Shown here piece after piece: positions 1-64,000 of a stretch of DNA of 64,000 nucleotides; the first letter of the stretch is position 1; the number at the start of each line of letters is the position of its first letter. This DNA comes from Olivibacter jilunii (GTDB lineage Bacteria; Bacteroidota; Bacteroidia; Sphingobacteriales; Sphingobacteriaceae). The translations under genes were made by a program, and so were the position numbers. The stretch is taken from contig NZ_LR027849.1 of the NCBI RefSeq assembly GCF_900607235.1, positions 930,001-994,000 of the forward strand. The letters are read 5' to 3'. A model generated the notes under the pieces. It was not told where the DNA came from, ran no database searches, and saw only the letters and a program-made list of their open reading frames with translations.

Positions 1-813
1 AGTGATGCGGATATTCCCGAACCATCCTTACCGCCATGCCCTGAATGGGGATTGATGGAGAAGCTGCGTTACGAAAAAAACGTTGTTAGTATGTATATAA
101 CCGGGCATCCAATGGATGACTATCGTTTGGAATTGGAGTATTTTTGTCAACACAAGGTGAGTCAACTCCACTTGATTGACAAAATGAAAGCCGGTGCAGG
201 GAAAGATGCTGATAACGGACAGGACGCAGGACTAGAATCTCCGGAGGAAGGAGTAGAAGATGTCAAAACGGAATTTGCTAAGATAAAAAATAAGGATTTA
301 GTAGTAGGAGGGATGGTTACCGCAGTTTACCATGGCATGACCAAAACGGGCAAACCCTATGGACGTATGACCTTTGAGGATTACAGCGATTCGTATGAAA
401 TGGCACTTTTTGGTGAAGATTATGTTAAATTTAAAGGGTTTATGAACGAAAACTACTTTTTGCAGATTAGGGGCACAGTTAGTGAACGTTTTCGACAACA
501 AGATAATTGGGAGTTTAAAATCACTTCGATTCAACTATTGTCTGAGCTTCGGGATAAAATGGCGAAATCGATCAGTATTCAGGTACCGCTGCATGAACTG
601 AACAATAAGTTTGTAGATAATCTGCAACAAATTATTCATAAGAATCAGCAGGAACAGGAAATTAGAAATTGTCAATTGAAGTTTGTATTGTTAGACTATG
701 AAGATAAGGTAAGCTTAGAGATGCCTGCAAAGGGCATGAAAGTACATCTAAGTAATGAGTTTTTACAAGATTTGCGAGCTTTAACGGGCGATAGGGGCTA
801 TAAGTTAAATTAG
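1..813 (+). CDS. dnaE: DNA polymerase III alpha subunit, C-terminal end (partial)
   Basis: The reading frame is open from base 1 and ends at a TAG at 811-813, so only the last 270 codons of the replicative polymerase subunit are present. The start of the fragment carries the DnaE hallmark E-K-L-R-Y-E-K-N followed by GHPMDDY, which precedes the C-terminal region in this family. Next comes an acidic linker and an OB-fold-like stretch (roughly VVGGMVTAVYHGMT to FLQIRGTVSERF) that in DnaE binds single-stranded DNA. The catalytic PHP and palm/fingers parts lie upstream of the window. trxA follows 118 bases later with its own promoter. The internal ATG at base 52 is not the true start because conserved sequence continues upstream of it. 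Confidence 0.93.
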   Translation, partial: SDADIPEPSLPPCPEWGLMEKLRYEKNVVSMYITGHPMDDYRLELEYFCQHKVSQLHLIDKMKAGAGKDADNGQDAGLESPEEGVEDVKTEFAKIKNKDLVVGGMVTAVYHGMTKTGKPYGRMTFEDYSDSYEMALFGEDYVKFKGFMNENYFLQIRGTVSERFRQQDNWEFKITSIQLLSELRDKMAKSISIQVPLHELNNKFVDNLQQIIHKNQQEQEIRNCQLKFVLLDYEDKVSLEMPAKGMKVHLSNEFLQDLRALTGDRGYKLN

Positions 814-836
814 TGTCAGATTGTCAGATACTATAC

Positions 837-865
837 TTTGGCAAAGCTTTTGAAAGTTATCTTTG
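837..865 (+). promoter_or_regulatory. Bacteroidota-type promoter of trxA
   Basis: TTTG at 837-840, a 17-base spacer, and TATCTTTG at 858-865 match the -33 and -7 (TAnnTTTG) elements of the Bacteroidota primary sigma factor. The start codon of trxA is 66 bases downstream. Seen directly as motifs; promoter activity is inferred. Confidence 0.6.
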
Positions 866-931
866 TAATATCAATTCTAGGATGTAGGAAAATCTTGGAT
901 ATTAATAATAAGCATATAAAATAAAAAGATA

Positions 932-1252
932 ATGGCATTAGAAATCACAGATAGCAACTTTGATGAAGTTGTTTTGAAATCAGACAAACCCGTGTTGGTG
1001 GATTTTTGGGCAGAGTGGTGCGGACCATGCCGTATGGTAGGACCTGTTGTTGAAGAATTAGCAAAAGATTACGACGGTAAAGTTGTTGTAGGAAAAGTGA
1101 ACGTGGATCACAACGCCGAAATTTCTACTAAATACGGAATTAGAAATATCCCGGCTTTATTGTTCTTTAAAAACGGTGAGATTGTGGACAAACAAATCGG
1201 TGCCGTGCCTAAGTCGGTTTTGGCTAGTAAGTTAGAAGCACAGTTAGCTTAG
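932..1252 (+). CDS. trxA: thioredoxin
   Basis: This 106-residue protein is a single thioredoxin fold of the standard length. The active site WCGPC lies near residues 28-32 within the classic context D-F-W-A-E-W-C-G-P-C, and the conserved cis-proline region R-N-I-P-A-L is present around residue 74. It is a cytosolic dithiol-disulfide oxidoreductase that reduces ribonucleotide reductase, peroxiredoxins and other targets. Two peroxiredoxins that could draw on it are encoded in the window (bcp at 6293-6754 and a 1-Cys enzyme at 59657-60292). It is preceded by its own promoter and followed by a convergent aminotransferase gene, so it is probably monocistronic. Confidence 0.97.
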   Translation: MALEITDSNFDEVVLKSDKPVLVDFWAEWCGPCRMVGPVVEELAKDYDGKVVVGKVNVDHNAEISTKYGIRNIPALLFFKNGEIVDKQIGAVPKSVLASKLEAQLA

Positions 1253-1317
1253 GTTTTCGCTGTTAGGTATTAGCTGTTAGCAAATTAGCTAATGGCTAAA
1301 GCCTAATAGCTTAAAGC
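1253..1317. repeat. intergenic TTAGC/GCTAA-rich tract
   Basis: The 65 bases between the convergent trxA and aminotransferase genes are built almost entirely from degenerate ATTAGC / GCTAAT words, including the 8-bp palindrome TTAGCTAA, and can fold into several overlapping stems. Similar tracts occur near 6225-6260, 6770-6812, 12180-12320 and 60299-60329, always in spacers at gene ends. It may act as a weak bidirectional terminator. No function is established here. Confidence 0.5.
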
Positions 1318-2502
1318 TCATAAACGATCCAAACCCTGTTTAATAACCGTACAAGCTGCTATTATTTCTTCCTCTTTAATAATTAATGGCGGAGAAACGC
1401 GCAAAGCCGTTTCGTGATGTAAAAACCAATCGATCATGACGCCATTTTCTGCACAGTATTTACTAACAGCTTCGACTTGCTGAAAAGACGTTAGCTGAAT
1501 GCACATCATGAGGCCAATGCCTCTTACTTCTTTTATGAGTGGGTGCTTCAAATGAGCTTTGAATATTTCATGTTTCTGTGGAACAGTATCCATTAATTTC
1601 TCTTCCAAAATAACCGTTAAGGACGCCAGCGCTGCAGCACACGATACAGGATGTCCGCCGAAGGTGGTAATATGGCCTAAGATCGGATTTTCTTTAATAA
1701 CATCCATTATTTCTCTTCTAGCAATAAATGCCCCTATGGGCATACCCCCACCTAAGCCTTTTGCAGTTAATAATATATCCGGGACAATACCATAATGCTC
1801 AAAAGCGAAAAGTTTTCCAGTTCGTCCCAGCCCTGTCTGTATTTCATCTAGTATAAGAAGAGCTCCCGTCTCATTGCAACGTTTACGTAGCTGTTGCATA
1901 TAATTTATATCCGGCACACGGATGCCCGCCTCTCCCTGTACGGCCTCAAGCACTACGCCAGCGGTATCTGTGGTGATTTTTGAGAGATCGTTGAGTTCGT
2001 TATAGTTGATATAAGTTATATTAGGAAGCAAGGGCTCATATGGTATTTTATATTTTTCATCTCCCATTAAGCTGAGAGCACCTTGCGTACTTCCATGATA
2101 GGCCTTCTTCGCAGCAATAAACGCGGAGCGTCCGGTGTATTTTTTAGCTATTTTCATCGCTCCTTCAGTTGCTTCGGTGCCCGAATTTACGAAATAGATG
2201 TTGTTCAGGGTAGAAGGGAGTTGCTCTAACAACTTAGTAGCCAAGGCCACCTGAGGTGCTTGAATAAATTCGCCATATACGGTAACGTGGAGATATTTTT
2301 CCAGTTGATCGCGAATAGCCGTTAAAACTCGAGGATGCCGATGTCCGATATTACTAACAGCGAAGCCTGATACTAGATCCATATACTTTTGGCCGTCGGG
2401 CCCATAAAGGTAAAGCCCTTCTGCTTTTTCAATTTCTATTAACCGTGGGCTTGTAGACGTTTGTGCGGTATTCAATAAAAAAAGTTGGCGATTACTTAAC
2501 AT
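1318..2502 (-). CDS. class III PLP-dependent aminotransferase (acetylornithine/ornithine aminotransferase-like)
   Basis: A 394-residue cytosolic aminotransferase of fold type I, subgroup III. The phosphate-binding GTEATEGAMK starts at residue 108, the aspartate that contacts the PLP pyridine nitrogen is in DEIQTGLGRTG (about 219), and the Schiff-base lysine is K248 in LTAKGLGGGMPIGAF. Length and motifs fit ArgD, ornithine and related omega-aminotransferases. The substrate cannot be fixed from sequence, and no arginine-biosynthesis gene is adjacent, so I give no symbol. It stands alone: trxA converges from the left and the next gene on this strand begins at 2584 with an 81-base gap. A box-like CGAAGGTA (2531-2538, minus-strand TACCTTCG) could be a weak promoter. 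Confidence 0.88.
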   Translation of the reverse strand: MLSNRQLFLLNTAQTSTSPRLIEIEKAEGLYLYGPDGQKYMDLVSGFAVSNIGHRHPRVLTAIRDQLEKYLHVTVYGEFIQAPQVALATKLLEQLPSTLNNIYFVNSGTEATEGAMKIAKKYTGRSAFIAAKKAYHGSTQGALSLMGDEKYKIPYEPLLPNITYINYNELNDLSKITTDTAGVVLEAVQGEAGIRVPDINYMQQLRKRCNETGALLILDEIQTGLGRTGKLFAFEHYGIVPDILLTAKGLGGGMPIGAFIARREIMDVIKENPILGHITTFGGHPVSCAAALASLTVILEEKLMDTVPQKHEIFKAHLKHPLIKEVRGIGLMMCIQLTSFQQVEAVSKYCAENGVMIDWFLHHETALRVSPPLIIKEEEIIAACTVIKQGLDRL

Positions 2503-2583
2503 AGAAATCCTTTCAATTCACTCTGTGCGTCGAAGGTACAGATTTAAAATAGTATAGAGGTACGGGCGGGCGATAAAGATCTT

Positions 2584-2985
2584 TTACTCGTTTCGTCGGT
2601 CTTTCAACTCCTGCAATAGTTGCTCCCTAAATTCTCGCTCCGCTTCAAAAAATTTAGCGGTTCGTTGTGCATTTATTATAGGAATAAAAGCGTCACGATA
2701 ACGCATCTTCAAAGCTAAGACCTCCGAGTCATAGTCTAATTCACTTCTCTTTTTTCCGGTTTTAGTTCGCCGTTGATGAATCAGTGCCCTCATTTCCCGC
2801 TGGTATTGATTATATAAAGGGAAAAAACGTTCAGCATCAGCCGGACTTAAGGAAAGTTCTTTGGTTATGTAGGCTATCTTGGCAGCTTCAATCTGCTTAA
2901 ATCGATTCTGTTGATCTCTATCTTGAGCCTTCAGCGTGAAGATAGAAGCAACCAACAGTATATATGTAAAAAGTAATTTCTTCAT
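2584..2985 (-). CDS. exported small protein, partner of ECF sigma operon (LTxxQ/Spy-like, tentative)
   Basis: 133 residues with a clear signal peptide (MKKLLFTYILLVASIFTLKA, cleavage near A20-Q21), so it should be periplasmic. The mature part is short, highly charged and predicted helical, with F-x-x-I-E-A-A-K and SPADAERFFPLYNQYQREM. Composition and layout recall Spy/CpxP-type periplasmic proteins and the small proteins that Bacteroidota annotators attach to ECF sigma operons. I see no diagnostic catalytic residue. It lies 6 bases downstream of the membrane protein at 2992-3696, which is 8 bases from the sigma factor gene, so the three are almost certainly one transcript. Its role as an envelope-stress sensor is inferred from this context only. 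Confidence 0.6.
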   Translation of the reverse strand: MKKLLFTYILLVASIFTLKAQDRDQQNRFKQIEAAKIAYITKELSLSPADAERFFPLYNQYQREMRALIHQRRTKTGKKRSELDYDSEVLALKMRYRDAFIPIINAQRTAKFFEAEREFREQLLQELKDRRNE

Positions 2986-2991
2986 TTCAAG

Positions 2992-3696
2992 TTAGATACT
3001 GTAATCCAAATAGGCTTCTATATCTTCTTCTGAAAATTTGGGTTTATCCATTTGAATGACACCATCAAATTGAGCTTCAAGAAAAGCAGCGTCTCCCGGT
3101 TCACTATAATACTCCAGATAGTTCACAATTTCATTATCGGGAATGCTTTTCAAAGTACGTTCAAAATTGTTGGATTGATACTGAAAGAAACCGTAAACAC
3201 CTAAGCCGATTGCTATGCAAGCCGCTGCCGCATAGCCGATCCAGGTTAGATTCCGATTTTTCCTTCTTATTGGAAATGCAATCTCCCTTGTCTTTTCGTT
3301 TTTAGCTGTGGAAACTATCGCTTGATTGATTTTTTTATCTAATTGATCAAAATAATTTTGCGGTGTGACAAAACCCGAGGTCGTAACTTTTTCCCTTAGT
3401 TTTTCGATGAAAGGGTGATATTCAGTATCTTCAAACGTAGAATTTGCCAGTGTCAGGTTGTCTTCCTTTTCTATTTTGGCAATGATATGGTCACTAAGTG
3501 ATTCAAAATACCCGTTTGGTACAGTGAAGCTTTTCTCCATATCGGAAATGATGGAGACACGTTGCATGATGTTAGCTTCCAATCGATCAAAGTAATCCGT
3601 AGGCACAATAAATGGCGTATCCTTTGGATTAGGCGGCACCCCTTGTATGCCAGCTAAATCATCTTGATAATTACGTTCATTGTCCATAGTGCTCAT
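2992..3696 (-). CDS. single-pass membrane protein in ECF sigma operon, candidate anti-sigma factor
   Basis: 234 residues with one membrane segment near residues 151-171 (TWIGYAAAACIAIGLGVYGF), an N-terminal cytoplasmic part of about 145 residues and a C-terminal part of about 60. The N-terminal part holds three copies of a short motif: FIVPTDYFDRLE (29-40), FTVPNGYFESLS (57-68) and FVTPQNYFDQLD (109-120), consensus F-x-x-P-x-x-Y-F-[DE]-x-L. There is no zinc-binding H-x3-C-x2-C as in ZAS-type anti-sigma factors. Its position directly after an ECF sigma gene, one membrane pass and the preceding cytoplasmic region fit an anti-sigma factor of a non-zinc class. That role is inference. No catalytic motif was seen. 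Confidence 0.65.
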   Translation of the reverse strand: MSTMDNERNYQDDLAGIQGVPPNPKDTPFIVPTDYFDRLEANIMQRVSIISDMEKSFTVPNGYFESLSDHIIAKIEKEDNLTLANSTFEDTEYHPFIEKLREKVTTSGFVTPQNYFDQLDKKINQAIVSTAKNEKTREIAFPIRRKNRNLTWIGYAAAACIAIGLGVYGFFQYQSNNFERTLKSIPDNEIVNYLEYYSEPGDAAFLEAQFDGVIQMDKPKFSEEDIEAYLDYSI

Positions 3697-3704
3697 AGTA
3701 ACTC

Positions 3705-4274
3705 TTAGATATAGATTACGCTAAAAGGTTTAATCGTTATCACTAAAAAATTGTTCAATTTTTTTACGGCTAAATGATAGGATGCTTTTAGCGCACCAAC
3801 ACTTGTTCCCAGGATTTCAGAAATTTCGTCATATTTTAGATCATCGAAATATTTCATATTAAAAACCAGTCGCTGTTTCTCCGGTAAGGTTAATAAAGCT
3901 TGCTGTAATTTTAGTTGAGCTTGGTTTCCGTTGAAGTAACTTGAGGTAGTGAGGGTGTCCGACAAATAGGAAGCAGAATCATCATCTAAGGATATACTTT
4001 GATACTGCTTCTTTTTATTTAAAAATGTAATACACTCATTGGTTGCGATACGATAAAGCCATGTGTATAGCTGCGCATCGGCTCTAAAGTTCTCCAGATT
4101 TTTCCAAACTTTTACAAAAATATCCTGCACCAAATCATCCGCGTCATCGTGATCTACTACCAGCCTACGGACATGCCAGTAAATCCGCTGCTGGTATTTT
4201 TTTAGCAATAAATTAAAAGCCTCATTTCGAGTTCTTTCGTTAGAGAATTTTTCAATTATTATTGAATCTTCCAT
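3705..4274 (-). CDS. ECF-family RNA polymerase sigma factor
   Basis: 189 residues with both sigma-70 regions of a group IV factor. Region 2 runs about residues 15-85 with DADDLVQDIFVKVWKNL and the -10-binding helix FRADAQLYTWLYRIATNEC. Region 4 runs about 125-180 with LPEKQRLVFNMKYFDDLKY followed by the helix-turn-helix EISEILGTSVGALKAS. It directs RNA polymerase to a small regulon, probably responding to an envelope signal through the membrane protein encoded just downstream. It heads a three-gene operon (8- and 6-base gaps). The last dozen residues (KPFSVIYI) extend past the usual end. The upstream spacer to the transketolase genes is only 66 bases and contains a hairpin, so its own promoter must be very close to the start. 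Confidence 0.93.
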   Translation of the reverse strand: MEDSIIIEKFSNERTRNEAFNLLLKKYQQRIYWHVRRLVVDHDDADDLVQDIFVKVWKNLENFRADAQLYTWLYRIATNECITFLNKKKQYQSISLDDDSASYLSDTLTTSSYFNGNQAQLKLQQALLTLPEKQRLVFNMKYFDDLKYDEISEILGTSVGALKASYHLAVKKLNNFLVITIKPFSVIYI

Positions 4275-4296
4275 TAGAGAGCTTGATGGTTGATAA

Positions 4297-4326
4297 CAAC
4301 GGAAGGAAACCTGTTACCTTCCGTTG
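4297..4326 (-). terminator. hairpin after the transketolase operon
   Basis: CAACGGAAGG at 4297-4306 pairs perfectly with CCTTCCGTTG at 4317-4326 across a 10-base loop. It lies 14 bases past the stop codon of the transketolase C-terminal subunit. There is no strong U-run, so termination may be partial, with read-through into the sigma factor operon. Confidence 0.55.
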
Positions 4327-4340
4327 CTAACCTAAACCAT

Positions 4341-5294
4341 TTATTTTCTTTTGATAACTTTCTGAGCGGCGCTAACAATACTCGCAGCATTTAGTCCGTA
4401 TTTCTCCATTAATTGTGCAGGTGTGCCACTTTCTCCGAAGCTGTCGTTAACAGCAACATATTCTTGGGGAGCTGGATGGTTTTTAACCAACACTTGGGAT
4501 ACGCTATCACCTAAGCCGCCAAGACGGTTGTGCTCTTCTGCTGTCACCACACAGCCGGTTTTAGCCACAGACTTTAAGATTGCTTCTTCGTCCAAAGGTT
4601 TAATGGTATGAATATTTATAATTTCAGCGTCTATTCCCACTGCAGCAAGCTGTTCTCCTGCTTGAATAGCTTCCCAAACTAAGTGACCGGTTGCAATAAT
4701 CGTAACATCGGAGCCCTCGTTTACCATCCAAGCTTTGCCGATTTCAAATTTTTGATCCGGGTCGGTAAAGATTGGTACGACAGGGCGGCCGAAACGAAGA
4801 TAAACAGGACCATCGTAGTCGGCGATCGCGATCGTTGCGGCTTTTGTCTGGTTATAATCGCAAGGATTAATCACCGTCATACCGGGCAACATTTTCATTA
4901 AACCGATATCTTCCAATATCTGATGGGTAGCGCCGTCTTCGCCTAATGTTAGACCGGCATGTGAGGCACATATTTTAACATTTTTTCCGGAGTAAGCGAT
5001 AGACTGGCGGATTTGATCATAAACTCTTCCCGTGGAGAAGTTTGCGAAGGTTCCGGTGTAGGGGATTTTTCCGCCAATGGTTAAACCGGAAGCAATTCCC
5101 ATCATATTAGCTTCAGCAATTCCTATCTGGAAGAATCTTTCCGGAAAATCTTTGATGAATGCATCCATTTTTAATGATCCAACTAAATCGGCACACAGTG
5201 CAACGACATTGCTGTTTTTTTTGCCTACTTCATGTAAACCAGCTCCAAAGCCCGAACGCGTGTCTTTCTTGTCCGTATATGTATATTTCTTCAT
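4341..5294 (-). CDS. transketolase, C-terminal subunit
   Basis: 317 residues covering the pyrimidine-binding and C-terminal domains of transketolase. The conserved F-Q-I-G-I-A-E-A-N-M-M-G-I-A-S-G-L block contains the glutamate that activates the thiamine diphosphate aminopyrimidine ring. The C-terminal domain (from about residue 190) is complete. Together with the N-terminal subunit 38 bases upstream it forms a two-subunit transketolase, an arrangement common in Bacteroidota, archaea and some Firmicutes, and distinct from the single-chain enzyme of E. coli. The enzyme transfers two-carbon ketol units in the non-oxidative pentose phosphate pathway. Both halves have their own start and stop, so this is not a frameshift. 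Confidence 0.95.
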   Translation of the reverse strand: MKKYTYTDKKDTRSGFGAGLHEVGKKNSNVVALCADLVGSLKMDAFIKDFPERFFQIGIAEANMMGIASGLTIGGKIPYTGTFANFSTGRVYDQIRQSIAYSGKNVKICASHAGLTLGEDGATHQILEDIGLMKMLPGMTVINPCDYNQTKAATIAIADYDGPVYLRFGRPVVPIFTDPDQKFEIGKAWMVNEGSDVTIIATGHLVWEAIQAGEQLAAVGIDAEIINIHTIKPLDEEAILKSVAKTGCVVTAEEHNRLGGLGDSVSQVLVKNHPAPQEYVAVNDSFGESGTPAQLMEKYGLNAASIVSAAQKVIKRK

Positions 5295-5332
5295 TTCGTA
5301 ATATTGAATAGTGTATGACCAAGTCAGGTCAA

Positions 5333-6178
5333 TTAATAATCTCCTAAAGTTTCTTCAAGCTGTGCTAGTGCTGTAGCTAGCTGTTCATCATTGGGTGCTA
5401 CACCATGCCATTTATGAGATCCCATCATAAAATCAACGCCATATCCCATTTCGGTATGCATAAGAATCATAATCGGTTTTCCTTTTCCGGTACGGCTTTT
5501 CGCTTCCGTTAAGGTTTCGATGAGCTGCGCCATATCGTTACCTTTTGCCTCCAAAACATCCCATCCGAAAGCCTCCCATTTGGCTTTTAAATTACCTAAA
5601 GAAAGTACACGTTCGGTTGGACCATCGATTTGTTGACCGTTTAGATCAATCGTTGCGATAAGGTTGTCCACTTTATTATGTGGCGCATACATGGCAGCTT
5701 CCCATACTTGGCCTTCTTGCAATTCGCCATCGCCCATTAAAACATAAACCAGTTTATCATCCGCATTTAATTTTTTCGCACGGGAAGCCCCGATTGCCAC
5801 GGAAAGTCCTTGACCAAGAGAGCCAGAAGCAACACGCACACCCGGCAAATGTTCATGTGTTGTTGGATGCCCTTGCAGCCTGGAATCAATCTTTCTAAAA
5901 GTTGCTAGTTCACTTTTGTCGAAGTATCCGGCACGTGCCAAGGTGCTGTAAAATACGGGAGATATATGTCCATTGGACAAAAAGAAAATGTCTTCTCCAA
6001 TACCATCCAAGTTGAACGTAGGATTGTGTTCCATTTGATGGAAATAGAGAGCTACGAAAAAGTCTGCACATCCCAGTGATCCTCCCGGATGGCCGGACTG
6101 GCAACCATGTACCATGCGTACGATATCTCGACGTACTTGCTTTGCTATGTTTTCAAGTTTTGCTATGTCTGCACTCAT
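5333..6178 (-). CDS. transketolase, N-terminal (TPP-binding) subunit
   Basis: 281 residues forming the diphosphate-binding domain of transketolase. The TPP motif is intact: GDGELQEGQVWEAAMYAP continues to an asparagine of IDLN about 28 residues after GDG. The substrate-phosphate and TPP contacts in GHPGGSLGCADFFVALYF (near residue 30) are also present. It cannot work alone because the pyrimidine-binding half is the downstream gene (4341-5294), with which it is surely co-transcribed. A weak -7-like CTAAGATA (6208-6215, minus-strand TATCTTAG, one mismatch to TAnnTTTG) lies about 30 bases before the start. The 114-base upstream spacer also contains TTAGC-type words. Confidence 0.95.
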   Translation of the reverse strand: MSADIAKLENIAKQVRRDIVRMVHGCQSGHPGGSLGCADFFVALYFHQMEHNPTFNLDGIGEDIFFLSNGHISPVFYSTLARAGYFDKSELATFRKIDSRLQGHPTTHEHLPGVRVASGSLGQGLSVAIGASRAKKLNADDKLVYVLMGDGELQEGQVWEAAMYAPHNKVDNLIATIDLNGQQIDGPTERVLSLGNLKAKWEAFGWDVLEAKGNDMAQLIETLTEAKSRTGKGKPIMILMHTEMGYGVDFMMGSHKWHGVAPNDEQLATALAQLEETLGDY

Positions 6179-6292
6179 TATAATTTGTGTTAAACGATAT
6201 TAAGATGCTAAGATAAATATTTTTAGTTATTAGCCGTTAATTAATAGTTGTTAATTTGACACTTATATTAGTTGGTCTTTTAAATAAATGGT

Positions 6293-6754
6293 CTATTTTA
6301 CCAAATCCCGTATCTGGCGGGAAGCATTTTTATTATCGACCTTTCTGATGATATGTTCAATGATTCCCTTTTCATTGATCACAAAGGTAGTTCTGGCTGT
6401 TCCCATGTATTTTCTACCATACATATTTTTCTCCACCCAAACACCGTAGTCCTCAACTATCTTTTTATCCTCATCAGCCAATAAGTTGAAAGGGAGTTCA
6501 TACTTGCTGATAAACTTTTGATGCGATTGTTCACTGTCAATACTCACTCCTAATACCTCATATCCATCTTGAAGGAGAGACTGATAATTATCTCTAAAGT
6601 TACAGGCTTCGGTGGTGCAGCCCGGTGTATTATCTTTCGGGTAAAAGTATAAAATCACTTTTTTACCTAAATAGTCTTTCAGTTCTACGGTTTCACCTTT
6701 TTGATTTTTGGCCTTAATCGCCGGTGCTTTATCACCTTCTTTTAGTTCTTTCAT
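6293..6754 (-). CDS. bcp: thioredoxin-dependent thiol peroxidase (Bcp/PrxQ-type peroxiredoxin)
   Basis: 153 residues, the normal length for Bcp. The peroxidatic cysteine C46 sits in PKDNTPGCTTEACNFRD and a resolving cysteine is five residues later (C51), the atypical two-Cys pattern of the PrxQ class. The thioredoxin-like fold is complete, with the late G-T-A-R-T-T-F-V-I strand and its conserved arginine. It reduces hydrogen and organic peroxides in the cytosol using thioredoxin. Neighbours on the same strand are an M23 peptidase gene upstream (58-base spacer) and transketolase downstream. Both spacers are rich in TTAGC words, so co-transcription is uncertain. Confidence 0.96.
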   Translation of the reverse strand: MKELKEGDKAPAIKAKNQKGETVELKDYLGKKVILYFYPKDNTPGCTTEACNFRDNYQSLLQDGYEVLGVSIDSEQSHQKFISKYELPFNLLADEDKKIVEDYGVWVEKNMYGRKYMGTARTTFVINEKGIIEHIIRKVDNKNASRQIRDLVK

Positions 6755-6812
6755 TTTTTTAGTTATTAGATTTTAGCCGTTAGCTAATGACTAATAGCCA
6801 ATGGCTGACAGC

Positions 6813-8534
6813 TTATTTCACAAAATCCGCCTCAAATACTTTTTCGTTGTCTTTCCAGTCTTTTACACGCAATTTGAACCGATGCCTTCCTTTAGGGAGG
6901 TTGTCGTCAAAGGTATGTCGGAGAGATGCACTTTTGGGATCATATTCCATTAATATCCATTGATCATCTATGTAGCCCTCAAATGACTGAATTCCTGACA
7001 AATTATCGGATATTTTGAAGTTAATCCGACTGTAGGCACTCATATTTTTGTTTGCAGAGAGATTAAGCGAACGGATAATGGGAGCGACGGTATCAACGGT
7101 GATATAAAAACTTCCCAGGGTTCTTGCAGTCGTCATAACAAAACCATCTTTATAAATGCCTCCTTGCGAATCGCCTTGCGCATTTACAATAAGAGCTTTG
7201 GATTGCAAGTTGCGGGGCACGTCCTGCGCATTAATTGCCAAGCTATATCCCTGATGCACCGGAACCATGCGGTTATGGATGTGCTGTAGATGCGAATAAG
7301 CACCTTTTGGACGCGTGCCTTGATCGTATCTAAAATATAAATCGCTGTATAGGCTGCCTTTAGGCAGGTTAATCTTTATCGCGTCATTTTCAAATTGGTT
7401 ATCTTGCCCATAATAAAAGAAAGTCGTTCCTTCGTGATTCTTTTTTGCTATCGTATACTGAGGATCGTTTCTGACTTCGAATGATAAAGTACTCACATTG
7501 CCCATTATATCTTTTACTTTATAAAGAAGCCGATGACTCTGTTGATCTTTAATATGGATGATACCCCGATTATGAAGATTGTGGTAAATTTCTAGTTTGT
7601 TCCCTTGTTCCACGAAGCTCTTTTGTATTCTTCTTTTATGTAATATATAAGACGCATAATCAATATGTGCATTAATGGCTCGACTATTGTCAAAAGAAAA
7701 GCTTTCCCAGGCCGCTGTATAAATGTTCTTTCCATCCAAGAAAAGTTCAATGGAGTATACGCCGTTTCGATTGGCCGATGCAGAATTGAGGTCGGAAGCT
7801 ACAATTCCAAAAGCGGTTGGTCCGTTGATGATAATTGTTTTTGTCGGGGTAATTTTATATTCACCACCGGTCCCCGAAACCTGAAAGTGTTCTCTTTCTG
7901 TGTTTTCGTCGTATGTATCGCTTCCAAATCGATATATCGTTAAAGCGCTAATAGTAGGAGGGACCCTGTCGGGAATTGTCAGTCCAAAAAGTTGAGCGTT
8001 AATGGTATGCTCGGTCTTAGTATCTCTAAGTTCAAAATGTAAATGGGGTCCAGCGGACCCACCGGTATTCCCCGAGAATGCGATGACGTCTCCCTTCTTC
8101 ACCGGAATCATTGTGGCTGTCAACGGAAAATCTACATCAAATCTTTTTTCACTGTATTGCTTATCTTTTACAAGTGTGGCGATTTTTGCATTGAATTGTT
8201 GTAGATGCATATAAACGCTGGTATAACCATTTGGATGATCTATATAAAGCGCATTTCCGCCACCACCTATTTGGATGCGGGCACGAGAAATAAAGCCATC
8301 AGCTACGGCGTAAACCGGATAACCCTCTCGCTGATTCGTCCTATAGTCTGTTCCAGAATGAAAATGGTTTGACCTCAATTCACCAAAGCTTCCGGCTGCC
8401 TGCGGCGCTAAGTCTAGCGGAGGACGAAAATAGTTCTGCGGGTATTGTTTTTGCTGAACGCGCGAATCTTGAGCTTCTACCGGAAGCATGAAATGGAGAA
8501 ATAGCGAGGTAATATAGAGAAGTTTCATCCGCAA
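6813..8534 (-). CDS. M23-family metallopeptidase (LytM domain) with C-terminal extension
   Basis: 573 residues with an N-terminal signal peptide (start to about A21 in PVEAQ), so it is exported. The LytM/M23 domain lies early, about residues 50-185. Zinc ligands are visible as H59-x3-D63 in NHFHSGTDYR and the H-x-H of GPHLHFELR (H164, H166). The following 380 residues have no motif I recognise and look like beta-rich domains. An active M23 domain would cut peptidoglycan cross-bridges or a peptide substrate at the cell wall. The start codon is one base past the stop of the fumarylacetoacetate-hydrolase-family gene (8536-9147), so the two form an operon and share its repeat-bearing leader. A start at 8528 (MKLLY) is equally possible. 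Confidence 0.9.
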   Translation of the reverse strand: MRMKLLYITSLFLHFMLPVEAQDSRVQQKQYPQNYFRPPLDLAPQAAGSFGELRSNHFHSGTDYRTNQREGYPVYAVADGFISRARIQIGGGGNALYIDHPNGYTSVYMHLQQFNAKIATLVKDKQYSEKRFDVDFPLTATMIPVKKGDVIAFSGNTGGSAGPHLHFELRDTKTEHTINAQLFGLTIPDRVPPTISALTIYRFGSDTYDENTEREHFQVSGTGGEYKITPTKTIIINGPTAFGIVASDLNSASANRNGVYSIELFLDGKNIYTAAWESFSFDNSRAINAHIDYASYILHKRRIQKSFVEQGNKLEIYHNLHNRGIIHIKDQQSHRLLYKVKDIMGNVSTLSFEVRNDPQYTIAKKNHEGTTFFYYGQDNQFENDAIKINLPKGSLYSDLYFRYDQGTRPKGAYSHLQHIHNRMVPVHQGYSLAINAQDVPRNLQSKALIVNAQGDSQGGIYKDGFVMTTARTLGSFYITVDTVAPIIRSLNLSANKNMSAYSRINFKISDNLSGIQSFEGYIDDQWILMEYDPKSASLRHTFDDNLPKGRHRFKLRVKDWKDNEKVFEADFVK

Positions 8535-8535
8535 T

Positions 8536-9147
8536 TTACTTTATATTGAAATCAAGTAGCTTTTGGTCTTCAATATAACCTTCCAAATGATCGCCGATAG
8601 CCACAGGGCCTACGCCGGCAGGTGTTCCTGTAAAGATTAGATCGCCCTTACGGAGTGTAATGTATTCGCTTACAAAGGATATAATGCTCTCAAAAGAAAA
8701 GATCAAATTGTTTGTATTCCCTATCTGAACTTCTTCTCCGTTTTTCTTTAAACAAAAATTAATGTTATAGATATCTGCAAAAGTGTTTTTTGGAATCAAA
8801 GTACTAACGGGCGCCGATTGATCAAAGGCTTTTGCCAGTTCCCAGGGTAGACCTTTTTGTTTATGTTCTGCTTGAAGATCGCGTGCTGTAAAATCGATTC
8901 CCAAACCGATGGAATCATAATAGGTATCAGCAAATTTTCGCTGAACATGCTTTCCCTCTTTGCAAATTCGGATCACTATCTCAATTTCGTGATGGACTTC
9001 CTTTGAAAAATCAGGTAGATAAAAATCTTTATTGTCTTTAAGTATTGCTGTATCCGGTTTCAAAAAAATTACAGGCTTTTCCGGTACAGGATTGTTTAAT
9101 TCGTGGGCATGGGCTACATAGTTTCTACCGATTGCTATAATTTTCAT
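8536..9147 (-). CDS. fumarylacetoacetate hydrolase (FAH)-family enzyme
   Basis: 203 residues matching the compact FAH domain typical of acylpyruvases and oxaloacetate decarboxylase/tautomerase-like proteins. It opens with IAIGRNYVAHAHELNNPVP and FLKPDTAI, then shows the metal-ligand acidic residues in HHEIEIVIRI and GLGIDFTARDLQ, and ends with the signature GDLIFTGTPAGVGPV. It is cytosolic and acts on short 2-oxo diacids or acylpyruvates; the exact substrate is not readable from sequence. The start codon is inside the first (gene-proximal) of three 59-bp tandem repeats, so its leader and ATG-A are triplicated. The M23 peptidase gene follows after a single base. Confidence 0.92.
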   Translation of the reverse strand: MKIIAIGRNYVAHAHELNNPVPEKPVIFLKPDTAILKDNKDFYLPDFSKEVHHEIEIVIRICKEGKHVQRKFADTYYDSIGLGIDFTARDLQAEHKQKGLPWELAKAFDQSAPVSTLIPKNTFADIYNINFCLKKNGEEVQIGNTNNLIFSFESIISFVSEYITLRKGDLIFTGTPAGVGPVAIGDHLEGYIEDQKLLDFNIK

Positions 9148-9318
9148 TTAATAATTTGTTTTAAAGTGGCAATGAAGCTTGCCTGCCTACGGCCAGCAGG
9201 TTTCATTTAATAATTTGTTTTAAAGTGGCAATGAAGCTTGCCTGCCTACGGCCAGCAGGTTTCATTTAATAATTTGTTTTAAAGTGGCAATGAAGCTTGC
9301 CTGCCTACGGCCAGCAGG
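9142..9318 (-). repeat. three perfect 59-bp tandem repeats spanning leader and start codon
   Basis: Units at 9142-9200, 9201-9259 and 9260-9318 are identical, followed by a 4-base remnant (TTTC) at 9319-9322. On the minus strand each unit carries a short hairpin with CCTGC/GCAGG arms and ends in ATGAAA. The last ATG is the start of the FAH-family gene. The two upstream ATGs each open a 20-codon ORF beginning MKPAGRRQ, whose TGA overlaps the next ATG (ATGA). The three units fill essentially the whole leader downstream of the promoter box at 9337-9344. Confidence 0.97.
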
Positions 9319-9336
9319 TTTCTGTAAATATACCCC

Positions 9337-9363
9337 CAAACCTACTACAAAAAAAAATTGCAA
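9337..9363 (-). promoter_or_regulatory. promoter of the FAH/M23 operon
   Basis: On the minus strand TTG (CAA at 9361-9363), 16 bases, then TAGGTTTG (CAAACCTA at 9337-9344) match the Bacteroidota promoter. Transcription would begin about 10 bases before the first tandem repeat, so the mRNA leader would be about 180 bases and consist almost entirely of the repeats. Confidence 0.55.
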
Positions 9364-9390
9364 CGAATTTTTTGATTGTTAATTTAAATA

Positions 9391-9426
9391 AAAAAACCAT
9401 CCGTTTCCAATTGGAGCGGATGGTTT
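9391..9426 (-). terminator. terminator of the T9SS-tail gene
   Basis: AAACCATCCG (9394-9403) and CGGATGGTTT (9417-9426) form a perfect 10-bp stem. On the minus strand the stem is followed by a U-run (A-run at 9391-9396). It lies 28 bases past the stop of the gene at 9454-9969. Confidence 0.85.
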
Positions 9427-9453
9427 CGAATCAGAAAAGTAATTAGTTTTTAT

Positions 9454-9969
9454 CTAGAGCACTTCAATTCGCTTAACAATAGTTTCTGTACCGGCAACAA
9501 CACGGATAAAGTAAAATCCCTGGTTAAGCTTACTACCCAAGTTAAAAGTGTTGCTTTGTTCTCCCGCAGACAGACGTTGTGAAAGCAAAGTAGTTACTTC
9601 ATTTCCCAACGCATCCATCACTTTGATGGACACATTACTATCTTTGTTTAGTTTAAAGGACAAACTCAGTTGATCTGAAATTTGGTTTGGAAAAACCTTC
9701 ACATTACTGAGCAGCTTTTCATTTTCGGTCCCCTCCATCTTTTGTGCCCCCATTAAGGGAGAAAAAGGTTTGAATCCAAAGTGCAGATCGCTGACCTTAT
9801 AGGCTTTGTGGTCAGAAATTCGACTCTTCTGCATGGGTGTTTGCTGCTTTCTCGATGCGGAATCCATTTCTAGACTGAGAGAAGCCGCCGCATGCGTGTC
9901 TATTTTTGCTAGCGTAAAGACTACACTTAAAATAAAAAGATATAGAATAGAAAAGTATTTATATGCCAT
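9454..9969 (-). CDS. small exported protein with type IX secretion C-terminal sorting domain
   Basis: 171 residues. The N-terminus is a signal peptide (MAYKYFSILYLFILSVVFTL, continuing to about A29). The last 80 residues form a type A T9SS C-terminal domain: it starts at VKVFPNQISDQLSLSF, continues with SIKVMDALGNEV and ends at GFYFIRVVAGTETIVKRIEV. Only about 60 residues of low-complexity linker separate the two, so there is almost no cargo domain. A T9SS would export it and anchor it or shed it from the cell surface. It is flanked by a strong terminator and by the divergent kup gene, so it is monocistronic. Confidence 0.82.
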   Translation of the reverse strand: MAYKYFSILYLFILSVVFTLAKIDTHAAASLSLEMDSASRKQQTPMQKSRISDHKAYKVSDLHFGFKPFSPLMGAQKMEGTENEKLLSNVKVFPNQISDQLSLSFKLNKDSNVSIKVMDALGNEVTTLLSQRLSAGEQSNTFNLGSKLNQGFYFIRVVAGTETIVKRIEVL

Positions 9970-10170
9970 AGGTGTCGCTTCAAATAGTTATTGCAAAAAA
10001 AGAGAAGTGGATCGTCACAAAGGGAAACACTTCACCAGTTAGCTTGACTACAAAAATATAATAAATATATTTCAATTTTTAGAACAAAGCAAAAAAAAGA
10101 TAGTTTTTAACAATTTTTAACAACTTTTTTCGTTTGCTCTGTTTTTGAATTGATTGGAAATGAGACATGC

Positions 10171-10200
10171 TTTCAAATATCAATATATTAGCTACATTTG
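10171..10200 (+). promoter_or_regulatory. promoter of kup
   Basis: TACATTTG at 10193-10200 is an exact TAnnTTTG box 25 bases before the GTG start. A poor -33 candidate (TTTC) is at 10171-10174. The rest of the 256-base spacer upstream (9970-10192) is A/T-rich and shows no other recognisable element. Confidence 0.5.
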
Positions 10201-10225
10201 CCTCGTAAATTAGAAAAATTAATCA

Positions 10226-12172
10226 GTGGAAAAATCAAAAGATTTACACAAGTTAAGCGCTGCGGGTTTATTGGTTAGTTTGGGGGTGATATATGGCGAC
10301 ATAGGAACCTCTCCTTTATATGTATTCAAAGCCATTATAGGTGACGATGTTATCACATCTGAGTTGATTTATGGGGGATTATCCTGTATTTTTTGGACTT
10401 TGACTTTACAAACTACCATAAAATACGTTATCATCACGTTAAAGGCCGATAATAAGGGAGAGGGTGGGATTCTGTCTCTATTCTCGCTAGTCAAACGGAG
10501 AGCTAAGTGGTTAATATTTCCGGCCATGGTTGGAGCTGCCGCTATGCTTGCTGACGGGATGATTACGCCACCAATCACCGTATCTTCCGCAATTGAAGGG
10601 TTGAAAATCTATAACAAAGATTTGCCCACTGTTCCCATTGTGATCGGCATCATTTCTGTTTTATTTGTTATTCAACGATTTGGAACATCGGTGGTAGGAA
10701 GAGTGTTTGGTCCGCTGATGTTTGTTTGGTTTACGATGATGGGGGTTTTAGGCTTACGTTACTTGGTTGATATGCCCGAAATTATTGCAGCTATCAACCC
10801 GTATTATGCCATTAAACTTCTAATTAATTATCCGAATGCATGGTTGATTTTAGGAGCGGTATTCTTGTGTACTACAGGTGCTGAAGCACTTTATTCAGAT
10901 TTGGGCCATTGTGGGCGCGCGAATGTTAGAATAAGCTGGATTTACGTAAAAACCTGCCTATTAATGAATTATTTTGGTCAAGGCATTTGGTTGGCACAGC
11001 ATCAAGGTGCCTATCTAAACGATCAGAATCCTTTCTACCTCTTGATGCCGGAGTGGTTTTTGACGATTGGCATTACCATTGCAACGATAGCAGCTATTAT
11101 CGCATCGCAAGCTATGATATCGGGATCGTTTACCCTGATTGCTGAGGCGGTGCGACTTAATATCTGGCCGAAAGTGAAAATTAACTACCCAAGTAATCAA
11201 AAAGGCCAGTTGTACGTGCCATCGGTAAATTTACTTTTATGGATTGGCTGTATGGTCGTAATTTTAATATTCAAAGAGTCGCGCAATATGGAAGCGGCCT
11301 ATGGATTAGCCATCAATACCACCTTTCTAGCAACAACTGTCTTAATGGTAGCGTATCTTTTCAAAAAGCATACACCACGGTATTTGATTGCGCTTTTTTT
11401 CATCATTTACATGGGGATAGAACTGGCTTTTTTAGCGGCAAACGGCGCCAAAATTGCTCATGGTGGATGGCTGACGCTGCTTTTGGCGAGTGTGCTTTTT
11501 GCTGTTATGCTTTGTTGGTGGTGGGCTCGAAAGATAAAGAATAATTTTGTACGCTATGTTGATATAGAGGATTATTATCCTATATTAAGTGAATTGACAG
11601 AAGATGAAACAGTGCCTCGCTATGCTTCTCAACTCGTATACCTGACTAGCGCCAATTTTAGATCGGAAATAGAGTCGAAGATTGTTTATTCTATTCTTCA
11701 GAAGAAACCAAAACGCGCCGATGTATACTGGCTGGTTCATGTTGATGTGACCGATGAACCCTATACAAATGAATATAAAGTGGATCACCTAGTTAAGGGC
11801 AAGTTGATACGAATAGATTTTCGTTTAGGATTTAGAGTCGAACAACGTATTAGCCTGTTGTTCCGAAAGGTAGTAGAAGAGTTAGTGAAAAACCAGGAGG
11901 TAGAGATTACAAGTAGGTATAAAACCTTGAAGAAATATAATATGGTGGGTGACTTTCGATTTGTGGTCCTCGAAAAAGTGGTTTCAAGGTCTAATAATCT
12001 AGGGTTTATGGAACGTATCGTAATGGATGCCTATAATCTGCTGAGGCATTTCAGTTTATCAGAAGAAAGAGGTTTCGGCTTAGATTCCAGCTTCGTGACC
12101 ATTGAACGTGTACCACTTGTCATTTCGGGTACAAAAGAAATTAATATCAAACGAAGTTATTGGAAGCAGTAG
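10226..12172 (+). CDS. kup: potassium uptake protein Kup
   Basis: 648 residues, typical for the KUP/HAK/KT family of proton-coupled potassium importers. The first membrane segment carries the signature GVIYGDIGTSPLYVFK (about residues 21-36). About twelve hydrophobic segments run to residue 440, and a cytoplasmic C-terminal domain of about 200 residues follows. The start is GTG at 10226; the leader carries a clear -7 box. It faces the convergent amino-acid permease gene at its 3' end and has no partner subunit, as expected for Kup. No kdp or trk genes are nearby. Confidence 0.96.
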   Translation: MEKSKDLHKLSAAGLLVSLGVIYGDIGTSPLYVFKAIIGDDVITSELIYGGLSCIFWTLTLQTTIKYVIITLKADNKGEGGILSLFSLVKRRAKWLIFPAMVGAAAMLADGMITPPITVSSAIEGLKIYNKDLPTVPIVIGIISVLFVIQRFGTSVVGRVFGPLMFVWFTMMGVLGLRYLVDMPEIIAAINPYYAIKLLINYPNAWLILGAVFLCTTGAEALYSDLGHCGRANVRISWIYVKTCLLMNYFGQGIWLAQHQGAYLNDQNPFYLLMPEWFLTIGITIATIAAIIASQAMISGSFTLIAEAVRLNIWPKVKINYPSNQKGQLYVPSVNLLLWIGCMVVILIFKESRNMEAAYGLAINTTFLATTVLMVAYLFKKHTPRYLIALFFIIYMGIELAFLAANGAKIAHGGWLTLLLASVLFAVMLCWWWARKIKNNFVRYVDIEDYYPILSELTEDETVPRYASQLVYLTSANFRSEIESKIVYSILQKKPKRADVYWLVHVDVTDEPYTNEYKVDHLVKGKLIRIDFRLGFRVEQRISLLFRKVVEELVKNQEVEITSRYKTLKKYNMVGDFRFVVLEKVVSRSNNLGFMERIVMDAYNLLRHFSLSEERGFGLDSSFVTIERVPLVISGTKEINIKRSYWKQ

Positions 12173-12320
12173 GTTCGGTTAATTAGCCAATTAGCGAATT
12201 ATTCGTAAGTGTTAGCTTTTTCGGCACTCATGAACTCCCAAAGGTCGGTTAGCCAATGTAATGGTGGTGGGTTAGGTGGTTGTGACAGTTGTACTTACAT
12301 ACCGACAGGGTAACTAAAGC
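12173..12320. repeat. convergent spacer with TTAGCC/GCTAA words
   Basis: The 148 bases between the 3' ends of kup and the permease gene begin and end with degenerate TTAGC/GCTAA words (about 12180-12215 and 12310-12350), with a GGTGGTGGGTTAGGTGG-type G-rich stretch between. No classical hairpin terminator with a U-run is obvious. Confidence 0.35.
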
Positions 12321-14030
12321 TTAGAGCTTATCGCCTAAAGCTCTATGGCTAGCATTCAATTTTGACTTTCTATAGCCGTAAATGAAGTAGATGATAAGAC
12401 CTATAACGAGCCAACCAATAAATATAATCCAGTTGCTTGCGCCAAGTTCAGTCATGAGGTAAAGATTTACCAAAATACCGGCTACCGGGAGTGTCGAGAA
12501 GTTGTATTTGTAGCTGAGAACAGTGAGTATGACCCAAGTAAGCCAGAAGATTATTGTGAGCGATTTATGTTCGATTAATTCCACGGCAGAGAGATCAACC
12601 CATTCTTTTATCGTTGCTTTACCATATATGAACAGACCTAGCACTGTTATTAAGAGGGCTAAACCGACTATATATTTGCCGTTGACGTAAGGAACCCGGA
12701 ACTTTGATTGTTTTGAGATCCCTTGATGATCTAAATATAAAACACCACCACAAACCAATATAAAGGCAAAGAAAGTACCTACACTGGTTAAGTCTACAAA
12801 GAAATCCATTCTAAAGAATAGCGCAGGAATCGTAACCACGATACCGGCAATAATGGTGGCAAAGCCAGGTGTTTTATACTTGGGATGAATACTGGCAAAT
12901 TTTTTCCATAATAGACCATCTCGGCTCATCGTCATCCAAATGCGTGGTTGACCCAATTGAAAAACCAATAGGGCACTGGTAATAGCTATAACAGAACTAA
13001 TGGAGATGACTCCTGCCATAAAATCTAATCCTGTTGATTGAAATACAAAGGCTAAGGGATCATTCACGTTCAATTCTTTATAGTTCACCATCCCTGTTAG
13101 CACAAGCGTTATTAATACATATAAAACGGTACAGATTAAAAGGCAGTAGATCATAGCACGTGGGAGGTCACGTTGTGGATTCTTACATTCCTCCGCTGTA
13201 GTTGAAATGGAGTCAAAACCGATGAACGCAAAGAACACAGCTGCAACACCACTTAAAATTCCTTGAATTCCATTAGGTGCGAAAGGACTCCAGTTTGCCG
13301 GTTTAACATAAAAAGCACCCCCGATAATAACAAAAAGCACCACGCTGACTTTAAGAATGACCATGATGTTGCTTGCAGTTCTTGATTCTTTAATGCCAAT
13401 ATAGACCAGCCACGTCACCAAAATCGTAATAAGGCCAGCCGGAAGGTTGCAAACAAGGGCAATATTACCTAAGTGGGGAGCTTGTTCATAGGCCGCTGCT
13501 GCAATTTTTTCAGAAGAACTGAGAGCTTCGGAGCCCGCTTGTTGTAGTTTATGGAAAGCTTCATAGGCGCCTTCGGAAGAAGTTGTAAGCCACAGTGGAA
13601 GTCGGATGCCGAAGCCCTTTAGCATGCTTACAAAGTATTCAGACCACGAGATGGCAACCACCATGTTGGACACTGCATATTCCAAAATAAGTGCCCATCC
13701 GATTATCCATGCGAATATTTCACCGAATGCAACATAGGCATAAGTATAGGCACTTCCGGAAACGGGGACGGTGCTTGCAAATTGCGCATAAGAAAGCGCC
13801 GTAAATACACATGCTATCGCTGTAAAAACGAATAAAAGCGAAACTGCCGGACCACCGTTATAGCTTGCTAATCCTATTGTACTAAAGATACCCGCCCCAA
13901 CAATAGCCGCTATACCGAGCGAAACTAGATCTTTTACGCCTAGGACTTTTGCTAATCCTCCGCTTCCTTGATGATACGTGTCTTTTTGGATTTGCTCAAC
14001 GGTTTTTTTGCGGAAGAGTTTATGAGCCAT
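12321..14030 (-). CDS. APC-superfamily amino acid permease (cationic amino acid transporter-like)
   Basis: About 569 residues from the preferred ATG at 14030 (MAHKLFRKK); an in-frame ATG at 14072 would add 14 residues that do not resemble the family. About twelve hydrophobic segments are visible. The first carries G-I-A-A-I-V-G-A-G-I-F-S-T-I-G, the substrate-binding GAGIF motif of APC transporters. The conserved E-E-C-K-N-P-Q-R-D-L-P-R-A follows segment 6. Length and segment order fit the CAT/YfnA subgroup, which imports amino acids with protons. A soluble insertion of about 45 residues lies between segments 3 and 4 (near residues 155-200). Substrate is not determinable from sequence. Confidence 0.9.
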   Translation of the reverse strand: MAHKLFRKKTVEQIQKDTYHQGSGGLAKVLGVKDLVSLGIAAIVGAGIFSTIGLASYNGGPAVSLLFVFTAIACVFTALSYAQFASTVPVSGSAYTYAYVAFGEIFAWIIGWALILEYAVSNMVVAISWSEYFVSMLKGFGIRLPLWLTTSSEGAYEAFHKLQQAGSEALSSSEKIAAAAYEQAPHLGNIALVCNLPAGLITILVTWLVYIGIKESRTASNIMVILKVSVVLFVIIGGAFYVKPANWSPFAPNGIQGILSGVAAVFFAFIGFDSISTTAEECKNPQRDLPRAMIYCLLICTVLYVLITLVLTGMVNYKELNVNDPLAFVFQSTGLDFMAGVISISSVIAITSALLVFQLGQPRIWMTMSRDGLLWKKFASIHPKYKTPGFATIIAGIVVTIPALFFRMDFFVDLTSVGTFFAFILVCGGVLYLDHQGISKQSKFRVPYVNGKYIVGLALLITVLGLFIYGKATIKEWVDLSAVELIEHKSLTIIFWLTWVILTVLSYKYNFSTLPVAGILVNLYLMTELGASNWIIFIGWLVIGLIIYFIYGYRKSKLNASHRALGDKL

Positions 14031-14140
14031 ACGATGTTTGGTTGTTAAACAGCAATTAAAATTAAGGCCCAAACATAAAAAAAATATTTTATTCCGTTGT
14101 TATGGACACCAAATAAAGCTGCATCCATTCTTAGGTGAGC

Positions 14141-14827
14141 CTAATTGTAGTATTTGCTTAAATAATCGGCAATTTCGTTAAAGATCACTTTATAATTGTA
14201 TGCTAATTCTCTTTCATATACATTTAAGGCATCAGTCAGCTGAAGTTTTTTATCTTCATTTAAGCCTTGCGGCCAAAATTTTTTACAAACTTGGTCTAGA
14301 GCGTAGGTAACTTTGGCCATCTCACGATAGGTTCCTAAATATCGATCATTGATAAAAGCATTAAAAAATGTAAGGAATAGTGTGGTATCTTGTAAGCCGG
14401 CAAGTTCCAAAAAACGGGATAAGCTTTGACGATCTACATCTTGGAGTTGCCCGTAGAAGTCGTTTTCATGTAGCCAACTATCCTTGAGAAGTAAGCGATC
14501 AAGGAGGAGCTCGAGCGCAATGTGTGAAAGAAACGAAGCGCGGATGGGTGTATTTGCAACAACAGGTGACAAATGCGCTTTCAATTGTCTCGTTTTTTCC
14601 AAAAAAAACACATTGTTGTGGAAGAACCGGTCTGTAGCCAAGTGGCGGCACCAGCCTTTCAATATCCGAGAAATACGCTGATCATCGATAAACAATGCAA
14701 CATTCTTCTCGGGAAAAACACGGATATCTCTATCCATATTTCGTAAAAGATCAGGCAGCACAGATCCAAGTGCGCGATGAGGGTCATTTACTTTTCGTTC
14801 AAAATAAAAATGAGATAGGAAATTCAT
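14141..14827 (-). CDS. acyl carrier protein phosphodiesterase-like protein (AcpH family, DUF479)
   Basis: 228 residues from the preferred ATG at 14827, because the family begins M-N-F-L-x-H-x-x-x. An ATG at 14875 would add 16 non-conserved residues. The protein shows MNFLSHFYFER, then GSVLPDLLRN (the conserved G-x-x-x-P-D that precedes the metal-binding region) and a buried HIALELLLDRLLL helix. E. coli AcpH removes 4'-phosphopantetheine from acyl carrier protein. Bacteroidota homologues are usually only named by similarity, so the activity is assumed. It is monocistronic and divergent from tyrS. Confidence 0.8.
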   Translation of the reverse strand: MNFLSHFYFERKVNDPHRALGSVLPDLLRNMDRDIRVFPEKNVALFIDDQRISRILKGWCRHLATDRFFHNNVFFLEKTRQLKAHLSPVVANTPIRASFLSHIALELLLDRLLLKDSWLHENDFYGQLQDVDRQSLSRFLELAGLQDTTLFLTFFNAFINDRYLGTYREMAKVTYALDQVCKKFWPQGLNEDKKLQLTDALNVYERELAYNYKVIFNEIADYLSKYYN

Positions 14828-14983
14828 GGTACTCAGTTTAAAGTCCTCATCTTTGTCCAATTCTGTTATGTGCAAACTTCCTGTGAATATACATTTTTTA
14901 TGCCAGTTTTCAAATAGGAGCTTTCGAGTAAAGAACTCCAGGTATTAAATGGAGAAAAAATTACATCGATGAAAAAATAATGC

Positions 14984-14991
14984 TAAGTTTG
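14984..14991 (+). promoter_or_regulatory. -7 box of tyrS promoter
   Basis: TAAGTTTG exactly matches TAnnTTTG and lies 46 bases before the tyrS start. No good -33 TTG is seen at the right distance. The spacer 14876-15036 holds no other recognisable element. Confidence 0.45.
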
Positions 14992-15036
14992 CACATTTCA
15001 TGGGAAAAATAGATAGTTAAATAAATAGACACAGAG

Positions 15037-16329
15037 ATGAATTTTGTTGACGAGCTGCGTTGGAGGGGCATGCTACAGGACATTATGCCCGGAACAGAAG
15101 AACAATTAGAAAAAGGAGTAACTTCCGGTTATATCGGCTTTGATCCAACAGGCGATTCGTTGCATGTAGGTCATTTAACGCAAATAATGACTCTCATTCA
15201 TTTTCAGCGAGCGGGACATAGACCGATCGCTTTGGTGGGAGGAGCCACCGGGATGATCGGAGATCCATCATTCAAATCAGCGGAAAGGAACTTGTTGGAC
15301 GAGGAAACGCTTCGCCATAATGTTTCATGCTTGGAAAAGCAGTTGAGAAAATTCTTAGATTTTGACAACCGAAGTGGAAAAGGCAATGGAGCCATAATGG
15401 TCAATAACTATGATTGGTTCAAAGATTTTAAGTTTTTAGATTTCATACGTGATGTCGGAAAGCTTATCACTGTCAATTATATGATGGCAAAAGATTCAGT
15501 AAAAAAGCGATTAGAAGGTGAAAATGGCTTATCATTTACGGAGTTTTCTTACCAGCTTATCCAAGGCTATGATTTTTACTATCTATGGAAACATAAAGGT
15601 TGTATGATTCAAATGGGCGGATCGGATCAATGGGGTAATATCGTAACCGGTTCGGAGTTTATTAGAAGGCAGGAAGGAGGAAGTGCCTTTGGTTTAACAA
15701 CTCAGTTGATAAAGAAGACAGACGGCACAAAATTTGGAAAAACTGAAAGTGGTGCCGTGTGGTTGGATCCTAAAAAAACGTCGCCCTATAAATATTATCA
15801 ATTCTGGCTTAATGCAAGTGACGAAGACGCAAAAAATTGGATCAAAATTTTTTCCCTTAAAGATAAGGCCGAAATCGATTCGATTATCGCTGAACATGAT
15901 GCTGCTCCACATTTACGAATTGTTCAAAAGGCGCTAGCCGAGGATATTACGATAAGAACACATTCGGTATCTGCTTACCAAATGGCCGTAAAGACTTCTG
16001 AGTTTTTATTTGGAAGCGGTTCTTTGGACTTTCTAAGTGGCATGGACGACGCAGATGTATTGGACGTCTTCGATGGTGTGCCACAGTCTGTAATTAGAAA
16101 AGAGGAGTTGAAAAACGGAATCAATGTTGTCGATCTCCTCTCTACCTACGCATCTGTTTTCCCTTCAAAAGGTGAAGCTCGGAAAATGATACAAGGTGGG
16201 GGCGTATCCATTAATAGGGAAAAAGTTGGATCGGTTGATCAAACGATTGACCTTTCAAACTTGATTAATAACAAATATATAATTGCACAAAAAGGTAAAA
16301 AGAACTATTTTTTACTTATTGCACAGTAA
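15037..16329 (+). CDS. tyrS: tyrosyl-tRNA synthetase
   Basis: 430 residues, the bacterial TyrRS length. The class I HIGH motif reads HVGHL (residues 43-47) after [12 protein letters not shown]. Tyrosine-binding [13 protein letters not shown] and YDFYYLW...GGSDQWGNI are present. The KMSKS-equivalent is KFGKTE (about 230), the form typical of bacterial TyrRS. A C-terminal S4 RNA-binding domain runs about residues 360-425 ([17 protein letters not shown]). The enzyme charges tRNA-Tyr in the cytosol. It is monocistronic: a -7 box lies upstream and a hairpin plus a convergent gene lie downstream. Confidence 0.98.
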
Positions 16330-16347
16330 GCCCCTTTTTGAATGTCG

Positions 16348-16377
16348 GTTACCGGTTGTAGCTCAGCAGCCGGTAAC
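16348..16377. terminator. hairpin between tyrS and the convergent LuxE-like gene
   Basis: GTTACCGG (16348-16355) pairs with CCGGTAAC (16370-16377), extended inward by TTG/CAG pairing. There is no clear U-run on either side, so it is a plausible but weak bidirectional terminator. Confidence 0.5.
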
Positions 16378-16399
16378 AATAATAGCTATGAGCGAGTGG

Positions 16400-17386
16400 C
16401 TACTGGACCAATAGATTACAACCTCGGATATCACTTTGATCGAAGCGGCCCAATATTTCAAAATGATTATTACTTGAAACGCGACCGAGATCTTGTGTGG
16501 CAATAAAAGAGCAACTATTAAGATTAGCCAAGTCAATTATATTGACGCCTCCCGTTAATCCCTTCGGCAATTTGGTAAGTGGATCATTTACATCTCTTAT
16601 TAATACTTTCATCCAAGGAGGACAGGCAAAAACGCCCTTTGCCTCAGAATAGGCTTGAGACAAAAGCTCAGTCATTCCATATTCGGAATGTATGGCGGTG
16701 ACGCCGAAACCGGTGCACAATATATTATGCAATTCATCTCGGATCATTTCCTTCCGCTTACCTTTCATTCCACCGGTTTCCATAACGATCAACTCTTTAA
16801 AAGAAATGTTATAGTTTTCGACAAAATCAAGCAAAGCATAGGTGACGCCGATTAGCATGGTTGGAATTTTCAGGTTTTGAAGCTCCTTCAATCGTTCATA
16901 TAAAGCCCGATGGTCATAAAGGAAATAACCGCTATATTGTGGATTGGAATCCTTAATCAGATCATCTACCATATAAATAAGTGAAGATCCTTCGCGTTCC
17001 AAATAAGAAGGAAGAAGGGCCAATAGGGCCATGTTTTTTATATCGCCATAAAAAAGCCTGAAAGCTCTTCTGAAACTCTCTTCGTACAAGCTCAAGTCGC
17101 TAACCAAATGCCTGCTTGGTTGCATACCGGTAGTTCCCGAACTTGAAAAAATAACTTGACTGATTTGATTATTCAGTATGACTTCTTTTGTTTTAAAAAA
17201 TTCAATAGGCAGAAATGGAATTTCTTCTGTATGAGAAATATTGTTAGGATTACAGTTGAGATAGTCCAGGTATTCCTTATACACCGCATTCTCCAATGCT
17301 TGCTTCTTAAAAATTTGCAATGCAACTTGCTCAAATTGTTCCGATGAGCGTATTTGAAAAATTGCCCTTTTATCGATGTTTACCAT
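16400..17386 (-). CDS. LuxE-like acyl-protein synthetase / AMP-binding acyltransferase
   Basis: 328 residues from the ATG at 17386 (MVNIDKRAIF). A TTG at 17401 is in frame, but it is part of the -7 box and should not be used. The ATP/AMP-binding loop is SSSGTTGMQPSRH (near residue 84), followed by a long family-typical stretch including MVDDLIKDSN, YDHRALYE and ETGGMKGKRKE. This matches the LuxE / phenylacetate-CoA-ligase-like acyl-protein synthetase family, which activates a fatty acid as an acyl-AMP and passes it to a protein thiol. No LuxC reductase or luciferase gene is nearby, so bioluminescence is not implied. The acyl acceptor is unknown. Confidence 0.8.
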   Translation of the reverse strand: MVNIDKRAIFQIRSSEQFEQVALQIFKKQALENAVYKEYLDYLNCNPNNISHTEEIPFLPIEFFKTKEVILNNQISQVIFSSSGTTGMQPSRHLVSDLSLYEESFRRAFRLFYGDIKNMALLALLPSYLEREGSSLIYMVDDLIKDSNPQYSGYFLYDHRALYERLKELQNLKIPTMLIGVTYALLDFVENYNISFKELIVMETGGMKGKRKEMIRDELHNILCTGFGVTAIHSEYGMTELLSQAYSEAKGVFACPPWMKVLIRDVNDPLTKLPKGLTGGVNIIDLANLNSCSFIATQDLGRVSSNNHFEILGRFDQSDIRGCNLLVQ

Positions 17387-17398
17387 ATTTACTGAAAA

Positions 17399-17406
17399 CA
17401 AAGATA
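17399..17406 (-). promoter_or_regulatory. -7 box immediately before the LuxE-like gene
   Basis: On the minus strand TATCTTTG (CAAAGATA at 17399-17406) lies 12 bases before the ATG at 17386, in the 15-base gap after the previous gene. Predicted transcription start is within a few bases of the ATG, so the mRNA would be almost leaderless. No TTG at -33 was found. Confidence 0.45.
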
Positions 17407-17416
17407 CGTGAAAATA

Positions 17417-17761
17417 TTAAAATGCTTTTCTAATGTATTGTCCCGACAAGCCGGCAAAACCCGCTACAAGGCCACCGGGTATACCACTGATCAGCGTCAT
17501 CCAGATCCAATTGAAAGAGCTTTCAGGTAAGCCCAGCAACAGGCCGACACGGTTAGCTAGTATGTGTCCGTTTAAATAACTTAGATAAAGGCTGTACAAA
17601 GCCCAAACACAATAGATTGCAGCAAAGCAAATGATGAAAGCTTTCCATGGCTTTTCGTTGAAAAGATAGGATACAATGACGGAAATTGGTATAATGATCC
17701 ACCAAGGCAATACTAATTGAGCCGTAAAGATGATTACACAGAGTACGATAAACATTTTCAT
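17417..17761 (-). CDS. small integral membrane protein of unknown function
   Basis: 114 residues with four probable membrane segments: LCVIIFTAQLVLPWWIIIPI, a second at WKAFIICFAAIYCVWALYSL, and two near the C-terminus, the last including LISGIPGGLVAGFAGLSGQY. No catalytic or transport motif is visible and I do not recognise the family. It sits 61 bases downstream of the penicillin-acylase-family gene and 15 bases before the LuxE-like promoter box, all on the minus strand, so it may be the second gene of the acylase transcript. Hydrophobicity and Sphingobacteriaceae-like codon use support a real gene. Confidence 0.65.
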   Translation of the reverse strand: MKMFIVLCVIIFTAQLVLPWWIIIPISVIVSYLFNEKPWKAFIICFAAIYCVWALYSLYLSYLNGHILANRVGLLLGLPESSFNWIWMTLISGIPGGLVAGFAGLSGQYIRKAF

Positions 17762-17822
17762 TATAATAGTATTTTAAAAAGCATGAAGTTTGCCTATTCA
17801 CTTACGAAAGACAGAAGCAGAT

Positions 17823-20306
17823 TTAGTTGGTAAGCGTAATTTTACTTACAATTCTGTTTTGCAGCTCATTTTTTTCACCTGTCAGGAATAGTAGTTCTTT
17901 GAGCTCTCCCTGAAGCCAGGCTTTCAACTGATTGTCATAATAAATGCTACCCGGATTTCCTGACGAGCCACCCGGTAATATGCCATAAGCCTTCGGCCTA
18001 TGACCAAGTTCGACCACCATTCTCCAGGAAGGGCCGCTCTTTTCCTTGATTGCATTTATTGTACGCCCCGAACCATTGACGGGAAACTTAAAAGATGCCA
18101 ATCCTTTTATACTCGCCAAGTGAAGAACACGTCGTTCATTGACCGTTCCCCACGCCCAAGTTTCATCGAGCGCACCATATTTTTCTTCCAGGTTCTGTAG
18201 GGCGTCGTGAAGTGATTTGGCGAACAGGGTAGCTCGAGGGCTTAGGGTGCCCGTCTTTTCCTTTCCATACCATATTGAATTAGGTTCATTGAGTAAGAGC
18301 TCGACGGTACGATCGCGATTGGGATAACGCATTTTCGCCGATTTTTTATCAAACCATTTGCTCCATAATGCATTTTCAATTTCTTTATACCATTGTTCAA
18401 AAATGGTTGCAGCAATAGAAGTTGCTTCATAACAATGATCCCAATTTCGCAATAAGGCAAGTGCTTTTCGATCAATGTCATTTAATTCCTGCACCCCTTC
18501 AGTAACAGACACCAAGGTATCCAGGATATCGTCCGCCAATATGCTTCTGTTATCGAGCTGAAGTAATCGAAGTGAATCAGCCGTTGCGTGTTCCAGTTTT
18601 GCTAGTCGTTCATTTATTCGATGCCCGCGATCATAGGGTGCATACTCCCAATTCAAATAATAAGGATAACTTTGATCAACCGGGGATTGATTTGCCGAAC
18701 TGACAAAACCGCGTGATGGATTTTTAACGCTTGGGTTCTGCTCGGCAGGAATTCTGTCCGACCAATCGTTCTTGCTGTATTTTCCATCGAGTATAAATTT
18801 TCCATGTTCAAATGATTTTAATGGAAAATAGCCGTTTGGTGTAATAGCAATGTTATCCTGATTGTCAGCGAAAATAAAGTTCTGAGCAGGCGCAGTAAAA
18901 AATACCAGTGCTTTTCTGTAGTCACCATAGTTCTTGGCTCGATTCAACTCATAAAAGGTTCGCAAATCATTGGAGGGCAAATGGGCAACCCATTTCAAAG
19001 CTGCACCCGTTGGTATGTTGTTTGCTAAGTTGCTTTCGCTATTCAGCGGTTCTTCGGTGACGCTAATAGGACCGTGATGGGTGTAGTATACCGTATCGAA
19101 TACAGTAGCACCTGATCTTACGTTGATTTTTTCTATTCTTTTCGTAGTTTTCTTCCATTCATCATCAACTAAATAGAAGTCTTTTTTTTTATCTTTAAAG
19201 GTAATTTGGTACCAATCTAATACGTCTGATCCGACATTAGTCACACCCCAGGCAATGTGCTGATTAAAGCCGATAATTACACAAGGGGCACCTGGGATAG
19301 AAACACCGCAAGTGTTGCTGGTGGAACTTTGAAGCTGTACCTGATACCAAATGCTTGGAAGTGTAAGGCTAAGATGTGGGTCATTTGCCAGTATTGGATA
19401 GCGCGTGCTGCTTTTTTGCGAAGATATTGCCCAATTATTGCTGCCTAAACCCTCTTCCTTGTTTCCTGCCAGTAAATTATTTTGATCAATAAACTTCATT
19501 AAAGAGAGTGACTCTTTGGGTTGTTCTACAGGTGTCTGAATTTTATTTGCAATGTTTGTTCCGTGTACCGCCTTAAATGGCCAAGGCGTTCCCTGTGGGA
19601 TAATCGGATCTTCTCTAAAAGGATAGTTTGGAAATAAGTTGTCTGTTATTTCTTTTCCATGTGTCTTCAGGATGTTCGTCATATGAAGTTCATCGGTACT
19701 ACCGGCGAGTGTAGCAGACATTAATTTCAGCAATAAGGCTGAATTTATAGGTTGCCAAGGTTCAGGTGCATAATCTAACAGTTTGAATTCCAAAGGGTAA
19801 TCAGCAGGAGAGAGATCGGCGATATAAGCGTTTACACCATCGGCATAGGCTTCAAGGATAAGTTTACTAATAGGATCTTTCATACTTTCAGCTAGCATTC
19901 GCTCAGCACCCAACATCATACCCATTCTTCGTTGATACCGATCTAACGGAACTGCTTTTGCACCTACTACTTCCGCAAGTCTACCACTTGCATATCGCGT
20001 TTGAAAGTCCATTTGCCAAAGTCGGTCTTTCGCAGTAATGTAGCCCTGCGCAAAATAGAGATCATAATCGTTTCTGGCAGAAATGTGGGGGATGCGTTGG
20101 TCGTCATAAAAAATTTCGATGGTGTCTTTTATCCCTTTTACAAAAAAGCTTTGATTTTCTGTTTGCGAAAGGGGCTCTGCATTTTTCCAAAAGCCATCAA
20201 ATGGACTTAAAAACTTTCCTAGAGGAGGGATATCCCCGATTTTTTTATTTAATACGAACGCTAAACCGATACATAGAAAAATAGCTAAGGCTGCTTTTAA
20301 CTTCAT
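17823..20306 (-). CDS. penicillin acylase-family Ntn hydrolase
   Basis: 827 residues, the length of the S45 family. An N-terminal hydrophobic segment (KAALAIFLCIGLAFVL) directs it to the periplasm or membrane. The alpha-chain region has Q-G-Y-I-T-A-K-D-R-L-W-Q-M-D (near 87-100). Autoproteolysis is predicted between G288 and S289 in EEGLGSNNWAIS, leaving Ser289 as the N-terminal nucleophile of the beta chain. NDPHLSLTLPSIWYQVQL follows as expected. These enzymes hydrolyse amide bonds of acylated substrates such as beta-lactams, acyl-homoserine lactones or N-acyl amino acids; the natural substrate is unknown. The gene starts downstream of the 422-base spacer that separates it from the divergent susC. 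Confidence 0.93.
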   Translation of the reverse strand: MKLKAALAIFLCIGLAFVLNKKIGDIPPLGKFLSPFDGFWKNAEPLSQTENQSFFVKGIKDTIEIFYDDQRIPHISARNDYDLYFAQGYITAKDRLWQMDFQTRYASGRLAEVVGAKAVPLDRYQRRMGMMLGAERMLAESMKDPISKLILEAYADGVNAYIADLSPADYPLEFKLLDYAPEPWQPINSALLLKLMSATLAGSTDELHMTNILKTHGKEITDNLFPNYPFREDPIIPQGTPWPFKAVHGTNIANKIQTPVEQPKESLSLMKFIDQNNLLAGNKEEGLGSNNWAISSQKSSTRYPILANDPHLSLTLPSIWYQVQLQSSTSNTCGVSIPGAPCVIIGFNQHIAWGVTNVGSDVLDWYQITFKDKKKDFYLVDDEWKKTTKRIEKINVRSGATVFDTVYYTHHGPISVTEEPLNSESNLANNIPTGAALKWVAHLPSNDLRTFYELNRAKNYGDYRKALVFFTAPAQNFIFADNQDNIAITPNGYFPLKSFEHGKFILDGKYSKNDWSDRIPAEQNPSVKNPSRGFVSSANQSPVDQSYPYYLNWEYAPYDRGHRINERLAKLEHATADSLRLLQLDNRSILADDILDTLVSVTEGVQELNDIDRKALALLRNWDHCYEATSIAATIFEQWYKEIENALWSKWFDKKSAKMRYPNRDRTVELLLNEPNSIWYGKEKTGTLSPRATLFAKSLHDALQNLEEKYGALDETWAWGTVNERRVLHLASIKGLASFKFPVNGSGRTINAIKEKSGPSWRMVVELGHRPKAYGILPGGSSGNPGSIYYDNQLKAWLQGELKELLFLTGEKNELQNRIVSKITLTN

Positions 20307-20445
20307 AAGTCTATAGAATATAATGAACGGTTGTAATAGGTCACGACATAAAAGTAACTAAAAACGTCATTTCCTGCAACGTTTTTTAAAAGAAAAGGAG
20401 GTGATCTGGAGTGTGCGATACCCAAACTAACGTGTATATTTTGCA

Positions 20446-20506
20446 AATTACTTTTGTAATTCTTAAGAATAACTTTAATTTTACCGCACTCATCGGGAAC
20501 GTTTTC
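20446..20506 (+). promoter_or_regulatory. palindrome-rich control region upstream of the first susC
   Basis: In the 422-base gap 20307-20728 this 61-base stretch has three close palindromes: AATTAC-TTTT-GTAATT (20446-20461), the perfect ATTCTTAAGAAT (20459-20470) and the LacI-like GGGAACGTTTTC (20495-20506). A TAnnTTTG match, TACTTTTG at 20449-20456, lies inside the first. A second AACGTT is at 20378-20383. A LacI-type regulator is encoded at 25759, so some of these may be its operators. The rest of the spacer shows nothing I recognise, and the leader to susC would be about 260 bases. Confidence 0.4.
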
Positions 20507-20728
20507 ATTACGTGTAGTGTTTCCTGAGGCCAATATAAACAGATTGTGTGTTGTCATGAAAGACGTTGACAATTGCCAATCTTAACAAAAGGTATCACCA
20601 ATAAAATTAAAGTAAATTATGAATTTTTATCCAACGCCCGTTCCTTAAGCTTATCTAGCGATGTATGTATGTAAATGGCCAAATAAATTGGCCCAACAAG
20701 CTTCATTATAACCATTAAAACCAATCGA

Positions 20729-23700
20729 ATGAAAAAGAATCATGTTGTCAGTTTTCTGGCGTATTTCATTTTTATGCTAAGCTCTCTCGTTTCTATGGCA
20801 CAAAGTGGCAGTATAGCGGGAAAAGTTTTAGACGAAAACAACCAACCTTTACCAAGTGCTTCTATACAACTAAAAGAATTAAACAAATCCGTAGGAACGA
20901 ATGTCGACGGGAATTTTAACATGGCTAATATTCCGAATGGAAGGTACACATTAGTTGCCTCGTTTGTCGGCTATATGCCGCAAGAAAAATCTGTCACGGT
21001 TTCAGGCCAGGCAGTTACGGTGACCTTTACCATGCAACCCGATGCGCAGGGTTTGGATGAAGTGGTGGTGGTAGGGTATGGTACCCAACGCAGAAGTGAT
21101 TTAACGGGAGCTGTTGCTTCCGTTGGCGCCAAGGATTTCAACAAAGGCCCATTAGTTGCAGCCGATCAATTAATTCAGGGTAAGGTGTCCGGTGTGCAGA
21201 TGATCAATAATAGCGGACAACCAGGGGGCGCTACTACCGTACGTATTCGTGGTAATTCGGCTGTTACAGGTACCGGGCAACCACTGTACGTAGTGGATGG
21301 CGTTGCTTTGGACGGGCGTTCAGCCAGACCGAGTCAAAGTGGCGGGATAGGTACGAGCCCGGCAGGAAATCCCTTGAGTTTTATTAATCCGGCGGACATT
21401 GCCTCGATGGAAATCTTAAAAGACGCGTCCGCAACGGCAATCTATGGTTCAAGAGCTGCTTACGGTGTCGTTTTAATCACAACAAAACGTGGTCAGGAGG
21501 GCGGCCTGAAGGTAGATGTCAACTCTTCCGGTGGGATAAGTAATATTATGAGAAGAATCGACATTCTTGACGGCAACCAATATCGAGACGCTTTAAACAA
21601 ATATGGACTAACAACGGGTGATTTTGGCGATAATGTCGATGCTTTGGATGCGATATTGCGAACCGCTTACAATCAAAATCACAGCCTTTCATTAAGCGGA
21701 GGGAACGCTGATAATAAGTACAGAGCATCTTTTGGATATCAGGATCAGCAGGGTATTATCGAAAAAACCGGATTTAAAAGATACAGCGGTTCGTTTAATG
21801 GAAATTTCAAAATGCTTAAAAGTAAAAAATTGGGATTGGATGTGAGTTTAATAGCCAGCCAGACCAACGAAAATATAGCACCCCTGGCAACAGACGCAGG
21901 AGCGTCAGGTAGTTTACTAACACACGCTTTAGCCTGGAACCCAACTCGGCCATTGCGGAACCCGGATGGCAGTTTGCTGGTAGAACGTGGTAATATTGTT
22001 AATCCGCTAGCCATGTCTGAAGCTTATAACGATCGTTCTAATGTATCTACCATATTGGCAAGCTTGTCACCTTATTATAAGTTTAACGATTGGTTGGAGT
22101 ATCGGATGTTGTTGAGTATTAACTATAACCGGGGAGAACGTCGATCATCCACGCGGAGTTTTATTAATCTTCCAAGTATTCAGGCGGAGCCCGCCAATAA
22201 TTTCCCTGGGGGATATGCTAGTGTTGCTAATAATGAGCTCATAACTAAACAATTGACTCATACACTCTCATTTAATAGAGAAATTGCCTCCGACCTTAAT
22301 CTAAACGCGGTGATAGGTTATGAATACATGGATTTCATCAATCGGGGCACCGACATGAATGCACGTGGTTTCGGCGATATTCCTGTAGATTATACCGATG
22401 TTATGCAAGCCACTGCACCTGGAAATAGAAATTTGAACTCTTTTAACGATCCTACTACGCAACTACAATCTTATTTCGGAAGGGCTACCTTTAATTTTAA
22501 AGATCGTTATCTATTGACTGCTACGGTTCGTATTGACGGTTCTACTCGATTTGGAGAAAATAACCGTTATGGAACCTTTCCTTCATTCGCGGGTGCTTGG
22601 AACCTGAAAAATGAAGACTTTATGGCGGATGTTGCTTGGTTGAATCAATTGAAGTTACGTGCCGGTTGGGGTAAAACAGGTAATCAAGAGTTTCCGTCGG
22701 GTTCATCACAACGTAGATATTCAATCGGATATGGAGGTGGTGGCCAAACCAGACCTATAAATAATAACGAGAATCCAGACTTACGTTGGCAATCGGATGA
22801 ACAGATGAATGTGGGGCTGGATTTTGGTTTATTTAACGGTCGCTTGAGTGGTACGGTGGATTATTTTAATAAGAAAACAACGGATTTACTTTTTCCGCAA
22901 ACACCACAATATCCTGCATCACCGGATGCATCTATTACTTGGATAAATTTGCCGGGAGAAGTAATTAACAAAGGGATCGAACTGAACCTAAATGGTGTAA
23001 TCGTTGAAAATGATAATTTTCGATGGGATTTAGGGGCGAATGCAACGTTTGTAAGCAATAAGGTACGCAATTTAGGAGAAAATGAAATCATTAGAACCGG
23101 TAGCTTAAGCGGACAAGGGCTCAGTGATGTAACGGTGCAAGTAATTCAAAATAATTATCCGCTTTTTGCCTTCGTGACAAGGGAATATTTAGGATTGGAT
23201 CAAGAAGGGTTTTCACAATATACAGACGACGGTTTTGTGTTTTATCGTGTGGGAAATCCAAATCCAAAAGTGTTATTAGGTATTAGTACAGCGTTAGATT
23301 ATAAAAAATTCTCTTTCTCTGCAAACTTTAATGGAGCCCTCGGACAAGATATTTATAATAATACCGCTAATGCTGTATTACCTATATCTAATTTAGGGTC
23401 TAGAAACATTGCTTCGGAACTAGTAAATTCAAGCATATTAGAGTCGCCAGCCAATCCAATTGCAGCCTCATCACGTTATATTGAAAATGGAAGCTATTTA
23501 AAACTTGCCAACGCTACATTAAGTTACCGGGTAGGAGATGTTGGTAACTCCATTAAAAATTTAGGCATTTTTGTTAACGGGCAAAATTTATTTGTGATCA
23601 CTAAATATAAAGGATTTGATCCTGAGGTGAATGTCAATAAATCGGTAAACAGCGTGCCTTCGGCGGGCATAGATAATGTGACCTATCCAACAGCCAGAAC

Positions 23701-23731
23701 ATTTAATTTAGGCGTCAACTTTTCATTATAA
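20729..23731 (+). CDS. SusC/RagA-family TonB-linked outer membrane transporter
   Basis: 1000 residues, the normal SusC length. A signal peptide (ending near SLVSMAQ, residue 25) is followed by a carboxypeptidase-D-like regulatory domain (GSIAGKVLDENNQPLPSASI, about 27-105), a TonB box (LDEVVVVGYG) and the plug domain with LYVVDGVALDG and MEILKDASATAIYGSRAAYG. The rest is the 22-strand beta-barrel, with the C-terminal T-A-R-T-F-N-L-G-V-N-F-S-L ending. No STN domain, so no direct sigma/anti-sigma signalling. With the SusD partner 17 bases downstream it imports an oligomeric nutrient, powered by TonB. A LacI-type regulator and an MFS sugar transporter nearby suggest a sugar. Confidence 0.96.
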   Translation: MKKNHVVSFLAYFIFMLSSLVSMAQSGSIAGKVLDENNQPLPSASIQLKELNKSVGTNVDGNFNMANIPNGRYTLVASFVGYMPQEKSVTVSGQAVTVTFTMQPDAQGLDEVVVVGYGTQRRSDLTGAVASVGAKDFNKGPLVAADQLIQGKVSGVQMINNSGQPGGATTVRIRGNSAVTGTGQPLYVVDGVALDGRSARPSQSGGIGTSPAGNPLSFINPADIASMEILKDASATAIYGSRAAYGVVLITTKRGQEGGLKVDVNSSGGISNIMRRIDILDGNQYRDALNKYGLTTGDFGDNVDALDAILRTAYNQNHSLSLSGGNADNKYRASFGYQDQQGIIEKTGFKRYSGSFNGNFKMLKSKKLGLDVSLIASQTNENIAPLATDAGASGSLLTHALAWNPTRPLRNPDGSLLVERGNIVNPLAMSEAYNDRSNVSTILASLSPYYKFNDWLEYRMLLSINYNRGERRSSTRSFINLPSIQAEPANNFPGGYASVANNELITKQLTHTLSFNREIASDLNLNAVIGYEYMDFINRGTDMNARGFGDIPVDYTDVMQATAPGNRNLNSFNDPTTQLQSYFGRATFNFKDRYLLTATVRIDGSTRFGENNRYGTFPSFAGAWNLKNEDFMADVAWLNQLKLRAGWGKTGNQEFPSGSSQRRYSIGYGGGGQTRPINNNENPDLRWQSDEQMNVGLDFGLFNGRLSGTVDYFNKKTTDLLFPQTPQYPASPDASITWINLPGEVINKGIELNLNGVIVENDNFRWDLGANATFVSNKVRNLGENEIIRTGSLSGQGLSDVTVQVIQNNYPLFAFVTREYLGLDQEGFSQYTDDGFVFYRVGNPNPKVLLGISTALDYKKFSFSANFNGALGQDIYNNTANAVLPISNLGSRNIASELVNSSILESPANPIAASSRYIENGSYLKLANATLSYRVGDVGNSIKNLGIFVNGQNLFVITKYKGFDPEVNVNKSVNSVPSAGIDNVTYPTARTFNLGVNFSL

Positions 23732-23748
23732 ATTTTAGCGGAAGAATC

Positions 23749-25263
23749 ATGAGAAATAAATATATAAAGGTCCTTTTACTTGCATTAGTTGCATTTACAG
23801 GATGTACAAAACTGGAAGAAGATCTTCATGGGCAAGTAGGTTCCGGTGGCGTTGGCAGCGATGATGTACCAGCGTTGTTAAATGCGGCCTATATTGCTAT
23901 GCGCAATCCGTACTATGGTCCGTATGGTTGGTGGGCGCTACAGGAATTTCCTACCGATGAAGCTATAGTTCCTACGAGAGGCGGCGACTGGGACGATAAC
24001 GGTGCTTGGCGAGCGCTTCATTTGCATCGATGGCAATCAGATCATACACGCGTTCACAGTGTGTTTAAAGATGTACTAGGAGTTAGCTATGCGGCAACGG
24101 ATATTTTGCAGTATAATCCTACTCCCTCGCAAGAAGCCCAAGCTCGATTTCTCCGGGCTTTTGCCGAATTTTCCATTTTAGATGGTTGGGGACAGGTACC
24201 TTACCGTGACCCCGGAGAAAATGTTACGCAAAATCCGAGGGTCAGAACTGCGCAAGAAGAAATTGACTACCTGATTTCTGAAGTGACAGAAGTGTTAGAC
24301 GATTTACCTACGGACAGAATTGATCGTGCTTCACAAGATGCAGCTAAAATTCTGTTGATGAAAATTTATTTAAATAAGGGAGCCTTTTTGAATCGTCAAG
24401 CGCCGACTTTTGCCAATGAAGATATGCAGGAAGTCGTTCGGTTGGCGGATGAGATTATCAATAGTGGAGAATACGCCTTAATTGATAATTATTATTTAAA
24501 TTTCGCGCCAAATAATGGGCAATCGACAACCGAAAATATCTTTACAGGTGAAAATATCGGTGGAGAAAGTTCTGCTACCGGTATGACGAATATGTGGGTA
24601 GCTACATTACACTATAATCAAAATCCCCCGGGAAATAATGGTTTCTCTACTTTATCGGACTTCTATAATAAATTTGAAGAAAGTGACGTCCGGAGAGGCG
24701 GTGAATATCCCGGTGTAACTAATGTGAGTGGTGTAAGAGTTGGCTTTTTGGTGGGACAGCAAGTAAATCAAAATGGTGAAAACTTAACCGATAGACGAGG
24801 AAACCCTTTAGCCTTTACTCCAGAAGTTAGCATTATAGAAAGAGATCAGAATCATTTGGAAGTAGCTGGTATACGTGTTATTAAGTATCCAATTGACTAT
24901 GCGAACGGTTCTACGAGCTTGTTAAATAATGATTGGGTATTCTACCGTTATTCGGATGTTTTATTAATGAAGGCCGAGGCGTTATTACGGTTGGGACAAA
25001 CCGGCGAAGCCCTTAACTTAGTCAATCAAGTACGGACAAAGCGCGGTGCCAGCAGTTTTACCGAATTGAACGAACAGCTATTATTGGATGAATTAGGCCG
25101 GGAATTCTTTTGGGAAGGACATCGGAGAACTGATCTCATCCGTTTTGGCAGATTTCTGGAAGCCTGGCAAGAAAAACCGGCATCAGACGCGAAAAATCTG
25201 TTGTTCCCGATTCCTTTGAACCAATTGGGAAACCCAAATTATACACAAAATCCAGGATATTAG
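23749..25263 (+). CDS. SusD/RagB-family nutrient-binding outer membrane lipoprotein
   Basis: 504 residues. The lipoprotein signal MRNKYIKVLLLALVAFTGC has its lipobox cysteine at residue 19. The SusD fold is supported by the N-terminal DVPALLNAAYIAMRNPYYG, a helical middle (SQEAQARFLRAFAEFSILDG) and the C-terminal signature LLDELGREFFWEGHRRTDLIRFGRF, ending with NYTQNPGY. It forms a lid over the SusC barrel and captures ligand at the cell surface. It follows susC by 17 bases and ends at a strong terminator, so the operon is just these two genes. The ligand is unknown: no glycoside hydrolase, sulfatase or peptidase is adjacent. Confidence 0.95.
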   Translation: MRNKYIKVLLLALVAFTGCTKLEEDLHGQVGSGGVGSDDVPALLNAAYIAMRNPYYGPYGWWALQEFPTDEAIVPTRGGDWDDNGAWRALHLHRWQSDHTRVHSVFKDVLGVSYAATDILQYNPTPSQEAQARFLRAFAEFSILDGWGQVPYRDPGENVTQNPRVRTAQEEIDYLISEVTEVLDDLPTDRIDRASQDAAKILLMKIYLNKGAFLNRQAPTFANEDMQEVVRLADEIINSGEYALIDNYYLNFAPNNGQSTTENIFTGENIGGESSATGMTNMWVATLHYNQNPPGNNGFSTLSDFYNKFEESDVRRGGEYPGVTNVSGVRVGFLVGQQVNQNGENLTDRRGNPLAFTPEVSIIERDQNHLEVAGIRVIKYPIDYANGSTSLLNNDWVFYRYSDVLLMKAEALLRLGQTGEALNLVNQVRTKRGASSFTELNEQLLLDELGREFFWEGHRRTDLIRFGRFLEAWQEKPASDAKNLLFPIPLNQLGNPNYTQNPGY

Positions 25264-25298
25264 TATTCAAGCCGGGCAGTAGCTGCCCGGCTTGAATA
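25264..25298. terminator. strong bidirectional terminator after susD
   Basis: A perfect 16-bp stem, 25264-25279 against 25283-25298, with GC-rich core GCCGGGCAG/CTGCCCGGC and a 3-base TAG loop, starts immediately after the susD stop codon. It touches the stop codon of the convergent gene at 25299, so it serves both strands. Confidence 0.9.
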
Positions 25299-25592
25299 TT
25301 ATTTAGTATTGTTGATTTCTTGCTGTTCCCTTAGTCGAGCCACATTGTTTTTTTCACCAAAATCACTGGTTTTTGAAGTGAAGTCTTCCATTAAACTTGT
25401 GACTGCATCCAGGTTATCTGCTGTGCGCTGATGGATTTCGGGAAGAATCTGTTCAAGACTTTTATCATCTACTTCAATGTTCTCTACTTCAATGTTACTT
25501 ATTTTTTCAAGAATAGCCTGTTGGCTATTTCGCAAATCTTCTAATTGACGGACAATCTTTTCCATCAATTCAAACTTTTTTAGTTTATCCAT
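25299..25592 (-). CDS. small acidic, probably coiled-coil protein of unknown function
   Basis: 97 residues, no signal peptide and no membrane segment. The first 60 residues are strongly amphipathic (FELMEKIVRQLEDLRNSQQA, then ILEKISNIEVENIEVDDKSL), consistent with a coiled coil. I see no catalytic motif and do not recognise the family. It sits between the SusC/SusD terminator and the divergent LacI-type regulator. A cytosolic adaptor role is possible, but that is a guess. Codon use resembles its neighbours and it is followed by a shared strong terminator, which supports a real gene. Confidence 0.6.
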   Translation of the reverse strand: MDKLKKFELMEKIVRQLEDLRNSQQAILEKISNIEVENIEVDDKSLEQILPEIHQRTADNLDAVTSLMEDFTSKTSDFGEKNNVARLREQQEINNTK

Positions 25593-25691
25593 ATCTCAAG
25601 CTCTTGTTTTCCTAATCACTAACAAGAAATAAAATTAATTTGTTTGTCCAAGTAACATATTATAAGAAGATAGATTAGCAAAGCAGTTGGT

Positions 25692-25707
25692 TTACAATGC
25701 TTTGTAA
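25692..25707. promoter_or_regulatory. palindromic operator candidate before the LacI-type gene
   Basis: TTACAA-TGCT-TTGTAA is a perfect 6-4-6 inverted repeat that ends 2 bases before the -33 TTG (25710-25712) of the regulator promoter. Its position suits autorepression by the LacI-type protein or control by another regulator. Confidence 0.5.
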
Positions 25708-25709
25708 GC

Positions 25710-25740
25710 TTGGAATAACGATCAGCTTTATCTAAGTTTG
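25710..25740 (+). promoter_or_regulatory. promoter of the LacI-type regulator
   Basis: TTG (25710-25712), 20-base spacer, TAAGTTTG (25733-25740): a full match to the Bacteroidota promoter. The start codon is 19 bases beyond the box, giving a leader of roughly 12 bases. Confidence 0.7.
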
Positions 25741-25758
25741 TTAATAGAATTATAAATA

Positions 25759-26778
25759 ATGAGCCAAATAAACATCAAAAAATTAGCAGCCGCTTTGGGT
25801 TTATCTACCTCGACTGTTTCCCGAGCCTTTCGAAATAATAGCGATATCAATCCGCTTACTAAAGAGCGTATTTTACGCATGGCCGATGAATTAGGTTATT
25901 CACCTAACCTTTATGCTAGTAATCTGCGCGAATCAAAGAGTAAAACAATCGCCATCATCATTCCGGAATTTGATAATAACTTTTTCTCGCAAGCGATCAA
26001 AGGTATTGAGCAACAAGCGAGACGTAATGGCTACCATACATTGATTTATGTTACAGAAGATGATGTAAAACAGGAGGCCACATTTATCCGATCGTTATGC
26101 AATGGAAGGGTAGAGGGGGTGGTTATGTCAGCGTCAGGAGAGGGGTTAAAACATGTTCACTTAAATATGTTGAAAGAAAGGGGGATTCCATTAGTTTTTT
26201 TTGACCGCTGCTATGAAGACGTAGAAGCTACTTGTGTAACGGGAAACGACTATGAGAGCAGCTATGAAGCAACACTCCATTTAATCATGAACGGATGTAA
26301 GCGGATTGCTTACCTAGTGGTAAATAAGAATGTATCTATCGGGAAGATCAGGATGCAGGGTTATTTAGACGCGCTAAAGAGTGCCGGTTTACCATGTGAG
26401 GACGAGTTGATTATTGAATGCACAAACGATAAGGAAGAAATATATAAATCTATTAAACGATCTTTTGAGAAAATGAAACCCGATGGTGCTTTCGCCTCTG
26501 TTGAGCGGTTAGCAATGACTACTTTGCGATATTGCGCAGATGTAAAATTGGAGATTCCTTCAGATTTTAAACTGGTTTGCTTTTCTTGCTTGGAAATTGC
26601 CGATATGCTGAACCCTCCTTTAAGTACTATTAAGCAACCAGCTTTCGAGATGGGCAAACGCGCCGCAGAAATTTTATTTGAGGCTTTATGCAATAAGGAG
26701 TCCGTAACGGAAAAGCAGGTTATTCTTCTTCCTTCGACTATTATTCCCCGAAAATCAACTGCCGTTGTTAATAACTAA
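25759..26778 (+). CDS. LacI-family transcriptional regulator
   Basis: 339 residues. The N-terminal helix-turn-helix is NIKKLAAALGLSTSTVSRAF (residues 4-23) followed by the hinge helix region LGYSPNLYASNLRE. The rest is a periplasmic-binding-protein-like sensor domain (KTIAIIIPEFDNNFFSQAIK, GRVEGVVMSASGE, PLVFFDRCYEDV, ending LLPSTIIPRKS). Such proteins sense a sugar or sugar phosphate and control uptake and catabolic genes. Flanking genes (SusC/SusD upstream, MFS transporter 69 bases downstream) are the obvious targets. The likely effector would be the imported sugar, which is not known. Confidence 0.95.
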   Translation: MSQINIKKLAAALGLSTSTVSRAFRNNSDINPLTKERILRMADELGYSPNLYASNLRESKSKTIAIIIPEFDNNFFSQAIKGIEQQARRNGYHTLIYVTEDDVKQEATFIRSLCNGRVEGVVMSASGEGLKHVHLNMLKERGIPLVFFDRCYEDVEATCVTGNDYESSYEATLHLIMNGCKRIAYLVVNKNVSIGKIRMQGYLDALKSAGLPCEDELIIECTNDKEEIYKSIKRSFEKMKPDGAFASVERLAMTTLRYCADVKLEIPSDFKLVCFSCLEIADMLNPPLSTIKQPAFEMGKRAAEILFEALCNKESVTEKQVILLPSTIIPRKSTAVVNN

Positions 26779-26847
26779 GTGTTTGTTTAATACTAAAGCA
26801 ATCGGTCTTTAAACAGAGCCAAACTGCCTAGTTTGCGTTACCCTAGC

Positions 26848-28197
26848 ATGAATCAACTAACTAAACCACGTCTCAGCACTTTGCAAATATTTAATATGAG
26901 CTTAGGCTTCTTAGGAATCCAAATAGGTTTTGCGCTTCAGAACGGAAACGCTTCCAGAATATTGCAAACCTTTGGTGCTGATGTCGAACATTTGTCTTTA
27001 TTCTGGTTAGCCGCGCCTTTAACCGGTATGATTGTGCAACCACTCGTAGGGCATTACAGCGATCGGACGTGGGGCAGGCTCGGCAGGAGGCGTCCTTATT
27101 TTCTAACCGGGGCGTTATTAACGGCTATTGCCCTATTATTGATGCCAAACGCCGCGGTTTTAACAACAATTTTACCTCCGTTGATAATAGGAGCGGGTAT
27201 GTTAATGATAATGGATGCTTCCATTAATGTGACGATGGAACCATTCAGGGCGTTGGTCGCCGATAATTTACCCAATGAGCAAAGGAGTAAAGGCTTTTCT
27301 GTGCAAAGTTTTCTTATTGGAGTCGGCGCAGTTGTTGGTTCCTGGTTACCCTATGTGTTAGCAGAGTTCTTGGGTGTCTCTAAATTAGCAACGGAAGGGC
27401 ATCTTCCCGACAATGTAGTCTTTTCGTTCTATATAGGCGCTTTCATCCTGGTGATGAGCGTAATGTGGACGGTGGTGACGACAAAGGAGTATACACCGGC
27501 AGAACTGAATGCCTTCGAAAAATCCGAGAATAGAACTACTATCAATCAGAAAGACATAAGAGGTTTAACGGCTATTCTGAACGATTTAAAACAGATGCCA
27601 AAAGCAATGAAACAATTGGGCCTTGTACAATTTTTCTCTTGGTTTGCATTATTCTCTATGTGGGTTTTTAGTACACCTGCAATAGCAGAACATGTTTATA
27701 GTGTTAAAGTAGGAGATTCGTCCTCAATCGATTTTGCAAATGCCGGCAATTGGGTTGGTGTGTTATTCGGTATTTACAATGCAGTTTCAGCCCTTTATGC
27801 ATTAGTTTTACCAAGAATAGCTAAATATTTCGGACAGAGCGCTACCCATGCCATATCACTTTCGTTGGGAGGATTCGCTTTGTTGTCTATTTTTTTTATC
27901 CGCGATCCGTACCTTTTGACCCTGCCCATGCTGGGTATCGGTATTGCGTGGGCGAGCATTTTGGCTATGCCTTATGCCATTCTTTCTGCAAATTTACCAG
28001 CTAATAAAATGGGTGTATATATGGGTATTTTTAACATCTTTATCACTTTTCCACAGATTATAAACGGCCTTTGTATCGGTTATATCATAAAGTATGTGTT
28101 TAATGGAAAGGCCGTTTATGCACTTATATTGGCAGGTTTTTTTATGTTGTTTGCCGCTATTTCGGTATTAAAGATTAAAGGTAATGCACAAGATTAA
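26848..28197 (+). CDS. MFS sugar transporter (SLC45/maltose-sucrose porter-like)
   Basis: About 449 residues from the ATG at 26848 (MNQLTKPRLS). A TTG at 26833 is in frame, but it is part of a TAGTTTG promoter-like box and is unlikely to be the start. Twelve hydrophobic segments are visible. The N-terminal half carries L-Q-I-F-N-M-S-L-G-F-L-G-I-Q-I-G-F-A-L-Q and the loop SDRTWGRLGRRRPYFL, close to SLC45-type sucrose/maltose proton symporters found next to SusC/SusD loci in Bacteroidota. It would carry a disaccharide or oligosaccharide across the inner membrane after SusC/SusD import. It ends convergent with ribE. Confidence 0.88.
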   Translation: MNQLTKPRLSTLQIFNMSLGFLGIQIGFALQNGNASRILQTFGADVEHLSLFWLAAPLTGMIVQPLVGHYSDRTWGRLGRRRPYFLTGALLTAIALLLMPNAAVLTTILPPLIIGAGMLMIMDASINVTMEPFRALVADNLPNEQRSKGFSVQSFLIGVGAVVGSWLPYVLAEFLGVSKLATEGHLPDNVVFSFYIGAFILVMSVMWTVVTTKEYTPAELNAFEKSENRTTINQKDIRGLTAILNDLKQMPKAMKQLGLVQFFSWFALFSMWVFSTPAIAEHVYSVKVGDSSSIDFANAGNWVGVLFGIYNAVSALYALVLPRIAKYFGQSATHAISLSLGGFALLSIFFIRDPYLLTLPMLGIGIAWASILAMPYAILSANLPANKMGVYMGIFNIFITFPQIINGLCIGYIIKYVFNGKAVYALILAGFFMLFAAISVLKIKGNAQD

Positions 28198-28226
28198 GTA
28201 CCTAAAAGGCACCTATCATAGGCTAT

Positions 28227-28832
28227 TCATTCAGACGCTGTTATTCTCCCTAACGACACTAAACGCGTTACGTATTTTCCAATAATATCAAATTCCAGGT
28301 TAACCCGATCACCGACTTTTACCATATGCATAGATGTATGCTCAAACGTATAGGGTATGATTGCTACCGAAAACCTATCTTCTTTTGAATCCACTACGGT
28401 TAAGCTTATTCCATTTACCGCTATGGAGCCCTTTTCTACTGTGATATTTCCGACAGAAGGATCATATTGAAAGGTATATATCCAGCTCCCAAGCTCATCC
28501 TTAATTTGGATACAAGTGGCGGTTTGGTCTACATGCCCTTGAACGATATGTCCGTCTAAACGACTTCCAACTAATGTACACCGCTCCAAATTTAATTTGT
28601 CACCTTCTTTTACTTCATCAAAATTGCTTTTTGTTAACGTTTCCTGAATAGCGGTCACGGTGTGACGGCCAGGACTAAGAGCCACCACCGTAAGGCACAC
28701 CCCGTTATGAGATACACTTTGATCTATCTTAAAATCATCTGAAATATCGGAAGCTATCGTTAGATGCAAGTTTGTGTCCTCTCGTTTTATATTTTTTACA
28801 ATTCCCAATGTTTCGATAATGCCTGTAAACAT
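28227..28832 (-). CDS. ribE: riboflavin synthase alpha chain
   Basis: 201 residues made of two tandem lumazine-binding beta-barrels: residues 1-96 start MFTGIIETLG and contain NGVCLTVV, and 97-190 start HIVQGHVDQT and contain NGISLTVV. This duplication and length are diagnostic for riboflavin synthase, which dismutates two 6,7-dimethyl-8-ribityllumazine molecules to riboflavin. It is the only riboflavin gene in the window. A promoter box lies 18 bases upstream, giving a leader too short for an FMN riboswitch. Confidence 0.97.
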   Translation of the reverse strand: MFTGIIETLGIVKNIKREDTNLHLTIASDISDDFKIDQSVSHNGVCLTVVALSPGRHTVTAIQETLTKSNFDEVKEGDKLNLERCTLVGSRLDGHIVQGHVDQTATCIQIKDELGSWIYTFQYDPSVGNITVEKGSIAVNGISLTVVDSKEDRFSVAIIPYTFEHTSMHMVKVGDRVNLEFDIIGKYVTRLVSLGRITASE

Positions 28833-28849
28833 GTTTCCGGTTTTTTTAA

Positions 28850-28883
28850 CAAAGGTACATTTCCATTTGATATCCTAAAACAA
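28850..28883 (-). promoter_or_regulatory. promoter of ribE
   Basis: On the minus strand TTG (CAA at 28881-28883), 23 bases, TACCTTTG (CAAAGGTA at 28850-28857). The ATG of ribE is 18 bases past the box. Confidence 0.55.
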
Positions 28884-29176
28884 TTCGGTGTCATGAAGTA
28901 GCTAATTGTAAAAAGTACACTATATATTACCATAAATATGGAGATACAAAAACAAGTTTTTCAGTGTTATTAATGCTGTTTTTATACCAATTGTATAAAC
29001 GGTATAATAAAATTGTGTATTAATTTTTCTGTATTTACTTGTAATAATATCCTGAAAGGTGTATTTTGTGCCACGATTTTCAGGTTTTGCAGCGTATTTT
29101 GTTTTTGAACGCTTGCTTGAGAGAAATTTTTTAAATTAGAAAATGATATAAATCAATATTAACTAAAACCAATAAC
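28884..29176. other. A/T-rich spacer upstream of the BadF-type gene
   Basis: About 293 bases without a gene. An inverted repeat TTATACC (28982-28988) / GGTATAA (29001-29007) with a 12-base gap is operator-like, and CTGAAA...TTTTCAG around 29053-29084 can pair. No confident promoter for the downstream gene was found. Confidence 0.3.
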
Positions 29177-30031
29177 ATGATCATTATTGCAGATGGCGGT
29201 TCAACCAAAACGAATTGGTGCCTGATCAATGACTCCGGTAAAAAAATCTATTTTAACACTGAAGGGTATAATCCTTATTTTGTATCGAGCGATTACATTG
29301 TAAGTTCTTTGAAAAAGGGGCTTCCAAAAGATTTGCCGTTCAGTGAAGTAAGAGAGGTCAACTATTACGGTGCGGGGGTTCACAACGAAGAAAAAGCGGC
29401 TATTGTTGCAATGGCTATCAAACAAGTATTTAGTCGATCGGAAGTATTTGTAGGACACGATTTGTTAGCAGCTGCCAGGGCTTTGTTAAAAGACAAAGCT
29501 GGATTTGCTGCCATTTTAGGAACAGGAACCAATACCTGTATTTATGATGGAAAAGACATCGTTCAGAATATTGATTCTGCAGCCTATATATTGGGTGATG
29601 AGGGCAGCGGATGCTATATTGGAAAAAAACTTTTAACAGATTATGTACGCGGCTACATGCCAAGTGATGTAAGAGAAGTTTTTTGGGAAACATTTAAGCT
29701 TACGCCGGATGATGTAATGGACGCTGTTTACACCAAGCCACTGGCGAATCGATTCTGCGCGAGCTTTAGTAAGTTCGTTTACGATATCATGATCAATATC
29801 GAATATTCACGAGGATTGGTAAAGAGCTCTTTTGAAGATTTCTTTAAGAATTTAGTTGTTCATTATCCTGACTATCAAAAATATTCATTTAACTGTATCG
29901 GCTCCGTAGCTTATAACTTCCGGAATGTCTTGGAGGAGACGGCACATGAGTTTGGTATGGAGTTTGGCAGAATTGTTCGGTCACCGATCGATGACCTGGT
30001 GAAGTTTCATCAAGAGAAAATTAATGCTTAG
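29177..30031 (+). CDS. BadF/BadG/BcrA/BcrD-family ATPase (N-acetylglucosamine kinase-like)
   Basis: 284 residues with the ASKHA sugar-kinase fold. Phosphate-1 motif IADGGSTKTNW (residues 4-14), phosphate-2 motif ILGTGTNTCIYDGK and LGDEGSGCYIGKKLL are all intact. The best family match is the N-acetylglucosamine / N-acetylmuramic kinase group of eukaryotic NAGK type, which makes GlcNAc-6-phosphate in the cytosol. The substrate is inferred from family similarity. A paralogue with a degraded phosphate-1 motif is encoded at 32181-33029. The gene is monocistronic and ends at a strong bidirectional terminator shared with the NUDIX-type regulator. Confidence 0.85.
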   Translation: MIIIADGGSTKTNWCLINDSGKKIYFNTEGYNPYFVSSDYIVSSLKKGLPKDLPFSEVREVNYYGAGVHNEEKAAIVAMAIKQVFSRSEVFVGHDLLAAARALLKDKAGFAAILGTGTNTCIYDGKDIVQNIDSAAYILGDEGSGCYIGKKLLTDYVRGYMPSDVREVFWETFKLTPDDVMDAVYTKPLANRFCASFSKFVYDIMINIEYSRGLVKSSFEDFFKNLVVHYPDYQKYSFNCIGSVAYNFRNVLEETAHEFGMEFGRIVRSPIDDLVKFHQEKINA

Positions 30032-30051
30032 TTAAACTTGGCATAGTCTAT

Positions 30052-30088
30052 AAAAAGTAAAGGGTTTCTAAAGACCCTTTACTTTTTT
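30052..30088. terminator. bidirectional terminator
   Basis: AAAAAGTAAAGGGT (30052-30065) pairs with ACCCTTTACTTTTT (30074-30087) in a 14-bp stem. It has U-runs in both directions and lies between the convergent BadF-type and NUDIX-type genes. Confidence 0.9.
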
Positions 30089-30782
30089 AAGAAAAGTTCA
30101 ACTCATTTTTAAAGATCTTATTGTATTTTCGCTTATCAAATTTGTACAGTTTGGCGGCACGATAGGAAACCCCTTTTTGCTTTTCATCCAATTCTTTTAA
30201 GACATTGTATTTAAGCATCTTCTTTCTGAAATTTCTTTTATCTAGTTTTTTGTCCCAAATAGCTTCATACAGTTGTTGCAATTGGGTAAGCGTGAATTTT
30301 TCAGGAAGCAGTTCAAAAGCTATCGGACTGTGACTGACTTTACGCCGTATTTTTTCTATGCTTTTTTCTATTATATTTCGGTGGTCGAAAGCAAGTTCAG
30401 GCAGGTTGTTAAGGGGGTGCCACTGCGCTTTTCTCACGTAGTTGGTGGACGGCTTCAGATTGAGGTTGACAGCTTCCAATCGCAACATAGCATAGTATGC
30501 CACCGTTATGATTCTTCCTTGAGGGTGTCTTTTTAGGTCACCGAAGGTATAGAGCTGTTCCATATATATTCCCTTTAACCCCGTGTGTTCCAGTAAAATA
30601 CGTTTAACTGCATCATCGATCGTTTCATTGTGTTCAACAAAAAAACCCGGAAGTCCCCACCAATCTTTGAAAGGATATTCATTTCTTTCAATTAAAAGGA
30701 CTTTCAGCTCACCTTCGTTAAAACCAAAAATAACACAGTCAGCCGTAAATATAGATTGTAGATGTGGTAAGTTTGATTGCAA
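30087..30782 (-). CDS. NUDIX-domain transcriptional regulator (NrtR/AraR-like) with winged-helix tail
   Basis: 231 residues: a NUDIX domain (about 10-145) then a winged-helix-like tail (about 155-225, LPEKFTLTQLQQLYEAIWDK to KGVSYRAAKLYKF). Against the canonical box G-x5-E-x7-R-E-U-x-E-E-x-G-U, the aligned box (47-69) reads F47, E53, R61, I62, E65, H66, G68: the glycine and two metal-binding glutamates are replaced. Loss of catalysis with a DNA-binding tail is the pattern of NrtR/AraR-type sensors, which bind a nucleotide or sugar ligand. Targets are unknown; the adjacent kinase-like and glycolysis genes are candidates. An inverted repeat at 30841-30865 lies just upstream. Confidence 0.85.
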   Translation of the reverse strand: MQSNLPHLQSIFTADCVIFGFNEGELKVLLIERNEYPFKDWWGLPGFFVEHNETIDDAVKRILLEHTGLKGIYMEQLYTFGDLKRHPQGRIITVAYYAMLRLEAVNLNLKPSTNYVRKAQWHPLNNLPELAFDHRNIIEKSIEKIRRKVSHSPIAFELLPEKFTLTQLQQLYEAIWDKKLDKRNFRKKMLKYNVLKELDEKQKGVSYRAAKLYKFDKRKYNKIFKNELNFS

Positions 30783-30840
30783 AATTCTGTTTTTTAAGGT
30801 TCAATTAAATATCCAATTCTCAGTTCCATAGACGCCCATA

Positions 30841-30865
30841 AAATTGAGCAATTGATTGCTAATTT
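30841..30865. promoter_or_regulatory. long inverted repeat upstream of the NUDIX regulator
   Basis: AGCAAT (30847-30852) and ATTGCT (30855-30860) flank TG, and the flanks AAATT / AATTT extend the symmetry with one unpaired G on the left. It lies about 60 bases before the regulator start codon and about 320 before pfkA, in the 402-base gap 30783-31184. No clear TAnnTTTG box was found in the rest of that gap. Confidence 0.45.
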
Positions 30866-31184
30866 CAAAACGTTAGGTACTTTAGGCAAATAAACTCAAA
30901 ATTATGGAAGAAAACTATAAAAGCAAAAAACTTATCCACTTCCGCTACGTTTTTAGTATTTTTAGAATGTTCGTAACGAAAGAATAAAAGCTGATGCGAA
31001 AAAGTAAAAAAAAATACAAATAAATAGCAATAGTGTAAGAAATACACCTTATATTCGTGCTTTGATGTGAAGTGAAGCAACCTAATACGCACGCTAACGC
31101 TATATTTTAATGAGCAATGCGGATGTGTTTCTTCAATTCATAATGAAAGTTAAATTCAAGTGAAACCTATATAGATTATTTACA

Positions 31185-32171
31185 GTGGACAATTCAATCA
31201 AACGTATAGGCGTATTTACTTCAGGGGGAGATGCTCCAGGGATGAACGCATGTATTCGGGCGGTAGTTCGTACCGCCATTTATGAAGGCAAAAAAGTAAG
31301 TGGTATATTGCATGGATATCAAGGAATGATCGATGGGAATATCATCGATATGAATAGTCGTTCGGTCAGTAATATTCTTCAACTGGGAGGTACTATTTTA
31401 AAAACAGCACGTTGCTTGGACTTTAGAACACCTGAAGGACGTAAAAAGGCCTATGATAATATAAGAGCACAGGGAATTGATGCTTTGGTAGCTATTGGAG
31501 GAGATGGAACTTTTACCGGGGCCGAAGTGTTCTCCAGGGAGTATGATATTCCGGTTGTTGGCGTACCAGGTACTATAGACAATGATTTATACGGATCCGA
31601 CTTTACCTTGGGATATGATACAGCTAACAACACGGTGATTGATGCAATAGATAAGATCCGTGATACAGCGGCTTCTCATGATCGTTTGTTTTTTATTGAG
31701 GTAATGGGACGCGATTCGGGCTGCATTGCCTTAAACTGCGGTATTGCAGGAGGTGCTGAGGCCATTTTGTTACCTGAGAAGGAAACAGGTATTGACGAGC
31801 TTATTCAAAAATTGGAAAATGCTGCGAAAGACAAGAAAACTTCTACCATTGTAATTGTTGCTGAAGGTGATAAAAATGGAGGGGCATATAATGTAGCTAA
31901 AAGGGTTCAGGAAAAGTTCGATTTTTATGATACCAAAGTTACCATATTAGGCCATTTGCAAAGGGGCGGTTCTCCGAGCAGCTTTGACCGTGTATTGGCC
32001 AGCCGGCTGGGCTTTGCAGCCGTTAAAAGGCTATTAAGAGGTGAGACAAGGATAATGGTTGGTTTGCGGGGAAATGATATTGTGACAACCCCTTTGGAGG
32101 TTGCGCTCCGAAGCAAGGAATTTAAATTAGCCGATGATATGATCGAAATGATGAATGTTTTAGCGATTTAG
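31185..32171 (+). CDS. pfkA: ATP-dependent 6-phosphofructokinase
   Basis: 328 residues, starting at GTG 31185. The ATP-binding TSGGDAPGMNACIRAVVR, GGDGTF and substrate/catalytic PGTIDNDLYGSDFTLGYDTA with its catalytic aspartate are complete, as are the MGRDSGCIALN and LGHLQRGGSPSSFDR blocks. GGDG rather than GGDD at the ATP site fits an ATP-dependent enzyme. It makes fructose-1,6-bisphosphate in glycolysis. It heads a tight operon: BadF-like protein after 9 bases, then gapA after 5 bases. Confidence 0.97.
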   Translation: MDNSIKRIGVFTSGGDAPGMNACIRAVVRTAIYEGKKVSGILHGYQGMIDGNIIDMNSRSVSNILQLGGTILKTARCLDFRTPEGRKKAYDNIRAQGIDALVAIGGDGTFTGAEVFSREYDIPVVGVPGTIDNDLYGSDFTLGYDTANNTVIDAIDKIRDTAASHDRLFFIEVMGRDSGCIALNCGIAGGAEAILLPEKETGIDELIQKLENAAKDKKTSTIVIVAEGDKNGGAYNVAKRVQEKFDFYDTKVTILGHLQRGGSPSSFDRVLASRLGFAAVKRLLRGETRIMVGLRGNDIVTTPLEVALRSKEFKLADDMIEMMNVLAI

Positions 32172-32180
32172 TCAATTAAG

Positions 32181-34030
<1,850 letters not shown>

Positions 34031-34042
34031 AATTGTTAAGTA

Positions 34043-34085
34043 GTTAAGTAGGTAAATAGTTAAATCAACTATATGCCTACTTAAC
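34043..34085. terminator. bidirectional terminator between gapA and cutC
   Basis: GTTAAGTAGG (34043-34052) pairs perfectly with CCTACTTAAC (34076-34085). Inside it ATAGTT (34056-34061) pairs with AACTAT (34067-34072), giving a two-tier hairpin. Both flanking genes converge on it. Confidence 0.75.
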
Positions 34086-34088
34086 GTT

Positions 34089-34808
34089 TTAGCTATTTAA
34101 CATCGCTACTATCTTCCTAATTTTATGCTCATTACTTACCTCGATCGTATCGCCCATATTGGTTATTGCCATGTTGTGATAGATCATTTTACTTGGAATA
34201 GGTTCTTTTGCTGATGTATGGAATTCTTTAGCATTGGTCGATTTTTTTAATTCTGTAATGTTTTGTTCATTAATGCCCGAACCAGGCATAATGACGATTC
34301 TATCACCTGCCTTTTCAACTAAGGTCTTTAAGAATGCAGTTCCTTCTGTCGCAGTATTTTCCATACCCGATGTCAATATACGTTCGCAGCCACATTCTAT
34401 AATATCTTCTAGCGCTTTTAAACCATCATTGCTGCAGTCGAAGGCGCGATGGAAGGTAACACCCATTGGAGAGGCTAGTTTAACCAATTCTTTCGTTCGC
34501 TCGATGTCTACATTCCCATCTTGATCTAGTAGACCAATCACTATACCATCGCAGCCAAGCTGTTTGCATATAGCGATATCTTCTTTCATGACGGTAAATT
34601 CATCATCAGAATAAAAGAAGTCTCCTGCACGTGGTCTAACCAGTACATATACCTTTATTTTAAGCAGCTTGCGAACGCTTTTTATGGTTCCATAGGAAGG
34701 TGTTGTTCCGCCTTCATTTAAATTCTCACAAAGCTCGATGCGTTGGGCACCGCCAAGTTGCGCGGACAAAGCGGATGCAAGTGAGTTTGCACATATTTCG
34801 AGTGTCAT
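34089..34808 (-). CDS. cutC: CutC-family protein
   Basis: 239 residues from the ATG at 34808, where the family begins (MTLEICANSLASALSAQLGG). An ATG at 34862 would add 18 non-conserved residues. The TIM-barrel protein shows RIELCENLNEGGTTPSYG, VRPRAGDFFYSDDE and GVTFHRAFDCS, all CutC hallmarks. The family name comes from a copper-tolerance phenotype in E. coli whose mechanism is disputed. Conserved acidic and histidine residues look enzyme-like. It follows the glycosylasparaginase gene by 77 bases on the same strand, a pairing that may reflect a shared glycan role. Confidence 0.92.
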   Translation of the reverse strand: MTLEICANSLASALSAQLGGAQRIELCENLNEGGTTPSYGTIKSVRKLLKIKVYVLVRPRAGDFFYSDDEFTVMKEDIAICKQLGCDGIVIGLLDQDGNVDIERTKELVKLASPMGVTFHRAFDCSNDGLKALEDIIECGCERILTSGMENTATEGTAFLKTLVEKAGDRIVIMPGSGINEQNITELKKSTNAKEFHTSAKEPIPSKMIYHNMAITNMGDTIEVSNEHKIRKIVAMLNS

Positions 34809-34885
34809 ATGTAGTTGTTGGTTATTAGTCATCAGTTGTTGGCGGAAGAAGCTAGGCTTCAAAACTCATAACACGAAAACGTTAT

Positions 34886-35905
34886 TTAGTATATACTTTT
34901 CCCTTTAATAAGTAAGTCTTGTTGTTCTTCATTACACACGGCAAACGAAAATCCTTGTTGTAGGGCATAGGCGCCATATTCACCTTGCTTATTCATGGCT
35001 AAGAAGCCAACTTGGATTTCCTTCGCTTTCGCGGGTTTTTTCTTTACAATGCGCTGAACGGCTTCCTTGCAGGCATCTTCCGGTGAATAACCTTGGCGCA
35101 TTAATTCAACAACCAGAAAGCTTCCAACGGTTCTGACCACTTCTTCACCCACGCCCGTAGAAGTAGCAGCACCTATTTCGTTATCTACATACAAGCCGGC
35201 GCCAATAATGGGACTGTCACCCACCCGGCCATGCATTTTAAAAGCCATTCCACTTGTGGTGCAGGCACCGCTAAGGTTGCCACGGTTATCCAAAGCTAGC
35301 ATACCAATTGTGTCGTGATTATATTGATTACCTGGTAATTTATTTGGCGAAAAATGCTGATTTTCAATATTCATAATCGGCTTGTACTCAGCTTTTTTTA
35401 ACCATTCTTTCCAAGCTTTCTCTGATTCTTTTGTCAAAAGGTTTTCCTTCTTAAAACCGTTTTCCAATGCAAATTGAAGCGCACCATCACCTGCAAGCAT
35501 TACATGTGGAGTCTTTTCCATTACCAACCTGGCGACTGAAATGGCGTGTGTAATATGCTCCATAGCTAACACGGCCCCGCAATTGCCATTCTCATCCATA
35601 ATGCATGCGTCTAATGTCACGTGTCCATCGCGATCAGGATAACCGCCTTTGCCAACGGTAACATTTTTAAGATCGGCTTCCGGCACTTTTACACCAGCTT
35701 CGACGGCATCTAATGCACGTCCTCCTTCTTTTAATATTTGCCATGCAGCTTGATTGGCTGCAATCCCAAAATCCCAGGTGGAGATGACAATAGGCTTGGA
35801 AGATTTTGCGGAAAACGAGAGTGGATGTCCATATGTTTCGTTCTTAATTCCCAAGGCAACAGTTCCGATAATGCCTTGACGAATGAACTTTCTTCGATTG
35901 ATCAT
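34886..35905 (-). CDS. N4-(beta-N-acetylglucosaminyl)-L-asparaginase (glycosylasparaginase)
   Basis: 339 residues. An N-terminal Tat-type signal (MINRRKFIRQGIIGTVALG) predicts export in folded form. This Ntn hydrolase splits itself before the nucleophile threonine: HDTIGMLALD has D198|T199. Other family blocks are V-G-K-G-G-Y-P-D-R-D-G-H-V-T-L-D-A near residue 84 and RVGDSPIIGAGLYVDNEIGA. It cleaves the GlcNAc-asparagine bond of glycoasparagines left after N-glycoprotein degradation. The BadF-type kinase in this window could use released GlcNAc, though it is not in the same operon. A strong promoter lies upstream in a divergent region shared with the NlpC/P60 gene. Confidence 0.94.
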   Translation of the reverse strand: MINRRKFIRQGIIGTVALGIKNETYGHPLSFSAKSSKPIVISTWDFGIAANQAAWQILKEGGRALDAVEAGVKVPEADLKNVTVGKGGYPDRDGHVTLDACIMDENGNCGAVLAMEHITHAISVARLVMEKTPHVMLAGDGALQFALENGFKKENLLTKESEKAWKEWLKKAEYKPIMNIENQHFSPNKLPGNQYNHDTIGMLALDNRGNLSGACTTSGMAFKMHGRVGDSPIIGAGLYVDNEIGAATSTGVGEEVVRTVGSFLVVELMRQGYSPEDACKEAVQRIVKKKPAKAKEIQVGFLAMNKQGEYGAYALQQGFSFAVCNEEQQDLLIKGKSIY

Positions 35906-35926
35906 TCTAGTTTATTTATATCGATG

Positions 35927-35959
35927 CAAACATAAAAAAACTCTTTAGAAAAACGGCAA
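35927..35959 (-). promoter_or_regulatory. promoter of the glycosylasparaginase gene
   Basis: On the minus strand TTG (CAA at 35957-35959), 22 bases, TATGTTTG (CAAACATA at 35927-35934). The ATG is 22 bases beyond the box. Confidence 0.6.
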
Positions 35960-35968
35960 GTAAGTGAC

Positions 35969-36040
35969 ATGCAAAAGAAATCGTTGCGCAAAATGCGTTA
36001 TTTTGCATTTTTATATAAAAATTATGCAAAGATAATTTGC
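35969..36040. promoter_or_regulatory. cluster of GCAAA/TTTGC words between divergent genes
   Basis: Six GCAAA or TTTGC words occur at 35926, 35971, 35988, 36002, 36026 and 36036. They form nested inverted repeats: ATGCAAAA (35969-35976) with TTTTGCAT (36001-36008), and GCAAAAT (35988-35994) with ATTTTGC (36000-36006). The spacing suits binding of a regulator to control both divergent genes, but this is inference. Confidence 0.4.
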
Positions 36041-36091
36041 TCTTCTTGACATATACGTTAATTTAGTACCTAATACCTCCATCTGAATTAT

Positions 36092-37282
36092 ATGAAAAGG
36101 ATCACGATTCTTGTTATATTCGCTTTAGGGCTTTGTTCGCGGTTAAATGCACAGCAGAATTTGCCCCTAGAAGAAAGAATTGTACACTTAATAGAGCTCA
36201 CACGCAGTAAATATGCATTGGATAAAAGGACAGTTGTTTTTGAAGCTTATACCGATTCTTTAGGAAGATGTGTACTTGAAACGAGCAGCAACGTAGCAGC
36301 CGCCTATTTTCGTGAACAATACCAAACTGCCAATATAAACCAGCCTTTATTCATTAATACTTTGCCGGACGCGGCGCTGCAAGATACTACTTTTGGTGTA
36401 ATAAATGTTTCTGTAGGTAATATGCGTACGGTCCCCAAAAATGCTGCGGAAATGGCCAGTCAAGCACTGCTCGGTTGGCCGGTTGATGTATTGAGAAAGA
36501 AGGAGGGGTACTATCTAGTGCGAACGATCGATGGCTATATTAGCTGGCTAGATGAAGCTGCTATTTCGTTAAAAACGAAGCCTGAAATAGATGATTGGAA
36601 TAGAAAGGAAAAAGTAATAATTGTAGGCGACTACGGGCATGTCTACAGTGATCTGGATAAAAGGTCTTTGCGAGTTTCTGATATAGTGATGGGAAATATA
36701 TTGGTAAAAGAGGGTGAGTTCAAGGATTTTTTTAAAGTCATTTTTCCCGACGGCAGACGTGGTTATATCGATAAGGCAATAGCGCTGGATTATGAAGATT
36801 GGAGACACGGGCTTAACCCATCAGCAGATGCAGTTCTGGGAATTGCAAAAACAATGATTGGTGTGCCTTATCTATGGGGAGGAACATCGATAAAAGGAGT
36901 TGATTGCAGTGGATTTACAAAGACAGCCTATTTAATGAATGGTTTTATCATTCCGAGAGACGCTTCACAACAAGTCTTAGTAGGAGAGCCCATTAATATT
37001 TTAACGAATGATAAACTTGATTTATCCAAAGCACTTAACAATTTAAAACCGGGCGATCTCCTATTTTTTGCTGGAGGAAAGCATAGAAGCTCAAATGCCA
37101 AGGTAACCCATGTGGCATTATATATAGGCGATGGTAGCTTCATCCACGCCGCAGGCAAGGTGAGGATCAACAGTATGGTGCCCGGAGCCTCCAATTATGA
37201 TGATTTTGAAAGTCGAACGGTAGTAGCAGCGCGTCGCTATTTAGCAAACCGGGAAATAGAGGGCATAAAGAAGGTGAAATAG
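36092..37282 (+). CDS. exported NlpC/P60-family peptidoglycan endopeptidase with SH3-like domains
   Basis: 396 residues with a signal peptide (start to about A20, in CSRLNAQ). Residues about 95-240 look like two SH3-like wall-binding modules. The C40 peptidase domain (about 245-380) has the catalytic cysteine C272 in GVDCSGF and histidines H340 in VTHVALYIG and H352 in IHAAG. It should cleave gamma-D-Glu-diaminopimelate bonds of murein peptides in the periplasm. The opposite-strand neighbours M14 and S66 peptidases, plus gamma-glutamyltransferase at 49443, make a murein-peptide-processing neighbourhood. Confidence 0.93.
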   Translation: MKRITILVIFALGLCSRLNAQQNLPLEERIVHLIELTRSKYALDKRTVVFEAYTDSLGRCVLETSSNVAAAYFREQYQTANINQPLFINTLPDAALQDTTFGVINVSVGNMRTVPKNAAEMASQALLGWPVDVLRKKEGYYLVRTIDGYISWLDEAAISLKTKPEIDDWNRKEKVIIVGDYGHVYSDLDKRSLRVSDIVMGNILVKEGEFKDFFKVIFPDGRRGYIDKAIALDYEDWRHGLNPSADAVLGIAKTMIGVPYLWGGTSIKGVDCSGFTKTAYLMNGFIIPRDASQQVLVGEPINILTNDKLDLSKALNNLKPGDLLFFAGGKHRSSNAKVTHVALYIGDGSFIHAAGKVRINSMVPGASNYDDFESRTVVAARRYLANREIEGIKKVK

Positions 37283-37320
37283 TTCGATTGACACCTCGTT
37301 TCTTCCAGTCTGTTTCCTCA

Positions 37321-38808
37321 TTATTGAATATAATTTTTAAAGTTTTCATCCAGCTCTTTCGACAAGTCAACCAAATAACCATTTACAATGGCATACTTAG
37401 GTTCACCCTCTTTAGCAAGAAAAAAATTCGCCTGACTTCCGAGCGTTGGACTGTTGCCATAAATTGTTCCGTTACCGGTTAAAAGAAGCGGCCATTTATA
37501 GTGTTTATTATTCGCTACGTTTTTAACTTGAACAGCAATGTAACCTGCTCGCAATAATCCGATAACCTTTTCCTTTGTGAGTTCGTTGGGATGATTTATT
37601 GCTGTCGGATACAATTTCCCTTTCATAAAACTAAGCCCTTTCGCATCCAACTCCTCATAGCCGTAACTATCTTTCAGGTCACCTACATCGTCAATTCTAC
37701 CTCGTATATAAAATGCGCTGTCCGGTGCATTCAATTCGTCTCTTTTAATCGCTAGATCAATCGGATAGGTTACCGAGTCTCGCTCAGCTTGGATATTCCT
37801 TATTAATAGATCACATAGTTTAGTCGCATTTTCAGGAATATCTTGATAAGCCTTTTGTTCATACTGGGTATAACTTTCTTGTGCGATCTCAATCAAGGCG
37901 TTTAAAATAATCAAAAAGTTTAGCTTTCGGATATATTGCTTTTCGGGATCATTTTTATAACCTCCCGATTCGATAAGCACCGTGCTGGCTCCCCATTTCT
38001 GAAAATTGTCGCCGAAACCGCGGGGTTCATGTGTGTCATCGTATTTAGCCACACCATTGGGGATGTATTGCTGTAAGATTTTATTCATTCCCACAATAAG
38101 TTGCATCGCTCGGCCCCTTACATCATTAATGTCTTTTTCATGATTATAAGCTGGTGCCAAGAACGATATTGTCGCTGGATTTGGCGTGCCCGGAACGTTG
38201 TAATAAATATGTTGATCATGCAAATTAAAGCCGAATGCCGGTTTGTTAACTTCGGCAGCATGTTTTAGTATGCGAGCCTCCGGGCTCGCGGTTTCGCGGG
38301 CATCTCGATTTAAATCGATGTCCAACGCATTTCTGCGGTTAAAAATTTCAGCACCATCGGGATTGATCATGGGTAGAAAGTACAATGTTGTTTCTTTGTT
38401 CAGCAGATTTCGAACGGAATCAAATTGGTCATTTCTACCCTCCAAAAAATTAAAGAGATCAAATAGCGCCATGGTAGCGGTACTTTCGTTACCGTGCATT
38501 TGTGACCATAGCATCACTCGTTTATTTCCTGAGCCATATTTCAGCTGATAAAGCGTTCTTTTTTGTACGGATTGGCCTAACTTACTTATTTCAAAAAGCT
38601 TACTCTCTTCTCGTTTTAATATCAAAGGCTCTATATCTGCGTGTTTAAATCGACGATGCGTAAGATTTTTTTCTTTAAAAGTTTCAAAAGCAGTTGCTAA
38701 CATAGCGGTATCGGGACTATAGTTTTTTTTGTTGTTAAAGCTGGATTTTTCGCGCTGACAGGCGCTTATTGTAAGTAAAGCAAAGAATACGATTTTAATT
38801 AACTTCAT
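37321..38808 (-). CDS. M14-family zinc carboxypeptidase lipoprotein
   Basis: 495 residues. The N-terminus MKLIKIVFFALLTISAC is a lipoprotein signal with lipobox cysteine C17. Zinc ligands H105-x2-E108 are in WSQMHGNEST; substrate-binding MINPDGAEIFNRRNALDIDL and the third ligand region GFNLHDQHIYY follow; a late glutamate is in IESGGYK. This is an M14 metallocarboxypeptidase of the bacterial gamma-D-glutamyl- or general carboxypeptidase sort, tethered to a membrane. A C-terminal extension of about 130 residues (from about 365) has no recognised motif. It follows the S66 carboxypeptidase gene by 42 bases on the same strand, suggesting one transcript. Confidence 0.9.
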   Translation of the reverse strand: MKLIKIVFFALLTISACQREKSSFNNKKNYSPDTAMLATAFETFKEKNLTHRRFKHADIEPLILKREESKLFEISKLGQSVQKRTLYQLKYGSGNKRVMLWSQMHGNESTATMALFDLFNFLEGRNDQFDSVRNLLNKETTLYFLPMINPDGAEIFNRRNALDIDLNRDARETASPEARILKHAAEVNKPAFGFNLHDQHIYYNVPGTPNPATISFLAPAYNHEKDINDVRGRAMQLIVGMNKILQQYIPNGVAKYDDTHEPRGFGDNFQKWGASTVLIESGGYKNDPEKQYIRKLNFLIILNALIEIAQESYTQYEQKAYQDIPENATKLCDLLIRNIQAERDSVTYPIDLAIKRDELNAPDSAFYIRGRIDDVGDLKDSYGYEELDAKGLSFMKGKLYPTAINHPNELTKEKVIGLLRAGYIAVQVKNVANNKHYKWPLLLTGNGTIYGNSPTLGSQANFFLAKEGEPKYAIVNGYLVDLSKELDENFKNYIQ

Positions 38809-38850
38809 ATTGCACGGGATTGTGAGAAATAACCACAGACCTAATTCATT

Positions 38851-39909
38851 TTAAGAAACCATCTTCCCTTCAACAAGAAATGTGCCTTCATTTGCGTTCA
38901 TCGTAACTTCTGCGCCGACAGGAAGAATAAACTGCTCGCGAATATGACCAATTAGTGCACCCTGATAAGCGGGTATACGAAGTGGTTTAATATAATCTTC
39001 TAAAATTTGATCGAGTGTCAATGAGCCATAACCACCACTAGGCGAGCAATCTGTGCATTTTCCAAAAATAAAACCTTTGATTTTATCGAGTGTACCGTTT
39101 AGCTTCAGCTGACAAAACATGCGTTCAACTCGATATGGTTCTTCTGATACATCTTCCAAAAATAAAATGCTATTATCAAAATCTGGATAATATTTTGAAC
39201 CAGCAATACTGGTCAAAACGGTAAGATTTCCACCTAATAATTTGCCTTTGGCAATACCGGGGACAATTGTTTGGATACGGTTTTGCCTTGGAATAAGATC
39301 GTCACCTTTGTTCAATGGATTGCGGTAGAGTGGGGGGATGCCGTTAAAGAAAATATCTCGGAACTGCTCCACGACTAGGGTCGGCCAGGAACTCGATCCT
39401 ACCGGGCCATGAAAAGTTATCAAACCTGTTTGACTGTGTATAGCAGCGTGTAAAGCTGTAATGTCACTATATCCCAAAAATATTTTAGGATGGTGTCTTA
39501 TTAGATTGTAATCTATTTTATCTAACAACCTCGCAGCGCCTGAACCTCCACGCATGCAAACTATAGCTTTAACCCGCGTATCTTCGAACATATCATGCAA
39601 GTCATCCAATTTTTGTTTATCATTCCCTGCAAGATGGCCGAAGCGATCATGGGTATGCTTACCCCATTTAACTTTAAATCCCAGGGCTTCGAATGTCTCT
39701 TGTGCTAGCATAAATGGCAAGTTTCCATCAATAGCCGACGAGGGAGAAATGATACCAATAGTATCGCCAGGTTTTAATTTTTCAGGATAAATCGGGGCTA
39801 TCTTAGGCATGTTTTTCTTGGCAGCCTGCACCGTAGGCAGGTTCAAATTCGCCGATGTGACATATGCTATGCCAGTTCCCATGAAACGCAAAAGAGTTCG
39901 TCTATCCAT
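38851..39909 (-). CDS. LD-carboxypeptidase family (S66) peptidase
   Basis: 352 residues with a Tat-like start (MDRRTLLRFMGTGIAYVTSA), hinting at export, unlike cytosolic E. coli LdcA. The S66 nucleophile serine is in FLGYSDITAL, near residue 147. The conserved RGGSGAARLLDKIDY precedes it, and GKLLGGNLTVL and a C-terminal GHIREQFILPVGAEV with the catalytic His/Glu region follow. Family enzymes remove the terminal D-Ala from L,D-linked murein tetrapeptides or hydrolyse related peptides such as microcin C. In an exported form it could trim shed murein peptides. It sits between the dihydroorotase (35-base gap) and M14 genes, same strand. Confidence 0.92.
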   Translation of the reverse strand: MDRRTLLRFMGTGIAYVTSANLNLPTVQAAKKNMPKIAPIYPEKLKPGDTIGIISPSSAIDGNLPFMLAQETFEALGFKVKWGKHTHDRFGHLAGNDKQKLDDLHDMFEDTRVKAIVCMRGGSGAARLLDKIDYNLIRHHPKIFLGYSDITALHAAIHSQTGLITFHGPVGSSSWPTLVVEQFRDIFFNGIPPLYRNPLNKGDDLIPRQNRIQTIVPGIAKGKLLGGNLTVLTSIAGSKYYPDFDNSILFLEDVSEEPYRVERMFCQLKLNGTLDKIKGFIFGKCTDCSPSGGYGSLTLDQILEDYIKPLRIPAYQGALIGHIREQFILPVGAEVTMNANEGTFLVEGKMVS

Positions 39910-39944
39910 TGCCTAATGGTTGTGATTGAATTTACCTGAATTAG

Positions 39945-41282
39945 CTAATCTCTTTCAAATAATAGGCGTTTCCCCGGTTCGTTGCTCACAATTTTTTCAT
40001 TTTCAAAAGCCAGATTTCCGGAGACAATCGTATGTGTAATCGAGGATTTAAATGTATATCCATCAAACGGCGACCAACCACATTTTGATAGGATGTTGGA
40101 TGAACTAACAGTATATGGCTTGTTTAGATCAACTAATACAAGATCTGCGAAATAACCTTCACGAATAAAACCTCTATTTTCAACCTGGAAACAAATTGCC
40201 GTATTATGAGCGGTTTTCCAAGCAATATCCGTTAGCGTTAGCTTTCCTTCATGGTATAAGTCAAGGAGGGCTTGGAGTGCATGCTGTACTAAAGGTCCTC
40301 CTGATGGCGCGTCGATATACGGCTTGGATTTTTCTTCCAGCGTATGTGGCGCATGATCGGTAGCTATTACGTCTAGTCTTCCGTCCAACACCGCCCGTAG
40401 AATTTCTCTTTGGTCTTCCTTCGTTTTTACCGCAGGGTTCCATTTGATGAAATTGCCCTTCGTTTTATAGTCCTGATCGTTAAACCACAAATGATGAATG
40501 CATGCTTCTGCCGTTATTCTTTTTTCTTTAAGCGGTATATCGTTTCTAAACAGGTGCGTTTCCTTTGCGGTCGAAATATGTAAAATATGTAATCGAGTAC
40601 CAAACTTCTCCGCAAGTGCTACTGCGCTTGAAGATGATAAATAACAAGCTTCGGCAGATCGTATCAAAGGATGCATATCCGGCGTAAGTTTATCGCCATA
40701 CTGATTCTTGAAATTTGTTAAATTCTGCCGTATTGTAGCTTCATCTTCGCAATGTGTTGCAATAAGGATAGGTGCATTTCTAAAGATAGCCTCTAAGGTC
40801 TTTTGGTTATCAACAAGCATATTTCCGGTTGATGATCCCATAAAGACTTTGATACCACAGACATCTTTGGGATTGGTTTTTAATACTTCCTCCAAATTGT
40901 CATTAGCAGCTCCCATAAAAAAGGAATAATTTGCCAACGAGTTTTTTGATGCTATTCTATATTTGTCTGCTAACAACCCCTGAGTCAACGTATTTGGAAC
41001 CGTGTTGGGCATTTCCATAAAGCTGGTAGTACCACCGGCAACGGCGGCCCTGCTTTCATGCCATATATCTGCTTTGTGTGTCAAACCAGGTTCTCGAAAA
41101 TGGACTTGATCGTCGATTAGGCCTGGAAAAAGATGTAAACCCTCCGCACGAATTATGTGATCGGCCGGGTGGTTAATCTCCGACGAAATCATTTCTATTA
41201 TACCATGGTTTATATATAAATCAGCGATCTGAGTAGTTCCTTCGTTTACAATGGTAGCGGCCTTGATTAAAATGGATGACAT
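39945..41282 (-). CDS. pyrC: dihydroorotase (amidohydrolase superfamily)
   Basis: 445 residues from the ATG at 41282 (MSSILIKAATIV); the longer frame from 41309 does not fit the promoter. Superfamily features: PGLIDDQVHFREPG, GIKVFMGSSTGNML with the usually carboxylated lysine, ATHCEDE, LHILHIST and ATDHAPHTLEEK with the catalytic aspartate. The first metal-binding histidine of H-x-H is glutamine here (Q59-V-H61). It cyclises carbamoyl-aspartate to dihydroorotate in pyrimidine synthesis. Other cyclic amidohydrolases (allantoinase, dihydropyrimidinase) are the alternative. No other pyr gene is nearby. Confidence 0.85.
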   Translation of the reverse strand: MSSILIKAATIVNEGTTQIADLYINHGIIEMISSEINHPADHIIRAEGLHLFPGLIDDQVHFREPGLTHKADIWHESRAAVAGGTTSFMEMPNTVPNTLTQGLLADKYRIASKNSLANYSFFMGAANDNLEEVLKTNPKDVCGIKVFMGSSTGNMLVDNQKTLEAIFRNAPILIATHCEDEATIRQNLTNFKNQYGDKLTPDMHPLIRSAEACYLSSSSAVALAEKFGTRLHILHISTAKETHLFRNDIPLKEKRITAEACIHHLWFNDQDYKTKGNFIKWNPAVKTKEDQREILRAVLDGRLDVIATDHAPHTLEEKSKPYIDAPSGGPLVQHALQALLDLYHEGKLTLTDIAWKTAHNTAICFQVENRGFIREGYFADLVLVDLNKPYTVSSSNILSKCGWSPFDGYTFKSSITHTIVSGNLAFENEKIVSNEPGKRLLFERD

Positions 41283-41306
41283 AGTATTTTGTTCAGTATG
41301 ATAAGT

Positions 41307-41337
41307 CAAACTTAGGCAAAATTGGCTTCATAAACAA
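41307..41337 (-). promoter_or_regulatory. promoter of the dihydroorotase gene
   Basis: On the minus strand TTG (CAA at 41335-41337), 20 bases, TAAGTTTG (CAAACTTA at 41307-41314). The ATG at 41282 is 25 bases beyond the box. Its -33 element abuts that of the divergent helicase promoter. Confidence 0.7.
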
Positions 41338-41361
41338 TTTTATCCAATCCAATCAATTCTC

Positions 41362-41369
41362 TATCTTTG
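41362..41369 (+). promoter_or_regulatory. -7 box overlapping the helicase gene start region
   Basis: TATCTTTG is an exact TAnnTTTG box ending 6 bases before the helicase ATG at 41376. Its TTG is in frame with the gene. The predicted transcription start would be at or next to the ATG, giving a leaderless mRNA. Confidence 0.6.
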
Positions 41370-41375
41370 CAGGCT

Positions 41376-42704
41376 ATGCACAAATCATTTGAGGACTTTA
41401 AGTTTAACAGGCAAATACTGAACGCAATAGCTGACGCGAAATATAAAGAGCCTACGGCTATTCAACAAAAGGCGATTACTCCAATACTTGCCGGGCAGGA
41501 CGTGATGGGTATTGCTCAAACGGGTACAGGAAAGACGGCCGCTTACGTATTGCCCATAATTATGAAGCTCAAATATGCCCAGGGATCAGACCCGAGAGCA
41601 TTGATCTTATCGCCGACAAGGGAATTAGCAATGCAAATTGAAGAGAATATACAATTGTTCGCTAAGTATACGGATTTGCGTACCGTAGTTCTTTACGGTG
41701 GACTAGGGCCTAAGCAGCAAATAGAAGCACTTGAGAAAGGGGTGGATATTCTTGTGGCTACTCCGGGAAGGTTTTTGGATCTATACCTAGCTGAGCACAT
41801 TAATACGAAGCAAATCAAGTTGCTCGTGATGGATGAAGCGGACAAAATGATGGATATGGGATTTATCGGAAAAATCCACAGGATTCTTGAAGTTGTTCCT
41901 AGAAAAAGACAAAATTTGCTCTTTTCTGCAACAATGAGTGAGCTAGTTCATAAAATTGCCGGTGATTTTTTGGCTTTTCCAACTATAGTAGAGGTGTCGC
42001 CACAAGCTACGCCGGCAAACACGGTAAGCCAGCAATTATACTTTGTGCCGAATACAAAAACGAAAATTAATCTCTTGCAATATTTACTAAAAAATGATGA
42101 AGATTTTCACCGGCTCATCATCTTCAGTAAAACGAAAACGATCGCTGACAATATATATCATTTTTTATCTAGAAAATATGGCGAAGATGAAGTGCGGGTG
42201 ATTCATGCCAATAAGGGACAAAATACGCGAATCAACTCTATCAACGCCTTCAAAGAGGGATCTGTAAGAATACTTGTTGCGACAGATGTAGCTGCCAGAG
42301 GGTTGGATGTAAGCGATGTAAGCCACGTTATTAATTTTGATATCCCAATTGTTATAGAGGACTATGTACATCGCATTGGTCGTACAGGCCGAGCAACGAA
42401 ATCGGGCATTGCCATTAGTATGTGTACGCCAGCGGAAGCGTACTATATTGCGAAGATTGAAAAACTTATTCGCCAGCAAATTCCTGTATCTGAACTACCC
42501 GCCGAGGTGCTTATAGAAAAGACTCCTTTTGAGGAAAAACAAGCTCAGGCTAGGGAAATTGATATGCAAAAGCGGAAAGAGAATCCCGAATTCAAAGGGG
42601 CGTTCCACGAAAAGAAAGCGGCGAACAAAAAGGTGAATAAAGCCGGTAAAAGCAAAACGGCAAGTAAAAGGGCAACAAAAGGCAATATGAAACGTAAAAG
42701 ATGA
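41376..42704 (+). CDS. DEAD-box ATP-dependent RNA helicase
   Basis: 442 residues from ATG 41376 (MHKSFEDFKFN), where the Q-motif context begins. Helicase motifs in order: PTAIQQKAITP, AQTGTGKTA, PTRELA, TPGR, VMDEADKM, FSATMS, the ARGLD and HRIGRTGR pair. The C-terminal 70 residues are lysine-rich (KKAANKKVNKAGKSKTASKR) and would bind RNA non-specifically. It resembles RhlE-type helicases acting in ribosome assembly or RNA decay. The stop TGA overlaps the ATG of the downstream membrane protein gene (ATGA), so they are translationally coupled. Confidence 0.95.
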   Translation: MHKSFEDFKFNRQILNAIADAKYKEPTAIQQKAITPILAGQDVMGIAQTGTGKTAAYVLPIIMKLKYAQGSDPRALILSPTRELAMQIEENIQLFAKYTDLRTVVLYGGLGPKQQIEALEKGVDILVATPGRFLDLYLAEHINTKQIKLLVMDEADKMMDMGFIGKIHRILEVVPRKRQNLLFSATMSELVHKIAGDFLAFPTIVEVSPQATPANTVSQQLYFVPNTKTKINLLQYLLKNDEDFHRLIIFSKTKTIADNIYHFLSRKYGEDEVRVIHANKGQNTRINSINAFKEGSVRILVATDVAARGLDVSDVSHVINFDIPIVIEDYVHRIGRTGRATKSGIAISMCTPAEAYYIAKIEKLIRQQIPVSELPAEVLIEKTPFEEKQAQAREIDMQKRKENPEFKGAFHEKKAANKKVNKAGKSKTASKRATKGNMKRKR

Positions 42705-42958
42705 AGAATCTCCGTTTGACTCCGCTCAATATTGTATGTGCCTTGCTCGCTGTTTCGGGGGTGTGGAGTGTAATTGTTGATCAATTGGCTTGGAAGAGAA
42801 TTGCGCTTGGCATACTATTAATTGTTATACTGATCATTGCGGACCAGTTTTTTCGTCTTTTTTTTCAACGAATCAGACGTATTTGGCTTGTTGAAATGGG
42901 CTTTGTTGTTTTTACCATCTTGGTGATATGGCTAATAGAAAATCAAGGCTCTTTTTGA
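42701..42958 (+). CDS. small two-pass membrane protein, coupled to the helicase gene
   Basis: 85 residues; start ATG overlaps the helicase stop by 4 bases. Hydrophobic segments are seen near residues 7-24 (LNIVCALLAVSGVWSVIV), 31-48 (IALGILLIVILIIADQFF) and 65-80 (VVFTILVIWLIEN), with a basic loop FFQRIRRIW between the last two. I do not recognise a family. It is the second gene of the helicase transcript and is followed after 44 bases by gldC, which may be part of the same unit. Confidence 0.7.
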   Translation: MKNLRLTPLNIVCALLAVSGVWSVIVDQLAWKRIALGILLIVILIIADQFFRLFFQRIRRIWLVEMGFVVFTILVIWLIENQGSF

Positions 42959-43002
42959 TGTAGAGCTATTAATAGATAATGAATAAACTAAAATAATATA
43001 AA

Positions 43003-43353
43003 GTGAGAAAAGCAGAAATAAAATTAACAATTGAATTAGATGACGCTAATATTCCTGAAAATATAACCTGGGAGTCGACAGAAGGAGAAAACAAAGAAGC
43101 ATTACCAACCAAGGCAATGTTTCTAGCACTTTGGGACCATCATTACAAAAATGCGCTACGTATTGATTTGTGGACAAAGGACATGCCTCTTGATGAAATG
43201 AAACGTTTCTTTTATGAAACCTTGCATACTATGGGCGACTCATTTTTGAGAGCTGCGGGCAGCGATCCTTTAGCGGAAGCCGTAATAGGAGATTTACGCG
43301 ACTATTGCGCCCATTTTGCTGAAAAAATGGAAGTAGTACAAGCTCAAAAATAA
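43003..43353 (+). CDS. gldC: gliding motility protein GldC
   Basis: 116 residues, starting at GTG 43003, soluble and without a signal peptide. It matches GldC throughout: an N-terminal IKLTIELDDANIPENITWES, the central ALWDHHYKNALRIDLWTKDM and C-terminal FFYETLHTMGDSFLRAAGS. GldC is a cytosolic accessory protein of Flavobacterium johnsoniae gliding; it is widespread in Bacteroidota, including species not shown to glide, and its molecular role is unclear. The companion T9SS genes are not in the window, although a T9SS substrate is encoded at 9454-9969. A strong terminator follows. Confidence 0.92.
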   Translation: MRKAEIKLTIELDDANIPENITWESTEGENKEALPTKAMFLALWDHHYKNALRIDLWTKDMPLDEMKRFFYETLHTMGDSFLRAAGSDPLAEAVIGDLRDYCAHFAEKMEVVQAQK

Positions 43354-43365
43354 CGTTTTCAAAAA

Positions 43366-43401
43366 GAAACAACTAGTTCAATAAAGTGAACTAGTTGTTT
43401 C
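43366..43401 (+). terminator. terminator after gldC
   Basis: GAAACAACTAGTTCA (43366-43380) pairs perfectly with TGAACTAGTTGTTTC (43387-43401) across a 6-base loop, followed by TCTTTCTCT. Confidence 0.85.
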
Positions 43402-43660
43402 TCTTTCTCTACAAAGTATCCTTCTCATTCCACATGCCATAATTATGTAAGCAATATTGGCTGTCTTCAATTGCAAATTTCTGATTAAATAATCAAATTG
43501 TGTATTTGACGCTTCAGCTTTTCATAAATAGCGTTTTTAACCCTCATTGCTATAAAAGAAAGGCTGATGAGCCGTTAGTAATATGCTACGACTCCTTAGA
43601 GTGGACAGACAATTGTTACATACCCTGCATTATTAATCGTTATTTATTAAGCCTTCTGTT
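43402..43660 (+). other. spacer upstream of the second susC
   Basis: About 259 bases with no gene I can support. TGATTA-AA-TAATCA (43482-43495) is a 6-2-6 inverted repeat and could be an operator. No full TAnnTTTG promoter was found; TGTATTTG at 43501-43508 has one mismatch. Confidence 0.3.
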
Positions 43661-46600
43661 ATGGTGGTTAGACTCTTATTTTATTTAATGCAATCGTTTA
43701 AATACATCAGTATACTGATTGCTTTTTTGTTAGTTGCCGATGTGTTATTTATAAAGCTGTCTCAAGCACAAGAGATTCCAACTCCGACCATTCCCGGCGA
43801 TACGACCAACACAAAAACACAAGACACGATAACCGGAATTGTGAGGGATGAACAAGGAAATGCACTTCCGGGCGTTTCGGTAATGGTAAAGGGAAAACCC
43901 AACACCGGCACCACAACCGATCCGAACGGCCGCTACAAAGCCACTGTTGGCGGTAATACGATACTTGTGTTTTCTTACACCGGTTACGGAAGTAAGGAAG
44001 AACGCATTGGAAAGAGAAAAGAAGTTGATGTTGTCCTTAGAGCAGAGCAGGAAGCGTTGGAAGAGGTAGTTGTTATTGGTTATGGTTCGGTAAAAAAACG
44101 AGATTTGACCGGTTCCGTGGCGCAGGTAAAAGCTACTGAAATCAATGCTTTTCCAACAAGTAATGCATTGCAATCGTTATCAGGCCGGGCACCTGGCGTG
44201 CAAGTTTATCAGGGTTCCGGCGCACCTGGGCCTGCTATGTCCGTACGTATTAGGGGAGCCAATTCCATCTTAGGAAGCAACGAGCCCTTATACGTCGTGG
44301 ATGGTTTTCCCTTATCGGGGAGCAATCCGACTATCCTAAATAACGCGGACATAGAAAGTATGGAAATACTGAAAGATGCATCCGCGACAGCAATATATGG
44401 TTCGCGGGGGGCCAACGGTGTAGTAATTATCACAACAAAACAAGGCGGAGTTGAAGGTACGGGAAGTGCAACACAGGTAGATTTTGAAGCTAATTACGGC
44501 ATACAGCAAATCCGAAAAAAACTGGATTTGATGACCGGACCTGAATACGCCACGTTTTATAACCTACGTGCTGCAAATGATGGAGTTACCCCTTATTTTA
44601 CGCAAGAACAAATTAATAATTTACCATCGTTCGATTGGCAAGATTTTATTTTCCGTTCAGCACCGATAAAAAGCACCTCACTCAATATTGGCGGTGGAAA
44701 TGAACGTACGCAATTTTCAGTCGGTGGTAGTGTGCTTGCACAAGACGGAATTATCAAAGGAAGCGATTATGATCGATATTCTTTACGTGGAAGTATTCAA
44801 CATCAGATTAGTGACAAGCTAACAGTTGATGCTAATGCTACGTTAAGTAGATTAATCACGGGAAGAAAAGACAGTAATGGTGGAGCAAGGGGTAATTCAT
44901 TGATATCATCAATTTTAGGGGCACCTCCTGCATTAACGCCATACGACGATAATGGGGGGTACAGATTGCTCTCAAACGCCTTCAATATCGCAGCACCGGA
45001 TATTATAAATCCATTGAATTGGATAAACGAAGAAACAAACAAAACGGAAGCAAATTTAGTGCTTGCGAATGCAGCCGTTACTTACAAACCTATATCAGAC
45101 ATCAATATTAAACTCTTAACCGGTATTGAGAATCGAGATGATCGCGAAAATATGTATCGCACAAACCGGTATCAAGGCTCAACGGGTGAAGCAAAAATTA
45201 CGGCTAATAATGAACAAAGTAGATTGGTTGAACTAACCGCAAACTATAATAAGATTTGGAATGAGCGACACAATTTCTCCGCGTTAGCGGGTGTAACTTA
45301 TCAGGATTTTATAAATAGCTACGTGATGGGAAGCGGCCAGGGATTCATTAGTAATGTAAGCGGATGGGATAATTTAGGCGGCGCTTTGGTGCCTTTAGTG
45401 CCTGCATCAGGTTATAATAAATCAACTTTGCTGTCTTATTTGGCAAGAGTAAACTACACATTGGATGATAAGTATCTTTTTACGGTAAGCTTTCGTGCCG
45501 ATGGGTCGTCTCGGTACCGTACGGACAGTCGCTGGGGTTATTTCCCGTCCGGCGCTTTTGCATGGCGAGTCTCGCAGGAGGATTTTATGAAAGATCACAA
45601 TTGGATATCTGACCTTAAATTGCGGGTAAGCTGGGGTAAAACAGGTACACAGATTGAAGATTTTTATCCGACGTTTAATCCATTAGCTGGCGGATATACT
45701 GTTTTCGGACAAGATTTGCACTTAGCTTTTGCGCCTGAGACTGATCTTCCAAATAGGGATTTAAAATGGGAAACGACTGAGCAGATCGATGCGGGACTTG
45801 ATTTTGGTGTTTTAGATAATCGGCTTGTTTTTACGGCAGATTACTACCGCAAAACTACAAAAGATTTATTAAATGCTGTTCCACTGCCCACTTCAATGGG
45901 ATACGCAACGACCTTTCAGAATGTGGGACAAATACGTAATAGCGGTGTTGAATTAGGCCTGAATGCTAACATTTTCAAGGGCGATTTTAAATGGGATGTT
46001 ACTGCTAATATTGCATTTAACAGAAGCAAAGTCTTAAAATTATATGCAGGAGCCGATATATTTGGCGATGAACTGAAGATGAATGTGGTAAGTGATTCCA
46101 GAACCATTTTACGAGAAGGTTTACAAAGGGGCTTGTTTTTTGGTTATCTAGAAGATGGATATGATGAAAAAGGCCAGATAAAGTATAAAGATTTAAATGG
46201 TGACGGATCGATCAGTAACGCAGACCGAACGGTAATAGGCAACCCGAATCCGGATTTTATTTATGGGTTGAACTCCTCCATGTCTTATAAAAACTTTGAT
46301 TTTACCTTTTTTATACAAGGGATGACCGGTAATGACATTTTCAACGCCAGCTCAATTGGCAGCACCGTGGATTATGTTTCCGGACTGAATATGGTGCGTG
46401 ATGTGCTGAATAATCATTGGACTCCCGAGAATCCAAACGCAAAGTATCCGGTAATCAGCAATACCGTTAATGCACGTGTGTCTGATAGATGGGTTGAAGA
46501 CGGTTCCTTCTTACGATTAAGGAATATCCAGCTAGCTTATAATTTACCTGTAGAGAAGTTTAATCTCGGGTGGCTTAAGCGTTTACAGGTTTACGTGAGT

Positions 46601-46726
46601 GGGCAAAATCTGCTCACATTAACCAATTATTCATGGTATGACCCGGAGATGCCTTCCAGTGGTTCTGATTACCTAAGTTATCCGATCGCTAAAACCTATA
46701 CATTCGGTGTGAAAGCTGGTTTCTAA
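43661..46726 (+). CDS. SusC/RagA-family TonB-linked outer membrane transporter
   Basis: 1021 residues. The ATG at 43688 (MQSFKYISILIAFLL) is an equally good start, since the signal peptide begins there and the first nine residues add little. After a short threonine-rich linker come the carboxypeptidase-D-like domain (TITGIVRDEQGNALPGVSVM), TonB box LEEVVVIGYGSVKKRD, plug motifs LYVVDGFPLSGS and MEILKDASATAIYGSRGANG, and a full barrel ending in TYTFGVKAGF. No STN domain. It is unrelated in detail to the SusC at 20729, so it should import a different nutrient. The SusD partner follows. No regulator or degradative enzyme is adjacent, so the substrate is open. Confidence 0.95.
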   Translation: MVVRLLFYLMQSFKYISILIAFLLVADVLFIKLSQAQEIPTPTIPGDTTNTKTQDTITGIVRDEQGNALPGVSVMVKGKPNTGTTTDPNGRYKATVGGNTILVFSYTGYGSKEERIGKRKEVDVVLRAEQEALEEVVVIGYGSVKKRDLTGSVAQVKATEINAFPTSNALQSLSGRAPGVQVYQGSGAPGPAMSVRIRGANSILGSNEPLYVVDGFPLSGSNPTILNNADIESMEILKDASATAIYGSRGANGVVIITTKQGGVEGTGSATQVDFEANYGIQQIRKKLDLMTGPEYATFYNLRAANDGVTPYFTQEQINNLPSFDWQDFIFRSAPIKSTSLNIGGGNERTQFSVGGSVLAQDGIIKGSDYDRYSLRGSIQHQISDKLTVDANATLSRLITGRKDSNGGARGNSLISSILGAPPALTPYDDNGGYRLLSNAFNIAAPDIINPLNWINEETNKTEANLVLANAAVTYKPISDINIKLLTGIENRDDRENMYRTNRYQGSTGEAKITANNEQSRLVELTANYNKIWNERHNFSALAGVTYQDFINSYVMGSGQGFISNVSGWDNLGGALVPLVPASGYNKSTLLSYLARVNYTLDDKYLFTVSFRADGSSRYRTDSRWGYFPSGAFAWRVSQEDFMKDHNWISDLKLRVSWGKTGTQIEDFYPTFNPLAGGYTVFGQDLHLAFAPETDLPNRDLKWETTEQIDAGLDFGVLDNRLVFTADYYRKTTKDLLNAVPLPTSMGYATTFQNVGQIRNSGVELGLNANIFKGDFKWDVTANIAFNRSKVLKLYAGADIFGDELKMNVVSDSRTILREGLQRGLFFGYLEDGYDEKGQIKYKDLNGDGSISNADRTVIGNPNPDFIYGLNSSMSYKNFDFTFFIQGMTGNDIFNASSIGSTVDYVSGLNMVRDVLNNHWTPENPNAKYPVISNTVNARVSDRWVEDGSFLRLRNIQLAYNLPVEKFNLGWLKRLQVYVSGQNLLTLTNYSWYDPEMPSSGSDYLSYPIAKTYTFGVKAGF

Positions 46727-46776
46727 CAAAAAAAGACTTTAAGAATATGATACACAACGCTCAATTAATATATACG

Positions 46777-48222
46777 ATGAAGCATCACAGCCTGGGGATA
46801 TGGCTAATAGTCGTATTTTTTACGCTATCGAGTTGCAGCAAAGAATTGGATCAGGAACCACGGTCGATCTTGGAAGAAACCTTTTATAATACAGCTGCCG
46901 AGGCCGAGGCAGCCGTCAATGCGATTTTCCCCCCAATTCGTTTAGGAGCGCAGGGCATCGCTTCTTATAATGCTACCTTGGAATGCCATAGCGATTATGC
47001 CTACGGAAGAGGAAGTTGGGCGCAGTTTAATGATTTTAGTGGCTTAGATGCTACGAATACCAATCGAGTAGGCGATTTTTGGAATTCATTTTATCTGGCC
47101 ATCCGAAATGCCAATCTTGTCATTAGACACGTACCGGAGGGTAATGCAATGAATGATGAAGAAAAGAACAGGTATGTTGCAGAAGCAAAGTTCATGCGTG
47201 CCTGGTGCTATTTTCATTTAGTTCGTAATTGGGGAGGCGTACCGTTACGTATTGAAAGTAATATGGAAGAAAAGGATGTGCCAAGAAGCTCGGTTGAGGA
47301 AGTTTATGCTTTGATTGATGCTGATTTACGGTTTGCAGAAAGTTACCTCCCTGAAGATAATGCTGCACAGCCGGGAAGGCCTACTAAATGGATGGCAAAG
47401 ACGGTGCTAAGTGATTACCTATTAACCAACAATAAATATCAGGAGGCAAGAGATAAAGCATTGGAGCTTGTGCAATCCGGTCTTTTCTCCCTTGTTCCTA
47501 TACAACAAGTTGATGACTTCGAACGTATTTTTGGAGCAGGAGTAGGCGTAACAGATGAAGAAGTTTTTCATTTCAAATATACAAGAGAAGGTCAGGGAAA
47601 TTATTATCCATTTATTATCAACCATCCGGAAACAGGGTATTTCATGAAAGGGGGTGGAAAAGGTGCTTATGCCCAATATTCCAATGTTAATAATAATTTT
47701 TATAAGGAATGGAGTGACTTGGATTTACGTAAACAATCGTGGTATCCAATGAATATCGGTCTAGGAGAAGGAACCGTTCTTCAAAAAAAGTTCATTGACC
47801 CCGCAGCTGCAAATGAATACGGGGCAATTAATGATTTTCCCGTATATCGTTATGCTGAAGTATTACTGTTATTTGCTGAAGCAGAGGCACGGGTGAATGG
47901 CGTCACAGCCGAGGCGCTGGATGCATTAAATCAAGTTAAAAGACGTGCTTATGGAAGAGAAATAAATACAGCTTCTGACATCGATTATCAAATTGGGTCA
48001 TTTTCTCCTGAAACGTTGATAGACTCCATCCTACAAGAAAGGGCCTATGAATTTCAGTTTGAGGGAAAGCGTTGGTTTGATTTGAAACGCACAGGTAAAG
48101 CAGCAGAGATACTTCAAAAGAATAAAGGTGTAGCCATTGCTGATAAACATTATTTATGGCCGATTCCATTAGCTGAATTAAACTACAATCAGGGTATAAC
48201 GGAAAATAACCCCGGGTATTGA
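46777..48222 (+). CDS. SusD/RagB-family nutrient-binding outer membrane lipoprotein
   Basis: 481 residues from the ATG at 46777 (MKHHSLGIWLIVVFFTLSSC), giving a proper lipoprotein signal with lipobox cysteine at residue 20. An ATG at 46747 would add ten residues before it. SusD features: DQEPRSILEETFYNTAAEAE, the helical AEAKFMRAWCYFHLVRNWGG, and C-terminal LQERAYEFQFEGKRWFDLKR. These include the F-E-G-K-R-W-F-D-L signature of the family. It works as surface lid of the SusC at 43661. The gene ends with NNPGY and is followed by a long hairpin. Confidence 0.95.
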   Translation: MKHHSLGIWLIVVFFTLSSCSKELDQEPRSILEETFYNTAAEAEAAVNAIFPPIRLGAQGIASYNATLECHSDYAYGRGSWAQFNDFSGLDATNTNRVGDFWNSFYLAIRNANLVIRHVPEGNAMNDEEKNRYVAEAKFMRAWCYFHLVRNWGGVPLRIESNMEEKDVPRSSVEEVYALIDADLRFAESYLPEDNAAQPGRPTKWMAKTVLSDYLLTNNKYQEARDKALELVQSGLFSLVPIQQVDDFERIFGAGVGVTDEEVFHFKYTREGQGNYYPFIINHPETGYFMKGGGKGAYAQYSNVNNNFYKEWSDLDLRKQSWYPMNIGLGEGTVLQKKFIDPAAANEYGAINDFPVYRYAEVLLLFAEAEARVNGVTAEALDALNQVKRRAYGREINTASDIDYQIGSFSPETLIDSILQERAYEFQFEGKRWFDLKRTGKAAEILQKNKGVAIADKHYLWPIPLAELNYNQGITENNPGY

Positions 48223-48281
48223 CAGTTGCTCGTCTATTTGTCTTATTATCTTGTTGGGCAAGTATAACACTTGTTATTACA

Positions 48282-48322
48282 GTAAACCAAAGTCTGGGAG
48301 CGATCCTAGACTTTTGGTTTAC
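48282..48322 (+). terminator. long hairpin with a GNRA-type loop after the second susCD
   Basis: GTAAACCAAAGTCT (48282-48295) pairs with AGACTTTTGGTTTAC (48308-48322) with one bulged base, and inside it GGGA pairs with TCCT around a GCGA loop. The hairpin is long and loop-stable but lacks a U-run, so it may also protect the 3' end of the susCD mRNA. Confidence 0.65.
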
Positions 48323-48410
48323 ATGGCGTAATAGTTCTAAAAAAGAATCCATGTAGTAGTAATGTAAAAAAATCCTTAATTTGGCCTACTTTAGCAGAGT
48401 TGGTACACGC

Positions 48411-49415
48411 ATGGAAAGAAAAAAGAAAGTAGCCGTAATAGGAGGGGGTAGCTGGGCGACAGCCATCATTAAGATGTTAAGCGATAACGAAGTGGAAAAA
48501 GACATTTTCTGGTGGATGCGAAACAAGGAAGCTGCATCCTACATTAGAGAATACCATCATAATCCAAATTACCTTAGTGCTGTAGAAATTAAAATCCCTT
48601 CGGACCAGATAACAACCAAATTGTCTGCTGTTATCAAATCTTGCGATCTCTTGATCTTAAGTATACCTGCGGCGTTCCTGAAGGATGCACTTTCGACAGT
48701 TTCAGCAGAGCTATTGCAAGGTAAATATATTATAAGCGCTATCAAAGGCATTGTTCCGGAAGAAAATCAGATAATTGGCGACTATTTACAGAGTCGATTC
48801 GACGTTCCCTTGGATCGCATTGCTGTCATTAGCGGACCCTGTCATGCGGAGGAAGTCTCCTTGGAAAAGCTTTCTTATCTAACTATTGCCTCTGCGTCTC
48901 CACATACGGCTTCTGTTTTTTCGTCTATGCTCAATACGCGTTATATTAAGACGATTCAATCCGATGATATATATGGAACCGAGTATGGAGCTGTTTTGAA
49001 AAATATTTATGCCGTTGCCAGTGGCATATGTCATGGCGTGGGGTACGGTGATAATTTCCAAGCGGTTCTTATTTCCAACGCTATTCGTGAGATGGCTCGC
49101 TTTTTGGCAAAAGTACATCCGATTAACCGAGATATCAATGAATCCGCTTATTTGGGTGACCTGCTTGTAACGGCATACTCACAATTCAGCCGAAACAGAA
49201 CTTTTGGGAATATGATTGGAAAGGGCTATACTGTTAGATCTGCTCAACTGGAGATGAACATGGTGGCGGAAGGATATTATGCATCAAAATGTATTCACCA
49301 AATTAATAAAACATATCAGGTAGATATGCCCATTTGTAGAGCCGTATATGCCATTTTGTACGAAAAACATTCACCTCATATCGAAATGAGACTTTTATCT
49401 GAACAATTAACCTAA
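48411..49415 (+). CDS. gpsA: NAD(P)-dependent glycerol-3-phosphate dehydrogenase
   Basis: 334 residues from ATG 48411 (MERKKKVAVIGG). A TTG at 48381 is in frame but lies next to a promoter-like TTAATTTG. The Rossmann motif VAVIGGGSWATAI replaces the usual GxGxxG with GGGSWATA, the typical GpsA form. Catalytic and substrate-binding GTEYGAVLKNIYAVASGICH and later SRNRTFG are present. It reduces dihydroxyacetone phosphate to sn-glycerol-3-phosphate for phospholipid synthesis in the cytosol. The gamma-glutamyltransferase gene follows after 27 bases. Confidence 0.93.
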   Translation: MERKKKVAVIGGGSWATAIIKMLSDNEVEKDIFWWMRNKEAASYIREYHHNPNYLSAVEIKIPSDQITTKLSAVIKSCDLLILSIPAAFLKDALSTVSAELLQGKYIISAIKGIVPEENQIIGDYLQSRFDVPLDRIAVISGPCHAEEVSLEKLSYLTIASASPHTASVFSSMLNTRYIKTIQSDDIYGTEYGAVLKNIYAVASGICHGVGYGDNFQAVLISNAIREMARFLAKVHPINRDINESAYLGDLLVTAYSQFSRNRTFGNMIGKGYTVRSAQLEMNMVAEGYYASKCIHQINKTYQVDMPICRAVYAILYEKHSPHIEMRLLSEQLT

Positions 49416-49442
49416 TTATTAACCAATCATATAAGACTTATT

Positions 49443-51149
49443 ATGAACACCTATTTACGATCAATCGGCAGATTCAGTTGTTTGTTGCTGTGCTTTTTAC
49501 TTCCAACCCATCATATTGTCGTTGCACAGGATGCAGTTTCAGGATATAGGAATGGTATGGTAGTTTCTGCTCACCCGATAGCTTCAGAAGTTGGTTTGAA
49601 TATACTGAAGAAAGGTGGAAACGCGGTTGATGCTGCCATTGCAGTACAATTTGCCCTAGCCGTCGTTTACCCCAATGCCGGGAATATCGGTGGAGGCGGG
49701 TTTATGGTGTATCGTTCTGCCAAAAACGAATTTGCCGCTTTGGATTTTAGGGAAACAGCTCCCGGCAAAGCGACACGAGATATGTATTTAGACCCCGAAG
49801 GCAATCCAATCGAGCGTTTAAGTTTAGATGGACAGTTATCAGTAGGGGTTCCGGGAACCGTGGATGGAATGGTTAAAGCCCACGAAAAATATGCTAAATT
49901 GGCTTGGAAGGATTTGCTTCAGCCAGCAATAGATTTAGCGAGAAAAGGTTTCCCCCTTACAGCTATGCAAGCGGAGGAGCTGAATGCAAGAAAGGAAGCT
50001 TTTCAGCGGTTCAATCCAATGGGAACGGCGCTTATTAATAAAAAAAGCGAATGGAAAGGAGGCGATCTTTTAGTGCAAAAGGATTTAGCCCGGACACTTA
50101 CCGCAATTAAGGAGAAAGGTCGTGCCGGTTTTTACGAGGGTCGGACGGCTTTTTTGATTTTGGAGGAAATGAAGCGCGGTAACGGAATTATTAGTTATGA
50201 GGATTTAAAACGCTATCAAGCTAAATGGCGCGAACCGATTATAGGAAATTATAAAGGTTACCAAGTTGTGTCGATGCCGCCTTCATCTAGTGGCGGTATT
50301 GCTTTAGTGTCCTTGCTCAAATCAGTTGAACCCTATCCGTTGAGCAGGTGGGGCTTCCAACAAGATTCGACAATTCAAGTGATGGTGGAAGCTGAGCGGA
50401 GGGTTTATGCGGACCGCGCGGAACATTTAGGAGACATCGATTTTTACCCAGTACCAATTAAGGGGCTGTTGGATTCCAATTATCAGCTTGGAAGAATGCG
50501 AGACATGAATTTTAATCGGGCTACCCCTAGCAGCGCCATCAAAGCAGGAAGCCCTCAACATCATGAGAGTGAACAAACGACGCACTTTTCAATTGTTGAC
50601 AAAGAAGGGAACGCGGTATCCATAACGACTACCCTGAATAATGCCTATGGCTCACAGGTGGTGGTGCAAAAAGGAGGGTTTTTATTAAATGATGAAATGG
50701 ATGATTTCTCAATTAAACCAGGTGTGCCCAATTTATATGGACTTCTTGGTGGAAAGGCAAATGCAATAGAACCGGGAAAGCGAATGTTAAGTGCAATGAG
50801 TCCGACAATCTTAACCAAAGATAACAAGCTTTTTATGGTTCTTGGTACACCTGGCGGATCAACTATTATAACGTCGGTATTTCAAACGATCTTAAACGTC
50901 ATAGAATTCGATAAAACAATGCAGCAGGCTGTTGATGCACCCCGTTTTCATCATCAATGGATGCCGGATGAGGTATTTGTAGAAGAGAACGCGATAACAG
51001 ACGCTGTCCGAACTCGTTTGGAGCAGAAAGGATATAAGTTTACGCCTAGAGGTAGCATTGGTAGGGTGGATGCAATTTTGGTAGGTTCGGATGGCTCATT
51101 GATGGGAGGCGCCGATTCAAGAGGAGACGATAAGGCCGTTGGATATTAA
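49443..51149 (+). CDS. ggt: gamma-glutamyltransferase (Ntn hydrolase)
   Basis: 568 residues with a signal peptide (to about A29 in HHIVVAQ), so periplasmic. Residues 30-360 form the large subunit (YPNAGNIGGGGFMVYRS, LDFRETAPG). Autocleavage before the nucleophile threonine is expected at S-E-Q-T-T-H-F-S-I-V-D (T near 381). The small subunit contains NDEMDDFS and the SPTILTKDNK and G-T-P-G-G-S-T-I-I motifs. It removes gamma-glutamyl groups from glutathione and gamma-glutamyl peptides, and could also act on murein-derived gamma-glutamyl bonds. It may be co-transcribed with gpsA. Confidence 0.95.
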   Translation: MNTYLRSIGRFSCLLLCFLLPTHHIVVAQDAVSGYRNGMVVSAHPIASEVGLNILKKGGNAVDAAIAVQFALAVVYPNAGNIGGGGFMVYRSAKNEFAALDFRETAPGKATRDMYLDPEGNPIERLSLDGQLSVGVPGTVDGMVKAHEKYAKLAWKDLLQPAIDLARKGFPLTAMQAEELNARKEAFQRFNPMGTALINKKSEWKGGDLLVQKDLARTLTAIKEKGRAGFYEGRTAFLILEEMKRGNGIISYEDLKRYQAKWREPIIGNYKGYQVVSMPPSSSGGIALVSLLKSVEPYPLSRWGFQQDSTIQVMVEAERRVYADRAEHLGDIDFYPVPIKGLLDSNYQLGRMRDMNFNRATPSSAIKAGSPQHHESEQTTHFSIVDKEGNAVSITTTLNNAYGSQVVVQKGGFLLNDEMDDFSIKPGVPNLYGLLGGKANAIEPGKRMLSAMSPTILTKDNKLFMVLGTPGGSTIITSVFQTILNVIEFDKTMQQAVDAPRFHHQWMPDEVFVEENAITDAVRTRLEQKGYKFTPRGSIGRVDAILVGSDGSLMGGADSRGDDKAVGY

Positions 51150-51174
51150 CTTAAAAATAAGAAACAATTGGTAT

Positions 51175-51202
51175 AAAAAAAGCCCCTACTAAATAGGGGC
51201 TT
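51175..51202 (-). terminator. terminator of the second DEAD-box helicase gene
   Basis: AAGCCCCTA (51180-51188) pairs with TAGGGGCTT (51194-51202). On the minus strand the stem is followed by a U-run (A-run 51175-51181). It also lies 3' of the convergent ggt gene. Confidence 0.85.
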
Positions 51203-51207
51203 AAGGG

Positions 51208-53001
51208 TTACCATTTTTTTCGTTCACCTTTTCTCTCGCGACGTTTTCCCGAAAAATCACGAAAACCTCCGCCATTACCACTATCTCTTTCACGATCGCG
51301 TCCTCCACGTCCACTACTTCTTGAAGAGCGCCCACTCCGACTGCTTCCACTTCTAGAAGGGCCTGCGTCTCGGTCGCCGGCTAATTCAACACGTACGGAA
51401 CGTCCGTTGAAATCCGCTCGCTGAAATCCGCTCATGATTTTGTCAACTACATCATTTTCTACTTCAAAGAAAGTATACACACCTTTTAGGTCTATCTTAC
51501 CGATGCTTTTACCGCTTATCTGTGCATTGTTACAGATGTATCCCAACATATCTCCTCTGGTAAAATCATCCACCGAACCAAGATTAATAAATAAGCGAGT
51601 AAAGTCAGATTTGTAGCCTGTACGGCCAAAACGATCTGCTTTTCCTCCCTTTTCTGATCGGGAGTCAGTTGCCGCAGATACATTCAGATCAGGTGCATTC
51701 TCGTAATAATCCAAGAAGCGATTGAACTCCAAGCTAGCAAAGTGCTTAATGACATCTTCTTTAGAAAAATCACTAAACTCGTCCATGATACGTGGAAGGT
51801 ATTGACCGATTTGGTCATCATTCACTTCAACGGCTTTTACTTTATGAACAAGTGCAAACAATTGTTTCTCGCATACATCAAAACCATTAGGAATCTCTGC
51901 TTTTACGAATTGCTTGCCGATTACACGTTCAATCTGTCTTATTTTCCCTAGTTCTTTAGAGGTAACCAACGAAATAGAAACTCCCGTTTTACCTGCACGA
52001 GCAGTACGACCACTTCTGTGCGTATAATTCTCGATCTCGTCAGGTAAAGAGAAGTTAATAACGTGTGTTACATTATTAACATCGATACCACGCGCAGCAA
52101 CATCAGTTGCGATGAGCAGTTGCAAGCTACGTTCGCGGTAACGTTTCATTACTTTGTCGCGTTGTTGTTGCGAAAGATCACCATGTAGAGAATCGGCATT
52201 ATAACCATCCTTTATCAAGGCTTCCGCAATTTCTTGCGTTTCAATTTTCGTGCGGCAAAAAACAATACCGAAAATTTCAGGATTAAAATCTACAATGCGT
52301 TTAAAAGCCGCGTATTTATCGCGCGGTCTCACGATGTAGTATTCATGATCGATATTTGCGTTACCTGTATTCTTTGTTCCTACGGTAAGTTCAAACGGAT
52401 CGGTCATGTAATTTTTTGCGATCCGACGTACTTCTGCCGGCATAGTGGCTGAAAATAACCACGTTTTCTTTTCATCGGGAGTAGTTGAAAGGATATCGTT
52501 AATGTCCTCTTGAAAGCCCATATTGAGCATTTCATCCGCTTCATCCAAAACTACATACCGTACTCCCGAAAAATCTATGGCCTTTCTGCCGATAATATCG
52601 AGCATACGGCCAGGTGTCGCAACCACAATTTGTACACCACGTCTAATCTGGCGCAGCTGATCGCTAATATTAGCGCCACCATACACAGCTACAACGTGTA
52701 CATTGTCTAGATTTTTAGAAAAATTTTTTAAATCATTAGTAATCTGTAAACACAGTTCACGCGTAGGACAAAGCACTAATGCTTGAGGCGTGTTTTGTGA
52801 GAAGTCTAATAATTCTAATAACGGCAGGCCAAATGCTGCGGTTTTACCGGTTCCTGTTTGGGCTAATCCGACAAAATCGCTGCTGCCTGTAAGAAGGGCC
52901 GGAATGGCCTGCTCCTGGATTGGTGTAGGTTTTTCAAAACCTAGCGCCGATATGGCATTAACAACATCATGACGGATTCCCAATTGACTAAATGGGTTCA
53001 T
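51208..53001 (-). CDS. deaD: DEAD-box RNA helicase with C-terminal RNA-binding domain (DeaD/CsdA type)
   Basis: 597 residues from the ATG at 53001 (MNPFSQLG); the three preceding codons from a TTG at 53010 are not part of the family. Motifs: PTPIQEQAIPAL, AQTGTGKTA, PTREL, TPGRM, VLDEADEML, FSATMP, THRSGRTARAGK. After the helicase core come a linker and a DbpA-like RNA-binding domain (about 475-555, RLFINLGSVDDFTRGDMLG), then a basic arginine/serine/glycine tail with SRSGRSSRSSGRGGRDRERD. This matches cold-shock and ribosome-assembly helicases. Its leader holds a 6-bp hairpin (53017-53034). Confidence 0.95.
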   Translation of the reverse strand: MNPFSQLGIRHDVVNAISALGFEKPTPIQEQAIPALLTGSSDFVGLAQTGTGKTAAFGLPLLELLDFSQNTPQALVLCPTRELCLQITNDLKNFSKNLDNVHVVAVYGGANISDQLRQIRRGVQIVVATPGRMLDIIGRKAIDFSGVRYVVLDEADEMLNMGFQEDINDILSTTPDEKKTWLFSATMPAEVRRIAKNYMTDPFELTVGTKNTGNANIDHEYYIVRPRDKYAAFKRIVDFNPEIFGIVFCRTKIETQEIAEALIKDGYNADSLHGDLSQQQRDKVMKRYRERSLQLLIATDVAARGIDVNNVTHVINFSLPDEIENYTHRSGRTARAGKTGVSISLVTSKELGKIRQIERVIGKQFVKAEIPNGFDVCEKQLFALVHKVKAVEVNDDQIGQYLPRIMDEFSDFSKEDVIKHFASLEFNRFLDYYENAPDLNVSAATDSRSEKGGKADRFGRTGYKSDFTRLFINLGSVDDFTRGDMLGYICNNAQISGKSIGKIDLKGVYTFFEVENDVVDKIMSGFQRADFNGRSVRVELAGDRDAGPSRSGSSRSGRSSRSSGRGGRDRERDSGNGGGFRDFSGKRRERKGERKKW

Positions 53002-53042
53002 GAAATTCAAAAAACGTTAGACTTTATTGTCTAAAGAAGGTG

Positions 53043-53073
53043 CAAAGGTAGACTTAATTATTGATATATGCAA
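53043..53073 (-). promoter_or_regulatory. promoter of the DeaD-type helicase gene
   Basis: On the minus strand TTG (CAA at 53071-53073), 20 bases, TACCTTTG (CAAAGGTA at 53043-53050). The leader of about 35 bases contains TTAGAC (53017-53022) pairing with GTCTAA (53029-53034). Confidence 0.65.
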
Positions 53074-53219
53074 GCTTATAACCTTTTTTATTAACTGACT
53101 ACATTAATTGTAATATAGAACCTCAAACCTGTTTTAACATTAACTTGTTTTAAAAAGATCATTATCTTATTTACCTCTTAACTATTTCCCACCCGAAGTA
53201 AGAGTGAATGAAGTGTTGT

Positions 53220-53251
53220 GAAAAAAAGCCGCCCAAGGGGAGCGGGCGGCT
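53220..53251 (-). terminator. terminator of the DUF4397 gene
   Basis: AGCCGCCC (53227-53234) pairs with GGGCGGCT (53244-53251) with a U-run on the minus strand (A-run 53220-53227). It is 35 bases past the stop codon at 53287. Confidence 0.9.
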
Positions 53252-53286
53252 GTCCATCGATTGGGATATGATGGACATCAATCAAC

Positions 53287-54021
53287 CTAATCGTGCTTGA
53301 AGATGGAGACCTTAAGCTTTTTCGCCTCCTCTTCAGTGTCTATAAAGCCAGTAGCCAGTATAGTATAATATTGTCCTTGTTTTGGTGTAAAAGTAGCGTT
53401 CGCGATTGATACATGCGTATCATGGTTAATTACCTCCAGTGTGTAGGCTGTGTTGTCGTCCGCTTTAATATTACCAAAAGCACTATTTTGCTTAAACTTT
53501 TTATCGGACGCTAAAAGTGTATCCACCGCACTTGTCTTCAAGTCAAATTTCACGGAGTCAGGGCAAAGATTAATAAAACGAATTCTTGCCATGCCGCTGG
53601 CAGGGACATCGCTTGCATAAAAATCCCGCATACCTAACAGTTCCAATGAATCAAGGCGATCTACCGCAAAAATGGAATAGCATACCCCACCCTCTAAACT
53701 CCAATTTTTTACATCCAATTTTTTATTGTCCGCTGACGTATTTACCTGAAATTGGTTACCCCCTGGATACACCAATTGGTAAACCGTTCTATCCAAATAT
53801 TTAAATTGTTGTGTATTAACTCTATACCCGTTTATTCCTACGATTAAATCACCAGCATCCGGTGATGTATGTATAAACGATACAAGTGCTGCGGGTATGG
53901 TTCCATCTTGTCCGTTATCGTCATCTTTAAGACATGCGCTCATTGGCAACAAAAAACAAAGGCCTAGAAACGCATAGATCAATCTCTTCTTGTTATTTAA
54001 CAATAAAGTATGTATGTTCAT
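53287..54021 (-). CDS. DUF4397-family exported lipoprotein
   Basis: 244 residues. The N-terminus (YAFLGLCFLLPMSAC, lipobox cysteine near residue 30) is a lipoprotein signal. The first half has the DUF4397 repeat FIHTSPDAGDLIVGINGYRV, while the second half repeats the pattern less closely (ARIRFINLCPDSVKFDL), so two Ig-like beta-domains are likely. The family is common in Bacteroidota envelope proteins and has no established function. Not in an operon: strong terminator downstream and divergent ftsK upstream. Confidence 0.82.
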   Translation of the reverse strand: MNIHTLLLNNKKRLIYAFLGLCFLLPMSACLKDDDNGQDGTIPAALVSFIHTSPDAGDLIVGINGYRVNTQQFKYLDRTVYQLVYPGGNQFQVNTSADNKKLDVKNWSLEGGVCYSIFAVDRLDSLELLGMRDFYASDVPASGMARIRFINLCPDSVKFDLKTSAVDTLLASDKKFKQNSAFGNIKADDNTAYTLEVINHDTHVSIANATFTPKQGQYYTILATGFIDTEEEAKKLKVSIFKHD

Positions 54022-54152
54022 GTGAATTAATAAACGTATGTAGATAGCCTGTTGATGGCTTATCTTCTGATACCTTTAACGGGTTGGGGAGTGCGAGCGC
54101 TACAGTATTTATAAAATTTATTTAGGGCGAAGCCTTCGTCCAAAAAAATCCA

Positions 54153-54160
54153 TAAGTTTG
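54153..54160 (+). promoter_or_regulatory. -7 box of ftsK promoter
   Basis: TAAGTTTG is an exact TAnnTTTG box; the ftsK ATG is 23 bases later. A clear TTG at -33 was not found. Confidence 0.5.
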
Positions 54161-54182
54161 TACCAAAGAATTGTAGAAATTA

Positions 54183-56801
54183 ATGTCTTTAAAAGGAAAT
54201 CAGTTTAGGTCTAATACAGTAAAGGGAGAAGGGAAGATACGAAATAACGGTACCCCTAAAAGATCACGCGATGAACAATCGACGTTTGGTACCCGATTTT
54301 CGGGGCGAATAAATTTCCAGAATAGTAAAGCTGTGAAAATTGCCGGCCTATTTTTTTTGGTGCTGTCTCTTTATTTTTTCATTGCATTTACCTCTTATCT
54401 ATTTACTTGGCAAAATGACCAAAGTTATATATCTGCGGCTAATGGAGGGTGGAACACACTATTTAAGACCAGGGAAGAGCTGGAAACCTTGGGATTTAAA
54501 GAGGTAGTTGTTGAAAACTGGCTTGGCAAGTTGGGTGCATTATTGGCGAATCAATTTATGTACGAGTGGTTCGGTATCGCATCCTTTTTGTTTGTAATAG
54601 CCTTTTTTGTAATGGGGTATAGGCTTCTATTTAAAGTAAGACTCATTGCTTTAGATAAGCTTTTTGGCTACGGTTTTTTTCTTTTGTTGTTCATATCGGT
54701 AACGATTGCTTATTTTCATAGCTTCATCTTAGAATATCCACATTATTTAGAAGGAGAGTTCGGCTTTTGGACCAATAAGATACTAGAAGCACAGGTTGGC
54801 ACGGCAGGTGTTGGAGCCTTTTTGTTATTTATAGGCTTAACCGCTTTGATTATTGCATTTAATCTCGATTTTAAACTGCCGGAGAAAAAGAAAAAAATAG
54901 TGTTAAATGATGATGTCAACGATCTTATATCCAACGTGGAGGAAGAAGAGGATGATGACGTTCAGGAGGATGAATACACAACACCCGCCTTTCAGCGCAA
55001 TCAAATAAAGAATGACCGGAGCGATCATATTGGTGGCGAGAAAGAAAATGAAACTCGTTTATCGCAGAACTTAGAAGTTAAACCTAGAAAGGTTGAATTG
55101 GACTCAGACGCAAGTTCAAATAATCCTTCATTTGAATTGGAACCGCTCATTGCAAATGAACCGGAATCCGAGCGAAATATGCCACTCAACGAGGTTAAAG
55201 AAAGTCCTGACTTACTGGTAGAGCGCGTGAAGGAGGAAAAGCCGTTGACCACCGCTGATACGCTTGTAGAGCAATTTGGTCAATATGATCCAAAATTAGA
55301 TTTATCAGGCTATCAACACCCTCATTTAGACTTGTTAAAAGATTATGGTTCGGGAAAGATCGTGGTGAATAATGAAGAACTGGAAGCAAATAAAGATAAA
55401 ATTGTTGAAACACTTAGCAATTATAATATTGAAATCGACAAGATCAAGGCAACTATTGGTCCTACGGTTACCTTATATGAAATTATTCCTAAGCCAGGTG
55501 TGCGTATTTCAAAAATCAAGAATTTAGAAGATGATATCGCACTTAGTTTAGCAGCCCTTGGAATACGTATTATTGCACCGATGCCGGGTAAAGGGACTAT
55601 CGGTATTGAAGTTCCAAATAAAAAGCCGGAGATGGTTGCTATGAAAGCAGTTATCGCTACCGAAAAGTTTCAGCATACTGAAATGGACTTACCGATTGCT
55701 TTAGGCAAAACTATTTCGAATGAAGTATATATAGCTGACCTAGCCAAAATGCCACACTTACTAGTTGCAGGGGCAACGGGCCAGGGTAAATCAGTGGGCA
55801 TTAATGCCATTATTACTTCTTTACTATATAAAAAGCATCCGGCAGAATTGAAATTTGTGATGGTAGACCCGAAGAAGGTTGAACTATCGCTTTTTAAAAC
55901 TATTGAGCGACATTTTTTAGCTAAACTTCCAGGAGAAGAGGAAGCCATCATAACCGATACGAAAAAAGTTATCAATACCCTCAATTCACTTTGCATTGAA
56001 ATGGATCAACGTTACGATTTGTTGAAGAATGCGCAAGTGCGAAATCTGAGAGAATATAACAACAAATTTGTTAACAGAAGGCTTAATCCTGAAGAGGGAC
56101 ATCGCTTTATGCCTTTCATTGTTCTGATTGTCGATGAATTTGCAGATCTGATGATGACAGCCGGAAAGGAAGTGGAGACACCTATCGCGCGACTTGCGCA
56201 ATTGGCACGGGCCGTGGGAATACATTTAGTAATTGCAACGCAACGCCCTTCCGTTAATATTATTACCGGTACTATTAAAGCAAACTTTCCGGCTCGTTTA
56301 GCTTTCCGAGTTCTTTCTAAGGTGGACTCACGCACGATTTTAGATACCGGAGGTGCGGATCAACTTATTGGACGAGGTGATATGTTGCTCGCGACAGGAA
56401 GTGATTTGATCCGGATACAATGTGCTTTTGTGGACACCCCCGAAGTAGAAGAGATTTCAGAATTCATCGGGGCACAAAGAGGCTATCCTTCAGCTTTTCT
56501 GTTGCCCGAGTACGTGGATGAAAATGGAGAGGGCAGTGGTTTAAGTGATATCGATTTGGTAAACGACCGCGATGCATTATTTGAAGAAGCTGCGCGATTA
56601 ATTGTTTTGCATCAGCAGGGTTCTACGTCCTTGATTCAGCGAAAACTCAAATTAGGGTATAACCGTGCAGGGCGCATTATCGATCAACTTGAAGCAGCAG
56701 GCATTGTAGGTCCTTTTGAAGGTAGCAAGGCCAGGGAAGTGCTATACCCGGATGAATACTCATTGGAACAATTTTTGGAAAGTTTAGCTAAAAAGGATTG
56801 A
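54183..56801 (+). CDS. ftsK: DNA translocase FtsK/SpoIIIE
   Basis: 872 residues. About four membrane segments lie within residues 50-230, then an acidic linker (EEEEDDDVQEDE) rich in charged residues to about 380. The motor domain follows with Walker A GATGQGKSVG, Walker B LIVDEFADLM, and T-Q-R-P-S-V-N-I-I-T-G-T-I-K. A C-terminal gamma winged helix (RKLKLGYNRAGRIIDQLEAA) recognises KOPS-like DNA to orient translocation. It pumps chromosome termini through the division septum and activates dimer resolution. The linker is short relative to E. coli FtsK. The lolA-like gene begins 115 bases downstream. Confidence 0.97.
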   Translation: MSLKGNQFRSNTVKGEGKIRNNGTPKRSRDEQSTFGTRFSGRINFQNSKAVKIAGLFFLVLSLYFFIAFTSYLFTWQNDQSYISAANGGWNTLFKTREELETLGFKEVVVENWLGKLGALLANQFMYEWFGIASFLFVIAFFVMGYRLLFKVRLIALDKLFGYGFFLLLFISVTIAYFHSFILEYPHYLEGEFGFWTNKILEAQVGTAGVGAFLLFIGLTALIIAFNLDFKLPEKKKKIVLNDDVNDLISNVEEEEDDDVQEDEYTTPAFQRNQIKNDRSDHIGGEKENETRLSQNLEVKPRKVELDSDASSNNPSFELEPLIANEPESERNMPLNEVKESPDLLVERVKEEKPLTTADTLVEQFGQYDPKLDLSGYQHPHLDLLKDYGSGKIVVNNEELEANKDKIVETLSNYNIEIDKIKATIGPTVTLYEIIPKPGVRISKIKNLEDDIALSLAALGIRIIAPMPGKGTIGIEVPNKKPEMVAMKAVIATEKFQHTEMDLPIALGKTISNEVYIADLAKMPHLLVAGATGQGKSVGINAIITSLLYKKHPAELKFVMVDPKKVELSLFKTIERHFLAKLPGEEEAIITDTKKVINTLNSLCIEMDQRYDLLKNAQVRNLREYNNKFVNRRLNPEEGHRFMPFIVLIVDEFADLMMTAGKEVETPIARLAQLARAVGIHLVIATQRPSVNIITGTIKANFPARLAFRVLSKVDSRTILDTGGADQLIGRGDMLLATGSDLIRIQCAFVDTPEVEEISEFIGAQRGYPSAFLLPEYVDENGEGSGLSDIDLVNDRDALFEEAARLIVLHQQGSTSLIQRKLKLGYNRAGRIIDQLEAAGIVGPFEGSKAREVLYPDEYSLEQFLESLAKKD

Positions 56802-56916
56802 TGGAAATCGAATACGCAATTAAACGTTTTGCAGATAAAAACGTCTATCCCATATAACCTAGCTATTGAGCCCCTACCAATCGCTGGGGAAAACGGTGGC
56901 TACAGAAGTTTATAAT

Positions 56917-57567
56917 ATGAAGAAATTTATTTCTGTGATTATTTTGCTTGCTTGCAGTTTAATGGCTTTAGGTCAAAATGATCCTGCAACAAAGAAGCTG
57001 CTAAACGACATAAGTAAAAAATACCAATCGTATAGAACGGCTAAAATTCAATTTAGCTTAAAGGCACTTAACCAACAAAAACAGACGACGGTAAATGAAA
57101 AAGGGGAGTTAACTGTAGAACCTCGAACCAATAAATACCGTATCGTTCTTGACGATCAGGTAATGATCTCGGATGGTAAACAGCAATGGCATGTACTGAA
57201 AGAAGAGCAGGAAGTTCAGATTAACGATGTAGAAGAAACACAATCGGGATCAATTACCCCGGCAAATATTTTTTCGTTCTATAATCAGGGATTTAAATAT
57301 CCTGCCGCAAAAAGCGAGCAAGTAGCAGGCAAGGCCTTGTGGGTGATTGATTTGACCCCGACGGACAATAGCAAGTCTTATTTCAAAGTGCGATTACGGT
57401 TAAACAAATCAGTAAATCAGATTTACGATGTTACAGTTTTTGATAAAAGTGGAAGCCTTTATAGCTACACCATCCAAAATTTCATACCCAATGTTAAAGT
57501 TAGCCCCAAAACTTTTATATTTGACAAAGCAGATTATCCGGGGATGGAGGTTGTAGATTTGCGATAA
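56917..57567 (+). CDS. LolA-like outer membrane lipoprotein carrier protein
   Basis: 216 residues from ATG 56917 (MKKFISVIILLACSLMALGQ), where the signal peptide begins; an upstream ATG at 56866 would add a stretch that does not look like a signal. The mature protein has the LolA fold pattern: LNDISKKYQSYRTAKIQFSL, EKGELTVEPRTNKYRI and the SDGKQQWHV strand. LolA carries lipoproteins across the periplasm; many Bacteroidota have several LolA-like proteins with unclear jobs. It follows ftsK, a pairing common in this phylum, and precedes two small genes in the same direction. Confidence 0.88.
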   Translation: MKKFISVIILLACSLMALGQNDPATKKLLNDISKKYQSYRTAKIQFSLKALNQQKQTTVNEKGELTVEPRTNKYRIVLDDQVMISDGKQQWHVLKEEQEVQINDVEETQSGSITPANIFSFYNQGFKYPAAKSEQVAGKALWVIDLTPTDNSKSYFKVRLRLNKSVNQIYDVTVFDKSGSLYSYTIQNFIPNVKVSPKTFIFDKADYPGMEVVDLR

Positions 57568-57606
57568 GTTCTGCGATCGGGTCAATGATTTTTATACATA
57601 GAAAAA

Positions 57607-57879
57607 GTGTTACCGTTTACGCAACATAGTTTGGATAAGTTAGAGGCTCTTTTTAAGGGCATGGGCTATAAAGTTCGCTATGAAAAAGGAAACTTTAAGA
57701 CAGGTTCCTGCCTTTTACAGAATAGTAAGATAATAGTTGTTAATCGCTTTTCGAATGTAGAGGTAAAGATAAATTCGTTAATTGAGCTTTTGCGTGAACT
57801 GGAACCCGATATATCCCAGCTGGATGATAAACAAAAACAACTATTATTTAATATTAAACAAACTAAATTAACACTTTGA
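57607..57879 (+). CDS. conserved small protein of unknown function
   Basis: 90 residues starting at GTG 57607 (MLPFTQHSLDKLEALFKGMG). Soluble, mixed alpha/beta character with YKVRYEKGNFKTGSCLLQNS and a helical end. Not assigned to a family I can name. Its TGA (57877-57879) overlaps the TTG start of the MBL-fold gene, and it lies 39 bases after the LolA-like gene, so the run from ftsK to the MBL gene is probably one transcript. Expression with the MBL hydrolase suggests a linked role. Confidence 0.7.
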   Translation: MLPFTQHSLDKLEALFKGMGYKVRYEKGNFKTGSCLLQNSKIIVVNRFSNVEVKINSLIELLRELEPDISQLDDKQKQLLFNIKQTKLTL

Positions 57880-58643
57880 CGATTAAGTTTTTAGGTACAG
57901 GAACATCACAGGGCGTGCCTGTAATTGCATGCAGTTGTAACGTCTGTACCTCTTCTGATTATCGTGATAAACGTCTTCGTTCTTCTATTTTGCTCACGGA
58001 GAAAGGCAAAAACATTGTGATCGATACCGGCCCTGATTTTCGTTTTCAAATGCTCCGTGCGAAAGTAAATCATTTAGAAGCCGTACTTTACACGCATGCA
58101 CATAAAGATCATATAGCAGGTTTGGACGATATCCGTGCCTTTAACTATTTTCAGGGGACAGCAATTGATGTTTTTGGCGATTATTTGGTTCAAGAAGCAC
58201 TTAAACGGGAATTCTATTATATCTTCGCTGAGCACAAATATCCAGGTATACCTAAGATTAATTTAAGAGATGTAACCGATCAATCCTTTTTCGTGGGAAA
58301 TATAGGTGTTCAACCTATTGATATTATGCATTTTAAACTACCGATAAAAGGTTATCGCTTTGGTGATTTCACTTACCTTACCGATGTGAAATCCGTTTCG
58401 GAAAGTTCCGTGAACAAAATAAAAGGTACAAAAACTTTAGTAGTAAACGCGTTGCAACGAGAGGCGCATATTTCTCATTTTACTTTAGAAGAAGCTATAA
58501 ACTTTGCGAGCAGAATAGGGGCTGACCACACCTATTTGACCCATATCAGCCATCGTTTGGGCTTGCATGAGGAAGTTTCCAAAGAATTGCCTCCAGGAAT
58601 CCACCTTGCTTATGATGGATTAGAAATTTCTTTGGATGATTGA
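57876..58643 (+). CDS. MBL-fold metallo-hydrolase (PhnP-like)
   Basis: 255 residues. The start is a rare TTG at 57876 because the family begins T-I-K-F-L-G-T-G-T-S-Q-G-V-P immediately after it and no ATG fits. The C-x-C-x2-C of ACSCNVCTS resembles the zinc finger of PhnP-like phosphodiesterases. The metal-binding motif is THAHKDHIAGLDDIRAFNYF, and late ligands are in YLTDVKS and YLTHISHRLG. It probably hydrolyses a phosphodiester; the substrate is unknown and no phn genes are nearby. Its last 34 bases overlap the 3' end of the convergent DUF3050 gene. Confidence 0.9.
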   Translation: MTIKFLGTGTSQGVPVIACSCNVCTSSDYRDKRLRSSILLTEKGKNIVIDTGPDFRFQMLRAKVNHLEAVLYTHAHKDHIAGLDDIRAFNYFQGTAIDVFGDYLVQEALKREFYYIFAEHKYPGIPKINLRDVTDQSFFVGNIGVQPIDIMHFKLPIKGYRFGDFTYLTDVKSVSESSVNKIKGTKTLVVNALQREAHISHFTLEEAINFASRIGADHTYLTHISHRLGLHEEVSKELPPGIHLAYDGLEISLDD

Positions 58644-59422
58644 TCTTTTTGGCACTTCATTTTCATTAAAGCACAATCCCAGAGCTTAATGCGAGATTGT
58701 AAGGATCTTTTTACCGCTTGTATCGCATCTTGCCAAACAGAGGGGTCGTCACCGCACAGGGTGCTCGTCATCTCGAGTGCAAGATTGCCATGATGATCTC
58801 CATCTACTTCAATATGTCTTTCCAAATAGTATTTAAAAATGGAAATACTTTCCGGAAATTCGCTGTCCAAATCTTTTATGATGGAAATAAACATATCAGG
58901 AATCAAGTCTTCTCTACTAAAGGTAAATACAGCTGATTGAATTGCCGGGGTTGCATGGCTTATTATATCGAAAGTGTCGCTAACAAAATCTACTGCCGCC
59001 TCCGGTGCATCTGCTATACGTAGAGCAATTTGCATTGAATTACCTTCTTTAAGTGCCTGCGTCAATTTGGTTATTGAAGTCGTGTCAGCTCCACACTGCT
59101 CCATTGCTTCCAAATACATTTCGTAATGGCTCTTTCGATTTCCCAGATGGTCAATATCAGATTCTTCACCGGTGACAATTTCGTTGATTAAATAACGTGT
59201 GTTTGCGTCGCCAATAGGATACCAAGGTATTTGAACGCAAGTTAAACTTCTTTGTAACGCTTTTAACAAGGACATAAAATCCCACACGGCAAAAATGTGA
59301 TGTTCCATAAAAACTTTCAGATCATCAATACTTGTAATACTCCTATAAAGCGGGTGGTAAATGATCTCCTCCTTCTGTTGAGCGATCGCTTCTTCTAATT
59401 GTTGTATATAAGCTAACTGCAT
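58610..59422 (-). CDS. DUF3050-family (heme-oxygenase-fold-like) protein
   Basis: 270 residues, soluble, predicted all helical. The N-terminus has the DUF3050 pattern HPLYRSITSIDDLKVFMEHH and FAVWDFMSLLKALQRSL, with later YLINEIVTGEESDID and YLERHIEVDGDHHGNLA. Conserved histidines and glutamates recall the TenA/heme-oxygenase-like di-iron folds, so a metal-dependent oxidase or binding role is possible. Function unknown. It overlaps the convergent MBL gene by 34 bases. The upstream spacer has a promoter box at 59439-59446. Confidence 0.85.
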   Translation of the reverse strand: MQLAYIQQLEEAIAQQKEEIIYHPLYRSITSIDDLKVFMEHHIFAVWDFMSLLKALQRSLTCVQIPWYPIGDANTRYLINEIVTGEESDIDHLGNRKSHYEMYLEAMEQCGADTTSITKLTQALKEGNSMQIALRIADAPEAAVDFVSDTFDIISHATPAIQSAVFTFSREDLIPDMFISIIKDLDSEFPESISIFKYYLERHIEVDGDHHGNLALEMTSTLCGDDPSVWQDAIQAVKRSLQSRIKLWDCALMKMKCQKDQSSKEISNPS

Positions 59423-59438
59423 GGCCTGTAATTTTCTG

Positions 59439-59446
59439 CAAACATA
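59439..59446 (-). promoter_or_regulatory. -7 box of the DUF3050 gene
   Basis: On the minus strand TATGTTTG (CAAACATA) lies 16 bases before the ATG at 59422, implying a very short leader. No -33 TTG at standard distance. Confidence 0.45.
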
Positions 59447-59641
59447 GCTATGTGCGACGTAATTAACATAACACAGATGTCAAAAAAGCAAGTAGGAGCT
59501 ACTATGAAAACCATTTCCCCGGATTTATGTAATGTCAATGTAATAGGTGTAGATCGAATCAGCTATAAGTAAAATTTGTGATGGCGGCGTTTGTTATTGT
59601 CGAAAAAAGTCGATTAATTTGATATACTTTGTATTAACTTT

Positions 59642-59650
59642 AAAGGAGGA
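59642..59650 (+). promoter_or_regulatory. strong Shine-Dalgarno site of the peroxiredoxin gene
   Basis: AAAGGAGGA lies 6 bases before the ATG at 59657 and is a near-perfect Shine-Dalgarno. Such sites are rare in Bacteroidota and absent from the neighbours here. A promoter-like TATACTTTG is at 59623-59631. Confidence 0.7.
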
Positions 59651-59656
59651 AAAATA

Positions 59657-60292
59657 ATGAGTTTACAACTAGGAGATGTTGCACCAAACTTTGATGCGGT
59701 CACAACAGAAGGAAATATTAATTTTTATGATTACGTTGGAGACAGTTGGGTAGTACTTTACTCTCACCCATCTGATTATACACCGGTATGCACAACTGAA
59801 TTGGGAAAAACAGCATCCCTGAAGCATGAGTTTGACAAGCGTAACGTGAAAGTCTTGGCACTTAGTGTGGACAGCGTCGAGGATCACCATGGATGGGTAA
59901 AAGATATTAATGAAACCCAGCATGTGGAGGTAAACTTTCCGATTATTGCGGACAAAGACAGGAAAATAGCAGAAGCTTATGGAATGATTCATCCCAATGC
60001 ATCTGCCACTGCGACTGTGCGCTCGGTTTATATCATCGATCCAAATAAAAAAGTACGGCTTACGATTACCTATCCTGCGTCTACAGGCAGAAATTTCCAG
60101 GAAATTTTGCGTGTGATTGATTCATTACAACTTACCGAGAATTATAGTGTTGCAACACCTGCTGATTGGAAGGATGGAGAGGATGTTATTGTAGTTCCGG
60201 CTATAAAAACAGAGGATATTCCATCAAAATTTCCGAAAGGCTATAAGGAGATCAAACCTTATTTGCGCACAACTCCACAGCCGAATAAGTAA
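59657..60292 (+). CDS. 1-Cys peroxiredoxin (Prx6 type)
   Basis: 211 residues. The peroxidatic cysteine C45 in HPSDYTPVCTTELG is the only cysteine in the protein, so this is a true 1-Cys peroxiredoxin. Residues 46-51 match T-T-E-L-G-K of the Prx6 class, with R-S-V-Y-I-I-D-P and the C-terminal W-K-D-G-E-D-V-I-V-V-P domain complete. It reduces peroxides, with a non-thioredoxin reductant or mixed thiol partner. It has an unusually strong ribosome-binding site, suggesting high expression. Monocistronic, ending at a hairpin. Confidence 0.96.
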   Translation: MSLQLGDVAPNFDAVTTEGNINFYDYVGDSWVVLYSHPSDYTPVCTTELGKTASLKHEFDKRNVKVLALSVDSVEDHHGWVKDINETQHVEVNFPIIADKDRKIAEAYGMIHPNASATATVRSVYIIDPNKKVRLTITYPASTGRNFQEILRVIDSLQLTENYSVATPADWKDGEDVIVVPAIKTEDIPSKFPKGYKEIKPYLRTTPQPNK

Positions 60293-60298
60293 GAGTAA

Positions 60299-60329
60299 TC
60301 AGCTAATAACTTAATGAGCTATTAGCTGA
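60299..60329 (+). terminator. hairpin terminator after the 1-Cys peroxiredoxin
   Basis: TCAGCTAATA (60299-60308) pairs perfectly with TATTAGCTGA (60320-60329) and is followed by ACTTTT. It is built of the same AGCTAAT/ATTAGCT words as other gene-end tracts in the window. Confidence 0.75.
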
Positions 60330-60407
60330 ACTTTTAACAAATCAGTGAGTAACGATGATATCAATGAAACAACTTATCATATACCGTTCAATTTTTTTGC
60401 TTGATCA

Positions 60408-60438
60408 TTGAAAAATTGAAAATTTTATAGTAGGTTTG
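60408..60438 (+). promoter_or_regulatory. promoter of the cold-shock gene
   Basis: TTG (60408-60410), 20-base spacer, TAGGTTTG (60431-60438): a full Bacteroidota promoter. The start codon is 165 bases downstream, giving a leader of about 160 bases. Confidence 0.65.
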
Positions 60439-60444
60439 GTATAG

Positions 60445-60603
60445 TTTAAATAAATCTGTTCGGGTTCTCACCATCGCCGGTAGTAATGTGGACTATTTTT
60501 TTAAGCAAAATTACTGAGAATTAACCCTGTGTTTCCTAAATTATGATACATCAGTATTTCTATATAGGGCCACAACAATCGTACAACAACAAATTTTTTA
60601 TTA
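60445..60603 (+). other. long 5' leader of the cold-shock gene
   Basis: About 159 bases of predicted untranslated leader precede the cold-shock CDS, whereas most genes here have leaders under 30 bases. The length is like that of the temperature-sensing cspA leader of E. coli. No known RNA family was recognised by eye. Confidence 0.4.
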
Positions 60604-60801
60604 ATGAAAACCGGAAAAGTAAAATGGTTCAACGCGCAAAAGGGATTTGGATTTATTATTCAAGAAGACGGGACCGACATTTTTGTTCACTTTAAAGACG
60701 TAAAGGGCGGAATAGATGCAATCAAAGATAATGATCGAGTGGAGTTTGAGGTAGCCGATGGAAGAAAAGGCCAGCAGGCTGTAAATGTGAAGAAGATCTA
60801 G
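60604..60801 (+). CDS. cold-shock domain protein (CspA family)
   Basis: 65 residues forming a single cold-shock domain. It starts MKTGKVKWFNAQKGFGFI, with RNP1 in KGFGFI and RNP2 in DIFVHF, and ends with QQAVNVKKI. It binds single-stranded nucleic acid as an RNA chaperone or antiterminator in the cytosol. The DeaD-type helicase gene at 51208-53001 could act with it. It has its own promoter with a long leader and a clear terminator. Confidence 0.97.
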   Translation: MKTGKVKWFNAQKGFGFIIQEDGTDIFVHFKDVKGGIDAIKDNDRVEFEVADGRKGQQAVNVKKI

Positions 60802-60840
60802 TGTGTATAACTTCTGCTTAAGCTTGTATTAAGAAATTCT

Positions 60841-60864
60841 AACAGCCCGTTATTACGGGCTGTT
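60841..60864 (+). terminator. terminator after the cold-shock gene
   Basis: AACAGCCCGT (60841-60850) and ACGGGCTGTT (60855-60864) form a perfect 10-bp stem with a TATT loop, followed by CTATATTA. Confidence 0.85.
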
Positions 60865-60916
60865 CTATATTATGTTACCCTTTTATTAATAATTCGTAAC
60901 CTTCAATTTCGGATCG

Positions 60917-61897
60917 TCAGTGCTGTTCGTAAACTTCCGGGTTGACTATATGTAATAAAGGTCGTCCCTGGAACGCGGCGATAACGTTTTTAGCCGCAAT
61001 ACTGGCCATCCCATTTCGCGCTTCTACAGTATTTGATCCTATATGAGGGAAAACAGCTACATTAGGCATATTGAGAAGCGGGTTGTCTGCTTGCATCGGC
61101 TCAGGATTAGTTACATCTAGTCCGGCTCCCCATATTATACCTTGCTGCAAGGCTTCGATGAGATCGGGTTCATTGTGTACGCCACCTCGCGAAGGATTTA
61201 TAAAAATGGCAGACGGCTTCATTTTACGGAAAACGTCTCTATTAAACTTATTTTTCGTCTCCGGTGTTAGAGAAGAGAAAGCAACTAAAACGTCACTTTG
61301 ACTTACTAAGTCGTCGAAGGATACACGTTTTGCCCCCAGGTTTCTTTCGGCTTCTTTATTGTGCGAACGGTTGTGGTAAATAATAGGCATATTAAAAGCC
61401 GCCTTTGCTTTTTTTGCTAGTTCGCAACCAATATTACCTAAGCCAAATATGCCTAACGTTTTACCCTGAAGGGAAAAACCAAGATCATCTATTGGTTGGC
61501 TAAACCCCCATTCTCCTTTAATAATTTTTTTATGAAGGTACAGTGCTTTCCGCGATACAGCAAGCATTAAAAGAAAAGCGGTGTCAGCGGTGGCTTCGCT
61601 TAATACATCCGGCGTATTGCCGACAGGAATACCCCATTTTGTGGCCGCCTTAATATCAACGCGGTCATAGCCAACAGAATGGAGTGAGATGATTTTCAAA
61701 TGCTTACATGCTGCAATAAATTCACTATTGAGCGGCCCCCAACCGGCAGTTAGCAACGCGTTGTGTTTACTGCAGCGATCAATCAGCTCTTGTGTGCTAA
61801 GTTCTCTTCTGTCAACGTGTTGTTCATAAGTTATGCCAGCCTCATTTAAAAGATCTAGGCCGATTTGCGGGATCATGCGGTCGATAAATACGGTCAT
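60917..61897 (-). CDS. D-isomer-specific 2-hydroxyacid dehydrogenase
   Basis: 326 residues with the two-domain fold. The NAD(P)-binding motif is LGIFGLGNIGCELAKKA (about 148-164). Active-site residues: arginine in NPSRGGVHNE, glutamate in the T-N-P-E-P-M-Q block and histidine in FPHIGSNTVEAR. The sequence after the Rossmann motif (YHNRSHNKEAERNLGAKRVS) has the R in place of the NAD-specific acidic residue, hinting at NADP. It most resembles glyoxylate/hydroxypyruvate/gluconate reductases. Substrate not certain. No operon partners. Confidence 0.9.
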   Translation of the reverse strand: MTVFIDRMIPQIGLDLLNEAGITYEQHVDRRELSTQELIDRCSKHNALLTAGWGPLNSEFIAACKHLKIISLHSVGYDRVDIKAATKWGIPVGNTPDVLSEATADTAFLLMLAVSRKALYLHKKIIKGEWGFSQPIDDLGFSLQGKTLGIFGLGNIGCELAKKAKAAFNMPIIYHNRSHNKEAERNLGAKRVSFDDLVSQSDVLVAFSSLTPETKNKFNRDVFRKMKPSAIFINPSRGGVHNEPDLIEALQQGIIWGAGLDVTNPEPMQADNPLLNMPNVAVFPHIGSNTVEARNGMASIAAKNVIAAFQGRPLLHIVNPEVYEQH

Positions 61898-61994
61898 ACG
61901 TAATCGTTTTATTATAATAATTATACTAACGATAAATAGTTAATCCTGCTTTAGGTGGTTCCCTTGCATTAGGTATTCCTAAATCGGAACGATG

Positions 61995-62384
61995 CTAATG
62001 GGCAAAACCAAAAAAAATACTAAAACAGATTATTGCGATAACAAGTAGTGTAATTCCTACATAAAGATAGTCTTTCTCTAACAAGAAAGCCACTAACGAA
62101 AATATTATACGCAGAATTGGTGTTAAAAACAAGAGTAATATTCCCAGCAGGATTACATCATCGCCTCTTCCATGTGCCACCCCAATAAGTGTTTGCTTAG
62201 ATAATGTTAAGATATCTATGTCTTTCTCTATAAAGGTACCGTAGTGAATTGTTTCACGCTCATGATTGAACAGATAAATCAATCCACCCAAAGCGGCAAC
62301 ACCAAGCGCCGTCCAAACGCCGTATCGCAATAGATTTCCTATAACCAGCTGGATATCTCTATCTTTTACTTTCTCATTTTGCAT
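61995..62384 (-). CDS. DUF1634-family membrane protein
   Basis: 129 residues with three membrane segments (about 20-37, 75-95, 103-125). The first is YGVWTALGVAALGGLIYLF and the last LYVGITLLVIAIICFSIFFG. It matches DUF1634, a family regularly encoded beside TauE/SafE transporters. Function unknown; it may be an accessory subunit. The TauE/SafE gene begins 32 bases upstream on the same strand, so they form a two-gene operon. Confidence 0.87.
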   Translation of the reverse strand: MQNEKVKDRDIQLVIGNLLRYGVWTALGVAALGGLIYLFNHERETIHYGTFIEKDIDILTLSKQTLIGVAHGRGDDVILLGILLLFLTPILRIIFSLVAFLLEKDYLYVGITLLVIAIICFSIFFGFAH

Positions 62385-62416
62385 TCGTTATTGAATTAGA
62401 GCTTCCTCTCATCATA

Positions 62417-63250
62417 TTATATATTTCCGGCGGCGCCGTTATAAATCATGTTGAGTGCCAAAATAATGATGATAACGGCAAAAAACATTCTTAATTTTTT
62501 TGGGTTGGCCCTCAGTAGGACTTTAGCACCCGTCATAGCACCCAATAAAACACCTATTACCACCGGCATGCAAATATCCGGTTCGATATATCCTTTCTGC
62601 AAATAAATAACAGCACTGGCGGTAGCAGTGACTCCCATCATAAAGTTACTAGTGGTTGTTGACACCTTGAAAGGAATACGCATAATATTATCCATAGCGA
62701 TTACTTTAAAGGCACCGGATCCTATTCCAAGTAATCCCGAAAGCATACCCGCCAAACCCATCATGCTAAAACCGCCTATTACGTTTTTGGTTCCATAGGA
62801 GATAATCCCGGAAGTGCTGGGATAACTTGAAGGTAACTTTAATGCTAAAGCCAAGGAGCTTGAGGATTTCACATTGTGTTCTTCCTTTTTACGCAAAGAA
62901 TTTAACGCTGAAAATATAAGGGTACAACCAAATAGAATAGCGATTAAGCTGGTTGGTGCAATGGAGGCCAGCAAGGCTCCTCCCACAGCGCCTGCCGTTG
63001 TCGCTATTTCTAGAAACATTCCTAAGCGCATATTCGTGATCCCTTCTCTTACATAAGCTGCAGCTGATCCGGAAGATGTGGCAATGACCGAGACAAGAGC
63101 AGCGCCAATAGCATAATGTATATCAACACCCAATACTACTGTCAACAGCGGGATAATTACCACACCTCCACCAAGTCCGGTAAGCGATCCAATAAATCCA
63201 GCACAGCACGCCCCAAATAACAAGATGAGTGTAAAAGTTAAAACTGTCAT
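62417..63250 (-). CDS. TauE/SafE-family anion exporter
   Basis: 277 residues from the ATG at 63250 (MTVLTFTLILLFG). A TTG at 63271 is in frame but belongs to the promoter's -7 box. About eight membrane segments occur in two repeated halves. The half motifs are G-S-L-T-G-L-G-G-G-V-V-I-I-P in the first and GMLSGLLGIGSGAFKVIAMD in the second, as expected for the family. These proteins move sulfite, sulfoacetate or organic anions across the inner membrane. The substrate is not known. DUF1634 follows. Confidence 0.92.
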   Translation of the reverse strand: MTVLTFTLILLFGACCAGFIGSLTGLGGGVVIIPLLTVVLGVDIHYAIGAALVSVIATSSGSAAAYVREGITNMRLGMFLEIATTAGAVGGALLASIAPTSLIAILFGCTLIFSALNSLRKKEEHNVKSSSSLALALKLPSSYPSTSGIISYGTKNVIGGFSMMGLAGMLSGLLGIGSGAFKVIAMDNIMRIPFKVSTTTSNFMMGVTATASAVIYLQKGYIEPDICMPVVIGVLLGAMTGAKVLLRANPKKLRMFFAVIIIILALNMIYNGAAGNI

Positions 63251-63268
63251 TAATATGGTGTTTGGCTT

Positions 63269-63298
63269 CAAACTTAGCCAATTTGTGGGGATTATACA
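63269..63298 (-). promoter_or_regulatory. promoter of the TauE/DUF1634 operon
   Basis: On the minus strand TTG (CAA at 63296-63298), 19 bases, TAAGTTTG (CAAACTTA at 63269-63276). The ATG at 63250 is 18 bases beyond the box. Confidence 0.7.
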
Positions 63299-63381
63299 AT
63301 TAGATAGCCTAGTGTGGACGTTATTTTTAAAGCTTTTAAAAAAAATTTCCGTTTTTTGCTTATATTAACTATAATGGACTT

Positions 63382-64000
63382 ATGAAAATACTCCATACTG
63401 CCGATTGGCATTTAGGTAAGAGATTAGACAAGTATTCAAGGCTAGAGGAGCAGCGCGCTGTATTGGATGAGCTAATTGCCCTAGCAGATGAAGAGGAAAT
63501 AGATGTTGTGTTAGTCGCCGGAGACTTATTTGACGCTTTTAACCCGGCCGCTGAAGCCGTGGAACTTTTATATAGAAGTTTGAAAAGATTGGCAAAGAAT
63601 GGTGAACGAGTTGTTATCGCCATCGCTGGTAATCATGATTCGCCCGATAGAATAGATGCCCCCGATGTATTGGCTCGTGAATGCGGGATTGTGTTCGTCG
63701 GTTATCCACAGGCCACAATCGCTGTAGGTGAATTGTGTGGTGGCTTTTGTATTACTAAGAGTGAACCTGGCTTCCTCGAGATAAAGGTTCCGAAATACGA
63801 TTATCCGCTTCGTTTGCTGTTAATGCCTTACGCTAACGAATATCGATTGAGAACATTTTTGGGTGTGGATAATGAGGAGAAAGAATTGAGAAGTATTTTG
63901 GAAGCCCATTGGGAGCAGCTGGCAACAAAGTATTGCGACAAATTTGGCGTAAATATATTAACGGCACACCTCTTCGTTATGAAGAGGGGAGAAGTCCCCC
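63382..64000 (+). CDS. sbcD: exonuclease SbcCD subunit D (partial, 3' end missing)
   Basis: The frame opens at ATG 63382 and is still open at base 64000, so 206 of about 400 residues are present. The metallophosphoesterase motifs of SbcD/Mre11 are clear: ILHTADWHLGKRLD at the N-terminus, VVLVAGDLFDAFNP and IAIAGNHDSPDRIDAP. With SbcC it forms the complex that cleaves hairpins and processes DNA ends. sbcC is expected just beyond the window. The gene is divergent from the TauE operon with a 131-base spacer between the two ATGs. Confidence 0.95.
   Translation, partial: MKILHTADWHLGKRLDKYSRLEEQRAVLDELIALADEEEIDVVLVAGDLFDAFNPAAEAVELLYRSLKRLAKNGERVVIAIAGNHDSPDRIDAPDVLARECGIVFVGYPQATIAVGELCGGFCITKSEPGFLEIKVPKYDYPLRLLLMPYANEYRLRTFLGVDNEEKELRSILEAHWEQLATKYCDKFGVNILTAHLFVMKRGEVP

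Follow-up and report, generated by a model that had tools for sequence, protein, structure and literature searches.

The window analysed here, 64,000 nucleotides of contig NZ_LR027849.1 from Olivibacter jilunii (genome size 6.7 Mb), carries on its minus strand a run of three open reading frames separated by gaps of 8 and 6 bases (Table 1). The first of them encodes an ECF sigma factor, a short protein in which both Sigma70_r2 and Sigma70_r4_2 domains were detected above the Pfam cut-off and which is 71-92% identical to relatives from seven other genomes. Past residue ~172, following HLAVKK (window 3705-3760), its C-terminus is unlike that of any of the seven relatives compared, with a frame that continues further. 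A run of A lies near the point of divergence, and its length varies among relatives; the divergence looks like a frame change near this run, reflecting either a sequencing error or a true change of the C-terminus.

Table 1. Features of the three-gene locus, in positions of the window
Feature	Position	Strand	Description
ECF sigma factor gene	3705..4274	-	189 aa; PF04542 E 1.4e-18, PF08281 E 1.5e-16
Predicted membrane anti-sigma factor	2992..3696	-	234 aa; a single membrane span preceded by three predicted docking-helix repeats
Motif copy 1, residues 29-39, FIVPTDYFDRL	3580..3612	-	helix 35-56
Motif copy 2, residues 57-67, FTVPNGYFESL	3496..3528	-	helix 63-85
Motif copy 3, residues 109-119, FVTPQNYFDQL	3340..3372	-	copy nearest the membrane; helix 115-132
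Membrane span, residues 152-174	3175..3243	-	AlphaFold2 helix; hydropathy maximum begins at 153
Predicted periplasmic tail, residues 175-234, net negative	2995..3174	-	conserved EIxNYL and ExExYL stretches
Exported helical protein, Spy/CpxP/CnrX-like on weak evidence	2584..2985	-	133 aa
Putative signal peptide, residues 1-21, without lipobox cysteine	2923..2985	-	Q21 nearly invariant

Two transketolase genes (window 4341-6178) are found directly upstream of the sigma factor gene on the same strand. Between them and the sigma factor gene there is a strong hairpin (window about 4296-4327), with a predicted value of -24.7 kcal/mol for the 75 bases preceding the start codon; at the same place, O. 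domesticus (L128) has a hairpin distinct from this one, with T-rich sequence after it. A transketolase part lies ahead of the sigma factor gene in 50/80 named loci (median gap 21 bases) and in 19/28, 9/25 and 6/54 loci of the other sets, and the stress module seems often to ride on a central-metabolism operon. No conserved promoter ahead of the sigma factor gene was found by a simple k-mer count over 82 upstream sequences, and self-activation of the sigma factor is therefore unsupported by this count. Several of the enriched k-mers resemble transketolase coding sequence, and a sigma-70 scan upstream returned 7 sites against 5.9 in shuffles.

The membrane protein carries the strict motif F..P..YF..L at three places, starting at residues 29, 57 and 109. 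A slightly looser pattern is absent from every other stop-to-stop frame of at least 60 codons in the window. By chance, the motif would be expected at a rate of 1.5e-4 per protein of this composition, and among 200,000 shuffles of the protein, 37 contained one motif and none contained two. In the AlphaFold2 model, built with an alignment of 49 sequences, the YF of every motif is where a helix begins, and there is a single membrane helix (152-174). The mean pLDDT of this model is 71.6 and its pTM 0.25, therefore only its local helices are usable; these show each motif at the start of a predicted cytoplasmic helix ahead of the single membrane span. In the copy nearest the membrane, P112, Y115, F116 and L119 are invariant across 28 aligned sequences (that of the window and 27 others). 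In five same-genus proteins, none of the 15 core positions (P, Y, F, L and I of each of the three motifs) varies, against 39/234 invariant positions overall (hypergeometric P 1.5e-13), and just 3 of their 21 invariant cytoplasmic positions fall outside the three motif windows. Such a pattern of conservation suggests a protein built of conserved docking elements on variable linkers.

The zinc-binding motif H-x3-C-x2-C is absent from the membrane protein of the window, whose sole cysteine (C160) lies inside the span, and no class I three-helix core was detected in it, as judged by the lack of a zf-HC2 match. Residues 117-174 weakly match the NCBIfam anti-sigma factor model NF052375 (E 0.0028; 17.7 bits, where the cut-off is 100), and no Pfam or NCBIfam model reaches its cut-off with either the membrane protein or the third protein. 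The first-pass annotation of this DNA had described a module of a sigma factor, a membrane partner and an exported third gene, the partner having three motif copies before a single span, no zinc motif, and a place outside the class I (ZAS) models. The three reading frames and the sigma domains bear out the module, the motif search and the local helices of the model agree with the described layout, and the search of the window protein for class I features confirmed the remainder. Beyond the span, the predicted periplasmic tail has a net charge of -10 over 61 residues and contains two alike short stretches, EIVNYLEYY and DIEAYLDYSI, the cores of which are kept in most of the 28 aligned sequences. 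These twin stretches could possibly form a repeated contact site for the third protein.

The third protein begins with a hydrophobic, signal-like segment. Folded with AlphaFold2 including this segment, it is predicted with a mean pLDDT of 91 as helices spanning residues 2-44, 48-74 and 82-132. Against Pfam, it reaches 10.7 bits with Metal_resist, below the cut-off of 29.2, and has no match to LTXXQ. Among its relatives, weak matches at E up to 0.1 were obtained with LTXXQ (Spy/CpxP) in 14/35 (best E 4.1e-5) and with Metal_resist (CnrX/ZraP) in 13/35 (best E 1.6e-5); in a closer set of relatives, the corresponding counts were 5/40 and 10/40. Foldseek returned no match at E up to 0.001, only non-significant helical ones, and a PDB sequence search gave no match to solved Spy, CpxP or CnrX. 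The link with Spy rests on these weak profile matches, together with a structural claim made for a P. vulgatus protein. Of 168 distinct trios of sigma, membrane and third genes, counted with no control set, 166 have a tail of net negative charge and 167 a third protein of net positive charge, and no correlation between the two charges was observed across trios (in a set that includes duplicates). The third protein may equally well be a chaperone or feedback partner or a sensor. Its export, proposed in the first-pass annotation, stands on the signal-like segment; the periplasmic sensor role given to it there is no likelier than that of a chaperone or feedback partner, in view of the weak Spy/CpxP/CnrX matches.

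The membrane protein was found in 29/60 relatives, and its profile matches in 140/392 genomes of the phylum, with one match in the window's own genome. Among the loci up to L207, the family profile is matched by 179 distinct proteins, duplicates having been removed by their last 100 residues. The strong relatives among them (E < 1e-10, 155 distinct) have the third gene downstream in every case and the sigma factor gene directly upstream in 154, the lone exception (L027) sitting at a contig end. A wide occurrence of the family away from ECF genes, which had been named beforehand as the outcome that would speak against the module, was checked for and not observed, since 154/155 lie directly behind an ECF gene. 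The weaker matches (n = 24) comprise 14 with both neighbours, 4 with the sigma factor gene alone and 6 with neither. Weak phylum matches lacking a sigma neighbour (L102, L104, L115, L117, L119 and L120) or having a sigma factor gene and no third gene (L103, L109, L113 and L116) were set aside; these ten, which stay counted among the weaker matches, probably reflect the membrane span or anti-sigma factors of other types.

The same association was recovered from the other two genes. From the sigma side, 79 of the best 80 named records carry both partners, and the remaining record stops just behind the sigma factor gene. From the side of the third gene, a Spy-like gene was matched in 105/119 genomes of the class, 90 of which were taken for examination of the locus; 11 of the 15 omitted genomes are known as trios from the motif side. 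The 90 loci included 79 full trios, 2 with a sigma factor gene and no picked middle gene, 8 with no upstream sigma factor gene despite room for one, and 1 at a contig end, which makes the trio widespread in the class. This survey is not fully independent because the Spy-like profile used (A7) was built from trios. Taken together, the three genes form a conserved unit across many families of the phylum.

Within this conserved unit, the number of repeats is variable. The repeat profile found 542 copies in the 168 distinct trio proteins, and all 542 are located before the membrane span, on the cytoplasmic side, with the span located by hydropathy. Copy number was 0 in 2 proteins, 1 in 33, 2 in 33, 3 in 35, 4 in 19, 5 in 20, 6 in 20 and 7 in 6. 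In sets that include duplicate loci, the spacing between repeats is mostly 28-32 residues (commonest 31-32) and variable, and the core P-x-x-Y-F-x-x-L-x-x-x-I is common to first, middle and last copies. The class-wide survey of 79 trios gave one copy in 47, two to five in 16, and none by the strict pattern in the other 16, so that the motif is common but not obligatory. Elsewhere in the loci, a scan of 1,317 open reading frames showed the pattern in one frame of at least 100 residues other than the middle proteins and their duplicates. The three copies initially reported are thus valid for the window protein and do not hold as a rule, copy number being mostly 1 to 7 and one copy being the commonest state class-wide. 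A quickly built tree of 95 sigma factors, 79 of them taken from the survey and 16 chosen from earlier sets, requires at least 15 changes between array and non-array states, and arrays are present in 16/46 family codes.

Other forms of the middle protein were also observed. Two trios outside the window's class (L099, 1791-3143; L118, 1332-2684) combine a sigma factor gene and a third gene with a middle protein of 450 aa that has one membrane span, preceded by about seven degenerate motif-like units discernible by eye, of which the repeat profile finds two in each; these are perhaps an independent array. At the other extreme, L223, L225, L226 and L229 have beside their ECF genes a very short middle protein of 115-120 aa, in which the span is preceded by a P-FFYxRLxxxL-like helix; a weakly Spy-like gene lies before the sigma pair in L223, L226 and L229 and after it in L225. 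These short proteins may be the same anti-sigma factor in minimal form.

A regular series of repeats might also be read as a packed solenoid, such as that of leucine-rich repeats, instead of separate docking helices. In the PDB sequence search, the repeat family matched best not anti-sigma factors but the engineered protein OR464 (4psj_A, E 9.1e-5), designed with repeats of leucine-rich type, and next H12 (8fjg_A, E 0.0015), followed by the repeats of variable lymphocyte receptors and repebodies at E 0.17 and above. However, the AlphaFold2 model, albeit of low overall confidence, shows separate helices and no strands, the spacing of the repeats is mostly 28-32 residues yet variable, and numerous proteins have a single copy. 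A leucine-rich-repeat-like solenoid was therefore judged very improbable, despite an engineered repeat protein being the best match in the PDB.

The origin of the motif is suggested by trios in which it coexists with a class I domain. When 38 diverse middle proteins were scanned, zf-HC2 was matched by 4 of them (E up to 0.1). Two of the 4, from trios outside the window's class (L110 and L111), reach 26.1 and 24.5 bits with this model, against a cut-off of 22.2, and are laid out as zf-HC2, then one motif, then the membrane span. Further trios outside the class resemble these hybrids, with the proline out of register in L219. A profile of five hybrids matches RsiW (5wuq_C, E 4.6e-8) and ChrR (2q1z_B, E 1.7e-4), and in this alignment the last aligned RsiW residues, up to 71, with the sequence APADFTANVMAKL, sit opposite the motif helix; a PDB sequence search with one hybrid protein gave no match. 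Compared with the repeat family, the hybrid profile aligned with a probability of 97.1 (E 6e-11), covering the last motif and the span. In the SigW/RsiW structure, the linker and the fourth helix ending RsiW 3-72 bind region 2 of the sigma factor (PMC5358783), and binding of region 2 by helix 4 is described as general for class I (PMC7406223, PMC5358783). From the text of these two accounts, we infer that the APADFTANVMAKL stretch of RsiW corresponds to the fourth helix. Since the hybrids align with RsiW and their profile aligns with the repeat family, we conclude that the motif probably corresponds, at the level of sequence comparison, to class I helix 4, and that the lineage appears to have dropped the core and multiplied the helix. 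The placement of the module outside classic ZAS models is hence correct for the window protein, which has no class I match, and needs amending for the motif, which is linked to class I through the hybrids.

Covariation between the sigma factor and the last repeat (mutual information with APC; 180 pairs, effective number 78) did not support region 2 as the contact. Region 2 accounted for 19% of the top scores versus 41% expected, and region 4 for 2% versus 32% expected; the other top scores fall in the variable N-terminus and the linker of the sigma factor, in a scan dominated by variable columns.

The hybrids also bear on whether the middle protein inhibits the sigma factor at all. Phocaeicola vulgatus has an ECF sigma/anti-sigma pair, cirYZ, that is co-transcribed with a Spy-like gene (PMC13114119, 2026), and a second sigma/anti-sigma/Spy locus is present; after deletion of cirZ, cirY, spy and two downstream genes were the most upregulated (PMC13114119). 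Motif-bearing members are putative inhibitors and might instead be an activator, a membrane scaffold or a receptor of the Spy-like protein, but the hybrids bear a recognised class I anti-sigma core, and deleting the P. vulgatus counterpart, matched by gene order and not by sequence, raises the regulon (PMC13114119). A role other than inhibition is thus improbable.

The 234-aa protein is probably the cognate anti-sigma factor of the adjoining ECF sigma factor, a reading favoured by the gene pairing recovered from both sides, the helix-4 alignment through the hybrids, the position of all 542 repeats before the span, the derepression in P. vulgatus and the opposite charges of tail and third protein. 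The mechanism proposed is as follows. Like helix 4 of class I factors, each P-x-x-Y-F-x-x-L-x-x-x-I helix would dock on sigma region 2, and the sigma factor so bound would be kept at the membrane, away from core RNA polymerase. The lineage would have lost the class I core (helices 1-3, which bind sigma-4), and the tandem copies may compensate for this loss, either by raising avidity or by holding more than one sigma molecule. Weighing against the anti-sigma reading are the covariation scan, which gave no support for region 2, the NF052375 score far below its cut-off, an engineered repeat protein as top PDB match, the missing sign of a self-regulated promoter and the relatives lacking the strict motif; nor was a replacement of helices 1-3 identified here. 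On the periplasmic side, the basic exported Spy-like protein might contact the acidic tail and stabilise the off state; envelope stress might then draw the Spy-like protein away or trigger proteolysis of the anti-sigma factor, and the freed sigma factor could lead to more chaperone being made.

The role of the individual copies can be understood in several ways. As a tentative proposal, the array anti-sigma factor would consist of up to seven detached helices 4, each holding one sigma factor, with copy number corresponding to the capacity for storage and release. If this is true, species would differ through copy number in the threshold of their envelope-stress response and in its size. It is also conceivable, and we hold this with little confidence, that the repeats wrap a single sigma factor in a 1:1 complex, with copies on region 2 and region 4 as in CnrY, and that extra copies add avidity. 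CnrY does use separate helices for region 4 and region 2 (PMC7406223), and two or more copies are present in 133/168 distinct trio proteins; however, a single copy is found in 33/168 trio proteins and in 50/95 of the tree set. Moreover, first, middle and last copies have the same core, therefore one kind of docking site fits better than two.

A further reading, rather unlikely in our view, is that only the membrane-nearest copy docks the sigma factor and that the others bind another partner (a protease, an adaptor or core polymerase) or are expendable. It is the last copy that lines up with class I helix 4, its P, Y, F and L are those invariant in 28/28 aligned sequences, and copy number is labile, as the changes between array and non-array states on the sigma tree indicate. 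The five same-genus proteins argue otherwise, since the invariance of the cores in all three copies (15/15 positions) means that in this genus the first two copies seem to be under selection too.

The significance of this module lies in the control of ECF sigma factors in Bacteroidetes, where class I anti-sigma domains are found beside 6% of ECF genes, versus 32% overall, and where the restraint of the remaining sigma factors was left open by the class I survey (PMC7406223). A core-less anti-sigma factor with the region-2 docking helix alone, in one or many copies, would be a concrete candidate for this unexplained restraint. With natural variants of 1 to 7 copies, multivalent sequestration of a sigma factor can be tested directly, and the parts of the module could serve in tunable synthetic switches.

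In the main texts covered by a word-based literature search, no published description of the repeat was found. Among known systems, CnrX is a periplasmic helical partner described as a metal sensor, whereas the third protein here has no known metal site; CnrY is made up of two helices, with no array of repeats. The CnrH/CnrY/CnrX system of Cupriavidus metallidurans (class II) nevertheless resembles the present module in having a short helical anti-sigma factor without a zinc core (PMC7406223). No sequence link to this system was detected, and no CnrY chain is among the PDB matches of the repeat family. For Porphyromonas gingivalis, the available part of PMC5607195 contained nothing relevant. 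The CirY/CirZ/Spy system shares the order of ECF sigma factor, anti-sigma factor and Spy-like gene, and the induction of the sigma factor and spy upon deletion of the anti-sigma factor (PMC13114119). It differs in that the available portion of that account mentions no motif or repeat, and the two systems are likened by gene order, not by sequence (PMC13114119).

The closest comparison is with the class I factors (RsiW, ChrR and RsrA; zf-HC2/ZAS). The NCBIfam model NF052375 is matched by 16/38 diverse family members at E up to 0.1, and its positions 52-108 carry the last motif and the span of the window protein; the scores inspected, 14.8 to 36.8 bits, are below the 100-bit cut-off. The likeness to class I is that of a putative RsiW-type, membrane-anchored cytoplasmic inhibitor, with the motif helix falling on the alpha-4 region. 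Unlike class I factors, the window protein has neither the three-helix core nor the zinc motif, and it has three copies of the predicted docking helix. The module, comprising an ECF sigma factor, a core-less multi-helix anti-sigma factor and a Spy-like partner, would accordingly represent a new variant of class I control.
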